Below are positions 1-45,803 of a stretch of 45,803 nucleotides of DNA, in pieces (the first letter of the stretch is position 1; the number at the start of each line of letters is the position of its first letter). Under the pieces are notes generated by a model. That model saw only the letters and a list, made by a program, of their open reading frames with translations, did no database searches and had not been told where the DNA came from. The position numbers were made by a program, and so were the translations under genes. The stretch is from Flavobacteriia bacterium. Lineage in GTDB: Bacteria > Bacteroidota > Bacteroidia > Flavobacteriales_D > Crocinitomicaceae. The stretch lies in the NCBI GenBank assembly GCA_947464135.1, contig CANHVK010000011.1, positions 1-45,803 on the forward strand, in the 5' to 3' direction.

Positions 1-235
1 AGGTCAAGATGCAAAAGCTTTAACAGTTAGAAAAGTACTTTCGTCTTTGACTGAAAAATATGAATCCAATATCGAACAAATTGCTGTGGCTTGGATTCAT
101 AAGTTAGGAGCATTGCCAATTATTGGAAGTTTATCTAAAGAGCGAATTCATAATGCTGCAACAGCTGGAGATATTCAACTTTCTTACCAAGATTGGCATC
201 AGATTTACGAAACGATTAAATCAATAAATTCATAA
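1..235 (+). CDS. Aldo/keto reductase, C-terminal fragment
   Basis: The reading frame is open from the first bases of the window, so only the C-terminal 77 or so residues are present. The visible sequence has the end of an aldo/keto reductase TIM barrel of the YdhF-like type: the IAVAWIHKLGALPIIGSL segment matches the conserved strand and NADPH-contacting loop (IALAWLL...PIIGT in the family), followed by an SKERI helix and a terminal DWHQIYE helix. Such enzymes reduce aldehydes or ketones with NADPH. The stop lies 2 nt before cysH, so the two are probably co-transcribed, but nothing in the fragment ties it to sulfur metabolism. The catalytic Asp/Tyr/Lys/His residues lie outside the window. Confidence 0.8.
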   Translation, partial: GQDAKALTVRKVLSSLTEKYESNIEQIAVAWIHKLGALPIIGSLSKERIHNAATAGDIQLSYQDWHQIYETIKSINS

Positions 236-237
236 AT

Positions 238-924
238 ATGTCTTTATCTGTTCAAGAAATAGAAAAACTAAATTTACCTGATTTACTTTCATTTTTAGCA
301 AGTAAATTTCCAGGAAAAGTTGCGTTTTCTACGAGTTTAAGTGTCGAAGACCAAGTTATTACACATCATATTTTCTCAAATAATTTACCAATTCGTGTGT
401 TTACCTTGGATACTGGACGTTTATTTCCAGAAACTTATTCTGTATTTAACGCTACAAGAGAACGCTATAAGCAAAATATTGAGGTGTTTTTTCCGAAGCA
501 CGAAGCAGTAGAAAAATTAGTAACTGAAAAAGGACCAATTAGTTTTTACGAAAGTCTTGAAAACAGAAAAGAATGTTGTTTTATTCGTAAAGTAGAACCA
601 TTAAATCGTGCTTTAGAAGGAGTTGAGTGTTGGATAACGGGTTTGAGAGCTGAACATTCAGAAAATAGAAAGTCAATGCCAATGGTCGAACTGGATGAAA
701 GCAGAAGAATAACAAAAGTTCATCCACTAACAACGTGGTCAACAGAGGAGGTGAAAGCAGAAATTTCAAAATTCAATATACCATACAATGTGTTACACGA
801 TAGAGGTTTTATAAGTATAGGATGTCAACCATGCACACGTGCCATTCGAGAAGGTGAAGATTTCCGCGCAGGTCGTTGGTGGTGGGAAAACAATGATAAA
901 AAAGAATGCGGATTACATGCGTAA
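238..924 (+). CDS. cysH: Phosphoadenylyl/adenylyl-sulfate reductase (APS reductase type)
   Basis: This 228-residue protein of the PAPS/APS reductase family reduces activated sulfate to sulfite with thioredoxin electrons. The substrate-binding motif STSLSVEDQV is near residue 31 and TLDTGRLFPETY near 56. Two cysteine pairs, C113-C114 and C196/C199 (CQPC), are the [4Fe-4S] ligands that mark enzymes using APS directly. The catalytic cysteine is C224 in the terminal ECGLH motif. No APS kinase (cysC) gene is in view, which fits direct APS use. It starts with ATG 2 nt after the upstream gene and opens the cys block. Length is normal for the family. The specificity call is inference from the Fe-S cysteines. 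Confidence 0.93.
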   Translation: MSLSVQEIEKLNLPDLLSFLASKFPGKVAFSTSLSVEDQVITHHIFSNNLPIRVFTLDTGRLFPETYSVFNATRERYKQNIEVFFPKHEAVEKLVTEKGPISFYESLENRKECCFIRKVEPLNRALEGVECWITGLRAEHSENRKSMPMVELDESRRITKVHPLTTWSTEEVKAEISKFNIPYNVLHDRGFISIGCQPCTRAIREGEDFRAGRWWWENNDKKECGLHA

Positions 925-935
925 TTCGCACTCGT

Positions 936-1089
936 AGGTATTTTGTACTACAAAATACCATGATATTAAATGATTGGTAAAAATACCATAATAACAAATG
1001 ATTGGTAAAAATACAATTATAAAGATGGTACAAAACACCAAACAAAAAATGGTATTTAACACCATCACAATAAACGGTTTAAAATACCA
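936..1089 (+). repeat. Array of six TGGT-N6/7-ACCA dyads before cysD
   Basis: The 196-nt gap between cysH and cysD holds repeated short inverted repeats. The first is a perfect 11-nt palindrome pair at 937-947 and 949-959. The next are TGGTAAAAATACCA at 975-988, a damaged copy TGGTAAAAATACAA at 1003-1016, TGGTACAAAACACCA at 1026-1040, TGGTATTTAACACCA at 1050-1064 and CGGTTTAAAATACCA at 1075-1089. Copies two and three also share a 19-nt direct repeat (968-986 and 996-1014). The last four start 23-25 nt apart. The array could be a multi-site operator, an mRNA structure or a decayed repeat element; the sequence alone does not decide. Confidence 0.7.
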
Positions 1090-1120
1090 TTTATAATAAA
1101 AATGAATTAAATTAAAAAAG

Positions 1121-2017
1121 GTGGATTATTTAGATCAATTAGAAGCAGAAGCGATTTACATTTTAAGAGAGGTCGCAGGACAGTTTGAAAGACCAGCACT
1201 TTTATTTAGTGGAGGAAAAGACAGTATTTGTTTGGTGCATTTGGCATTAAAAGCATTTCGTCCAGGTAAATTTCCTTTTCCGTTGGTTCATGTGGATACA
1301 GGTCACAATTTCCCAGAAGCGATTGAATACAGAGACAATTTGGCTGAAAAATTAGGAGAGAAATTAATCGTGCGTTATGTAGCGGACACGATTCAAGAGA
1401 AAAATTTACAAGATGGTAAAGGGAAGTTTCCAAGTAGAAATGCTTTGCAAACCTATACTTTGTTGGACGTAATCAATGAGTTTGAATTCGATGCTTGTAT
1501 TGGTGGTGCGAGAAGAGACGAGGAAAAAGCTAGAGCCAAAGAGCGTATTTTTTCAGTAAGAGATGAATTCGGTCAATGGGACCCAAAAAAACAACGTCCA
1601 GAATTGTGGAACATTTACAATGGTAAAATTGATAAAGGGGAAAATGTGCGCGTTTTTCCAATTTCAAACTGGACAGAGTTAGATGTTTGGAATTATATCA
1701 AGCGTGAAAATATTGAATTACCGTCTATTTATTTTACACACGAACGTGAATGTATTAAAACAGAGCACGGTCAATGGATGAATGTAAATGAGTTTGTTCA
1801 ATTAGAACCAACAGACAAAATAGAGAAAGTTAGAGTGAGGTATAGAACAGTAGGGGATATGACATGTACTGCTGCGGTAGAGAGTGAGGCAAATTCAGTA
1901 GATGATATCATTAACGAATTAAAAGAAACACGTATTTCAGAACGCGGTGCAACACGTATGGATGACCGTATTAGCGAAGCGGCAATGGAAGACAGAAAAA
2001 AAGGAGGATATTTTTAA
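1121..2017 (+). CDS. cysD: Sulfate adenylyltransferase subunit 2
   Basis: CysD is the ATP-sulfurylase catalytic subunit that makes APS from ATP and sulfate together with the GTPase CysN. The 298-residue protein has the PP-loop motif LLFSGGKDSICLVHLA near residue 28 and other CysD hallmarks: HVDTGHNFPE, GGARRDEEKARAKERIFS, FPISNWTELDVW and a terminal RKKGGYF. The start is GTG at 1121; an in-frame TGA at 1103-1105 rules out a longer form, and homologues begin with the same LDQLEAEAIYILRE segment. The leader is A-rich with no Shine-Dalgarno sequence. It lies between cysH and cysN with repeat-filled gaps on both sides. Confidence 0.96.
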   Translation: MDYLDQLEAEAIYILREVAGQFERPALLFSGGKDSICLVHLALKAFRPGKFPFPLVHVDTGHNFPEAIEYRDNLAEKLGEKLIVRYVADTIQEKNLQDGKGKFPSRNALQTYTLLDVINEFEFDACIGGARRDEEKARAKERIFSVRDEFGQWDPKKQRPELWNIYNGKIDKGENVRVFPISNWTELDVWNYIKRENIELPSIYFTHERECIKTEHGQWMNVNEFVQLEPTDKIEKVRVRYRTVGDMTCTAAVESEANSVDDIINELKETRISERGATRMDDRISEAAMEDRKKGGYF

Positions 2018-2022
2018 ATTAT

Positions 2023-2106
2023 GTTTCCCTCCTTGAGGAGGGATAAAGGGAGGTGATACACTAATACGGAAGCTCACCCACCTTAATCCTCCCTCAAGGG
2101 AGGAGA
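2023..2106 (+). repeat. TCCTCCC-type palindromic intergenic element, full copy
   Basis: The cysD-cysN gap holds an imperfect inverted repeat of about 80 nt. The left arm begins at 2026 with CCCTCCTTGAGGAGGG and continues through AAAGGGAGGTGA. The right arm, beginning near TCACCCACC, ends with TCCTCCCTCAAGGGAGGAGA and mirrors the left. Each arm contains its own smaller palindrome around TTGAGG or CTCAAGG. The same family occurs at 3391-3423, 5230-5303 and 18047-18104. It could fold into a long RNA hairpin between the two coding regions. The function is unknown; it may be a non-autonomous repeat of the REP/MITE kind. Confidence 0.75.
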
Positions 2107-2139
2107 CATAAATCAAACTCATAAATAATAATTATTAAA

Positions 2140-3384
2140 GTGGAAATTTTAAGATTTTTTACAGCAGGAAACGTTGATGATGGGAAAAGTACCTTGATTG
2201 GACGATTATTATATGATAGCAAATCGGTATCAACGGATATTTTGGAAACGTTAACGAGACAAAGTAAAACGACAGGTGAGGATACTGAAATTGATTTAGC
2301 TTTGTTGACTGATGGATTGCGTGCAGAAAGAGAGCAGGGAATTACGATTGATGTCGCTTATAAGTATTTTACAACCGAGAAACGCAAGTTTATCATTGCG
2401 GATACCCCAGGGCATGTTCAGTATACTCGTAATATGTTTACAGGTGCATCTAACACGGAATTGGCTATTATTTTGGTGGATGCAAGACATGGGATAACAG
2501 AACAAACAAGAAGACATAGTATCATTTCTTCGATTGTTGGGTTACCGCATATTTTAGTGTGTATTAATAAAATGGATTTGGTTGATTACAAAGAAGATGT
2601 ATACAATCAAATTATTGAAGAGTATAAACATTTTTCTAAAAAACTTGGATTTAATAAAGTATCTTTTATTCCAACGAGTGCTTTTACGGGTGAAAATGTG
2701 GTAAACAAATCGACTAAAATGACTTGGTATCAAGGTCCAACTTTGTTTGAGTTTTTAGAAACTGTAGAAATAGAGAAAGGTCAAGACTCAACAGATGCTC
2801 GTTTTCAAGTGCAGTATGTTGTTCGACCACAAACAGATGATCTACATGATTACAGAGGATATGCGGGAAGTATATTGAGTGGAACGTTCAAAAAAGGAGA
2901 CAAAATTCATATTTATCCAGCGGATTTAACTACCAGTATTTCTAAAATTGAGAAGTTTGAAAAAGAAGTGAATGAAGCACATTCTGGTGAGCCTGTGATT
3001 ATTCATTTGGAAGATGAGATTGATATCAGTAGAGGAACAATTTTTGTTCCTGTTCAAAATCAAATACAATCAGAAAATACTGTAGAAGCTGTTGTTTGTT
3101 GGATGGATAATAAATCGTTTCAACCAGGTCAAAAATTGTTGTTGCAACAAAATAGTTTTAGAACAAAAGCAGTGATTAAAGCAATTGATAGTAAAATAAA
3201 TATACATAATTATCAAGATGAAGAAAGTGATGGTTCGTTACACCTAAATGATTTTTGTAAAGTTACAATCAAAACTGCAGAACCATTGACATTTGATAAC
3301 TACAAATCAAACCGTAAAACAGGTTCGTTTATCTTGATTAACGAAAATACAAACAACACCGTCGCAGCAGGAGTAATTGAATAA
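2140..3384 (+). CDS. cysN: Sulfate adenylyltransferase subunit 1 (GTPase)
   Basis: CysN hydrolyses GTP to drive APS formation by CysD. The N-terminal EF-Tu-like GTPase domain shows P-loop GNVDDGKST at residues 10-18, REQGITIDVAYKYF (switch I region), DTPGHVQYTRNM (G3) and NKMD (G4). Beta-barrel domains follow to residue 414. There is no C-terminal APS kinase fusion, so the length fits stand-alone CysN of Bacteroidetes. Like cysD it starts with GTG, here at 2140. It follows cysD by 122 nt occupied mostly by a palindromic repeat, and a half copy of the same repeat follows its stop. Confidence 0.96.
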   Translation: MEILRFFTAGNVDDGKSTLIGRLLYDSKSVSTDILETLTRQSKTTGEDTEIDLALLTDGLRAEREQGITIDVAYKYFTTEKRKFIIADTPGHVQYTRNMFTGASNTELAIILVDARHGITEQTRRHSIISSIVGLPHILVCINKMDLVDYKEDVYNQIIEEYKHFSKKLGFNKVSFIPTSAFTGENVVNKSTKMTWYQGPTLFEFLETVEIEKGQDSTDARFQVQYVVRPQTDDLHDYRGYAGSILSGTFKKGDKIHIYPADLTTSISKIEKFEKEVNEAHSGEPVIIHLEDEIDISRGTIFVPVQNQIQSENTVEAVVCWMDNKSFQPGQKLLLQQNSFRTKAVIKAIDSKINIHNYQDEESDGSLHLNDFCKVTIKTAEPLTFDNYKSNRKTGSFILINENTNNTVAAGVIE

Positions 3385-3390
3385 ACTTTT

Positions 3391-3423
3391 CTTCCCCCTT
3401 TGGAGGGGATAAAGGGTGAGGAT
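3391..3423 (+). repeat. TCCTCCC-type element, half copy
   Basis: Just after the cysN stop there is a single arm of the intergenic repeat family: TTCCCCCTTTGGAGGGG followed by ATAAAGGGTGAGG. The CCCC/GGGG arms form a short hairpin with loop TTT. The opposite arm seen in the copies at 2023-2106 and 5230-5303 is missing. As the hairpin is not followed by a T-run, it is not a clear terminator. Confidence 0.6.
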
Positions 3424-3497
3424 AATTCTTAACCTTATGTAACAAAAGTTAAACAAAAAATAAATTTTGGTATTTAATTTCAAGCAAAATTTGAAAA

Positions 3498-4301
3498 ATG
3501 CAAAACTTACTAAATAAATTATACCAAGCACATTCACAAAAGAAGTCTTTGCCGGCTCCTCAATTAGTGGAAGTGTTTATAGAAACGTTGTTAGCACTTT
3601 TGTTTCCAGCACATAGTGTAAAAAAGATTGTATCCAAAGAACAATTAGAGGAAGAAATAGAGAAAAATAAAAAACAACTAGAGGTATTGCTTTTGCATAT
3701 TGAATCGGATTTAAAAAGTTCAGTTTCACAAATTATTGAATCATTTTATCAGGATTTACCTAGAATTTATGATTTACTTTTAAAAGATGCAGAAGCACTT
3801 GAAAAAGGAGATCCAGCAGCAAGAGGAATTGAAGAAGTAATGCGATCATATCCTGGGTTTTATGCGATAAGTATTTTTAGAATCGCGAATGTGTTGTTTA
3901 AGATGGATGTACCTTTTTTACCGCGAATTTTCACCGAGTTAGCGCATAGTAAAACGGGGATTGATATCCATCCTGGTGCTAATATTGGAGAGTATTTTTT
4001 TATTGACCATGGCACAGGGATTGTAATTGGAGAGACAACGATTATAGGAAATAATGTAAAAATTTATCAAGGGGTAACTTTGGGAGCATTAAGTGTCAAA
4101 AAAGAAATGGCTGAAATTAAAAGACACCCAACGATTGAAGATGGGGTAGTGATTTATGCCGGTGCAACTATTCTTGGAGGAAATACAATTATTGGTAAAA
4201 ATTCAGTTATCGGAGGAAACACTTGGATAACAGAAAGCATAGAGTCTAATTCTTTAGTATACCACCAACCAGAATTAATAATTAAAAATAAGTCAATTTA
4301 A
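3498..4301 (+). CDS. cysE: Serine O-acetyltransferase
   Basis: This 267-residue protein acetylates L-serine to O-acetylserine, the carbon acceptor for cysteine synthesis. The N-terminal half is helical, with the serine acetyltransferase signature ARGIEEVMRSYPGFYAI near residue 110. The C-terminal half is a left-handed beta-helix of hexapeptide repeats, including DIHPGANIGEYFFIDHGTG, VVIGETTIIGNNVKIYQGVTLGAL and VVIYAGATILGGNTIIG, with the catalytic histidines in the DIHP and IDHGTG segments. It ends close to the helix without the long CysK-binding tail of E. coli CysE. It precedes cysM by 42 nt, which supports the pathway assignment. I use cysE for the family; regional nomenclature may differ. 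Confidence 0.92.
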   Translation: MQNLLNKLYQAHSQKKSLPAPQLVEVFIETLLALLFPAHSVKKIVSKEQLEEEIEKNKKQLEVLLLHIESDLKSSVSQIIESFYQDLPRIYDLLLKDAEALEKGDPAARGIEEVMRSYPGFYAISIFRIANVLFKMDVPFLPRIFTELAHSKTGIDIHPGANIGEYFFIDHGTGIVIGETTIIGNNVKIYQGVTLGALSVKKEMAEIKRHPTIEDGVVIYAGATILGGNTIIGKNSVIGGNTWITESIESNSLVYHQPELIIKNKSI

Positions 4302-4343
4302 TAAAAACTAATGCCTATTAGCTAATGCCTAATAACTAGAATA

Positions 4344-5222
4344 ATGAAATTAATAGAATTTATCGGAAACACTCCGCTTATAGAACTGAACCATTTGAAT
4401 CCAAATCCAAAGGTGAAGTTACTTGCTAAATTGGAAGGCCACAATCCTGGAGGAAGTGTGAAAGACAGGGCTGCTTTTGGATTGATTCAGGGAGGGATTG
4501 ATAGTGGATTAATTAAACCAGACAGCAAGTTGATTGAAGCGACAAGTGGAAACACAGGAATTGCTTTGGCGATGATTGCGCGTTTACATAACCTTCATAT
4601 TGAATTGGTGATGCCTGAAAATTCTACAAGAGAACGCGTGTTGAGTATGCGTGCTTTTGGAGCAGTTGTTACCTTAACACCGGCAGAAGGAAGTATGGAA
4701 GCAGCTATTGATTATGCGCGTGCTAAAGTTGAAAATGAAGGGTATATCATGTTGGATCAATTTGGTAACCTAAACAATCCAAATATGCACTATAAAACCA
4801 CTGGACCTGAGATTTGGAGAGATACAAATGGAGAAGTTACCCATTTTGTATCAGCAATGGGAACAACAGGAACGATTATGGGAGTGTCAAGATATTTGAA
4901 AGAACAAAATACGAATGTGCAAATAATTGGAGCTCAACCAGCGGATGGTGCTAAAATCCCAGGAATTCGTAAATGGCCTGAAGAATATTTACCGAAAATA
5001 TTTGATCGAAATAGAGTCGATAGAATAGTAGAAGTCTCCGAAGAAGAAGCAAAAGCAATGACAAAACGTTTAGCGAGAGAAGAAGGAGTGTTTGCAGGAA
5101 TGAGTAGTGGAGGTTCCGTAGCAACTGCATTAAAAATCATACCTGAACTTTCCGAAGGAACAGTTGTTTGTATCATATGCGATCGCGGAGATAAATATTT
5201 ATCTACCGATTTATTTGATTAA
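4344..5222 (+). CDS. cysM: Cysteine synthase B (O-acetylserine sulfhydrylase)
   Basis: A fold-type II PLP enzyme of 292 residues that replaces the acetate of O-acetylserine with sulfide or thiosulfate. The PLP lysine is K40 in EGHNPGGSVKDRAA, the phosphate/substrate loop is EATSGNTGIALA, and the glycine-rich TTGTIMG segment binds PLP phosphate. GIRKWPEEYLPKIF near residue 208 is typical of CysM rather than CysK. The start is ATG after a short direct repeat of ctaatgcctaataac-like words in the 42-nt leader. It ends 124 nt before the flavoprotein gene, with another palindromic repeat between them. Confidence 0.94.
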   Translation: MKLIEFIGNTPLIELNHLNPNPKVKLLAKLEGHNPGGSVKDRAAFGLIQGGIDSGLIKPDSKLIEATSGNTGIALAMIARLHNLHIELVMPENSTRERVLSMRAFGAVVTLTPAEGSMEAAIDYARAKVENEGYIMLDQFGNLNNPNMHYKTTGPEIWRDTNGEVTHFVSAMGTTGTIMGVSRYLKEQNTNVQIIGAQPADGAKIPGIRKWPEEYLPKIFDRNRVDRIVEVSEEEAKAMTKRLAREEGVFAGMSSGGSVATALKIIPELSEGTVVCIICDRGDKYLSTDLFD

Positions 5223-5229
5223 AAATTAC

Positions 5230-5303
5230 TTCCTCCCTTGAGGGAGGATTGAGGAGGGTGAAATGTTTATTATCACATCCCTTTATCCCTACTTAAGGAG
5301 GTT
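5230..5303 (+). repeat. TCCTCCC-type palindromic intergenic element, full copy
   Basis: The gap after cysM holds another two-armed copy. The left arm, TTCCTCCCTTGAGGGAGG at 5230-5247, is itself a good palindrome and runs into ATTGAGGAGGGTGA. The right arm starts near TCACATCCCTTTATCCC and ends CTTAAGGAGG near 5303. The architecture matches the copy at 2023-2106, with TGA...TCA at the centre, while the spacer sequence differs. This supports a folded, non-coding element copied to several sites. Confidence 0.72.
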
Positions 5304-5346
5304 TAAAAAAATATATTATTAATTTTAAAACGTAAAAAACAAAACA

Positions 5347-6357
5347 ATGATTAAAACAGACATCATTATTATTGGAGCAGGACCAGTAGGGTTGTTTGCT
5401 ATATTTGAAGCAGGATTATTAAAATTGAGATGTCATTTAATTGATTCTCTTCCTCAACCAGGAGGACAATGTTCAGAAATTTATCCTAAAAAACCGATTT
5501 ACGATATACCAGGATTTCCTTCAGTTTTAGCTGGGGAATTAGTTGATAATTTAATGGCTCAAGCAGCACCGTTTAAACCTGGATTTACATTGGGTGAAGC
5601 AGCAACAGACATTGAAAAATTAGAAGATGGAACTTTCATTGTAACAACTTCAAAAGGAACGCAACACCATGCGCCAATTGTTATGATAGCTGGAGGATTG
5701 GGAGTATTTGAACCTCGTAAACCACCTATTGAAAACATTGTTGATTTCGAAGATAAAGGAATTGAATACATCATTAAAGATCCTGAATTTTACCGTGGAA
5801 AACGCGTTGTAATTGCAGGAGGAGGTGACTCTGCATTGGATTGGTCAATTTATTTAACTGAAAAGAAGATTGCTTCTGAAGTCATTTTAGTTCATAGAAG
5901 CAGCTCATTTAGAGGACATTTGGATTCAGTTCAAAAAGTAATTGATTATGCAGATGCAGGGAAAATTACGTTGGTGACAGAAGCTGAAGTTACAGGTTTA
6001 GAAGGTGGAGAAAAGTTGGATAAAGTTGTCATTACGCATGCTAAAGAAGGTGAAATTGTGAAAGAAGCAGATCACTTTGTTCCATTATTTGGTTTGAAAC
6101 CAAGTTTAGGTCCAATAGCAAATTGGGGACTTGAAATCGAGAAAAACGCAATCAAAGTGGATACATTGGATTATTCTACAAATATCCCAGGTATATATGC
6201 GATTGGAGACGTAAATACTTATGAAGGTAAATTGAAATTAATATTGTGTGGTTTCCATGAAGGAACAATTGCCTTACAATCCGCTTTCGCTAGAATCCAT
6301 CCTGATAAGAAGAATGTATTAAAATATACAACTGTTAACGGAGTTAATGGATTCTAA
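5347..6357 (+). CDS. Ferredoxin-NADP reductase-like flavoprotein (thioredoxin reductase family)
   Basis: A 336-residue NAD(P)/FAD oxidoreductase of the YumC/TrxB-like ferredoxin-NADP reductase type. The FAD motif GAGPVG is at residues 10-15, PGGQCSEIYP near 37, a second nucleotide-binding motif GGGDSALDW near 158, and the C-terminal FAD segment YAIGDVNTYEGKLKLI near 294. The redox-active CxxC of thioredoxin reductase is absent, which separates this group from TrxB. It is the last gene of the cys block and is followed by a strong terminator. A plausible job is reducing ferredoxin for a sulfite reductase, which is not in the window; this is inference from position. Confidence 0.85.
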   Translation: MIKTDIIIIGAGPVGLFAIFEAGLLKLRCHLIDSLPQPGGQCSEIYPKKPIYDIPGFPSVLAGELVDNLMAQAAPFKPGFTLGEAATDIEKLEDGTFIVTTSKGTQHHAPIVMIAGGLGVFEPRKPPIENIVDFEDKGIEYIIKDPEFYRGKRVVIAGGGDSALDWSIYLTEKKIASEVILVHRSSSFRGHLDSVQKVIDYADAGKITLVTEAEVTGLEGGEKLDKVVITHAKEGEIVKEADHFVPLFGLKPSLGPIANWGLEIEKNAIKVDTLDYSTNIPGIYAIGDVNTYEGKLKLILCGFHEGTIALQSAFARIHPDKKNVLKYTTVNGVNGF

Positions 6358-6379
6358 AAAATCATTTTTTATTTTACTA

Positions 6380-6413
6380 AAACGGTGTTTAAACTTTTAA
6401 ACACCGTTTTTTT
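6380..6413 (+). terminator. Rho-independent terminator after the cys block
   Basis: A perfect 14-nt inverted repeat, AAACGGTGTTTAAA at 6380-6393 and its complement at 6396-6409, is followed by a T-run to 6413. The two-nucleotide formal loop will open to a larger loop by fraying of the A-T pairs. It lies 23 nt after the flavoprotein stop and defines the 3' end of the sulfur/cysteine transcription unit. Confidence 0.88.
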
Positions 6414-6430
6414 ATGCGTAAAATCTGTAA

Positions 6431-6461
6431 TTTGTAATTTGTAAATCAATTACTACCTTAG
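6431..6461 (+). promoter_or_regulatory. Possible Bacteroidetes-type promoter before the TPR gene
   Basis: TTTG at 6431-6434 and TACCTTAG at 6454-6461 sit 19 nt apart, matching the Bacteroidetes pattern of TTG near -33 and TAnnTTTG near -7 with one mismatch in the second box. Transcription would then start near 6467, downstream of a GTG at 6461 and upstream of the ATG at 6485, which supports the ATG as the start of the TPR gene. Confidence 0.4.
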
Positions 6462-6484
6462 TGCTTTATAAAATCTTCGGTACG

Positions 6485-7534
6485 ATGAAGTTTAGTTGGT
6501 TATTAGTAGCATTTCTTGTGGGGGGAATTTCAAATTCCTTCGCTCAACAAGATTCAATTGTAAAAGCAAAAGTAGAACAAGAACCTACTTATCATGTTTT
6601 TTATAATGATGGAGTGACACATTTTGAAAGTGGTAAATATGAAACCGCAATAGGTTTACTTGAACAGGCTGTGAATATGAAACCAGATTTTGAAAGGGGA
6701 CATTTCTTGAAGGGAGTAGCATTATTCAATTTAAATAAATATGATCAAGCGAATCTAGATTTTATGAATGCATTAAAAATTGCTCCTACGTTTGATGCAT
6801 ACTATTATTTAGCTCAAATTCAAATGAAAACGAAAAATTTCGATGAAGCATTAGTTTTATTAAACAAATCAATTTCTCTGAAAAAAGATTATTTCAATGC
6901 ATATTATTCGAAAGGTGTAATTCAATTTCAACAAAAAGATTATGAGTTTGCTTTAAAATCTTTTGACTCTTCTTTGATTTATAATCCCAATTTCGGTTTT
7001 GCACTTAATGATAGAGGGAGTGTTAAATTAGAATTAGGAAAATTAGATGAAGCAATTTTGGATTATAAATCAGCAACTAAAAAAAATCCTGAATCCGCTG
7101 TTATTTTTAATAATTTAGGTAGTGCTTTACGAAAAAAAGAAAATTATTCTGAAGCTATCAGTGCTTACGATAAAGCAATTTCACTAAAAAATGATTACAC
7201 TTTAGCATATAACAATCGTGGAGTTGCAAAAATAGAATCAGGAGAATTTAAATCTGCTATTAATGATTTTAATCAAGCATTGTCTATCGATTCTAAATAT
7301 GTCTTTGCTATTAATAATAGAGCAAATGCAAAAAATAAATTAAAAGATTACAATGGTGCATTAGAAGACTGTAATAAAGCAATTGAAATCGATAAAGCTT
7401 TTGGAGTAGCTTACTTAAATAGAGGTATCGCTAAAGAAAATTTAAACCGATTACCTGAAGCTTGTGAAGATTGGAAAAAAGCGCTCAATTTGGGAGTAGA
7501 TCAAGCAAAATCTTTCATAGAATATTGTCAATAA
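6485..7534 (+). CDS. Secreted/periplasmic TPR protein
   Basis: With the ATG at 6485 the product has 349 residues and begins with a clear signal peptide, KFSWLLVAFLVGGISNSFAQ, which the longer GTG-started form would bury behind extra residues. The rest is a run of about nine tetratricopeptide repeats, with repeated YNNRGVAKIESGEFKSAIND-type helices (for example near residues 238 and 272). TPR arrays serve protein-protein binding. It sits 13 nt before the PorE-like gene and is probably co-transcribed with it, which suggests an envelope scaffold role; no specific function can be read from the sequence. Confidence 0.88.
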   Translation: MKFSWLLVAFLVGGISNSFAQQDSIVKAKVEQEPTYHVFYNDGVTHFESGKYETAIGLLEQAVNMKPDFERGHFLKGVALFNLNKYDQANLDFMNALKIAPTFDAYYYLAQIQMKTKNFDEALVLLNKSISLKKDYFNAYYSKGVIQFQQKDYEFALKSFDSSLIYNPNFGFALNDRGSVKLELGKLDEAILDYKSATKKNPESAVIFNNLGSALRKKENYSEAISAYDKAISLKNDYTLAYNNRGVAKIESGEFKSAINDFNQALSIDSKYVFAINNRANAKNKLKDYNGALEDCNKAIEIDKAFGVAYLNRGIAKENLNRLPEACEDWKKALNLGVDQAKSFIEYCQ

Positions 7535-7547
7535 ACAAACTTTTAAA

Positions 7548-9611
7548 ATGTATTTAAGAAATAAGCTACTTATAGCAACAATTGGTTTAACAATTAATTT
7601 TGGGTTTTCTCAAAATGTAGAATTTTCGAAAGAAAATTTTAAGGATAGAAAAGATGAGCTGAAAGCTGCATTGAAAGATATTGAAAAAGGAGATGAGTAC
7701 ATGAATTTAGAAACGTACTATTTCAAGAATGCAATACCTTTATATTTAAATGCGTATAAATTAAATCCTAATAATGATGTTTTAAATTACCATCTAGGTA
7801 AAGCTTACTTGTATTCCAATTTTAAAGACAAAGCAATTGAATATTTAGCAAAAGCTGTTCAATTAAATCCGCAAGTTGCCCCTGATATTAATTTGTATTT
7901 AGGTATGGGGTTCCATATTGATATGCAATGGGATAAAGCAATCGATGCATTTAATAAACACCTTGCAATTTTACATCCAAAAGATGATACAGGTGTAAGA
8001 GAAGAGATTCAATTAGCTATTAAGCAATGTAATTTCGGAAAGGATATAGCTAATAAACCAGTTCGAGTTAAAATTGATAATGTTGGAGATGGGGTAAATT
8101 CTCATTTTGCAGATTATAGTCCTGTAATTAATGCAGATGAATCGGTTATGATTTTTACTTCAAGAAGACCCGAAACTACAGGTGGTGGAGTTGACCCATT
8201 AATAAATGAGCATTTTGAAGATATATATATTTCTGAACGAATAAATGGTATTTGGGGGAAAGCAAAAAATATGGGGACAAATGTAAATACAGAAGGACAT
8301 GATTCAAATTGTGGTTTATCTGCTGATGGACAAAAATTTTTGGTTTATAAAGATGTCAATCGTGGAGATGTTTTCATAAGTGAATTAGAAGGGACAGAAT
8401 GGTCAAAACCAGATAGATTAAATAAGAACATCAATACTGATTTTCATGAATCTTCTTCTTGTTTTTCTCCTGATGGAAATACAATTTATTTTGTTTCTGA
8501 TAAGCCAGAAGGTGGATTAGGTGGGAGAGATATTTATAAATCAACAAAGGATTTAAAAGGTCGTTGGAGTGAAGTTGTAAATTTAGGTTCTGTAATTAAT
8601 ACTTCTTTAGATGAAGAAGGAGTATATCTACATCCAGACGGTAAAACGTTGTATTTTAGTTCTAAAGGACATTCTTCCATTGGTGGATATGATGTGTTTA
8701 AATCTGTTTTTGATTCTAAAATGAATGCTTGGACAGAACCACAAAATATTGGTTATCCTGTCAATACAACAGATGATGATGTGTTTTTTACTGTATCTGC
8801 AAGTGGAAAACACGCCTATTATTCTTCCATTCGTCCTGGTGGATTTGGTGAGAAAGATGTATATCGTATCACATTTTTAGGTGAAGAAAAAAGAATGTTA
8901 GTATCTACTGAAGATAACTTAATAGCAAGTTTAACTGAACCAATAAAGGAAGACGTTGGTGCGAAAAAAATGGAGATTCAAGAGGCGCAATTGACTCTTT
9001 TAAAAGGGATGATTTTTGATGATCAAACCAATAAACCTATTTCTGCTACAATTGAAATTATTGATAACGAAAAAAATGAAGTAATCGCTTCGTTTAAATC
9101 GAATAGTGTTACAGGTAAATATTTAGTTTCTATGCCTGCAGGAAAGAATTATGGTATTTCGGTGCATAAAGATGATTATTTATTCCATTCTGAAAATTTT
9201 GATTTACCCAAGACTGCGGAATACAATGAAGTCACTAAGGATATAAAACTGAAAAATATTGCAGTTGGTAATTCAATCGTATTGAAGAATATTTTCTTCG
9301 ATTTTAATAAATCAACCTTACGTAAAGAATCTGAAAACGAAATTCAACAATTAACGAAATTATTGATCGATGTTCCAACCATGAAAATTGAGATTTCTGG
9401 ACATACAGATAACAGGGGGTCTGATGAATACAATAAAAACCTATCCAATCAACGAGCAAAAGCTGTATATGACCGATTAATTGAAAAAGGCATCGATGCA
9501 TCTAGATTAACGTTTATAGGATATGGTGAAGAAAAACCGATTGCTACGAATGAAACAGAAGAGGGCAGACAATTAAATCGTAGAACTGAGTTTAAAGTAT
9601 TAGCAAAATAA
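7548..9611 (+). CDS. TPR/PD40/OmpA envelope protein, PorE-like architecture
   Basis: A 687-residue protein with an N-terminal signal peptide ending near GFSQ (residues 1-22), TPR-like helices at about 50-145, PD40/WD40-like propeller repeats at about 185-430 (repeated SPDGNTIYFVSD and HPDGKTLYFSSKG motifs), a carboxypeptidase-regulatory-like beta domain at about 485-560, and a C-terminal OmpA domain at about 575-687. The OmpA domain has FFDFNKSTLR, EISGHTDNRGSDEYN and LNRRTEF, the peptidoglycan-binding signature. This order of domains is that of PorE, a type IX secretion component that links the machinery to peptidoglycan, but many flavobacterial paralogues share it and need not be T9SS parts. 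Probably an outer-membrane-associated periplasmic protein. Confidence 0.88.
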   Translation: MYLRNKLLIATIGLTINFGFSQNVEFSKENFKDRKDELKAALKDIEKGDEYMNLETYYFKNAIPLYLNAYKLNPNNDVLNYHLGKAYLYSNFKDKAIEYLAKAVQLNPQVAPDINLYLGMGFHIDMQWDKAIDAFNKHLAILHPKDDTGVREEIQLAIKQCNFGKDIANKPVRVKIDNVGDGVNSHFADYSPVINADESVMIFTSRRPETTGGGVDPLINEHFEDIYISERINGIWGKAKNMGTNVNTEGHDSNCGLSADGQKFLVYKDVNRGDVFISELEGTEWSKPDRLNKNINTDFHESSSCFSPDGNTIYFVSDKPEGGLGGRDIYKSTKDLKGRWSEVVNLGSVINTSLDEEGVYLHPDGKTLYFSSKGHSSIGGYDVFKSVFDSKMNAWTEPQNIGYPVNTTDDDVFFTVSASGKHAYYSSIRPGGFGEKDVYRITFLGEEKRMLVSTEDNLIASLTEPIKEDVGAKKMEIQEAQLTLLKGMIFDDQTNKPISATIEIIDNEKNEVIASFKSNSVTGKYLVSMPAGKNYGISVHKDDYLFHSENFDLPKTAEYNEVTKDIKLKNIAVGNSIVLKNIFFDFNKSTLRKESENEIQQLTKLLIDVPTMKIEISGHTDNRGSDEYNKNLSNQRAKAVYDRLIEKGIDASRLTFIGYGEEKPIATNETEEGRQLNRRTEFKVLAK

Positions 9612-9648
9612 ATGCTTTTGTAATTCAATAAGAAATAGAAACGACAAA

Positions 9649-10593
9649 ATGATAACAAAAATCATCAATTTTAAAGAGAAAAAATTAGTAATCGCTTTCT
9701 ATTTCTTAGTTGTGTTATTTTATATTTTTCACTGGATTGAGGTATATGCTGAAATAAATCAATTAAAATATCTTTTCAAATATGAACGAGGAAGCGATAG
9801 TTTTGAAATTGAATTTTTAAACCAACTCTTTCTTATTCTTATACCGATAGCAATTTTTTTAGTTTATAAAGGAAATCGAATAGGAATTTATACTATTATT
9901 TTTAGTGTGTTTTTATGTTTTTTTGATTTCTTGCGACATCTTATATTTTTTCTCATAGAAGATAATTCTTATTTTAGTTTTCATGCTGATTTTACATATG
10001 TAAGTTATCAAGTGATTTTATTTCTTTTGATACTGACGCTTGTATTTACAAAATTACTATCCAATCTAGGTATTAAAAAGAATCAACTTTTGTTACCATT
10101 GATTTTATCTGCTTTTATTATTTTACTACTCATACCTTTAGTTAATATCTTAGTATTTATTTTATTATCTATCTGTTGTTTTATTTTTCTTGTATCTGAT
10201 AATGGTTTGATGAGTGATCAAAAAAAAGAGAATTGTCAATTATCAAATTTTGATGTACTAAAGATTAAAAGAAATCTTTTACTGATCCCCTTTTTAATTT
10301 TACCATTATATTTTTTTGTAATTCACCCTATCCTTCAAGGCACAGGATCAACGATGTCAGATCGCATGTTTACAACCTATTATTATCCTGATTCTATTAA
10401 GTATTTGGAAGCCATTACTTTGTTTGTTGTATTTTTACCAGGTTTAATTGCTTTTACTAGTTTTCAATTTATGAGTATGAAAAACAATCAACTACGCCCA
10501 TATGCTACTAATTTCTTTTATACGATGCTATTTAATTATATGATTGTAGCTTTATTAAGTGTGATAACTATTTTTATCTTTAGTTTTAGTTAG
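9649..10593 (+). CDS. Polytopic membrane protein of unknown function
   Basis: I do not recognise this 314-residue protein. Hydrophobic segments occur near residues 13-33, 62-78, 82-105, 115-140, 148-182, 212-228, 257-280 and 290-312, implying about eight membrane spans with a short charged loop (DQKKENCQLSNFDVLKIKR) before the last group. No signature motif is visible. It follows the PorE-like gene by 37 nt on the same strand and precedes the amidotransferase gene by 79 nt. It may share transcription with the upstream pair, but no function can be inferred. Confidence 0.75.
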   Translation: MITKIINFKEKKLVIAFYFLVVLFYIFHWIEVYAEINQLKYLFKYERGSDSFEIEFLNQLFLILIPIAIFLVYKGNRIGIYTIIFSVFLCFFDFLRHLIFFLIEDNSYFSFHADFTYVSYQVILFLLILTLVFTKLLSNLGIKKNQLLLPLILSAFIILLLIPLVNILVFILLSICCFIFLVSDNGLMSDQKKENCQLSNFDVLKIKRNLLLIPFLILPLYFFVIHPILQGTGSTMSDRMFTTYYYPDSIKYLEAITLFVVFLPGLIAFTSFQFMSMKNNQLRPYATNFFYTMLFNYMIVALLSVITIFIFSFS

Positions 10594-10672
10594 TATTGAA
10601 TACGCTTAAAGGATTTATTTTATAGATCTTAGTTTCTTAATGCTTTAACTGATAATTTTAAAAAAAAAGACA

Positions 10673-11251
10673 ATGATTCTTATAATTGATTGCGGAAGCC
10701 AAAAAACTCCTTTCATTGAAGAAGCGGTTGATTTACAAATGGATTACCAAACAATTGGTTTATCTGAAGTATCACAAGAACATACCGTTGGTAAATTAGG
10801 AGTAATTATTTCTGGGGCTCCGATATTGATAACTGAAATAGATTATTCGAAATACCTTAATCAATTGGCTTTTTTGAAAGAAATCACTATTCCTGTATTA
10901 GGAATTTGTTTTGGACATCAAATGATAGGTCTATTACACGGAGCGTTGCCTTCAAGACAAAAAGAAGATCGCGATTGGCAAATCATTGAAACCCTGGAAG
11001 ACCACCCTTTATTTGATAAAATGCCAACTGAAGTAGAAATGATGGAAGATCATTGTGAATGTATTTCATTACCAAAAGACTTTGTATTACTTGGTGTCTC
11101 AGATGCTTGTGTGAATGAGGCTATGTATCACAAAGAAAAACCTTTGTTTGGAGTTCAGTTTCATCCAGAAGTATCAGGCAATCAAGGGACCTTACTTATT
11201 GAAAACTTTGTTAATATTTGTATTAGCTACCAAGAAAACCAACCTGCTTAA
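10673..11251 (+). CDS. Class I glutamine amidotransferase, stand-alone
   Basis: A 192-residue class I GATase domain. The nucleophile is C79 in PVLGICFGHQM and the dyad H164 and E166 lie in GVQFHPEV; the oxyanion region ISGAP is at 47-50. The fold and motifs resemble the free-standing GMP synthase amidotransferase subunit of archaea, but no synthetase partner is adjacent, so the acceptor is unknown. It could act as a GuaA-like subunit, or on another amide or gamma-glutamyl substrate. It is 17 nt upstream of the SpmAB gene, likely in one transcript. Confidence 0.85.
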   Translation: MILIIDCGSQKTPFIEEAVDLQMDYQTIGLSEVSQEHTVGKLGVIISGAPILITEIDYSKYLNQLAFLKEITIPVLGICFGHQMIGLLHGALPSRQKEDRDWQIIETLEDHPLFDKMPTEVEMMEDHCECISLPKDFVLLGVSDACVNEAMYHKEKPLFGVQFHPEVSGNQGTLLIENFVNICISYQENQPA

Positions 11252-11268
11252 ATAACGATATTCGTACT

Positions 11269-12504
11269 ATGTTATTAAATAGAATTTGGATTGGAATGTT
11301 TTTGATTGCCTTAATTACAGGTCTTTCAAAACTCATTTTTTGGCACGATTTAACCATTTTTGAAAAAATAGTTACTTCTTTATTTGACGCAGCAAAATCA
11401 GGTTTTGAAATTTGTTTGTTTTTTACAGGAACACTTTGTTTGTGGTTGGGATTCATGAAAATAGGCGAAGAGGGGGGGGCTGTAAGACTAATGACTCGAT
11501 TTGTTTCTCCTTTATTTTCTCGACTTTTTCCTGAAGTGCCTAAAGATCATCCTGCAATTGGGTCTATGATGATGAATATTTCTGCGAATATGTTAGGCTT
11601 GGATAATGCAGCAACTCCAATGGGTTTAAAAGCAATGAAGGAATTACAAACTTTGAATCCTGAACCTGAAAGAGCAACAAATGCGCAAATCATGTTTTTA
11701 GTTTTAAATGCCTCTGGTTTAACAATTATTCCTGTGAGTATTTTAGCTCTTCGATCTGCAGAAGGATCAGTTTCTCCTTCGGAAGTGTTTTTACCAATTT
11801 TGATTTCAACGTATTTTGCTACCTTGGGTGGTTTGATCTATCTTTCTATTAAACAACGAATCAACTTATTCAATAAAGTGGTTTTTGCATATATTGGTTC
11901 AGTTACTGCATTTATTGTTGGGTTATTGTTTTTACTTGTAAAACATCCGGATTTAATTTCTCCTGTTTCTAGTGTGGGAAGTAATTTGTTTTTGTTTTTA
12001 GTTATTTCCTTTTTTGTTGTATTAGCGGTTCGTTCAAAAGTGAATGTCTATGACAGTTTTATAGAAGGTGCTAAAGGAGGTTTTGAAGTTGCTATTGGTA
12101 TTGTTCCCTTTTTAATTGCTATGTTAGCCGCAATCGCTGTATTTCGTGCTAGTGGTGCTTTAGAAGCGTTTACTGACGGAATTAAATATGTGTTAGTGGC
12201 TATGGGGGTAAAAGCTACTGAGTTTGTGGATGCATTACCTGTTGCGTTTATGAAGCCTTTTTCTGGAAGTGGTGCACGCGCTTTGATGGTAGAGTCTTGG
12301 AGTACATTTGGTGTTGATTCATTTGTAGGAAAATTAGCTTCTACTTTCCAAGGAAGCACAGAAACGACTTTCTATGTGTTGGCGGTTTACTTTGGTGCTG
12401 TAAAAGTGAAAAACACACGTTATGCAGCGATGGGCGGGATTGTAGCTGATATTGTAGGGTTTACAGCTGCGGTTTTAGTATCATATTTGTTTTATGCCGT
12501 TTAA
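11269..12504 (+). CDS. Fused SpmA-SpmB nucleoside-recognition membrane protein
   Basis: This 411-residue integral membrane protein has two nucleoside-recognition (Gate) domains in tandem, matching SpmA (residues about 1-200, with MMMNISANMLGLDNAATPMGLKAM) and SpmB (about 220-411, with PFSGSGARALMVE and STFQGSTETTFYVLAVYFG). In Bacillus these are separate spore maturation proteins; in non-sporulating Bacteroidetes the fused form is common and its role is unknown, perhaps small-molecule transport. The last 11 nt overlap the next gene, which implies translational coupling. Confidence 0.88.
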   Translation: MLLNRIWIGMFLIALITGLSKLIFWHDLTIFEKIVTSLFDAAKSGFEICLFFTGTLCLWLGFMKIGEEGGAVRLMTRFVSPLFSRLFPEVPKDHPAIGSMMMNISANMLGLDNAATPMGLKAMKELQTLNPEPERATNAQIMFLVLNASGLTIIPVSILALRSAEGSVSPSEVFLPILISTYFATLGGLIYLSIKQRINLFNKVVFAYIGSVTAFIVGLLFLLVKHPDLISPVSSVGSNLFLFLVISFFVVLAVRSKVNVYDSFIEGAKGGFEVAIGIVPFLIAMLAAIAVFRASGALEAFTDGIKYVLVAMGVKATEFVDALPVAFMKPFSGSGARALMVESWSTFGVDSFVGKLASTFQGSTETTFYVLAVYFGAVKVKNTRYAAMGGIVADIVGFTAAVLVSYLFYAV

Positions 12505-12985
12505 GTTCATTAAAAAAATATTTCGTTCTGAAGCTGAGGCTATGGGTGCTCCAAAAGGACCGTTGAAAGTCGGTATGAAATCCATTGATTATCCCCCAAA
12601 AATCTTAATAGCTTGGGCAAAAGCGGTAGAGGGAAATCAAGAGTTTTTAGATTTCTTAAAATACAACGGATTCGAAGAGTTACACACGGCTTGTGCTGCT
12701 ATTAAATTGAATGATAAAGCTCGTATTTGGTTGATGGAAAATGGCTATCCTCATTTATTAGCTTTTATTCAAGCAGCTGAATCTAATAAAAAAGCATTAT
12801 GTTGGTTGGAAAATAATGGGTTTGAATTACTTTCTAAAATGGCGCGTGCCATTGATGCTGAGCGAGAAGCATTAGATTGGCTTCAAAATACACAACCAGT
12901 CGATATTGTTGTGTTAACTCTAGCAATAAAAAAAATAAAAGACGACATCGAAGATTATAATAATGATGTTCACGTTTATAAATAA
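12494..12985 (+). CDS. Protein of four 25-residue helical repeats
   Basis: I do not recognise a named family. The 163-residue product has a basic N-terminus (about 1-37), then four in-register 25-residue repeats at 38-62, 63-87, 88-112 and 113-137, and a partial fifth at 138-157. The repeat pattern is L-x5-A-[IVA]-x2-[ND]-x2-[AF]-L/R-x-[WF]-L-x2-N-G-[FY], seen in ALCWLENNGFE and RIWLMENGYPH. The regular spacing suggests a small alpha-solenoid for binding a partner. It begins inside the end of SpmAB (11-nt overlap), so it is likely made with it and may bind its cytoplasmic face; that is inference. Confidence 0.8.
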   Translation: MPFKFIKKIFRSEAEAMGAPKGPLKVGMKSIDYPPKILIAWAKAVEGNQEFLDFLKYNGFEELHTACAAIKLNDKARIWLMENGYPHLLAFIQAAESNKKALCWLENNGFELLSKMARAIDAEREALDWLQNTQPVDIVVLTLAIKKIKDDIEDYNNDVHVYK

Positions 12986-13019
12986 TGATTAATGGTTAAT
13001 GTTTAATGATAAATGAAAT

Positions 13020-13027
13020 TACTTTTG
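13020..13027 (+). promoter_or_regulatory. TAnnTTTG -7 box before the small gene at 13058
   Basis: TACTTTTG is a perfect match to the Bacteroidetes -7 consensus and ends 30 nt before the ATG at 13058. No clear TTG partner is placed about 19 nt upstream. The box argues that the ATG at 13058, not an in-frame ATG at 13013 upstream of it, is the translation start. Confidence 0.45.
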
Positions 13028-13057
13028 CCAAATCACCAATCACTAATTACTCAAAAT

Positions 13058-13471
13058 ATGAAACTAAACGCACACTTTTACCTATTAAACGATGATTTTT
13101 CTCCAGAATACGCAGAAGCAAATTTCAATGGAAAAGAATCAGAAAACAACCCGAGATATGAATGGGAAGATGAGCTGGATGTAAACGAAGTTAAAAACGT
13201 TGAGATTATTCGAAAAGGAGAATACCCACTTCGAGGAGAAATCGAATCTGGAGCTTTTGAGTATATTTTGCCAAATATGTTTTTAGTTGCTTTGGAAATG
13301 GAAAACGGTCAACAAGGTGCTTTTGCGGTGTCTGAAAGTATTTTGGATTCATATACATTTCAAGGGGATAAATTAGAGGTTTTCTTAAAAGATTATGAGC
13401 CAATGAGCAATCCAATTCCAGGGGTTTATATCGCATCAAAAGAATTTCCGAAGGAATTAATCAGGGAATGA
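13058..13471 (+). CDS. Small acidic protein of unknown function
   Basis: With the start at 13058 the product has 137 residues, beginning MKLNAHFYLLNDDFSPEYAE. An in-frame ATG at 13013 would add 15 residues with low-complexity leader-like sequence and would place a TAnnTTTG box inside the gene. No signal peptide or membrane segment is visible. The protein is acidic and has mixed beta-like character (for example GEIESGAFEYILPNMFLVALEMENG). No family recognised. Its stop overlaps the ATG of the ABC ATPase by 4 nt (ATGA), so the two are translationally coupled. Confidence 0.75.
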   Translation: MKLNAHFYLLNDDFSPEYAEANFNGKESENNPRYEWEDELDVNEVKNVEIIRKGEYPLRGEIESGAFEYILPNMFLVALEMENGQQGAFAVSESILDSYTFQGDKLEVFLKDYEPMSNPIPGVYIASKEFPKELIRE

Positions 13472-14403
13472 TTCAATTAAAAAACATTGTTTTTAATCGT
13501 GGGGAGCGAAACATTTTAGATGACGTTTCGTTAACCATTAACAAAGGAGAAATCTTTGGGATTGTCGGTCCAAGCGGGGCAGGTAAGTCAACCTTAATGC
13601 AAATCATGTCTGGGTTTTTAGACCCGTTGTCTGGAGATGTTTGGTTAGGGAAACAACTAGTACCTGGTCCATCACACCGCCTTATCCCAGGTCATCCTGA
13701 GATACAATTAGTAAATCAAGAATTTGGTTTAGATATATATCATTCAGTTATTGAAAATCTTCGAGTTAAAGCAAATCACTTAAATGAAGAATTGAAGCAT
13801 GAAATCTCGTTAGAATTGCTTGATTTATTTGAGTTAACCCATTTGTCAAATCACAAAGCAATACAACTTTCTGGAGGAGAAAAACAACGTTTGGCTTTAG
13901 CTAGGGCCTTGATTATGGAGTCGAAAGTGGTTTTGTTAGACGAACCATTCGCTCACCTAGATGCACACATAAAACGTAATGTGATTGCCTATTTGACACG
14001 TTTGAAAAAAGCACGAAAAACTACTTTTGTTTTTGTTACCCACGATGGTCAAGATGTGATGACTTTTGCAGATAGAGTTGCCTATTTTAACAACCAAAAA
14101 ATAGAACGAATAGATACTCCTTTCGCATTTTATAGTCAACCATCTTCAATTCAGGAAGGACGTTTTTTTGGAGATTTAAATCAAATTATTCAAAATAGAA
14201 AATCATTTTTTTTTAGACCAACTCAATTTTCTTTAATTCCAACCCAAGAAGAAAATATTGAAGTATCAGTATCATTTAAGGAGAAAATTTTTGCTGGACC
14301 TTATTGGATATTTTTTTTCAAGATTGGAAAACGAAATTTAATTACATTATACAATACTAAGGATATTTCTTATGCCAATAAAATCTATATCTCAGAAAAT
14401 TAG
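13468..14403 (+). CDS. ABC transporter ATP-binding protein
   Basis: A 311-residue ABC ATPase. Walker A GPSGAGKST is at 34-42, the Q-loop at Q84, signature LSGGEKQ at 134-140, Walker B VVLLDEP at 154-160, and the switch histidine in VFVTHDGQD near 188. A C-terminal extension of about 80 residues resembles the TOBE-like regulatory segment of PotA/FbpC-type importers. No permease or binding protein is beside it: upstream is a small unknown protein (4-nt overlap) and downstream a YihY membrane protein (32-nt overlap). The substrate cannot be named. Confidence 0.85.
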   Translation: MIQLKNIVFNRGERNILDDVSLTINKGEIFGIVGPSGAGKSTLMQIMSGFLDPLSGDVWLGKQLVPGPSHRLIPGHPEIQLVNQEFGLDIYHSVIENLRVKANHLNEELKHEISLELLDLFELTHLSNHKAIQLSGGEKQRLALARALIMESKVVLLDEPFAHLDAHIKRNVIAYLTRLKKARKTTFVFVTHDGQDVMTFADRVAYFNNQKIERIDTPFAFYSQPSSIQEGRFFGDLNQIIQNRKSFFFRPTQFSLIPTQEENIEVSVSFKEKIFAGPYWIFFFKIGKRNLITLYNTKDISYANKIYISEN

Positions 14404-15274
14404 AACTCTTTCTTGGAAAGAAGTTTGGCAATTATTCAAACAAACAGTCACCGAATTTGCAAGTGAAAATAGTTTATTTCATGGTGCTGCGCTTTCTTAT
14501 TACACCATTTTTGCTTTAGTACCTATTTTGTATTTGAGTATTGTTTCTTTTGGACAAATTATAGGTCAAGAGAAAATGCTTGATATAATTGCAACCGTAT
14601 TAAAAGAACAAGTAGGCATTAAGGATATTAAAGGAATTTTGGATTTCTTAAATGAAATTAATTTTCATAAAAGTAATTTTCTACTTCAAACGATTGGTAT
14701 TGTCGTGTTATTAATTTCTTCCACTGCCATTTTATCTTCGTTGAAAAATAGTATCAATGATTTCTATGATATTGAAAAAATACATGATACCAAACGTAAG
14801 ATGATTCTTGCAACATTGATTGATAAATTAATTCATCTAGGGTTATTGATGTTTTTTGGTCTTTTAATTATTGTGACCTATTTCGCTGAATTGATTCTTC
14901 TTTCATTTGGTGATTTATTACTTGGAAAATTAAATTACCTTCATTTTATATTTGATTTTCTAACACAACATTTTGTTCCTTTATTGACTAATTTCACGAT
15001 TTTCTTCTTCCTTTTTAAGTATGTATCAGATGGAATTGTAAAATCTAAATTAGCAGCTGCGGGTGCGCTTGTAACTGCTACTTTACTTTATTTAGGCCAA
15101 TTACTGATTAAATATTATTTAACCCATTATTTTTTCGCAAGAGATACAGGTATTGCAGGAACATTGTTGGTTTTGTTAACTTGGGTGTATTATACATCAC
15201 AAATTATATTTTTTGGAGCCAAATTTATTGCTGTTTACGCTAAGATTTCAGGAAAACCGATTCAAGTAAAATAA
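14372..15274 (+). CDS. YihY/virulence factor BrkB family membrane protein
   Basis: A 300-residue inner membrane protein of the YihY/BrkB family. The characteristic N-terminal SLFHGAALSYYTIFALVPILYL segment is near residue 34, and further hydrophobic spans lie near 103-125, 155-185, 205-225, 232-255 and 268-290, with FARDTGIAGTLLVLLTWVYYTSQIIFFGA at the end. The biochemical role of the family is not settled. Its ATG lies 32 nt inside the end of the ABC ATPase gene; no internal ATG closer to the stop gives a complete first span. Confidence 0.87.
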   Translation: MPIKSISQKIRTLSWKEVWQLFKQTVTEFASENSLFHGAALSYYTIFALVPILYLSIVSFGQIIGQEKMLDIIATVLKEQVGIKDIKGILDFLNEINFHKSNFLLQTIGIVVLLISSTAILSSLKNSINDFYDIEKIHDTKRKMILATLIDKLIHLGLLMFFGLLIIVTYFAELILLSFGDLLLGKLNYLHFIFDFLTQHFVPLLTNFTIFFFLFKYVSDGIVKSKLAAAGALVTATLLYLGQLLIKYYLTHYFFARDTGIAGTLLVLLTWVYYTSQIIFFGAKFIAVYAKISGKPIQVK

Positions 15275-15390
15275 AGAATTGCTTTCATTAAGTGTATGTA
15301 GGTATTACAAAATCAATGGTTTTTTAAATAAATTGTAATATATTTACTCTGAAAGGTTTTGAAAGTATTGTCATTCATTCCTGAATTCTT

Positions 15391-16137
15391 ATGATAAAGC
15401 TTGTTTTTATATCAATTTGTTTCATAGTTATTCACTTTTTTGGGTATTCTCAAAAGACAGCCGAAGAATTAGTTGAAGAAGGTTTGACTAAAGTTTCTTA
15501 TAAAAATCATAAAGCTGCTATTTCTGATTTCAATAAAGCGCTTAAAATTAATCCATCCATGGTAGTGGCTTATGAATACCGTGCATTTAGTAAACGTCAA
15601 TTAGGTAAACTTCAAAGTTCAATAGCTGATTATAATAGAGCTTTAGCGATAAATCCTAATCTACCTGATGCTTATAATGCCAGAGGAGAAGTATATTTAT
15701 TATTAGGGCATTACAAAGAATCAATCAATGATTTCACGATGACCATTCACATTAATAAAAAACATCCATTAGCATATTATAACCGAGGTTTTGCACATCA
15801 GTCAACTGGTGACTATAAGCAAGCTTTAAAGGACTATGATAAAGCTCTAGAAATCAATACAAGTTTTGCTGAAGTCTATTTCGAAATTGGAAATATAGAA
15901 AACATTAAGGGGAAATATGTAGAAGCCATTCAACATTACGATAAAGCAATAGGTATTAAATCTGATTTTGCAAAAGTATATATCGCTAGAGGGGTAGCGA
16001 AGATTAAAACAGGTGAAAACACGAATGGTTGTAACGATTTGACTAAAGCGAAAGAGTTGGGAGATAAAGGAGTAGAAAGTTTAATTCAATTGTTTTGCGA
16101 ATCTAAAAGGCAAACTGAAGGGAATGAAGAGCGTTAA
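15391..16137 (+). CDS. Secreted TPR protein
   Basis: A 248-residue protein with an N-terminal signal peptide (MIKLVFISICFIVIHFFGYSQ) followed by about six tetratricopeptide repeats, for example YNARGEVYLLLGHYKESIND and YNRGFAHQSTGDYKQALKDY. It resembles the protein at 6485 in design but is a different gene. The stop overlaps the recQ start by one base (TAATG), so the two are translationally coupled although no functional link between a secreted TPR protein and a helicase is evident. Confidence 0.85.
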   Translation: MIKLVFISICFIVIHFFGYSQKTAEELVEEGLTKVSYKNHKAAISDFNKALKINPSMVVAYEYRAFSKRQLGKLQSSIADYNRALAINPNLPDAYNARGEVYLLLGHYKESINDFTMTIHINKKHPLAYYNRGFAHQSTGDYKQALKDYDKALEINTSFAEVYFEIGNIENIKGKYVEAIQHYDKAIGIKSDFAKVYIARGVAKIKTGENTNGCNDLTKAKELGDKGVESLIQLFCESKRQTEGNEER

Positions 16138-18029
16138 TGAAAGAGATTGTAAACATATTACAACGTGTTTGGGGATTTAATTCTTTTCGACCATTACAAG
16201 AAGAAATTGTAGAAAATGCAATTAATGGAAAAGATACTCTAGCTTTGTTGCCTACAGGAGGTGGAAAATCAATTTGTTTTCAAGTACCCGGTATAGCAAG
16301 AGAAGGGGTGTGTATTGTGGTTTCTCCGTTAATCGCCCTCATGCAAGACCAAGTGGAACAATTAGAAAGAAGAGGAGTCAGGGCAAAAGCCATTACGAGT
16401 TTGATGTCTCATCGAGAAATTGATTTGAAGCTTGATCAAGCACGATTTGGCGGGCTGGATTTTTTATACACTTCCCCCGAGAGATTAAAATCTCGCATTT
16501 TTATTGAGAGATTCAAATTAATGCAAGTTTCTTTGATTGTAATTGATGAAGCGCATTGTATTTCCGAATGGGGGCATGATTTTAGACCGCCTTACCGTGA
16601 AATAGCAAAATTAAGAACCTATCAACCGAATGTGCCTATGATGGCGGTAACAGCTACCGCAACACAAGAGGTGAAAGAGGATATTATTGCGCAATTACAA
16701 CTTAAAAATCCAACTGTTTTTGAAGCTTCTTTTACACGTGATAATTTAAGTTACGAAGTATACGAAGTTCAAAACAAAGAAAATGCAGTAGTTAAATGGA
16801 TTCAAAAATTTCCTGATTTTTGTGGGATTATCTATTGTCAAACGCGTAAAAGTGTCAAAGAATTAGCCAATCAATTGGCATTAAATGGTATTCAAACCGG
16901 GATATACCATGGAGGATTAGATGCTAAAACACGAAATGAAATGATGGAGAATTGGTTGACTAACCTTGTTCCTATTATGGTTGCAACGAATGCTTTTGGT
17001 ATGGGAATTGACAAACCAGATGTGCGTTATGTATTACATTATGAGTTTCCAAATAATTTAGAAGCATATTTTCAAGAAGCGGGTAGGGCAGGGCGCGATG
17101 GAAAATCTTCTCGCACATTAGTGTTGACCAAATCTGACGATATGGAAAAACACAAAACCTTGATTGAACAACAATTTCCTCCGTTAGAAACCATAAAATC
17201 TACCTATAGAGCTTTGTGTAATTATTTGCATTTAGCTATTGGTTCTGGGGAAGGCGAAACGTTTCCAATTCAATTAAATGCGCTGTGTTCAACTTTCCGC
17301 TTGGAATTAATTCCCACTTTTCAATCATTGAAAATTTTGGAAATGAATGGAGACATTTTGTTTAGTGAGAGTGTTTTTACCCCAACAAAATTGAAGTTTT
17401 TAGTGGGTAATACAACCCTTTATAGTTTTCAAATTAAATACGAACGCGTATCTAAAATGATTGCGTTTTTAACACGTAGTTATCCTGGGATTTTTGATTA
17501 TTATTTTGCCATTGATGAAGATTTTATGGCGAAAAAAATCGGTGTTTCAGAAAGTGAGGTGATGAAACAATTAGAGTTTTTAGAGAAAAACGGGATAATA
17601 GATATTTCATGGAAATCAGATGCTCCGAAAGTAACGTTTTTACACGAGCGTTTGCCTGATGATCACATGCGCCTAACGGATGAAGTGTATCGCAATCGAA
17701 AAGAACGTGCTTTTAATCGTTATGAACAGGCTCGCAATTATATTACAGGTAAACATTGCCGTGAACAGTATTTGTTGGCTTATTTTGGTCAACAATCTTT
17801 TTCTTGTGGTCGTTGTGATTATTGTAAAACCCAGCGTAAAGAACAAAAAACGATGCTTGAAATTGCATCCATCATTGTTTTTCAACTTAAATCTTCACCC
17901 AAAACACTTACCGAACTTGAACACCAAATCGGCGAACAATACCTACCCGAAATAAAGCAAGCGTTACAACACCTGCTTTTAGAAGAGAAGATACGTTTTG
18001 AAAATGGCGGATATGTATTTATTGGGTGA
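16137..18029 (+). CDS. recQ: ATP-dependent DNA helicase RecQ
   Basis: A 630-residue superfamily 2 helicase that unwinds DNA 3' to 5' in recombination and repair. Motif I is LPTGGGKS (39-46), motif II DEAH (137-140), with the RecQ aromatic-rich loop WGHDFRPPYREI just after it. Motif VI is QEAGRAGRDG near 314. The zinc-binding cysteines of the RQC region are C541, C557, C560 and C563. After a short C-terminal helical domain the protein ends without a recognisable HRDC domain, a common form in Bacteroidetes that also carry a longer RecQ. It starts with ATG overlapping the upstream TPR stop. Confidence 0.95.
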   Translation: MKEIVNILQRVWGFNSFRPLQEEIVENAINGKDTLALLPTGGGKSICFQVPGIAREGVCIVVSPLIALMQDQVEQLERRGVRAKAITSLMSHREIDLKLDQARFGGLDFLYTSPERLKSRIFIERFKLMQVSLIVIDEAHCISEWGHDFRPPYREIAKLRTYQPNVPMMAVTATATQEVKEDIIAQLQLKNPTVFEASFTRDNLSYEVYEVQNKENAVVKWIQKFPDFCGIIYCQTRKSVKELANQLALNGIQTGIYHGGLDAKTRNEMMENWLTNLVPIMVATNAFGMGIDKPDVRYVLHYEFPNNLEAYFQEAGRAGRDGKSSRTLVLTKSDDMEKHKTLIEQQFPPLETIKSTYRALCNYLHLAIGSGEGETFPIQLNALCSTFRLELIPTFQSLKILEMNGDILFSESVFTPTKLKFLVGNTTLYSFQIKYERVSKMIAFLTRSYPGIFDYYFAIDEDFMAKKIGVSESEVMKQLEFLEKNGIIDISWKSDAPKVTFLHERLPDDHMRLTDEVYRNRKERAFNRYEQARNYITGKHCREQYLLAYFGQQSFSCGRCDYCKTQRKEQKTMLEIASIIVFQLKSSPKTLTELEHQIGEQYLPEIKQALQHLLLEEKIRFENGGYVFIG

Positions 18030-18046
18030 ATTTAAGTTTTAGTTGT

Positions 18047-18104
18047 TTTCCTCCTAGTTTACACTGAGCTTGTCGATGTGAGGAAGGATTAAGGGAGGAG
18101 ATTC
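18047..18104 (+). repeat. TCCTCCC-type element interrupted by a CACTGAGCTTGTCGA repeat
   Basis: Between the convergent ends of recQ and the M1 peptidase gene is a copy of the TCCTCCC family (TTTCCTCC at the left, GGATTAAGGGAGGAGA at the right). Where other copies have CTTGAGG, this one contains CACTGAGCTTGTCGATGTG (18062-18080), a version of the widespread bacterial repeat word CACTGAGCTTGTCGAAGTG. The result looks like one repeat type nested in another. Confidence 0.6.
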
Positions 18105-18122
18105 TGTCTCATTAGATTTTAA

Positions 18123-21071
18123 TTATTTTTTGAAAATTCCAGAATTCAGGAAATTCAACTGTAAAGTAAATCGGATATAATTTCCGTAATTCTTTTTCAA
18201 ATCACCTAAATAAGCTGTTTGATAAATCGGGAAATATAACCCAAAATAGTTGTCTACTTTAATCCCTAAACCGGTTACAAGCGCATTTTCTATTTTTTGA
18301 TTTTGAAGGTAATTAGCATAGTCTGCGTATACTCCTATGATTTGTAATTTAGGAATTCCGATAAAAGCATTAGCAGAAAACACTTGTTTTGATGGAGCAA
18401 TTTTCCCCATCGTTCTTACGTTCCCCATTTTATCAACGGACATACTTCCAGCCCCAAAACGATTGTTGTAATAGTGTTCAAAGAAAAAGTCTTGAGTTCC
18501 ACTCATACCTGTAACGGCAATTCCTTGACGTTGGATTAGGTTTGGATCTCCTTTGAATTGATACACATTCCCAGCGAACAAACGAAGATGTATAGGATGC
18601 TTTTTCTGTTTAAGGGTATAATTCCATTTTAAATCAGCTTCAACTAACAAACGTTGAGAAGTCGTTCTTGAGCCAGCGATGGTACTTTGTAACCATTCAT
18701 TACGAACTTCTAGATTTCCATTGAAATTCAATTTGGTCACTCCAAAACGGTAACGAGCAAATGCACCTTGTTCTTTCGATAGATTGTTTAAATAATCAGT
18801 GAAAGTGCTTTGAATTAAGATATTACTATGATAATCTTTCTTTACTTTGAATTTTCCTAACGTAACATAGATATAGGGAGAAACGTTTACATACTTGTTA
18901 GAACGATTAAATGAGATAGAATCTGTACCATAACTTTTAACAGAAGTTCCAATCCGCATCATGTTAAATGCGTGTTTCGGGAATACATTATAGCTTAATT
19001 CAGCAAATCCAGTTAATGATTTTGAGCCAAATGCATACATAGGAGCAATTGCATATTGAAATTTAGGAACTTCCGCCATATAGTTGTGAAATAAAATCCC
19101 TAAAGATGTTTTATCCGTATGGTTTCCAGTAATTAACGGTAAGTAGTTAATGATAGTTTGATTACGGTTACGTGCTCCAGTTAAAAACTGTAAATGTAAA
19201 GGTTCAATCTTATGAAATAATCGGTCTTTGTCCCAAACGTTGTTTGTTCTGTTAATTTCTGGTATAAAACGATTGGAATCTATTTGAAAGTTATCTATGT
19301 CTGTACGATTAAACACTACTTTATCCCAATGTTTGATGTTGTTTGACCAATGTGATTCGACAAGTTGACCTTTAACATATCCCTGAATCAATGCAGGTCC
19401 ATGAATGGCTCCTCGGTTTTTGACTTTGACGATTAATTGATTGTTTCTTTCTTTTACACACGCAATTTTATAATCCGTATGATTGGTAGTTTTAATTAAT
19501 TCTTCGAAAATCCAATCCAGTTTTTTACCACTCACTCGTTCGTAAACCCCTTTCATATCTTCTGGTTGTGGATGTTTGAATTTCCATTCATTAAAATAGA
19601 TTTGTGCACATTGGTCATAAAGCGAATCACCTAAATATTTGTGTAGGTAGGTCATTACTAACCCCGTCTTTCCATATACGATTGCTCCGTAATTGGTGCT
19701 TGTAAATTGGTCGGCGCGTAAATTTAACGGTTGGTCTAAACCTAACGATGCAATGGTTCGGTAATTAATATCATTTTCATCGTGGTAGTCCAATTTTTTT
19801 GAACGGCAGAGTAGGGTGTAACCTTTATTATTTAACGTTGAGTTAGGATACTTTGTCAACCAGTAGCGAACTTCATTAAAGGTATTCATTCCTTCATCCA
19901 TCCAGGCGTGGTCACGTTCATTACTTCCCAAAATACCATAAAACCAATTGTGACCAACTTCGTGCATAATAACACGTTCTAAACCTGCATCATCTCCTGT
20001 ATTTCCGATAATTGTTATCATCGGATATTCCATACCACCACCAGCAGCGATGGTTCCGTCAATGGCAGTAACGTGTTTGTAGGGATAATCTCCATTCCAT
20101 TTTGAATAATAATAGGTTGCATCATGAATGTATTCTAACGATTTTTTCCATGTATGATGATTTTCAGGAGTGAATAAGGACCAAGTGGTTACTTTTTGTT
20201 TTGAATGTGGTAATTCTACATCTCCTTGTAATATCTGAAACTTTTTATCTGCAAACCATGCAAAATCATGCACGTTATCTTGAATAAATTTTATGGTTTT
20301 TGTTTGAGTAGAACTAATTTTTGTTTCTTGCATTTTAGCAGTAAAATACGATTCGTTTTCTAAATTAGATTTAGTGATACTAGCCAACTCTTTCATTTTT
20401 GCTAATTCCTCCGCATTTTGCATTTCACCTGTTGCGGCAAGAATGTAGTTATCAGGTAAGGTTATACTCACATCGAAACTACCAAACTCTGAATAAAATT
20501 CTCCTTGGTCAAAATAAGGCATTTGATGCCATCCTTTTTTATCATATACTGCTGGTTTTGGGTACCATTGTGTTATGAAATAAGCTTGGTCTGTGTGTCC
20601 CATTCGGGAAACAGATGCATCTGGGATTTTAATTTTAAAAGGAGTGGAAAGGGTTATTTTTTCTCCAGGTGCTAACGGTTGGTTTAAAATTAATTTACAT
20701 ATATCTTCATTTTTCTTATCTAGATTCCAAGTGATTTCTTGACCATTCACTTTAAAATTTAAAGAGTCAATATACCCGTTGAATGCTGGATTATCTAATT
20801 CTGTATTATTGCTCTCGCTTTTTTCACGGATTAATTGTTTCGCTAATGTTGTTTTTTTATTCTTATAAGCATTTGGCCAAAGATGAAAATACAAATACTT
20901 TAGTGTATCTGGCGAATTATTGGTGTATACAAGTTCTTCAAATGCCGATAATTCGTTTTTTTGATCGTTTAGTGAAACTTGAATTTTGTAATCTACGCGC
21001 TGTTGCCAATATTGTTGACAGAAAGTGTTCCCAACGAATAAAATGGAAACGATAAAGAGTAAAGATTTCAT
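18123..21071 (-). CDS. M1-family metallopeptidase with beta-barrel-like C-terminal half
   Basis: A 982-residue gluzincin of family M1. After a signal peptide (MKSLLFIVSILFVGNTFCQQ), a beta-sandwich leads to the substrate motif GGGMEYP (344-350), the zinc site HEVGH (370-374) and the third ligand E393 in WMDEGMN. This active site cleaves N-terminal residues from peptides. From about residue 640 the sequence changes to alternating polar/aromatic strands, ending YGNYIRFTLQLNFLNSGIFKK, which resembles an outer-membrane beta-barrel or surface-associated domain rather than the helical C-terminal domain of classical M1 enzymes. It is convergent with recQ and 9 nt downstream of the pirin gene. Confidence 0.88.
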   Translation of the reverse strand: MKSLLFIVSILFVGNTFCQQYWQQRVDYKIQVSLNDQKNELSAFEELVYTNNSPDTLKYLYFHLWPNAYKNKKTTLAKQLIREKSESNNTELDNPAFNGYIDSLNFKVNGQEITWNLDKKNEDICKLILNQPLAPGEKITLSTPFKIKIPDASVSRMGHTDQAYFITQWYPKPAVYDKKGWHQMPYFDQGEFYSEFGSFDVSITLPDNYILAATGEMQNAEELAKMKELASITKSNLENESYFTAKMQETKISSTQTKTIKFIQDNVHDFAWFADKKFQILQGDVELPHSKQKVTTWSLFTPENHHTWKKSLEYIHDATYYYSKWNGDYPYKHVTAIDGTIAAGGGMEYPMITIIGNTGDDAGLERVIMHEVGHNWFYGILGSNERDHAWMDEGMNTFNEVRYWLTKYPNSTLNNKGYTLLCRSKKLDYHDENDINYRTIASLGLDQPLNLRADQFTSTNYGAIVYGKTGLVMTYLHKYLGDSLYDQCAQIYFNEWKFKHPQPEDMKGVYERVSGKKLDWIFEELIKTTNHTDYKIACVKERNNQLIVKVKNRGAIHGPALIQGYVKGQLVESHWSNNIKHWDKVVFNRTDIDNFQIDSNRFIPEINRTNNVWDKDRLFHKIEPLHLQFLTGARNRNQTIINYLPLITGNHTDKTSLGILFHNYMAEVPKFQYAIAPMYAFGSKSLTGFAELSYNVFPKHAFNMMRIGTSVKSYGTDSISFNRSNKYVNVSPYIYVTLGKFKVKKDYHSNILIQSTFTDYLNNLSKEQGAFARYRFGVTKLNFNGNLEVRNEWLQSTIAGSRTTSQRLLVEADLKWNYTLKQKKHPIHLRLFAGNVYQFKGDPNLIQRQGIAVTGMSGTQDFFFEHYYNNRFGAGSMSVDKMGNVRTMGKIAPSKQVFSANAFIGIPKLQIIGVYADYANYLQNQKIENALVTGLGIKVDNYFGLYFPIYQTAYLGDLKKNYGNYIRFTLQLNFLNSGIFKK

Positions 21072-21080
21072 TGAGTTGAT

Positions 21081-22196
21081 TTATGATTTTGTTTCGATAT
21101 GTCCGTCAGCATGTTGTGCAAATCTTCCTCTATTTCTGTCATGAACTTGGTCTAATCGTTTCCACGGCCATCCACCAAATTGGGTCTCATGGTAATCATT
21201 GAATGCTTGTTGAATTTCTTCTTTGCTATTCATCACAAAGGGTCCATATTGAATTACCGGTTCATTGATTGGTCTTCCTTGTAATACCAATATTTTAACT
21301 TTACTTGATGGTGCTACCAAGGTTAATTTATGGTTCGCTTCAACTTCTACTGCGTGATACGTTGGTATAGTTTGACTATTAATTGTTAAACCTTCTCCTT
21401 CGTAATAGTAAAGGGTGCGATTAATACCTTCAGATGCATTTGGTAGGGTAAATGTAGCACCAGTTTCCATTGTAATATTCCAAACGGCTACCTCGTTATT
21501 ATTATCTGCAGCCCAAGAATTAGGTGGCGGTGTAATAGGGGATGTGTTGTATAAATCTCCTGCAATAACTTCAACTTTTGTAGTTTTTCCTTCATTACTA
21601 GTTTCTGAGTAGATGGGCATGATTTCCTTCCAAAGCATTTTGAAATGTGGTTCTACCATCTTGTTTTTACGTGGTAAGTTCAACCAAATTTGGAAAAGTT
21701 CCATCGGATTTTCTTTATCTTCATGTAACAAAGGAAACATTTCTGAATGTTGAACTCCTTTTCCTGCGGTCATCCATTGCACATCTCCATCCCCATATCT
21801 TCCAGCAGCTCCCATTGAATCAGCATGGTCAACTAATCCTTCTCGAACAATAGTAATTGTTTCAAATCCACGGTGTGGGTGACCAGGAAATCCAGGTACA
21901 GTTTTCCCATGATACATACGAAAACCATCTTTGATGATAAAATCGCTACCCATGTGTCTACCTTCCATGGAAGTAGTTGGCCCCATTTCAGCATTTCCTT
22001 TTGGAAATTTATCTTCATGATGCACACAAAATAAAAACGGGTCAGCGGTTTCCCATTGAAACCCTAATGGTTTAATAGATTTGATAGTATTCATTACAGT
22101 ATTTTTAGAGTTTTTTGATTGACTGAAAGTTATGGAAGGAATACCAAATGCGGCAAATCCTAATCCAAAACGAGAAAGAAAATTACGACGATGCAT
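21081..22196 (-). CDS. Pirin family protein with Tat-like signal
   Basis: A 371-residue bicupin of the pirin family. The N-terminal cupin has metal-ligand motifs GHPHRGFETI (near 97-106) and GKGVQHSE (near 141), with histidines and glutamate for Fe(II) binding; some pirins are quercetinases, others regulators. The N-terminus is HRRNFLSRFGLGFAAFGIP, an RRxFL twin-arginine pattern followed by a short hydrophobic stretch, suggesting export of the folded metalloprotein. Most pirins are cytosolic. An internal ATG at codon 35 (MNTIKSIKPLG) would give a normal-length cytosolic pirin, so the start is a genuine question. The gene is 9 nt upstream of the M1 peptidase. Confidence 0.85.
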   Translation of the reverse strand: MHRRNFLSRFGLGFAAFGIPSITFSQSKNSKNTVMNTIKSIKPLGFQWETADPFLFCVHHEDKFPKGNAEMGPTTSMEGRHMGSDFIIKDGFRMYHGKTVPGFPGHPHRGFETITIVREGLVDHADSMGAAGRYGDGDVQWMTAGKGVQHSEMFPLLHEDKENPMELFQIWLNLPRKNKMVEPHFKMLWKEIMPIYSETSNEGKTTKVEVIAGDLYNTSPITPPPNSWAADNNNEVAVWNITMETGATFTLPNASEGINRTLYYYEGEGLTINSQTIPTYHAVEVEANHKLTLVAPSSKVKILVLQGRPINEPVIQYGPFVMNSKEEIQQAFNDYHETQFGGWPWKRLDQVHDRNRGRFAQHADGHIETKS

Positions 22197-22689
22197 AATT
22201 AGTTGTGAATGATAAGTTATAATTTATTAATTGTTGAAATTAATAATTAATACCAAAAACTCAAATTGGAATGACTTGATTATAAACAAATTTAATTACA
22301 ATTCTCAATATATTTGATTTTTTATGTATCTCAAATTTAATTTGTTGCCTGTATTATATCGTCGAATTTATTATGTCATCTTTAAGTTTTTCTTTTTTCT
22401 GTTAAATTTATTCTTTAGTCAATTCTCATATAATTTCAAATTATTTACAGCTGCTATAGAAAGTTTTCTTTAATCAGAAAACGTAAAAAATAACAAACAA
22501 ATATCTTTCCACTTCATCCGAAATACAAATTTTTTTTATTAAAGTATAGAATTTATCTACTTTTTAATTGAAAATATTTTTTCGTATTTAAAGGTGTTTT
22601 ATGTATACAAAAAAAAGTTTTTTTAGTTGCAAGATTATTTTATTTTAAATAATGAGTTACTTTTGATTCAATTAAATTTTAAATTAATT
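22197..22689. other. AT-rich divergent intergenic region without genes
   Basis: This 493-nt stretch separates the divergent pirin gene and FISUMP lipoprotein gene. It is very AT-rich, with many poly-A/T tracts and no open frame with coding character on either strand. On the minus strand TAAATTTG (22287-22294 and 22332-22339) fits the TAnnTTTG box, but in such AT-rich DNA these matches may be chance. Only the plus-strand box at 22658-22665 is well placed. Confidence 0.6.
22658..22665 (+). promoter_or_regulatory. TAnnTTTG -7 box before the FISUMP lipoprotein gene
   Basis: TACTTTTG matches the Bacteroidetes -7 consensus exactly and ends 24 nt before the ATG at 22690. The nearest TTG upstream is 28 nt away, longer than the usual spacing. 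The box lies inside the longer TTG-started frame from 22627, which argues for the ATG start. Confidence 0.45.
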
Positions 22690-23409
22690 ATGAAAAAAGT
22701 TTTTTATTTACTTATTGTTTCAATTTCTTTTTTTGCTTGTAAAAAAGAAAAATCTAGCTTATCAAGTAGTTCATCAGGTAACTCATCAACTAGTTCTTCA
22801 GTATCTAAAAGTGGATCGGGAGTTGTAGATGCAAATGGAAAATCCTATAAAACTATAATAATTGGAAATCAAGAATGGATGGCATCTAATTTAGATGTTA
22901 CAAAGTATAATGATGGTACTACAATAAAAGGTGTAGACGGTGATTTAGATATGAATTCATACTATACTTGGATGGCACTCAAAGAAGGTGTATGGTGTAA
23001 TCATATGAATATGCTAGAAAGAGGGAAGATTTATAATGGTTATGTAGTAGAAAGTAAAAAAGTTTGTCCAACAGGATGGCACATACCATCAAAAGCAGAA
23101 TGGGAAACTCTTATAAATAACTTAGGAGGAGAAGATAAAGCAGGAGTGAAGTTAAAACAGACTGGTTATCAATATTGGAGTAAAAGCTCATGGTCATCTT
23201 CTACTGATACTGCAACAAATTCATCTGGTTTTACTGCAATTCCTACAGGAGCAATTTTTAATGGGATGAATTTAGCAACTTTAGATGCTTGGTATTGGAC
23301 TTCAGATTTGACAACCATTGTAATTGATAATGATTTTCATGGTGTATCAATAAGAGATGAAAAAGAAGAATTAAATGATGCATCAGCTATTAGATGCATA
23401 AAAAACTAA
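22690..23409 (+). CDS. Lipoprotein with FISUMP domain
   Basis: From the ATG at 22690 the product has 239 residues. It starts MKKVFYLLIVSISFFACKKE, a lipoprotein signal with lipobox cysteine at residue 17. A serine-rich linker (SSSSSGNSSTSSS) follows, then a FISUMP (Fibrobacter succinogenes major paralogous) domain: KTIIIGNQEWMASNLDV, KKVCPTGWHIPSKAEWETL, YYWTSD-like DAWYWTSDLT and a terminal SAIRCIKN. These domains are common on Bacteroidetes surface proteins and have a C-type-lectin/FGE-like fold; their ligand is unknown. It is monocistronic with its own promoter box and terminator. Confidence 0.87.
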   Translation: MKKVFYLLIVSISFFACKKEKSSLSSSSSGNSSTSSSVSKSGSGVVDANGKSYKTIIIGNQEWMASNLDVTKYNDGTTIKGVDGDLDMNSYYTWMALKEGVWCNHMNMLERGKIYNGYVVESKKVCPTGWHIPSKAEWETLINNLGGEDKAGVKLKQTGYQYWSKSSWSSSTDTATNSSGFTAIPTGAIFNGMNLATLDAWYWTSDLTTIVIDNDFHGVSIRDEKEELNDASAIRCIKN

Positions 23410-23461
23410 GTCAAATTAAATAAATTATAATAGAATTGTTTGGCCTAAGTTTTCAATATTT

Positions 23462-23491
23462 AACCGTGGGAATTATTTCTCACGGTTTTTT
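23462..23491 (+). terminator. Rho-independent terminator after the FISUMP gene
   Basis: AACCGTG (23462-23468) pairs with CACGGTT (23481-23487) around a 12-nt loop, followed by a T-run to 23491. It lies about 50 nt after the lipoprotein stop. Confidence 0.75.
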
Positions 23492-23571
23492 ATTTTATGT
23501 ATAAATTTTTTTGATTTTATAATAATCTAGCATACTATAATATTAATTGTTAATCAATTATTTAAAAACAT

Positions 23572-23752
23572 AAACTATTCATTTTAATTTGATAGTATAT
23601 TCTTGTTAAATAATTAATAATTCTAGGATAATGTCAAAAGTTTCATTTGAATCAGGATTGATTTCTTTCTTTTAAAGACAAAGTAATAATTTGATATCTC
23701 TTACAATTTTAAATTTAAATCATTTTTCACATTATTCAAAAATCTATTTTTT
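23572..23752 (-). pseudogene. Decayed 3' remnant of a second DUF4924 gene
   Basis: Read on the minus strand, this segment aligns base by base with the 3' part of the intact DUF4924 gene at 24321-24872. The protein frame reads IKLLLCL-stop-KKEINPDSNETFD against MKLLLRLQKKEINTESEEAFD in the intact copy. Stops replace Gln (CAA to TAA), Leu (TTA to TAA) and an Asn codon further on. About 4 nt are missing just upstream (near the aaaaatgat word), which shifts the frame. Similarity fades beyond about 23752. The remnant lies about 570 nt from the intact copy, with the FISUMP terminator on one side and a secreted-protein gene on the other. Confidence 0.82.
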
Positions 23753-23880
23753 TTAAATGTTCTTTTAATTGCTAAAAATTTGAAATTTTTAAATTTTTTC
23801 TTCAAAAGCATTAAAAATTTATAAGATCAACTTAAATCTCATTTTAAAAGGTTACTTTTAATAAATTTAAACAATTAATT

Positions 23881-24324
23881 ATGAATAAATTATTATTTCT
23901 ATTACTAATTGTCACAGCAAATAATTTATTTGCGCAATCAAATACAATGGTGTTAGTTGGTCCAAAATTAAATATCAATATATCTAAAACAGATAGACGT
24001 TTGAGTGGAGGTTTAGAAGTTTCGACATGGTCAGGTTCAATGAAAGATGGATTGGGTGGAACTGCTTTTGGTTTTGAATTTGAAAAAGGTAGATTTCGTG
24101 TATATGCTGATTTGCAAGCAGGATATATCATTGGTTTTTCTGTAGGCCCAGTTGTTGAAATTTCTAGTGAGAAAACTAAATTAGGTTTTCAAGGTTCTAT
24201 GTGGGGAGTTTTATTACTTGGAGGGGAGTTAAAATATAGACGCATTAACTCAACGAATTATTTTGCTCCTGGGTTTCTATTAAAAATTCCTGTATATGAT
24301 AATGGAGTACTTGATTTTCATTAA
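23881..24324 (+). CDS. Small secreted protein, porin-like strands
   Basis: A 147-residue protein with signal peptide MNKLLFLLLIVTANNLFAQ. The mature part has alternating beta strands rich in glycine and aromatics (GGTAFGFEFEKGRFRVYADLQAGYI, KLGFQGSMWGVLLLGGELKYRR), resembling part of an outer-membrane barrel, but it is short and ends YDNGVLDFH without a clear C-terminal barrel motif. No family recognised. A TACTTTTA box at 23853-23860 may be its -7 element. Its stop interlocks with that of the convergent DUF4924 gene (4-nt overlap). Confidence 0.7.
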   Translation: MNKLLFLLLIVTANNLFAQSNTMVLVGPKLNINISKTDRRLSGGLEVSTWSGSMKDGLGGTAFGFEFEKGRFRVYADLQAGYIIGFSVGPVVEISSEKTKLGFQGSMWGVLLLGGELKYRRINSTNYFAPGFLLKIPVYDNGVLDFH

Positions 24325-24872
24325 TTATTAAAAAAAGTCAACTCACCATTTTTCATCTGATGGTATGCTCTTGATAAATAGGCAATCATTACTCGCATAT
24401 TGTCAAATGCTTCCTCTGATTCAGTATTGATTTCTTTCTTTTGAAGGCGAAGTAATAATTTCATATACATCGCATGAAAAATTAATTCAATATCATTTTT
24501 TTCTTTCAAATTTGATTTTTCCCTGAAATCTTGAATTGCATCTGAAGCTCTTTCATAAACTCCCTTGTATTTTTCGTCTTTTGATATGTTTAATAAGGTA
24601 TTATGTAAAAATGAAAGTTCAACCATTACTTCTTGAATTTGATGTAAATGTCCTTTCTCTTCGATTTTTTGAGAATGCATCCCCCTAATTAAACCATCAT
24701 ACCATTGACTATATGAAGAATAAAAAGAGGGATCAGGTAGCTGTGGTTTTACATATTTTTCCATTATTTTATTCAAATCAAAATGATAGGCACGGATCAC
24801 ATCTTCGATTTGATACATGTATAATATATACTCTGCAATATTTTCTTTTAGTTTTTGTTGGGCGATTAACAT
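24321..24872 (-). CDS. DUF4924 family protein
   Basis: This 183-residue protein belongs to DUF4924, a Bacteroidetes family of unknown function. The family start IAQQKLKENIAEYILYMYQIEDVIRAY is present (residues about 3-29), as is EEKGHLHQIQEVMVELSFLHN in the middle and YLSRAYHQMKNGEL near the end. It is predicted all-helical, with no signal peptide or membrane span, so probably cytoplasmic. A decayed second copy lies at 23572-23752 on the same strand. It converges with the secreted-protein gene and overlaps its stop codon. Confidence 0.85.
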   Translation of the reverse strand: MLIAQQKLKENIAEYILYMYQIEDVIRAYHFDLNKIMEKYVKPQLPDPSFYSSYSQWYDGLIRGMHSQKIEEKGHLHQIQEVMVELSFLHNTLLNISKDEKYKGVYERASDAIQDFREKSNLKEKNDIELIFHAMYMKLLLRLQKKEINTESEEAFDNMRVMIAYLSRAYHQMKNGELTFFNN

Positions 24873-24930
24873 ATTATATACTTATAGTTGAGTAAATGTA
24901 TTTTAATAATAATAATGAAAGAATTTCATA

Positions 24931-24977
24931 AAAAAGAATAGATACTTTCATCTTTATTTTTTTTACTGGTATCTATT
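24931..24977 (-). terminator. Probable terminator of the OmpH-like lipoprotein gene
   Basis: On the minus strand AATAGATAC (plus 24969-24977) pairs with GTATCTATT (plus 24937-24945) across a 23-nt loop, followed by CTTTTTT. The first arm includes the TAG stop codon of the OmpH-like gene. The long loop lowers confidence. Confidence 0.5.
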
Positions 24978-25554
24978 TTTTTTCTTCTTGATTCAGAAAT
25001 CCGATAAATTCTTTTGTAACATTCATCGTAGGATTTATGTAATTAAACTGACTTCCTGAAGCCTGTACAAGTAGCATGTCAATGTTGTGCATTTCACAGT
25101 ATTTTTTACTTGCTTCTTCTATTTTTTTGTAAATTTTATCCATCAAATCAAGGGTTTGTTTTTCGATAGATCCTCCTTGATTTTGTTGAAAAGCATAAAT
25201 TTCTTGTTCGCGTCTCTGTGCTTCTGCTTGAACTGTTTGTAGTTGTAAGTCAGAAAGTTGTCCTTTTTTTGCTAATTCATCATTAGCTACAAGATAGGAT
25301 TGTAAGTCCATCTGTTTTTTTTCTAATTGCTTCTGAAATTGTATTTGCTTGTTTTTAACTAAATTGTCCATTTTCTTATAAAAAGCAAATCCATTTTTTA
25401 AACTATCTTGGTTATAATAAGCAATTTTTAATCCATTTTCACGAATTACAGGAACAGTTGGCTTGGTATCAATTACAACTTTTTCTGATTTTTTTTCAGA
25501 ACATGAAAGGGTAGTCAAAGCCATACCCAAGGCAATTACAATAATTTTTTTCAT
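24973..25554 (-). CDS. OmpH/Skp-like lipoprotein
   Basis: A 193-residue protein with a lipoprotein signal (MKKIIVIALGMALTTLSCSE, lipidated cysteine at 18) and an OmpH (Skp-like) domain from about residue 40: a short strand GLKIAYYNQDSL, a long charged coiled-coil hairpin (KNKQIQFQKQLEKKQMDLQSYLV, QAEAQRREQEIYAFQQNQGG) and a terminal strand segment IDMLLVQASGSQFNYINPTMNVTKEFIGFLN. Skp chaperones outer-membrane proteins in the periplasm; Bacteroidetes often have lipidated paralogues. It lies 1 nt after the small gene upstream and ends the minus-strand operon that begins at 27176. Confidence 0.88.
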   Translation of the reverse strand: MKKIIVIALGMALTTLSCSEKKSEKVVIDTKPTVPVIRENGLKIAYYNQDSLKNGFAFYKKMDNLVKNKQIQFQKQLEKKQMDLQSYLVANDELAKKGQLSDLQLQTVQAEAQRREQEIYAFQQNQGGSIEKQTLDLMDKIYKKIEEASKKYCEMHNIDMLLVQASGSQFNYINPTMNVTKEFIGFLNQEEKK

Positions 25555-25555
25555 T

Positions 25556-25813
25556 TTATTTTTCTTTTAATATGTTTTTTGTGGTAAATGCCTTTCCCCA
25601 ATCTTCACGCATTTTTAAAAAACGTTCGAAAGCATTATCTAAAAGTTCATCCGTAATCATATTTTGAACATCTTCTAATCCAAAAACGTCGATTTCATTG
25701 ATTTTGTAAATTTGTTCAAATTGGTCTAATTCAATTTTAACTATGTATTTGCTGTTATAATTGAAAACTTGAATTTTATATTTAGGATGTGGTATTTCTG
25801 CTAAAACTCTCAT
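25556..25813 (-). CDS. Conserved-looking small protein
   Basis: An 85-residue protein of unrecognised family. It begins MRVLAEIPHPKYKIQVFNYNSKYIVKIELDQFEQIYK, a compact beta pattern, and continues with two helices (LEDVQNMITDELLDNAFERFLKMREDWGKAF). No signal or membrane segment. It fits tightly between the BadF-type kinase gene (54 nt upstream) and the OmpH-like gene (1 nt downstream), and has coding-type codon use, so it is very likely real. Confidence 0.78.
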   Translation of the reverse strand: MRVLAEIPHPKYKIQVFNYNSKYIVKIELDQFEQIYKINEIDVFGLEDVQNMITDELLDNAFERFLKMREDWGKAFTTKNILKEK

Positions 25814-25867
25814 AATTTATTTTTTTGTAAAAATAAGTAGAAATCGTATTTGTAAACTTTATTAAAC

Positions 25868-26749
25868 TTAAAAGTAGTATTTCATTAATTCATTTATTGG
25901 TTTTTGAACTATTTGTTTTAACTCTATGTCTCTTTTTAATAGTATTTTTTTTAAGATTTCCTGATTATAAAAGGCGTACGAACCAACAAATCCAATCTGT
26001 GTAATCTTTTCATTTTTTGGTAAATAGTTTGATAAAAATAACTCGATGTTTTCTTCGTGAATTAGATTGATTTCTTTTTGTATGTCCTTATTTTCTGACA
26101 TTAATTGAATTTGTCCAATAAATTGTTTGCCTTCCAAACCATAGATTTTCGCCAAAATGATACTACGTTCACCATATTTTTCTTCAAAGAGTTCCTTTAG
26201 TCCTAAGCTTATATCTTGGTTTAGATATTTATGTAGCATTAATTTCCCAAAATAAAAACCACTTCCTTCATCCCCAATCAGAAATCCAAAACCACCAAAA
26301 AGCGTATCAATATTTTCATTTTGATACTTACACAGTACTGAACCAGTACCTAAAATACCCACAAAACCTTTTTTGGTACCATAAATACACTTTCCAGCAG
26401 CAAGCAAGTCTGATTTAACTTCTATTTTTTCTAATTCGAAGGGTTTAAATAAATTTTCTATAATTTTTTGATTTTCATGTTGTAAACAACCACTTCCAAA
26501 AAAAATAAGTGAGCTTTTTGGGGGAATTACTTTTTGTAAAGTCTCTATAATATTTTTTTGCTCTACTCCGATTGTTTTTGGGTGAAAGTTTATTGTTTCA
26601 ATAGCAATAATTTGCTTATTATCTTTAATTCTCCAATCTGTTTTAGAACCACCACTTTCAACAAGAATTACTAATGACGAGTCAAAAGTAAGCGTATTAA
26701 TTTCTGTAAATTGAATTGTTTTGATAATGAGTGTTTTATTTTCTTGCAT
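25868..26749 (-). CDS. BadF/BadG-type ATPase, N-acetylglucosamine kinase-like
   Basis: A 293-residue member of the BadF/BadG/BcrA/BcrD superfamily (actin-like ATPase fold). The phosphate-1 motif is VESGGSKTDWRI at about residues 30-41, the phosphate-2 region GILGTGSVLCKY near 129, and GFLIGDEGSGFYFGK near 152. In Bacteroidetes this subfamily is annotated as N-acetylglucosamine kinase, acting in sugar salvage or peptidoglycan recycling; the substrate is inference. The sequence carries about 25 extra residues before the usual start, but no other in-frame start codon exists there. Its first 14 nt overlap the upstream lipoprotein gene. Confidence 0.85.
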   Translation of the reverse strand: MQENKTLIIKTIQFTEINTLTFDSSLVILVESGGSKTDWRIKDNKQIIAIETINFHPKTIGVEQKNIIETLQKVIPPKSSLIFFGSGCLQHENQKIIENLFKPFELEKIEVKSDLLAAGKCIYGTKKGFVGILGTGSVLCKYQNENIDTLFGGFGFLIGDEGSGFYFGKLMLHKYLNQDISLGLKELFEEKYGERSIILAKIYGLEGKQFIGQIQLMSENKDIQKEINLIHEENIELFLSNYLPKNEKITQIGFVGSYAFYNQEILKKILLKRDIELKQIVQKPINELMKYYF

Positions 26750-27176
26750 TTTTCAAGCAACGTTTAACTTTTAATTCATGTGCTTCTCTTTCTTCAGGTG
26801 TAGTGTTTGGTGTTGTTAAAAACTCTTTACATTTATTCTCAACAAATTCCCATCTTACCATTAGTTTTTCAGATTGATTGTCTGTAAGATTTTTTTCGAA
26901 TGCTTTATTGATAGAATCATTTTTAATTACGCACGAACAAAAGTCCCATTGTTCACCATATTTTTCAACAATTTTAGTGTGATTTTCTACTTTTTCTGCT
27001 TTCTCATTGATTATTTCAATTTTCTTGGGTGAATCTTTAATTATTTTGATAGAATCAATTTCAGAACTATCTGTATCTTCTTTTGTTTTTAAGTTATTTA
27101 AGGGATTGGGTTCATTTTTGCAACTAAATATTAAAAATGTTAAAAGTGCAAAGATTGAAGTTATTTTTAAAAACAT
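26736..27176 (-). CDS. Cysteine-containing lipoprotein of unknown function
   Basis: A 146-residue lipoprotein: signal MFLKITSIFALLTFLIFSCKNE with lipobox cysteine at 19, a charged Lys/Glu-rich linker to about residue 70, and a C-terminal domain with a regular cysteine pattern, WDFCSCVIKND...ENKCKEFL...KVKRCLKNA, that could form two disulfides. No family name recognised, though similar domains are common in Bacteroidetes lipoproteins. It is divergent from the DUF4294 gene with only 31 nt between start codons, so promoters must overlap genes or lie in that gap. Its end overlaps the BadF-type kinase start. Confidence 0.8.
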   Translation of the reverse strand: MFLKITSIFALLTFLIFSCKNEPNPLNNLKTKEDTDSSEIDSIKIIKDSPKKIEIINEKAEKVENHTKIVEKYGEQWDFCSCVIKNDSINKAFEKNLTDNQSEKLMVRWEFVENKCKEFLTTPNTTPEEREAHELKVKRCLKNARK

Positions 27177-27207
27177 ATTTCACTATTTTTGGTTCGTAAT
27201 ATAGGCT

Positions 27208-27891
27208 ATGAATTTACAATATATTTTAAAAATATTTTTAACTGTTTTTACTTTATTAGTAAGTGTCTTCTCTATATGTCAGGAAAAAAACGAAGAAAAA
27301 GTCAAACATTTTCGTGAAGTTGTACTAAAAAAAGATTTTAAAAATCTATATGCAAAGCAATTAAGAAGGGTTCGTAGGGTATACCCCTTAGCGTTAGAAG
27401 CTGCTAAATTAATTAAACAAATAGATCAGGAATTAGAATCGATTGATAATAAAAGAGAAAAGAAAAAATTGACAAAAAAGTATCATCACGAGATTAAATC
27501 AGAATATTTATTTGTAATAAAGGATTTATATATAGAAGAAGGCAAACTTTTGATGAAATTGATTCATCGGGAAACGGGACTTACAGTTGAAGAAATAATA
27601 GCAAAATATAAAAATCGTTTTAGTTCTGAACTCTATGATCAAATTGGTAAATTATGGGAACAAAAATTAGATGCAAAATATGATCCACAAGGAGAAGATG
27701 TAATCACAGAGATTGTTTTAATGGATATAAAGAATAATGTAGTTACTTTTGATCCGACTCCAAGACATATGACCAAAGAAGATTTTAAAAATGAAGCTAA
27801 AGAATATCGTGCTAACAAACGTGCTGCAAGAAGATTGATGAGACAACAACGCAGATCGGCTTCGGAAGAAGTAAATAACGAAGAAGATTAA
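27208..27891 (+). CDS. DUF4294 family protein
   Basis: This 227-residue protein has an N-terminal signal peptide or anchor (YILKIFLTVFTLLVSVFSICQ) followed by the DUF4294 domain: FKNLYAKQLRRVRRVYPLALEAAKLI, helical KREKKKLTKKYHHEIKSEY, IEEGKLLMKLIHRETGLTVEEII and YDPQGEDVITEIVL. The tail is very basic (RANKRAARRLMRQQRRSASEE). Function is unknown; it is restricted to Bacteroidetes. It heads a plus-strand run with the menaquinone pair, with just 1 nt to the thioesterase gene. Confidence 0.87.
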   Translation: MNLQYILKIFLTVFTLLVSVFSICQEKNEEKVKHFREVVLKKDFKNLYAKQLRRVRRVYPLALEAAKLIKQIDQELESIDNKREKKKLTKKYHHEIKSEYLFVIKDLYIEEGKLLMKLIHRETGLTVEEIIAKYKNRFSSELYDQIGKLWEQKLDAKYDPQGEDVITEIVLMDIKNNVVTFDPTPRHMTKEDFKNEAKEYRANKRAARRLMRQQRRSASEEVNNEED

Positions 27892-27892
27892 T

Positions 27893-28312
27893 ATGGATTT
27901 TGGTAAGTTTTCAATAGAACAATTAAATAAAATGAATTCAAATACACTGATGGAAACGTTAGGTATTGAGTTTATTGAATCTGGTGATAATTTTATAAAG
28001 GCAAAAATGCCTGTTGATCACCGTACCCATCAACCTATGGGCTTACTTCATGGAGGGGCTTCTGCTGCTTTAATTGAAAGTATTGGTTCATTAGGTTCAG
28101 CTTTAATGTGTGATTTGAAAAATGAATATCCAGTAGGTTTAGAAGTGAATGCAAATCATGTTGGTGGTGTAAAAGCTGGAAATGTCATTGGACTTGGGAA
28201 GTTAGTTCACGGAGGAAAAAAAACGCATGTTTGGCAAGTAGACCTATTTGAAGAAGAAACAAATAAATTAATTTGTACAGGTCGATTAACGGTGATGATT
28301 ATTTCAAAATAG
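27893..28312 (+). CDS. menI: Hotdog thioesterase, probable DHNA-CoA thioesterase
   Basis: A 139-residue single-hotdog thioesterase of the PaaI/YdiI type. The family motif GLLHGGASAALIESIGS (about residues 50-66) carries the HGG and the catalytic acidic residue E62. GLEVNANHVGGVKAGNVIG and a terminal TGRLTVMII strand complete the fold. The gene directly precedes an isochorismate synthase gene (1 nt gap), an arrangement that supports hydrolysis of 1,4-dihydroxy-2-naphthoyl-CoA in menaquinone synthesis. The symbol rests on this context plus family and is not proven. Confidence 0.82.
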   Translation: MDFGKFSIEQLNKMNSNTLMETLGIEFIESGDNFIKAKMPVDHRTHQPMGLLHGGASAALIESIGSLGSALMCDLKNEYPVGLEVNANHVGGVKAGNVIGLGKLVHGGKKTHVWQVDLFEEETNKLICTGRLTVMIISK

Positions 28313-28313
28313 T

Positions 28314-29303
28314 ATGGTGGTTTCTACTGATTTTCTTGCTTATCGTTTCCCTAATAAAGATATCGTAAAAAATAGAGGTAGAATTCAAGAAGTGTTTCTG
28401 TCTGATGAACTAGAAGGTTTTATTTTTTCTCATTTTTCTGCTCTCCAGGCATATAAATTTAATGTATTGGAAGAAGATGCTGAAATTCCTTCTATTTTTC
28501 ATACCTATCCTTTTAAACCTTATGTCTATTCTACAAGAGAGTATTTATTACAAGCTCATTCTTTTTTAAATGGAATGGCTCAATTTCAGATTGAAAAAGC
28601 AGTTTTCTCCAGGATTAAACCTTATTCTTTTTCGATTTCAAAGGCCTATGAATTATTTTTGAAATTATGTGAAACATATCCAAAAGCCTTAGTTTATTTA
28701 GTTTCTAGTGAAAAATTAGGAACGTGGATTGCTGCTACTCCTGAAATATTATTAGAAGCTCACAAGTCTTTTGTATTTACAATGTCTTTGGCTGGAACTA
28801 AAAAATCTTCTCAATTTTCAACTCCTTGGGGAGAAAAAGAAAAAATAGAACAACAATTAGTAACTGACTTTATTGAAAATCAATTAAAAAAAGTTGGAGC
28901 TGAACAAATCGAGTTAGTTGGACCTTATGACTATCAAGCAGGACCAGTAACACATTTGCGTACTGATGTTAGTGCATACATTCCTTCCGGTAAAATCATT
29001 GATTTTGTCAAAGTATTACATCCAACTCCTGCCGTTAGTGGAGTTCCTAGGGATGCTGCCCTAAATCTTATTGCTTCAGTTGAAGCCCATGACCGTTTTT
29101 TATATACAGGAATTGTAGGTAAAATATCTAAAACAGATGCGACCCTATATGTCAACCTTCGTTGTGCTCAGCTTCAAAACGATACAGCTTATTTATATCT
29201 CGGTGGAGGATATACACTTCAATCTATCCCAGAATTAGAATTAGATGAAACTGAGAATAAAAGTAAAACGCTGATTAGTTGTATGTTTAGTGTTAATACA
29301 TGA
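28314..29303 (+). CDS. menF: Isochorismate synthase / chorismate-binding enzyme
   Basis: A 329-residue chorismate-binding enzyme. Conserved elements include IAATPEILLEA (near 142), the SLAGTKK segment with the acid/base region near 158, HLRTDVSAYI (near 219), HPTPAVSGVPRDAALNLI (near 238) and EAHDRFLYTGIVG (near 259), plus YLGGGYTLQS at the end; these contact Mg2+ and chorismate. Short chorismate-binding enzymes beside a hotdog thioesterase in Bacteroidetes are MenF, converting chorismate to isochorismate for menaquinone. An aminodeoxychorismate-type enzyme is less likely as no partner amidotransferase is next to it. Confidence 0.87.
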   Translation: MVVSTDFLAYRFPNKDIVKNRGRIQEVFLSDELEGFIFSHFSALQAYKFNVLEEDAEIPSIFHTYPFKPYVYSTREYLLQAHSFLNGMAQFQIEKAVFSRIKPYSFSISKAYELFLKLCETYPKALVYLVSSEKLGTWIAATPEILLEAHKSFVFTMSLAGTKKSSQFSTPWGEKEKIEQQLVTDFIENQLKKVGAEQIELVGPYDYQAGPVTHLRTDVSAYIPSGKIIDFVKVLHPTPAVSGVPRDAALNLIASVEAHDRFLYTGIVGKISKTDATLYVNLRCAQLQNDTAYLYLGGGYTLQSIPELELDETENKSKTLISCMFSVNT

Positions 29304-30493
29304 AAAAAAAACTAGTTTATAATTTATCATTAATACTTTTAATTGTGCTTTTTTGGCATTTAGTTGTGTTAAATCTAGGAGTTTTACAAGCACTTTTCAT
29401 TTATAGATCTGGTAAAATTCCAGATACGTTAGTCTGGTGGGAAAGTGAATTATTTAAAAATCATTTGTTTTCAATTGTTTATAATAAAAATGATATAGCT
29501 CAAAATCGAATTTATATTAGTCATTCCACATTTTCTTCTTTATTGGATGTTTTTTGGATTAAGTCTTTTTCCTATATCTTACATAAACCATATCATATTG
29601 CACAGAATTTTATTGCATTTGTAAATATGTATTTATTTATTGTTTTTATTTTTTCTAGAGATTTTTTTAAAAATAAATTAAAAACTAAATTTTCCATATT
29701 TGATATTTTGATGTTGTTTTTGATCCTTGGTTTTATTTTTTCACTACCAAGTTTTTGGGACTCATTTTTAAGATTTAATTCAGATAATTATTTTGTTTTA
29801 ATATCTTTATTATTAATTATTTTGACAGAAAGAATTGACTTTTTAAATACGCAATCAAATCAAAATATTTTTTTCGTTATAGGAATAATTATGGTTTCAT
29901 TTGAACCAGTTTATTATCCATGTTGGTTGGTTTTATATTTTGCTTTTTTAAATACATATAAACTAACTTTTAGAGAATATTTTAAAATATTTATATTGTT
30001 AATATATAGTGTTTTAATTATTATTCTACCTTATATCCAGGGTTGGTTAATTCATAAAGAGAATTTAGGATCAACTTTTAAATATCGCTCAGGTTTAGAT
30101 GGTTCAATTTTATATTTTAAATCTGTATTAGATGCCCTTTTGAAACCTTTTTCTCATAATTTCAATTTTTTGTGGCTTGTATATTTTATAATCTTGTTGA
30201 TTATTATGATTTTATTAGATAAATCTAAAGTTTTATCAAATTTAAAAAGGTTAGGATTTGCTTTAATAGGATTTGTTTTTTCTCTAATTGTTTTTCCTCA
30301 ATCAGTCTCAATTCATCGATATTTGTATGATTTCTTACTTTTTATACCGATAGTATATTTAATAATAAAAATCTTATTAGAAACTAAAATTGAATCTATT
30401 CAACCACGAAAATTTCTTTTTATTGTACTAGGTATGATTTTTCTGATTTTTCTTAATTTACGATCTATTTCAGTTTGTTTTTACAATTGGTAG
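29300..30493 (+). CDS. Polytopic membrane protein, unknown function
   Basis: A 397-residue, strongly hydrophobic protein with about nine to ten membrane spans (near 8-30, 100-120, 135-150, 160-176, 190-222, 228-250, 290-306, 318-335, 340-358 and 372-388). A longer soluble loop at about 35-95 after the first span, containing WWESELF, recalls GT-C-type membrane enzymes, but no DxD motif can be asserted. I do not recognise the family. Its ATG overlaps the menF stop by 4 nt (ATGA), so it is coupled with the menaquinone pair, and it converges with queD with a 2-nt gap. Confidence 0.75.
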   Translation: MKKKLVYNLSLILLIVLFWHLVVLNLGVLQALFIYRSGKIPDTLVWWESELFKNHLFSIVYNKNDIAQNRIYISHSTFSSLLDVFWIKSFSYILHKPYHIAQNFIAFVNMYLFIVFIFSRDFFKNKLKTKFSIFDILMLFLILGFIFSLPSFWDSFLRFNSDNYFVLISLLLIILTERIDFLNTQSNQNIFFVIGIIMVSFEPVYYPCWLVLYFAFLNTYKLTFREYFKIFILLIYSVLIIILPYIQGWLIHKENLGSTFKYRSGLDGSILYFKSVLDALLKPFSHNFNFLWLVYFIILLIIMILLDKSKVLSNLKRLGFALIGFVFSLIVFPQSVSIHRYLYDFLLFIPIVYLIIKILLETKIESIQPRKFLFIVLGMIFLIFLNLRSISVCFYNW

Positions 30494-30495
30494 AT

Positions 30496-30951
30496 TTAAT
30501 TATCTTCCAAACGCCATTCTGCACCTGAATTTGGAGTTTCTTGCAAACGTAATGAGATTAATTTAGTATTGTGTGCAAATTTACCATCTAACAAATTCAC
30601 AAAATGTAATAATAAATTTTCACATGTTGGTTGAAAAGGCATAAGTATTACCTTCTCAAATTCGTTTGATATAACTTCTGATTTTGAATAGGGTGCTTCT
30701 TCGTTAAGTACTAACGCATGGTCAAATATTTCAATAATTTCACGTTTAACTACATCCTTCAAGTCTCCAAAGTCAATAACCATTCCCAATTTCACATGCT
30801 CAATATCGGCTATTGGTTTTCCTAACAATGTTACGCTTAAATGGTATGTATGTCCATGTATGTTTTTACATGGTCCATCGTATCCATATAATGCATGTGC
30901 CATATCAAAAGTAAAGTCTTTCGTTATGCGTATGTTAGAATCTAATGCCAT
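30496..30951 (-). CDS. queD: 6-carboxytetrahydropterin synthase
   Basis: A 151-residue member of the PTPS/QueD family, which converts dihydroneopterin triphosphate to 6-carboxytetrahydropterin for queuosine synthesis. Zinc ligands are H19 (DMAHAL) and H32/H34 (IHGHTYHL); the catalytic cysteine is C28. The DHALVLN and PTCENLLLHF segments carry further active-site residues. The length and the CxxxHGH spacing favour QueD over eukaryotic-type PTPS. It stands alone on the minus strand, 223 nt upstream gap from the ATPase gene. Confidence 0.9.
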   Translation of the reverse strand: MALDSNIRITKDFTFDMAHALYGYDGPCKNIHGHTYHLSVTLLGKPIADIEHVKLGMVIDFGDLKDVVKREIIEIFDHALVLNEEAPYSKSEVISNEFEKVILMPFQPTCENLLLHFVNLLDGKFAHNTKLISLRLQETPNSGAEWRLEDN

Positions 30952-31068
30952 AATTGATAAGGTATTTTTGTTTTACAAAGATAATCGATTTCATGCTATT
31001 ATTAATATTTAATAATGACAGGTTCTTTTATAATCCGTAATTTTAAACTTTTTTTAGGTAATTTTTAT

Positions 31069-31142
31069 CTTATTCTTACATTTTGTGTTAAATAAGTATT
31101 TTTAAAATACCTTATTTTTACATTTTGTTATAAATAAGTATA
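31069..31142. repeat. Two copies of a 31-nt motif, downstream of the AAA/DUF4143 gene
   Basis: Two near-identical 31-nt units at 31069-31099 and 31111-31141 start with CTTATT, share the core TTACATTTTGT and end AAATAAGTAT, differing at three positions. CTTATT and AATAAG make each unit an imperfect dyad. A third copy lies on the other side of the ATPase gene at 32677-32707. Confidence 0.75.
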
Positions 31143-31174
31143 TTTTCTATTTAATTAAACTTTATTTTCACCCG

Positions 31175-32626
31175 TTAAGCCCAGTTAAATTTCTTATCCA
31201 TGGTGTTTACTCCGATATTGTATGCATATACTGCCGCTGTTACATAGGTAATATTTAGTTCATTGTGTTGTTTATTTCCATTTATGTCAATGGTAGTTAC
31301 AAGTGTTGAATTGAATTTGTTTTGTTTGCAAAAGTGAATTAAACTCAATAATTCTTGTGGTTTTTCAAAATAGCGATTACTCCATTTGACTTCAACACAC
31401 CATTGTGGTTTAAATAATTTATTTTCAATTAATACGAAATCCACTTCTCCTTCGGACCTCCCCATTTTCCAACGTGCATATTTTAAGTTTAAATTTTCTC
31501 GATGCATCCATTGTGAAAAAATAGCTGTTTCAACCATGTTTCCTGTTTCTTGGTCTGTTTCAACAATTGGTGAAAATAATGCAGTTCTTAAAGATGGATT
31601 CGTTAAGTAAACTTTAAAACTGGTAACACGTTTAAATTTTTTAGCATTATCGTCAATTTTATGAATGACTTTTATAAGAAATGCGGCCTCTAAATACTCT
31701 AGATATTTTTTGAGCATTTCTTTTTGTATTCCACTTTCTTTTCCAAGTTTTTCAAATGAAAATTCATTTCCTGTATTATAAGCAATGTAGGAGAAAAAAC
31801 TATTTAGTTCTTGTACATCTTTTATTCCATATAAGCTTGGTAAATCTCTTAATAGTACATTAGCAACAATGTCTCCTTTTATATACCTTCCCATATCACT
31901 CTGAATTTTTTCGGATAAAACTACTTCGGGATATCCTCCAAAATTTAAATAATCAAAAAATGCTTTATTAAGTGTCTTGTTATCATGGGTTAGGTAAAAA
32001 GGAATTTCTTTTCCATCGTAATTAATGGTTTTCTGTTGAACTAAATGCGTTAAACCTTTTAAATGGATAAATTCATGAAAGGTAAGTGGGGGAAGCATAA
32101 AATCAGTAAATCTTCCAGCTCCACTTTCTGAACTTTGTAATCTCAGAGCTGCTGCTGCTGAACCAGATGCGATGAATTTAGTCGTAGGATATAAATCTAC
32201 CAATACTTTTAAATGTCTTTCCCAGTCTTTTAAATATTGTATTTCATCAAAAAATACGTAACAGTTTTCTACACTATCTAGTTTCACTGCATCTTTAGCC
32301 ATAAGAAGCAAATCTTCTAGCCCTTGATGCATATAAATAGGATTATCAATCCCTATAAACATAATTTTTTGTGGAGAAATACCATCAGCTATGAGTTGTT
32401 GAATTGAATGGTATATCATTACTGTTTTACCAACTCTTCGTGGTCCCATTAATACCAATGCGCGTTTGATATCCGTTTCGTGTACATAAGGATAAAATAA
32501 ATCGAAATAAAGTCTACGTGACATTGTAGAGTAGGTACTTTGTATATTACCTGTTGACCACCAGGGATTTTCAAAAATTAATCGCTCAATTCGTTTCTCT
32601 GTAGGAATAATGTTGTTGTAACTCAT
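31175..32626 (-). CDS. AAA_14/DUF4143 ATPase
   Basis: A 483-residue protein with an N-terminal AAA domain: Walker A MGPRRVGKT (near 59-67), Walker B YVFFDEIQYL (near 123), then sensor-like FIASGSAAAAL. A DUF4143 C-terminal half follows, with WMHRENLNLKYARWKMGRSEGEVDFVLIENKLFKP and VEVKWSNR, a PD-(D/E)xK-like core (EVDFVL...VEVK). These genes are abundant and often variable between relatives in Bacteroidetes; the function is unknown, with a mobile or defence-like role often suspected but unproven. The gene is flanked by copies of a 31-nt dyad motif and by gene-free AT-rich DNA, making a one-gene island. Confidence 0.87.
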   Translation of the reverse strand: MSYNNIIPTEKRIERLIFENPWWSTGNIQSTYSTMSRRLYFDLFYPYVHETDIKRALVLMGPRRVGKTVMIYHSIQQLIADGISPQKIMFIGIDNPIYMHQGLEDLLLMAKDAVKLDSVENCYVFFDEIQYLKDWERHLKVLVDLYPTTKFIASGSAAAALRLQSSESGAGRFTDFMLPPLTFHEFIHLKGLTHLVQQKTINYDGKEIPFYLTHDNKTLNKAFFDYLNFGGYPEVVLSEKIQSDMGRYIKGDIVANVLLRDLPSLYGIKDVQELNSFFSYIAYNTGNEFSFEKLGKESGIQKEMLKKYLEYLEAAFLIKVIHKIDDNAKKFKRVTSFKVYLTNPSLRTALFSPIVETDQETGNMVETAIFSQWMHRENLNLKYARWKMGRSEGEVDFVLIENKLFKPQWCVEVKWSNRYFEKPQELLSLIHFCKQNKFNSTLVTTIDINGNKQHNELNITYVTAAVYAYNIGVNTMDKKFNWA

Positions 32627-32642
32627 TATATTTCTTATTTAA

Positions 32643-32707
32643 TACCAAATGTACAAAATAAGCTTTGAGAAAAAATCTTATTATTACATTTTGTTTCAAA
32701 TAAGCAT
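32643..32707. repeat. Further copies of the 31-nt motif, upstream of the AAA/DUF4143 gene
   Basis: A third copy, CTTATTATTACATTTTGTTT with ending AAATAAGCAT, spans 32677-32707, 51-81 nt before the start codon. A partial, inverted copy (ACCAAATGTACAAAATAAG at 32644-32662) lies between it and the gene. The repeats could be operators of this gene or remnants of the ends of an inserted unit. Confidence 0.65.
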
Positions 32708-32760
32708 TTTTATTAATTAAAATAATCTTAATTCAACAACATTAACTCATAACCCAGAAC

Positions 32761-33987
32761 TCATAATCTATAACTTAAAACGTTTTTCCCAGCTATCCAT
32801 CCTGTAGACCAAGCTGCTTGAAAGTTAAATCCTCCTGTAACTCCATCTACGTCTAGAACTTCTCCTGCAAAAAATAATCTCTTAACTTTTCTACTTTGCA
32901 TAGTATTAAAATCAATATCAGAAAGCCCTATACCACCAGCAGTTACAAATTCCTCTTTGAAGGTGGTTTTTCCAGATACATGATATCGGTCATTAAGTAA
33001 TGTATTAATAAGTTTGTTTGCTTTTTTTCCTTGTAATTCTTTCCATTTTGAATCAATAGAAATGTCCGATTTTTCTAAAAGAAAATGCCATAAACGTGTG
33101 GATATTCCGAACGGATTTAAATTCCCGATTTTTTTATCTGAATGTTGTTGAATTGTTGATTCTAAAATATGTTTTGTTTCTGGTTCTTTTTGTTTGTGTA
33201 ACCAATTTACAAGGACATAAAAATCATAGTTTTTTTCTGATAATAAACGTGCACCAAATGCAGAGAGTTTTAAAATGGAAGGACCACTCATTCCCCAATG
33301 TGTAATTAATAATGGTCCAGTGGCTTCTAGTTTTGTCCCTTCAACTTTAGTAGTTGTTTCTTCAACTACAATGCCCATTAACGTTCGAATAGATTCGTTA
33401 GGCATATTAAAAGTGAATAGGGAAGGAACTGGTTCGACTAATGTATGATTAAATTTAGTAAGCCATTGTAATGAATTGTTTTTGGGCTGACCTCCGGTAG
33501 TATAGATAATGGCATTTGCTTTGAAATTTTCAGCAGTACTGACTAATTCAAATGTATCATCTTCTAATTGAATAATATCATTAATTGGTGTTTGTAACTT
33601 TTGTTTGATACCAAGCCTTCTTGCTTCTGATAAAAAACAATCGATAATTGTTTGTGAACTATTTGATTTAGGGAAAATGCAATTATCAGAAAGTGTTTCT
33701 AGTTCGACTCCTCTTTTTTTAAACCATTCTATTGTTGAACGCGTGTTAAATTGTTCAAATGATTTGCGAAGATAATTAGCTCCTCTGGGATAATAGGTTA
33801 TTAATTTTTTGTTGTCAAAACAAGCATGTGTAACATTGCATCTACCACCACCAGAAACTTTCACTTTTGAAAGCACTTTTGCCGATTTTTCATAAATAGT
33901 CACATCAGCACTTGGGAAATGTTCTTTAGCACTTAATGCTGCAAAAAATCCCGCTGCACCGCCGCCAATTATTGCTATTTTTTTCAA
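32761..33987 (-). CDS. HI0933-family flavoprotein (YhiN/BaiN type)
   Basis: A 408-residue NAD(P)/FAD-dependent oxidoreductase. The FAD-binding dinucleotide motif IIGGGAAGFFAAL is at residues 5-17, followed by the family signature KVKVSGGGRCNVTH near 42 and a second TTGGQPKNN segment; the C-terminus has GGFNFQAAWSTGWIAG. The family has broad occurrence; its physiological substrate in this organism is unknown. It lies 11 nt downstream of the DUF4403 gene, so the two form a pair, although no functional link is visible. Confidence 0.9.
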   Translation of the reverse strand: MKKIAIIGGGAAGFFAALSAKEHFPSADVTIYEKSAKVLSKVKVSGGGRCNVTHACFDNKKLITYYPRGANYLRKSFEQFNTRSTIEWFKKRGVELETLSDNCIFPKSNSSQTIIDCFLSEARRLGIKQKLQTPINDIIQLEDDTFELVSTAENFKANAIIYTTGGQPKNNSLQWLTKFNHTLVEPVPSLFTFNMPNESIRTLMGIVVEETTTKVEGTKLEATGPLLITHWGMSGPSILKLSAFGARLLSEKNYDFYVLVNWLHKQKEPETKHILESTIQQHSDKKIGNLNPFGISTRLWHFLLEKSDISIDSKWKELQGKKANKLINTLLNDRYHVSGKTTFKEEFVTAGGIGLSDIDFNTMQSRKVKRLFFAGEVLDVDGVTGGFNFQAAWSTGWIAGKNVLSYRL

Positions 33988-33998
33988 TTTAATGTAAT

Positions 33999-35378
33999 CT
34001 ATAATTTAATTCCCATTTCGCCTTCTAAATTGGATATTATCCAAAGTTCATCTTTCAATGGAATGATTTGCTCAATTTTTATAGTTTTCAATTTAGTATC
34101 TAAAAAGATTCCTTTTTCTAATTCTCTATTTAATTCTTTCTCAATTGTTTTTTTGTTCGAAGCAAGATCTTTCGACAAGTCATAAACAGCAAATTCTCTG
34201 ATTTTCGAAGTGATTAAATCATCAAAAAGCCAAGTCGCACTTTTTAGAAGTGTATTTTTAGTTTCGATATCAAAATCCATATCAGGGAATGAGATGATTT
34301 GTTTTTCTTTATTAAAAGTTGGAGTTCCTGCAAAATATAAAACACCTGATCGTTTTCCTGAAAAATGAACTTTGAAACTTAATTTATTTCCATTTGCTCC
34401 AAGAATTAATACGGAGTCTAAAATTATTTTTTCCTTTTTTAATGTAATTTCTTTACCGTTCAAGTTTTGAGCTAGGAGTGTATTGATCGATTTATATTTT
34501 CCTTGAATAACTAAATTGATTTGAAATCCTTTCTCTGCTGTAGCTGTATTTAATTCTGGTAAGGGTGGAAGTGATGCTTTTTTATCTTCAAGGCTAACTT
34601 TTGGATATGCATTAATAGATACGGTGATTTGTAATTTATCTTTAGAAAAGTTTGGTGGTGTAATTGCAAGACTGGTTGGTGATAAATGGAAAAAACCAAT
34701 AGATGGAATTATAATTGGATTGTTTAATTCTTTCCAGATTTTTATCACTTCTTTTTTAAGGTCTGTTTGTTCAATTTTTTTATCAATATCAGCAGTAACT
34801 GCTTTAAGAGCTTTTTGCATTTCTTCTACCAATTTTTCTGTTGCGTCGTATTTAATAAATGTTACTTCACATTTATCTTCCGAAACAATTTCTTTTAAGG
34901 AAGTATTTGCATCAATTTTGTAATCTTTAGTGACTGATAATGCTGTAGCTGTTGAAACTTTTATTCTTCGCATAGGTTCATTGACACCACAACTTGCATA
35001 AATCCTTGGTACAATACAATTCTCTTTGCTCGAGAATATTCCAGTGCATGTGGGACAATAATTGATTTTTATTGCATATCTACCAGATAATTCCAAAAGT
35101 AATTGATTTTCTTTTCCGTTAAATTCTAGTGGATTACGTTCAAGTTGATAAGCAAAACTAATTCCTTCACATTGTTGTTTTTCATCAGCAAAATTTTTTG
35201 GTGTTTGTTTCTCTGCGTCTTTTAGAAATGGTTTCAGGTTTATTTCTATTGGGACACGAATCGAAGAAGGTTGCTGCTCGTATTGTATTTTATTTTCAGA
35301 GATAACAGGTTGTTTAGGTTTAATTGAACCACAACTAATTAAGAATAGAGATAAAAGTATAGTAAATAAAACTTTCAT
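33999..35378 (-). CDS. DUF4403 family lipoprotein
   Basis: A 459-residue lipoprotein with signal MKVLFTILLSLFLISCGS (lipidated cysteine near 16). The body has alternating beta-rich segments, such as IRVPIEINLKPFL, NQLLLELSGRYAIKINYCPTCTG and GFQINLVIQGKYKSINTLLAQ, consistent with DUF4403, whose tubular lipid-binding-like domains are not functionally characterised. Several cysteines at about 112-140 may form disulfides. It is co-directional with and 11 nt upstream of the flavoprotein gene. Confidence 0.8.
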   Translation of the reverse strand: MKVLFTILLSLFLISCGSIKPKQPVISENKIQYEQQPSSIRVPIEINLKPFLKDAEKQTPKNFADEKQQCEGISFAYQLERNPLEFNGKENQLLLELSGRYAIKINYCPTCTGIFSSKENCIVPRIYASCGVNEPMRRIKVSTATALSVTKDYKIDANTSLKEIVSEDKCEVTFIKYDATEKLVEEMQKALKAVTADIDKKIEQTDLKKEVIKIWKELNNPIIIPSIGFFHLSPTSLAITPPNFSKDKLQITVSINAYPKVSLEDKKASLPPLPELNTATAEKGFQINLVIQGKYKSINTLLAQNLNGKEITLKKEKIILDSVLILGANGNKLSFKVHFSGKRSGVLYFAGTPTFNKEKQIISFPDMDFDIETKNTLLKSATWLFDDLITSKIREFAVYDLSKDLASNKKTIEKELNRELEKGIFLDTKLKTIKIEQIIPLKDELWIISNLEGEMGIKL

Positions 35379-35422
35379 TGTAAAATTTGTAAACCTATTT
35401 AAAAGAGTGATTTAAATTCAAT

Positions 35423-35455
35423 AAAAAAACTCTCCTTTCATTAAAGGAGAGTTTT
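35423..35455 (-). terminator. Rho-independent terminator of icd
   Basis: A perfect 13-nt stem (AAAACTCTCCTTT at 35426-35438 with its complement at 35443-35455) with a 4-nt loop lies 19 nt after the icd stop. On the minus strand the stem runs directly into a run of seven T. Confidence 0.85.
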
Positions 35456-35473
35456 ACTAAAAGAAAATTGATA

Positions 35474-37705
<2,232 letters not shown>

Positions 37706-37748
37706 TTATTAATTAAGTTGACAAAAAAAAGGTTTTCTTTTTGCAAAC

Positions 37749-37778
37749 CAAAGTTAAAGCATAAAATTCAAAAAACAA
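37749..37778 (-). promoter_or_regulatory. Promoter of icd
   Basis: On the minus strand TTG (plus 37776-37778) and TAACTTTG (plus 37749-37756) are 19 nt apart, an exact fit to the Bacteroidetes -33 TTG and -7 TAnnTTTG pattern. The -7 box lies 58 nt before the icd start codon. Confidence 0.65.
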
Positions 37779-37806
37779 TAAATCAAATACTAAATAGATA
37801 AAAATG

Positions 37807-37836
37807 AAAAAAGGACTACATAAATTGTAATCCTTT
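37807..37836 (-). terminator. Rho-independent terminator of rpoD
   Basis: AAAGGACTAC (37810-37819) and GTAATCCTTT (37827-37836) form a 10-nt stem with one wobble pair on the minus strand and a 7-nt loop, then a T-run of six. It lies about 52 nt beyond the sigma-factor stop. Confidence 0.7.
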
Positions 37837-37888
37837 AAAATATTTAAATTTTAAAACCTTTAATTTTTCAAATTGAAGTATTAAGAAT

Positions 37889-38755
37889 CTATAAATAATT
37901 CTTTAACATTTTACTTCTTGAAGTATGTTTCATTCTTCGAATTGCTTTTTCTTTGATTTGACGAACACGTTCACGAGTTAAATCAAATCGATCACCAATC
38001 TCTTCTAGAGTTAATGGATGTTTACCATTTAAACCAAAATACAATCGAATTACTTCACCTTCACGAGATGTAAGAGTAGAAAGTGAACGCTCTATATCTT
38101 TTCTTAATGATTCTTTGACTAAATCTACATCAGGAGTGTCACTAAAATCGTTTGCTAATACATCATACATATTTGAAGAGCTCTCATCTCCCTCAGTTAA
38201 TGGGGCATCCATAGATACATGTCTTCCATTAGATTGGAGTGATTGCTTAACGTCATTAACAGTTACACCTAACATTTCTGCTAATTCTTCAGCTGATGGT
38301 GGTCTTTCAAACTTTTGTTCTAGTTCAGAAAAAGCACGGTTAATTTTGTTTATAGTACCAATTTTATTTAATGGAAGACGAACAATTCGAGCTTGTTCAG
38401 CAAGAGCCTGTAATATTGCCTGTCTTATCCACCAAACAGCATAAGATATAAACTTAAAACCACGAGTTTCATCAAATCTTTCAGCTGCCTTAATCAAACC
38501 TACATTTCCTTCATTTATTAAATCTGGTAACGTCATTCCTTGGTTTTGGTATTGTTTTGCAACCGAAACAACAAATCTTAAATTTGCTCTTGTTAGTTTT
38601 TCTAATGCACGCCGGTCGCCATTTTTAATACGTTTTGCTAATTCAACTTCTTCCTCAGCCGATATCATTGCCTCGCGACTAATTTCTTGCAGGTATTTAT
38701 CCAGAGAAGCAACTTCTCTATTTGTAACTTGCTTTACTATTTTTAACTGTCTCAT
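37889..38755 (-). CDS. rpoD: Primary RNA polymerase sigma factor RpoD/SigA
   Basis: A 288-residue group 1/2 sigma-70 factor that directs RNA polymerase to -33/-7 promoters. Region 1.2 ([24 protein letters not shown]) is at 17-40, region 2 at 50-120 ([46 protein letters not shown]), region 3 at about 125-205, and region 4 at about 225-282 ([24 protein letters not shown]). Region 1.1 is absent, which is the normal form of the housekeeping factor in Bacteroidetes. It is the likely reader of the TAnnTTTG boxes noted elsewhere in this window. Confidence 0.96.
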
Positions 38756-38929
38756 GGCTTTTGGATTTTTTAGTGAATACTAAAAGAATTTTCATCCTTC
38801 TATTAAAGATAACAATAAAAATCCTAAATTGTAACAGATATATTAAAAAATAATATTTCCATAAAAGTTCATTAATAAGACAATTGTTTTCCTTTAAATT
38901 TGTTTTATCTTAATATCAATCATATTCTT

Positions 38930-38937
38930 TACTTTTG
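38930..38937 (+). promoter_or_regulatory. TAnnTTTG -7 box before the phosphatase gene
   Basis: TACTTTTG matches the Bacteroidetes -7 consensus exactly and ends 19 nt before the ATG at 38957. The nearest TTTG upstream (38899-38902) is 27 nt away, which is long, so the -33 element is uncertain. Confidence 0.5.
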
Positions 38938-38956
38938 CTTGTAATTTTATTTTTCT

Positions 38957-39427
38957 ATGAAAATTTTGATGGTTTGTTTGGGGAATATTTGTCGTTCTCC
39001 AATTGCAGATGGATTACTTCGAAAAAAAGTACTCGAACACGGTTTGGATGTTGATGTGGATTCTGCTGGAACTATAGCTTTACATCAAGGGAAAGCACCA
39101 GATAGTAGAATGATTGAAACTGCTCGTAAAAATGGTACTGATATAAGTATGTTACGCGCAAGACAATTTACTTCTCAAGATTTTGAAGACTTTGATTACA
39201 TATTTGCAATGGATTTTTCTAATAAAAAAAACATTCTGTCGCTCGCGATAAATGATTCAGATCGATTAAAAGTCCATACCCTTTTGGGTGATTTGACTGA
39301 TCAAGAAGAAGCAAGCGTTCCTGATCCGTATTATGGATACCAAAAAGATTTTGATCACGTTTATGAATTAGTTGATAAAGCTACCGATGTATTAATAGAA
39401 AAAATCAAATTAAACATACTGAAATAA
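38957..39427 (+). CDS. Low-molecular-weight protein-tyrosine phosphatase
   Basis: A 156-residue LMW-PTP. The P-loop CLGNICRS (C7 to R13) has the nucleophile and the phosphate-binding arginine, and the general acid is D123 in the DPYYG motif. DSAGT and FTSQDFEDFDYIFAMD are also typical. It dephosphorylates tyrosine residues; in Bacteroidetes such genes can sit with capsule loci, but here neighbours are a sigma factor and a methyltransferase, so the target is unknown. It probably shares a transcript with the next gene (44-nt gap). Confidence 0.93.
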   Translation: MKILMVCLGNICRSPIADGLLRKKVLEHGLDVDVDSAGTIALHQGKAPDSRMIETARKNGTDISMLRARQFTSQDFEDFDYIFAMDFSNKKNILSLAINDSDRLKVHTLLGDLTDQEEASVPDPYYGYQKDFDHVYELVDKATDVLIEKIKLNILK

Positions 39428-39471
39428 ACACCAATATTATTAAAAATTAAAACCTATAAATTATTAAAATC

Positions 39472-40185
39472 ATGAGTCACGCAAAATTATATTTATTACC
39501 ATCAACACTAGGTAGTGAAAGCACCAAAGCAGTTATTCCATCTGATGTTGCCACTATGGTTTCAGAGTTTAGATATTTTGCTGTTGAAGATATCAAAGCT
39601 GCACGACGTTATTTGCGTAAACTAGATCGTGAATTTCCAATTGATGATAGTACTTTTTTTATTTTAAAAAATAATACACCAGTTGAAGAGTTGTATGCTA
39701 TGTTACGTCCTGTTAAAGATGGAAATAACCTAGCAGTAATTTCCGATGCTGGTTGTCCAGGAATTGCTGATCCTGGCGCTAACTTGGTTGCATTAGCTCA
39801 TCAAGAAGGGGTTTGGGTTGCTCCATTAGTTGGTCCATCGTCTATTTTATTAGCTTTAATGGGGAGTGGGTTTAACGGACAAGAGTTTTCTTTTCATGGA
39901 TATTTACCTAAAGATAGAAAGGATAGGGTAAGGAAATTAAGAGATTTCGAAGCTTCAGCTAGACGAACTGGTATTACCCATGTTTTTATGGATACTCCAT
40001 TTAGAAATATGCACGTGTTAGATGATATGTTAAATGAATTATCCGATGATACACAAATCTGTATTGCATCTAATTTAACTACCTACGATGAAAATATACG
40101 TACGATGACTGCCAAAGCTTGGAGAGAAAATGCGTATGAACTTTCTAAAATTCCTACGATGTTTTTAATTGGTAAAACCAGATAA
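39472..40185 (+). CDS. RsmI-like tetrapyrrole-methylase-fold SAM methyltransferase
   Basis: A 237-residue protein of the RsmI/tetrapyrrole methylase fold. SAM-binding segments are KLYLLPSTLG (5-14, replacing the usual LYVVATPIGN), LAVISDAGCPGIADPGANLV (near 87) and VAPLVGPSSILLALMGSGF (near 116). RsmI methylates C1402 ribose of 16S rRNA, but the altered N-terminus points to the Bacteroidetes paralogue group whose substrate is not established. It is 8 nt upstream of the symporter gene. Confidence 0.85.
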   Translation: MSHAKLYLLPSTLGSESTKAVIPSDVATMVSEFRYFAVEDIKAARRYLRKLDREFPIDDSTFFILKNNTPVEELYAMLRPVKDGNNLAVISDAGCPGIADPGANLVALAHQEGVWVAPLVGPSSILLALMGSGFNGQEFSFHGYLPKDRKDRVRKLRDFEASARRTGITHVFMDTPFRNMHVLDDMLNELSDDTQICIASNLTTYDENIRTMTAKAWRENAYELSKIPTMFLIGKTR

Positions 40186-40193
40186 TTTTTACT

Positions 40194-41399
40194 ATGACAA
40201 AAATCTTCAAACATCTTACTTTTTATGTGTTCGTAGCAATTATTGCAGGGATATTATTAGGTCATTTTAATCCTTTGTTAGGTCAAAAAATGGAGTTAAT
40301 TGGAAAAGGATTTATTTCAATTATTAAAGTGTTTGTAGGTCCAATTATTTTTTTAACTATTGTACTAGGAATTAGTTCGATGGGTGATTTGAAAAAAGTA
40401 GGTAGAATTGGCTTGAAATCATTAATTTATTTTGAACTGGTAACGACTTTTGCTTTGGGGTTAGGTGTTTTTCTTGCCGTTTACCTCGAACCAGGAAATA
40501 TTGATAAAGCAACTTTAACCGTTTCAGATGCTACAAAATATACTTCTAGTGTAAATCAATCTTTTAGTTGGTTAAAATTTTTACAAGATAATTTTACCAT
40601 ACAAGTACTCATTTTTTCTATTCTTACAGGTGTGATCGTATCTAGAATTAAACAAAGGACTTATGTTGTAGAGCGATTAGATAAAGTTTCAAAGTTTGTT
40701 TTTAAACTTCTTAAATATGTAATGTATTTAGCTCCGTTAGGTGCTTTTGGTGGAATGGCTTTTGCTGTTGGAAAGTTTGGATTACACACGCTAATTCCTT
40801 TAGGTAAATTAGTAGGTAGTGTATATATGACGATGATTTTATTTGTCATTCTAGGTTTAGGAATGATTATGCGTTTTTATAAACTCAATATTTTTAAATT
40901 TTTACGATACATAAAAGAAGAATTATTAATTGTTTTAGGAACTTCTTCATCAGAAAGCGCTTTACCTAATCTTATGTTAAAATTAGAACAGTTGGGATGT
41001 AAAAAATCAGTAGTAGGTTTAGTTGTTCCAACTGGATACTCTTTTAATCTTGATGGTACATCAATTTATCTTTCAATGTCTGTAATATTCATTGCTCAAC
41101 TTTATGGGGTTCATTTGTCCCTATCTGAAATGATGTTGATTATCGGTATTCTAATGTTAACATCAAAGGGGGCGGCAGGGGTTACTGGAAGTGGATTTGT
41201 TGTCCTTGCATCTACATTATCGTCTTTACATAAAATCCCTTTAGAAGGACTTGCTTTTTTATTAGGGGTGGATAAATTTTTAAGTGAAGCTAGGGCTATA
41301 ACTAATATCATTGGAAATGGAGTCGCAACACTTGTTATTGCTAAAAGTGAAAAAGAATTTGATGAAGAGTTATATTATAACGAGATTGAAAACGCATAA
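40194..41399 (+). CDS. Dicarboxylate/glutamate:cation symporter (DAACS)
   Basis: A 401-residue transporter of the DctA/GltP family. It has eight or so membrane spans and two re-entrant loops; the serine-rich loop is GTSSSESALPNLMLKLEQLG (near 250) and the substrate/cation motif is PTGYSFNLDGTSIYLSM (near 280), followed by LTSKGAAGVTGSGFVVLA (near 318) and the GVDKFLSEARAITNIIGNG C-terminal segment. It takes up C4-dicarboxylates, glutamate or aspartate with H+ or Na+. The exact substrate cannot be read from sequence. Confidence 0.92.
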   Translation: MTKIFKHLTFYVFVAIIAGILLGHFNPLLGQKMELIGKGFISIIKVFVGPIIFLTIVLGISSMGDLKKVGRIGLKSLIYFELVTTFALGLGVFLAVYLEPGNIDKATLTVSDATKYTSSVNQSFSWLKFLQDNFTIQVLIFSILTGVIVSRIKQRTYVVERLDKVSKFVFKLLKYVMYLAPLGAFGGMAFAVGKFGLHTLIPLGKLVGSVYMTMILFVILGLGMIMRFYKLNIFKFLRYIKEELLIVLGTSSSESALPNLMLKLEQLGCKKSVVGLVVPTGYSFNLDGTSIYLSMSVIFIAQLYGVHLSLSEMMLIIGILMLTSKGAAGVTGSGFVVLASTLSSLHKIPLEGLAFLLGVDKFLSEARAITNIIGNGVATLVIAKSEKEFDEELYYNEIENA

Positions 41400-41427
41400 A
41401 ACGGTTGATAATTTATAATTTACTCAA

Positions 41428-41847
41428 ATGAAAATAATTCATCTTTTAATATTTATGATTTCTATATGTAACCTGACTTCTGCTCAAACGGTAAGACATA
41501 GAGATCAGTATGGAGAGAAAATTTTCTTTATTGATGGAAATACCCTGCGAAGTAAAGATCAGTATGGTGCAAAGCTATTTTTTCAGGATGGGAATACGAT
41601 CAAAAGAAGAGATGTATATGGTGAAAAAGTGTTTTTTTTCGATGGAAATACAATTCGTTACAAAGATAGTTATGGTGAAAAATTATTTTTTTTCGAAGGT
41701 AAAACTATCCGTTCTAAAGATCAATATGGAGAAAAACTTTATTTTATTGATGGTCAGACATTAAAGTATAAAGACGCTTATGGTGATAAAATTTATTATT
41801 TTGAAGGTATACCTGAAAAATGGGTAATTATCTGCTTGATTAAGTGA
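41428..41847 (+). CDS. Small secreted protein of six 18-residue repeats
   Basis: I do not recognise this 139-residue protein by name. A signal peptide (MKIIHLLIFMISICNLTSAQ) is followed by six in-register 18-residue repeats from residue 23 to 130. The consensus is R-x-[KR]-D-x-Y-G-E-K-[LIV]-[FY]-F-[FI]-[DE]-G-x-T-[IL], seen in DQYGEKIFFIDGNTL and DSYGEKLFFFEGKTI. A nine-residue tail (KWVIICLIK) follows. The alternating pattern suggests stacked beta-hairpins, as in YD or choline-binding repeat proteins, but there is no clear match. It is separated from the symporter gene by 28 nt. Confidence 0.8.
   Translation: MKIIHLLIFMISICNLTSAQTVRHRDQYGEKIFFIDGNTLRSKDQYGAKLFFQDGNTIKRRDVYGEKVFFFDGNTIRYKDSYGEKLFFFEGKTIRSKDQYGEKLYFIDGQTLKYKDAYGDKIYYFEGIPEKWVIICLIK
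41494..41817 (+). repeat. Six 54-bp tandem repeats inside the 41428 gene
   Basis: The six 18-codon units span 41494-41817. Units differ in many third positions and in several amino acids, so they are an old duplication under selection on the protein, not a fresh slippage array. Confidence 0.75.
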
Positions 41848-41964
41848 TTTCTAAATTTACTTCTTAAAAGGTTAACTTTCAATTATTCGATGCCATTAAG
41901 TTAAAGTAAGTTTATAATTTTTTATTATATTTGATACTTTGTACTTTTTGAGAGAAGGAAAATT

Positions 41965-44598
41965 ATGTGGAATTCATTAGCAAGTTTAATACTGAGAAAC
42001 AGACTTTTTATCCTGTCTATTATTGCGATAATTACAGTTTTTCTTGGTTATTTTGCTTTTACAAGCCTAAAAGTTGATAATAAATACGGTAATACTTTAC
42101 CAAAAGATAGTAAACCCCAAGCCGATTATTTAAAGTTTAAAGCACAATTTGGTGAAGATGGTTCTACTTTAGTTATAGCTATTCAATCGGACTCATTATA
42201 CACTAGAAAAAATTTCATTAAATGGCATGACCTAGGGTATCAAATTTTACAATTTGAAGGTGTAGAAAGCGTTATTTCTGAAGCTACATTATATAAACTT
42301 TACAATAATAAAAATCGTAATAGATTTGAAATTACGAAGATATTTTCAGATTTAACTTTTCATGAAAAAACAATAGACTCCATCAAGAATGAAATTAAAT
42401 TAAACCCTATTTACAATAAATTACTATACAATGACAACTCAAATGTTCACTTGATGTTGATCGGAATGGACGAAAAAGCTTTGATGGATAAAAAGAAGTC
42501 AAAAGTTGTATTTGAAATAGAAAAGTTAGCTGAATCGTATTCAAAATATTTTGGAAAACCTCATTTTGCAGGTTTACCACACATGCGGGTTGTTATTGGA
42601 AAAAGAATTGTAAATGAATTGTATATATTTCTTGCTCTTTCCATTTTAGCATCTTCAATTTTGTTATACATCTTTTTTAGATCATTTAGAGTTGTAATGC
42701 AATGTAATATTGTTGTTTTTGTTTCTGTAATATGGGCATTAGGAAGTATTGCTTTGTTTAATTTTCAGTTATCAATAATGATGGCGCTAATACCCCCGTT
42801 ATTGATTGTTATTGGGGTTCCAAATTGTGTTTTTTTAGTGACAAGATACCATCAGGAATACGTATCACATTCAAATAAAATCAGAGCAATCTTTACGATG
42901 ATTAGAAGAATTGGTTCGGTTACTTTTCTTACTAATTTAACTACAGCTATCGGTTTTTGTACTTTTACAAGCTCTGAAAAATTAGCTCAATTTGGAATAA
43001 TTTCAAGTTTAAATATAATGGTAGTTTTTGCATTATCAATATGTATAATGCCGATTATCGCATCGTATTCTAAACCACCCAAGCCAAGACATCTTAAACA
43101 TTTATATAGAGTTTATTCTCAAGGGTTTATTGAATATGTTGTTGTGATTGTAACAAAATATAGAAAATGGGTCTATATAGGTTCACTAGCAATGCTAATT
43201 GTAAGTATTTATGGTATGACTAAAATTACTGCAACTGGAAATGTTACAAGTGATTTACCCAAAGACGATCCCATTTTGTTGGATTTGAAATTTGTTGAGA
43301 AAAACTTTGGTGGCTCTATACCTTTTGAATTAACTGTAAATTATAAGGAAAAAGGACGGTTGTTCTCAAACAAAACATTAGAAAAAATTGAAACAGTTCA
43401 AGAAATTTTTAGAAAAGATACACTGTTTTCCAAGAGTTTGTCAATTGTTGATTTCATTAAGTCAATTAATATGGCTTATTATAACAATGATTCTTCACAA
43501 TACAAATTAATATCTAACAGAGATAAATTAAGATTAAAAAGATATTATGACGAATCAGACTTAAGTAGTGTTAATGGAGGTAATTTATCTTTAAAAGAAT
43601 TAGTTGATACAGCTAATACTACACTTCGAATTAGACTGCAAATGAAAGATTTAGGTTCTTATCGTGTATCGAAAAAAGTAGATTACTTAAAACTTAAAGT
43701 AGATGAGATTTTAAATCCTGATAAAAAAAGGGTAGAGAAATTATATTCACAAATTTTGAAGGGTAAAAAAGACAAAATAGATACTTTACTAAATGAATAT
43801 TCATGGATATATAATAATGTAACTTCCATTTTATCAGAAGGTGATCAAACAATGCAAATGAATTTTGATTTAGATCCATCTAAAATTGATCCTTATAAAT
43901 TGAAGCCCTATTTTACTCAAATTTTAAGAAAAGCAATCGATAAGGAATTCTATGAAGCAACGTTTACTGGAACTTCAGTAGTAGTTTCAGAAGGTACTAA
44001 ATATCTTTTCATTAATTTAGTTCAAAGCTTAATATTTGCTATTTTTTCAATTGCATTGTTAATGGCATTTTTGTTTAGATCGTTGAGAATTATTATGATT
44101 TCAATGATTCCAAACATCATCCCTTTATTATTTACAGCGGGAATAATGGGGTATTTTCAAATTCCATTAAAGCCATCTACATTATTAGTTTTTGGTATTG
44201 CTTTAGGTATTACTGTTGATAATGCAATTTTGTTTTTAGCTAAATATAGGCAGGAATTAAAGCTTCACATGTGGGATATTAAATATTCTATTTTATTATC
44301 TTTAAGAGAGACAGGTCTTGGAATTTTTTATACTTCAGTGATTCTATTCTTTGGTTTTATTATGTTTGTTTTTTCACAATTTGGTGGTACTAAAGGATTA
44401 GGTCTATTAGTTTCTATTACCATTTTAGTTGGTATGGTAACAAATCTAATTGTTTTACCATCTTTATTACTTTCTTTGGAGAGGAAGGTGACTACCAAAT
44501 CATTTAAAGAACCGTTTTTTGATATTTATGATGAGGAAATGGATTTTGATATGTCAAAATTGAAATTGGAAAGCGATAAAAGTGATTCCGAATTATAA
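41965..44598 (+). CDS. MMPL/RND-superfamily membrane exporter
   Basis: An 877-residue protein with RND topology of the HAE3/MMPL kind: an N-terminal span (13-33), a periplasmic domain to about 215, a six-helix block at about 220-400 with a sterol-sensing-like segment, a second periplasmic domain at about 430-680, and a second helix block at about 690-850. The LKVDNKYGNTLPKDSKPQADYLKFKAQFGEDG region and the repeat NVTSDLPKDDPILLDLKFVEKNFGGS are typical of the two porter domains. The family exports lipids, hopanoids or other hydrophobic compounds; the substrate here is unknown. No MFP or TolC partner is adjacent. Confidence 0.9.
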   Translation: MWNSLASLILRNRLFILSIIAIITVFLGYFAFTSLKVDNKYGNTLPKDSKPQADYLKFKAQFGEDGSTLVIAIQSDSLYTRKNFIKWHDLGYQILQFEGVESVISEATLYKLYNNKNRNRFEITKIFSDLTFHEKTIDSIKNEIKLNPIYNKLLYNDNSNVHLMLIGMDEKALMDKKKSKVVFEIEKLAESYSKYFGKPHFAGLPHMRVVIGKRIVNELYIFLALSILASSILLYIFFRSFRVVMQCNIVVFVSVIWALGSIALFNFQLSIMMALIPPLLIVIGVPNCVFLVTRYHQEYVSHSNKIRAIFTMIRRIGSVTFLTNLTTAIGFCTFTSSEKLAQFGIISSLNIMVVFALSICIMPIIASYSKPPKPRHLKHLYRVYSQGFIEYVVVIVTKYRKWVYIGSLAMLIVSIYGMTKITATGNVTSDLPKDDPILLDLKFVEKNFGGSIPFELTVNYKEKGRLFSNKTLEKIETVQEIFRKDTLFSKSLSIVDFIKSINMAYYNNDSSQYKLISNRDKLRLKRYYDESDLSSVNGGNLSLKELVDTANTTLRIRLQMKDLGSYRVSKKVDYLKLKVDEILNPDKKRVEKLYSQILKGKKDKIDTLLNEYSWIYNNVTSILSEGDQTMQMNFDLDPSKIDPYKLKPYFTQILRKAIDKEFYEATFTGTSVVVSEGTKYLFINLVQSLIFAIFSIALLMAFLFRSLRIIMISMIPNIIPLLFTAGIMGYFQIPLKPSTLLVFGIALGITVDNAILFLAKYRQELKLHMWDIKYSILLSLRETGLGIFYTSVILFFGFIMFVFSQFGGTKGLGLLVSITILVGMVTNLIVLPSLLLSLERKVTTKSFKEPFFDIYDEEMDFDMSKLKLESDKSDSEL

Positions 44599-44730
44599 TC
44601 TATTGGAATCTATCAAAAATAATAATTGATGAATTATTCTTTCATATTTCATAAAAATCCGAATTTCTTTCTCTACGTAATAGAGCGAATTGTGTTTTTA
44701 TTCTGATATTTGCAACTTATTAAAAATCAA

Positions 44731-45803
44731 ATGAAGAATTATCAATTTGTTTCTCTTGTGTTTCTTTTTTTATTCCATATAACAGGAATATCACAAATTG
44801 AAGTTCCTTTTTATGTTAAAACCGCTAATTACCACACAAAAAAATACGAATCAGGTATTTCTGTAAAAGCTTATCAAGATGATAAAATTGTAAGAAATTT
44901 ATCGTCTGATAACAAAGGAGATGTCGTATTATATTTACCTATAGGTGCTAAATATCGAATTGAAATATCAAAGCAAGGTAAAATAACTCGTTTTGTAAAT
45001 GTTGATTATTCTAAATTAAAAGATACTATTAAAGAAGAAGATGCTGACCCACGTGGTGAAGTAGAAATGTCTTTGTTTGATGATTTACCCGGAATAGATT
45101 ATAGTTTTGTTTTAGATAATCCAGCTACAAATTTCACATATGACCCTAATATTGGTGTTTTTTTTGATGAGCAATTAGCTCAAAAAACGATTAAAGAAGT
45201 TGATCGTTTATTAAATGTCATTCAAAAAGCAAAAATCGAGAATCAAAGGCTAGCTGAAGAAAAAATTCAGTTATCTAAAGAGCAGGAAGTAGCATATGAA
45301 GCTAAAATTAGAACAGATGAAATTATAGCAAGGGCTGAAGCTGAAGCTCTTAATAGATCAAAGCTTGAAAGTTCTCAAAAAAATATTGAGCCAAAAGTGA
45401 AAAATGAAGTCGCTGACAAAAAAGCGGATTCAGTAGCAGTAATTAGACAAGCTGAATTAAACAAAAAAGCTGAAGATAGGAAGGCTGATTCAATTTCAGA
45501 TGTAAAACAAGCTGAAATTGCTAAAATTGAAGAAATTGCGCGTAAAAAAATACAAGCAGAACTAGCTAGAAAAAAAGCGGAAGCAGATTCATTAGCAGCA
45601 ATTCGACAAGCAGAGATAAATCTTAAGAAATCCTTAGCAGATAGCTTATCAGCCCTTCGACAAGCTCAGGAGTTAGAAGCTCGTATAAAAGCAGAAGCGG
45701 ATAGTTTAGCGGAAGTAGCTCGTAAGAAAGTTGAAGCGGATAGTATAGCAGAATTAGCTCGTAAAAAGGCAGAAGCAGATAGTTTAGCGGAAGTCGCTCG
45801 TAA
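44731..45803 (+). CDS. Secreted coiled-coil repeat protein, cut by window end
   Basis: A 357-codon open frame that runs off the window, so the C-terminus is unseen. A signal peptide (QFVSLVFLFLFHITGISQ) is followed by a globular beta-like domain (residues about 20-160) and then a long charged coiled coil from about 160 on. The coiled coil becomes periodic, with repeated EADSLAEVARKK-like units (three perfect 13-residue units at the end). No family recognised; long Ala/Glu/Lys coiled coils near envelope exporters occur in scaffolding or adhesion proteins. It lies 132 nt after the MMPL gene. Confidence 0.78.
   Translation, partial: MKNYQFVSLVFLFLFHITGISQIEVPFYVKTANYHTKKYESGISVKAYQDDKIVRNLSSDNKGDVVLYLPIGAKYRIEISKQGKITRFVNVDYSKLKDTIKEEDADPRGEVEMSLFDDLPGIDYSFVLDNPATNFTYDPNIGVFFDEQLAQKTIKEVDRLLNVIQKAKIENQRLAEEKIQLSKEQEVAYEAKIRTDEIIARAEAEALNRSKLESSQKNIEPKVKNEVADKKADSVAVIRQAELNKKAEDRKADSISDVKQAEIAKIEEIARKKIQAELARKKAEADSLAAIRQAEINLKKSLADSLSALRQAQELEARIKAEADSLAEVARKKVEADSIAELARKKAEADSLAEVAR
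45688..45803 (+). repeat. 39-bp tandem repeats at the window end
   Basis: Units 45688-45726, 45727-45765 and 45766-45803 (the last truncated by the window edge) each encode K-[AV]-E-A-D-S-[LI]-A-E-[VL]-A-R-K. First and third units differ at only a few third positions, so the array may be recent and variable in length. Confidence 0.75.

Follow-up and report, generated by a model that had tools for sequence, protein, structure and literature searches.

The question raised by the open reading frame at 41428-41847 (+) is what family a protein built almost wholly of one 18-residue repeat belongs to, and what holds its six units alike. The frame lies in the window, by which we mean the whole stretch of DNA that was analysed (45,803 nucleotides of a Flavobacteriia bacterium contig). 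It has an ATG start, a TGA stop and 139 codons, and in the encoded protein a signal peptide is followed by six units of 18 residues each, with a short hydrophobic segment at the C-terminus. The features are as follows:

41428..41847, + strand: gene of 139 amino acids plus stop, almost certainly for a six-fold beta-flower protein (reading frame, relatives, low dN against high dS)
41428..41484, + strand: signal peptide, residues 1-19, probable cleavage between TSA and Q (read by eye)
41494..41547, + strand: unit 1, RHRDQYGEKIFFIDGNTL
41548..41601, + strand: unit 2, RSKDQYGAKLFFQDGNTI
41602..41655, + strand: unit 3, KRRDVYGEKVFFFDGNTI
41656..41709, + strand: unit 4, RYKDSYGEKLFFFEGKTI
41710..41763, + strand: unit 5, RSKDQYGEKLYFIDGQTL
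41764..41817, + strand: unit 6, KYKDAYGDKIYYFEGIPE, the last hairpin, leading into the plug helix
41818..41844, + strand: hydrophobic helix KWVIICLIK at the C-terminus, which probably plugs the channel of the barrel (DSSP, conservation and the description in PMC10584680)

The leader is hydrophobic, ends in TSAQ and, on inspection by eye, looks like a signal peptide of type I; a lipobox cysteine is absent. All full-length members of the subfamily start with a hydrophobic leader, which closes with [A/S/G]Q or the like. The proposal of the first-pass annotation that the protein is secreted is supported by this classical signal peptide. Residues 23-130 form six units of exactly 18 residues, i.e. 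108 of the ~119 mature residues, and residues 18 positions apart are identical at 55 of 101 positions (20,000 shuffles: mean 7.1, maximum 20). The description as strictly spaced, in-register units which fill nearly the whole mature protein is therefore correct. Units 1-5 share 50-72% protein identity, while unit 6 keeps less of the pattern and merges into the tail EGIPEKWVIICLIK, in which the Trp is invariant and the Cys nearly invariant in the subfamily alignment. The consensus given earlier, DxYGEK[LIV]FF[FI][DE]GxT[IL]R, fits overall, except that the corresponding stretch of unit 2 is YGAKLFF and that the GxT[IL]R end is missing from unit 6. On the DNA level the units are diverged, as had been described, with 48-70% identity from unit to unit; Tandem Repeats Finder reported 2.2 copies only.

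The window protein itself gave chance matches only against Pfam and NCBIfam, did not reach the model PF21786 (Bflower_3, ‘6-fold beta flower protein’) and had no match in a PDB sequence search; in this it differs from accepted PF21786 members. Fifteen of its 20 aligned relatives match PF21786 with E ≤ 0.01. In single scans the cut-off of 34 bits was passed by L011 (36.2 bits) and L021 (54.3 bits), both among the 20 aligned, and by L025 (145.3 bits), a more distant relative which is an accepted member. An hhalign comparison of the window subfamily with ten PF21786-type proteins gave a probability of 96 and an E-value of 2.7e-9 over 111 columns. As regards family and fold alone, the window protein is almost certainly a divergent member of PF21786. 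The first-pass annotation knew no family with this repeat, but the family already has a name; it is functionally uncharacterised, and the window protein is no orphan. Weak matches of relatives to PDZ, the suprabasin repeat and CopK were discarded as composition or repeat artefacts, since they were inconsistent between members and covered short stretches. As the PF21786 model misses part of a coherent subfamily, it could be widened.

The 6-fold beta-flower was named by Durairaj et al. 2023 (PMC10584680). The barrels described there are shallow; they have 8, 10 or 12 strands and are symmetric in a four-, five- or six-fold manner. One side bears long loops with a semiconserved [DNEQ]xxG motif, and the channel is often occupied by a C-terminal hydrophobic helix. 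The barrels are said to resemble the Tubby C-terminal domain (clan CL0395), with 1zxu used for comparison, and no function is demonstrated for them in the available part of the paper (PMC10584680).

The window protein shares with PF21786 the six hairpin units of ~18-20 residues, the [DN]xxG loop motif, the signal peptide, the hydrophobic C-terminal helix and the predicted 12 strands. In the window subfamily the units are 18 residues long and the loops read D-x-[YFW]-G, whereas the other PF21786 proteins sampled have units of 19-21 residues and loops of the G-x-S type. A related repeat, PF21785 (Bflower_2, 5-fold beta-flower), is matched weakly by 4 of the 20 members (best E-value 4.9e-6); it has five units, the window protein six.

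AlphaFold2, run with the 20-row alignment, predicted twelve strands plus a C-terminal helix for the window protein (pLDDT 89.3, pTM 0.82); DSSP places the helix at mature residues 111-118 (pLDDT ~92). In the model, each unit has a strand at positions 9-14 (KLFFxD), a tight turn (DGN) and a second strand from position 17 to position 1 of the next unit, and its long loop covers positions 2-8 (xKDxYGE). The [DNEQ]xxG motif appears as D-x-Y-G in all six units, within the DSSP loop segment. A model of the accepted member L025 has a matching strand and helix layout.

The conservation of the unit positions within and between genes was compared for 14 non-redundant genes. At position 6, where the aromatic residue preceding the loop glycine stands, the within-gene identity is 1.00 and the identity between genes is 0.30 (z 20): each gene has all Tyr, all Phe or all Trp, without exception in 20 genes. 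The within-gene identity also exceeds that of the same unit in other genes at position 4 (0.98 vs 0.73), position 5 (0.63 vs 0.13) and position 9 (0.60 vs 0.27). The strand positions 10, 11, 13, 17 and 18 behave in the opposite manner and are kept by unit across genes. On a family tree built without the loop positions 4, 5, 6 and 9, which is weakly resolved, the position-6 aromatic switched about six times, and, going by the starred branches, Phe and Trp each require two changes or more. All six loop aromatics thus appear to change together. No earlier record of the same aromatic in all six loops was found; this identity of the aromatic within each species is what is new here. Many other PF21786 members have mixed loops, hence the sameness is not demanded by the fold. 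Uniform loops of other kinds occur in further PF21786 genes, for example six times GNSTSYSKC in L049 and six times GDGTYSSNKVL in L095.

An explanation was drawn up on the computed features, which are the family, the topology, the fixed six-fold count, purifying selection and loop uniformity without DNA homogenisation. The protein would be exported and its signal peptide removed. The six 18-residue hairpins would form a shallow closed ring of 12 strands, and the conserved KWVIICLI segment, as a short hydrophobic helix, would plug the ring channel. On one rim the six long loops, D-x-[Y/F/W]-G with flanking K/R, would stand as a symmetric aromatic and charged crown, which may meet a partner as a six-fold symmetric surface; such a contact is suggested because the six loops are selected to be alike. 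In the periplasm, the likeliest partner would be a lipid headgroup or the surface of a membrane, or else a polymer of the envelope; the simplest reason why a surface should have to be symmetric would be that it binds a membrane, a lipid or an envelope polymer with repeating units. The closed ring, the position of the plug, the periplasmic location and the membrane or envelope binding are what we infer beyond the computed features. This chain of steps, from the exported plugged ring over the symmetric crown to an envelope or lipid partner, could equally well hold or fail as a whole. Binding through the crown, taken by itself and including the membrane or envelope as target, is a tentative reading. 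It is rather doubtful that the crown is also locked by symmetry, i.e. that the loops are held alike (Y6, F6 or W6) and the ring switches together when its target changes. If true, it would be a natural cyclic recognition module which binds a lipid or envelope component by six-fold avidity. An exported subfamily with symmetric loops in parallel Tyr, Phe and Trp versions offers a comparative set for finding the ligand of the fold.

The main rival to binding is internal packing as the reason for the likeness of the loops: around the ring, each loop would touch its neighbours, the aromatics would be matched in size and the crown would bind nothing. The lockstep switching between Tyr, Phe and Trp is then explained without a ligand, and positions 4 (D/N) and 9 likewise vary together. 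However, position 5 (K, R, S, Q, A or T) is homogeneous as well, with 0.63 against 0.13, and is not an obvious packing constraint, and the many PF21786 members with mixed loops presumably fold. Packing is accordingly regarded as somewhat unlikely, though a serious candidate.

Within-gene homogeneity is also a classic sign of concerted evolution, so that the sameness of the loops might come from gene conversion or repeated re-duplication of units rather than from selection. In the window subfamily, the codon identity between loops is 0.550, compared with 0.536 ± 0.017 when each gene's own synonymous codons are shuffled. At this null level, recent gene conversion is unlikely. The six loop arginines of L022 are encoded by CGG CGA CGC CGC CGT CGT and the six loop serines of L003 by TCT TCG TCT TCA TCT TCC, each set being spread over four codons, and at strand positions only a few codons distant each unit keeps its own residues from genus to genus. 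With scrambled synonymous codons in the loops and residues specific to each unit in the strands, the sameness was, judging from the sequences, probably selected and not copied. Other uniform-loop PF21786 genes have codon identities from the null level to moderately above it, as in L082 (0.56 vs 0.33 for the null), so some exchange between units is possible there. For the window subfamily, gene conversion was rejected by the codon tests, and we consider it very unlikely as the cause of the sameness. Six loop residues in lockstep without homogenisation of the DNA illustrate cleanly what appears to be selection for symmetry within a protein.

Whether the hairpins close into a ring or form an open solenoid was judged from structural comparisons. 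A Foldseek search of the window model against the PDB gave E-values > 0.05 throughout. The highest TM-score among the matches listed was 0.51, for 1zxu (Arabidopsis At5g01750; probability 0.72, E-value 0.59, 9% identity). The lowest E-values in the list belonged to CbpJ, CbpE and dextransucrase repeats, with TM-scores of 0.12-0.19 and an rmsd of ~13-17 Å. An open beta-hairpin solenoid which binds glycans, like the choline- and glucan-binding repeats of Gram-positive cell-wall proteins, would agree with this order by E-value and with the short aromatic hairpin repeats common to both. Nevertheless, the closed ring is favoured on the TM-scores. The choline- and glucan-binding repeats have variable copy numbers, while the window protein has a count fixed at six and a C-terminal helix; its family match is PF21786, and it has no choline-binding Pfam match. 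We regard the solenoid as highly improbable. Based on the fixed count, the C-terminal helix and the best listed TM-score, to 1zxu, the six hairpins probably close into a ring. The first-pass annotation had envisaged stacked beta-hairpins and proposed structure prediction; the hairpin units and a regular fold were found, but the open stack is probably wrong.

Like the Tubby C-terminal and LURP-one-related barrels (CL0395, 1zxu), the window protein would be a 12-stranded barrel around a hydrophobic helix. The Tubby barrel differs in that its strands are longer, it is circularly permuted and its helix enters differently (PMC10584680). In the search with a control model, 1zxu was absent from the best 50 Foldseek matches, and for this reason the modelled link to the Tubby clan remains weak. 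A search of a viral structure library gave nothing useful.

The gene is single-copy in its own genome. The search for relatives in Bacteroidetes, which had been proposed earlier, found them in 13 of 150 genomes of the same family, 16 of 299 genomes of the same order and 3 of 395 genomes of the phylum sample, the own genome being counted each time. The named records with relatives are Flavobacteriales or other Bacteroidetes metagenome assemblies. In the viral contigs, phages and plasmids searched, no relatives were found; nothing therefore points to a mobile origin. Exactly six 18-residue units and a tail of the same type, in which hydrophobic residues come after a Trp, are present in each of the 21 full-length subfamily genes that were read. 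Between close relatives (pairs L002/L004 and L005/L006), dN is 0.03-0.05 and dS 0.7-0.95; for the window gene and L002, dN is 0.18 and dS ~2. Since dN is far below dS between the close pairs, the protein is under purifying selection, and the comparison of species confirms the earlier statement that it has been kept by selection. That the frame is open by chance over repetitive DNA is refuted by the conservation of the protein, the low dN at high dS, the fixed length and the conserved tail, and the probability of this reading is practically nil.

Upstream, a sodium:dicarboxylate symporter gene (PF00375) lies 28 bp before the beta-flower gene, and downstream, the gene of an MMPL-family transporter (PF03176) follows after 117 bp. 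No conserved operon partner was found across genera; as the symporter and MMPL neighbours are not kept in other genera, the function is not derivable from the context. The Bacteroidetes promoter pattern is no more frequent in the window than expected by chance, and directly before the gene the + strand has no such site. Further downstream, at 44731-45801 (+), an exported protein with long alternating repeats rich in K, A, E, D and R (RKKAEADSLAEVA...) runs off the window end; it has no Pfam match. In L055, L056 and L058 (own genus) and in L067 (another family), the beta-flower gene comes next after the peroxidase gene katG and a divergent LysR regulator similar to OxyR. This neighbourhood occurs in two families of the order and is absent in the window; a link to oxidative stress is possible, as is chance.

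Several relatives depart from the common layout. L024 (G248, contig 113, 1432-1698, + strand) has three units between otherwise similar ends. This may reflect an in-frame deletion of 162 bp or a collapse in the assembly; should the short form be real, a pair of copies could make up one six-unit ring. L099 (G177, contig 84) and L098 (G171, contig 108), both of genus g43, are PF21786-type proteins with seven units of ~20 residues and possibly represent a seven-fold beta-flower, next to the four-, five- and six-fold forms already described. L013, L027 and L029 have six units of the type KDKKYGxxxFYxxGxEI and the tail LTRDQLxxLISII; they lack a signal peptide and so appear to stay in the cytoplasm. 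The gene is followed in L027 and L029 by that of a large protein, a predicted KAP-type P-loop NTPase (named by eye). L132 (G013, contig 2) combines a PF21786-type domain without signal peptide with a C-terminal extension of at least some 200 residues, and this fusion may reveal a partner function.
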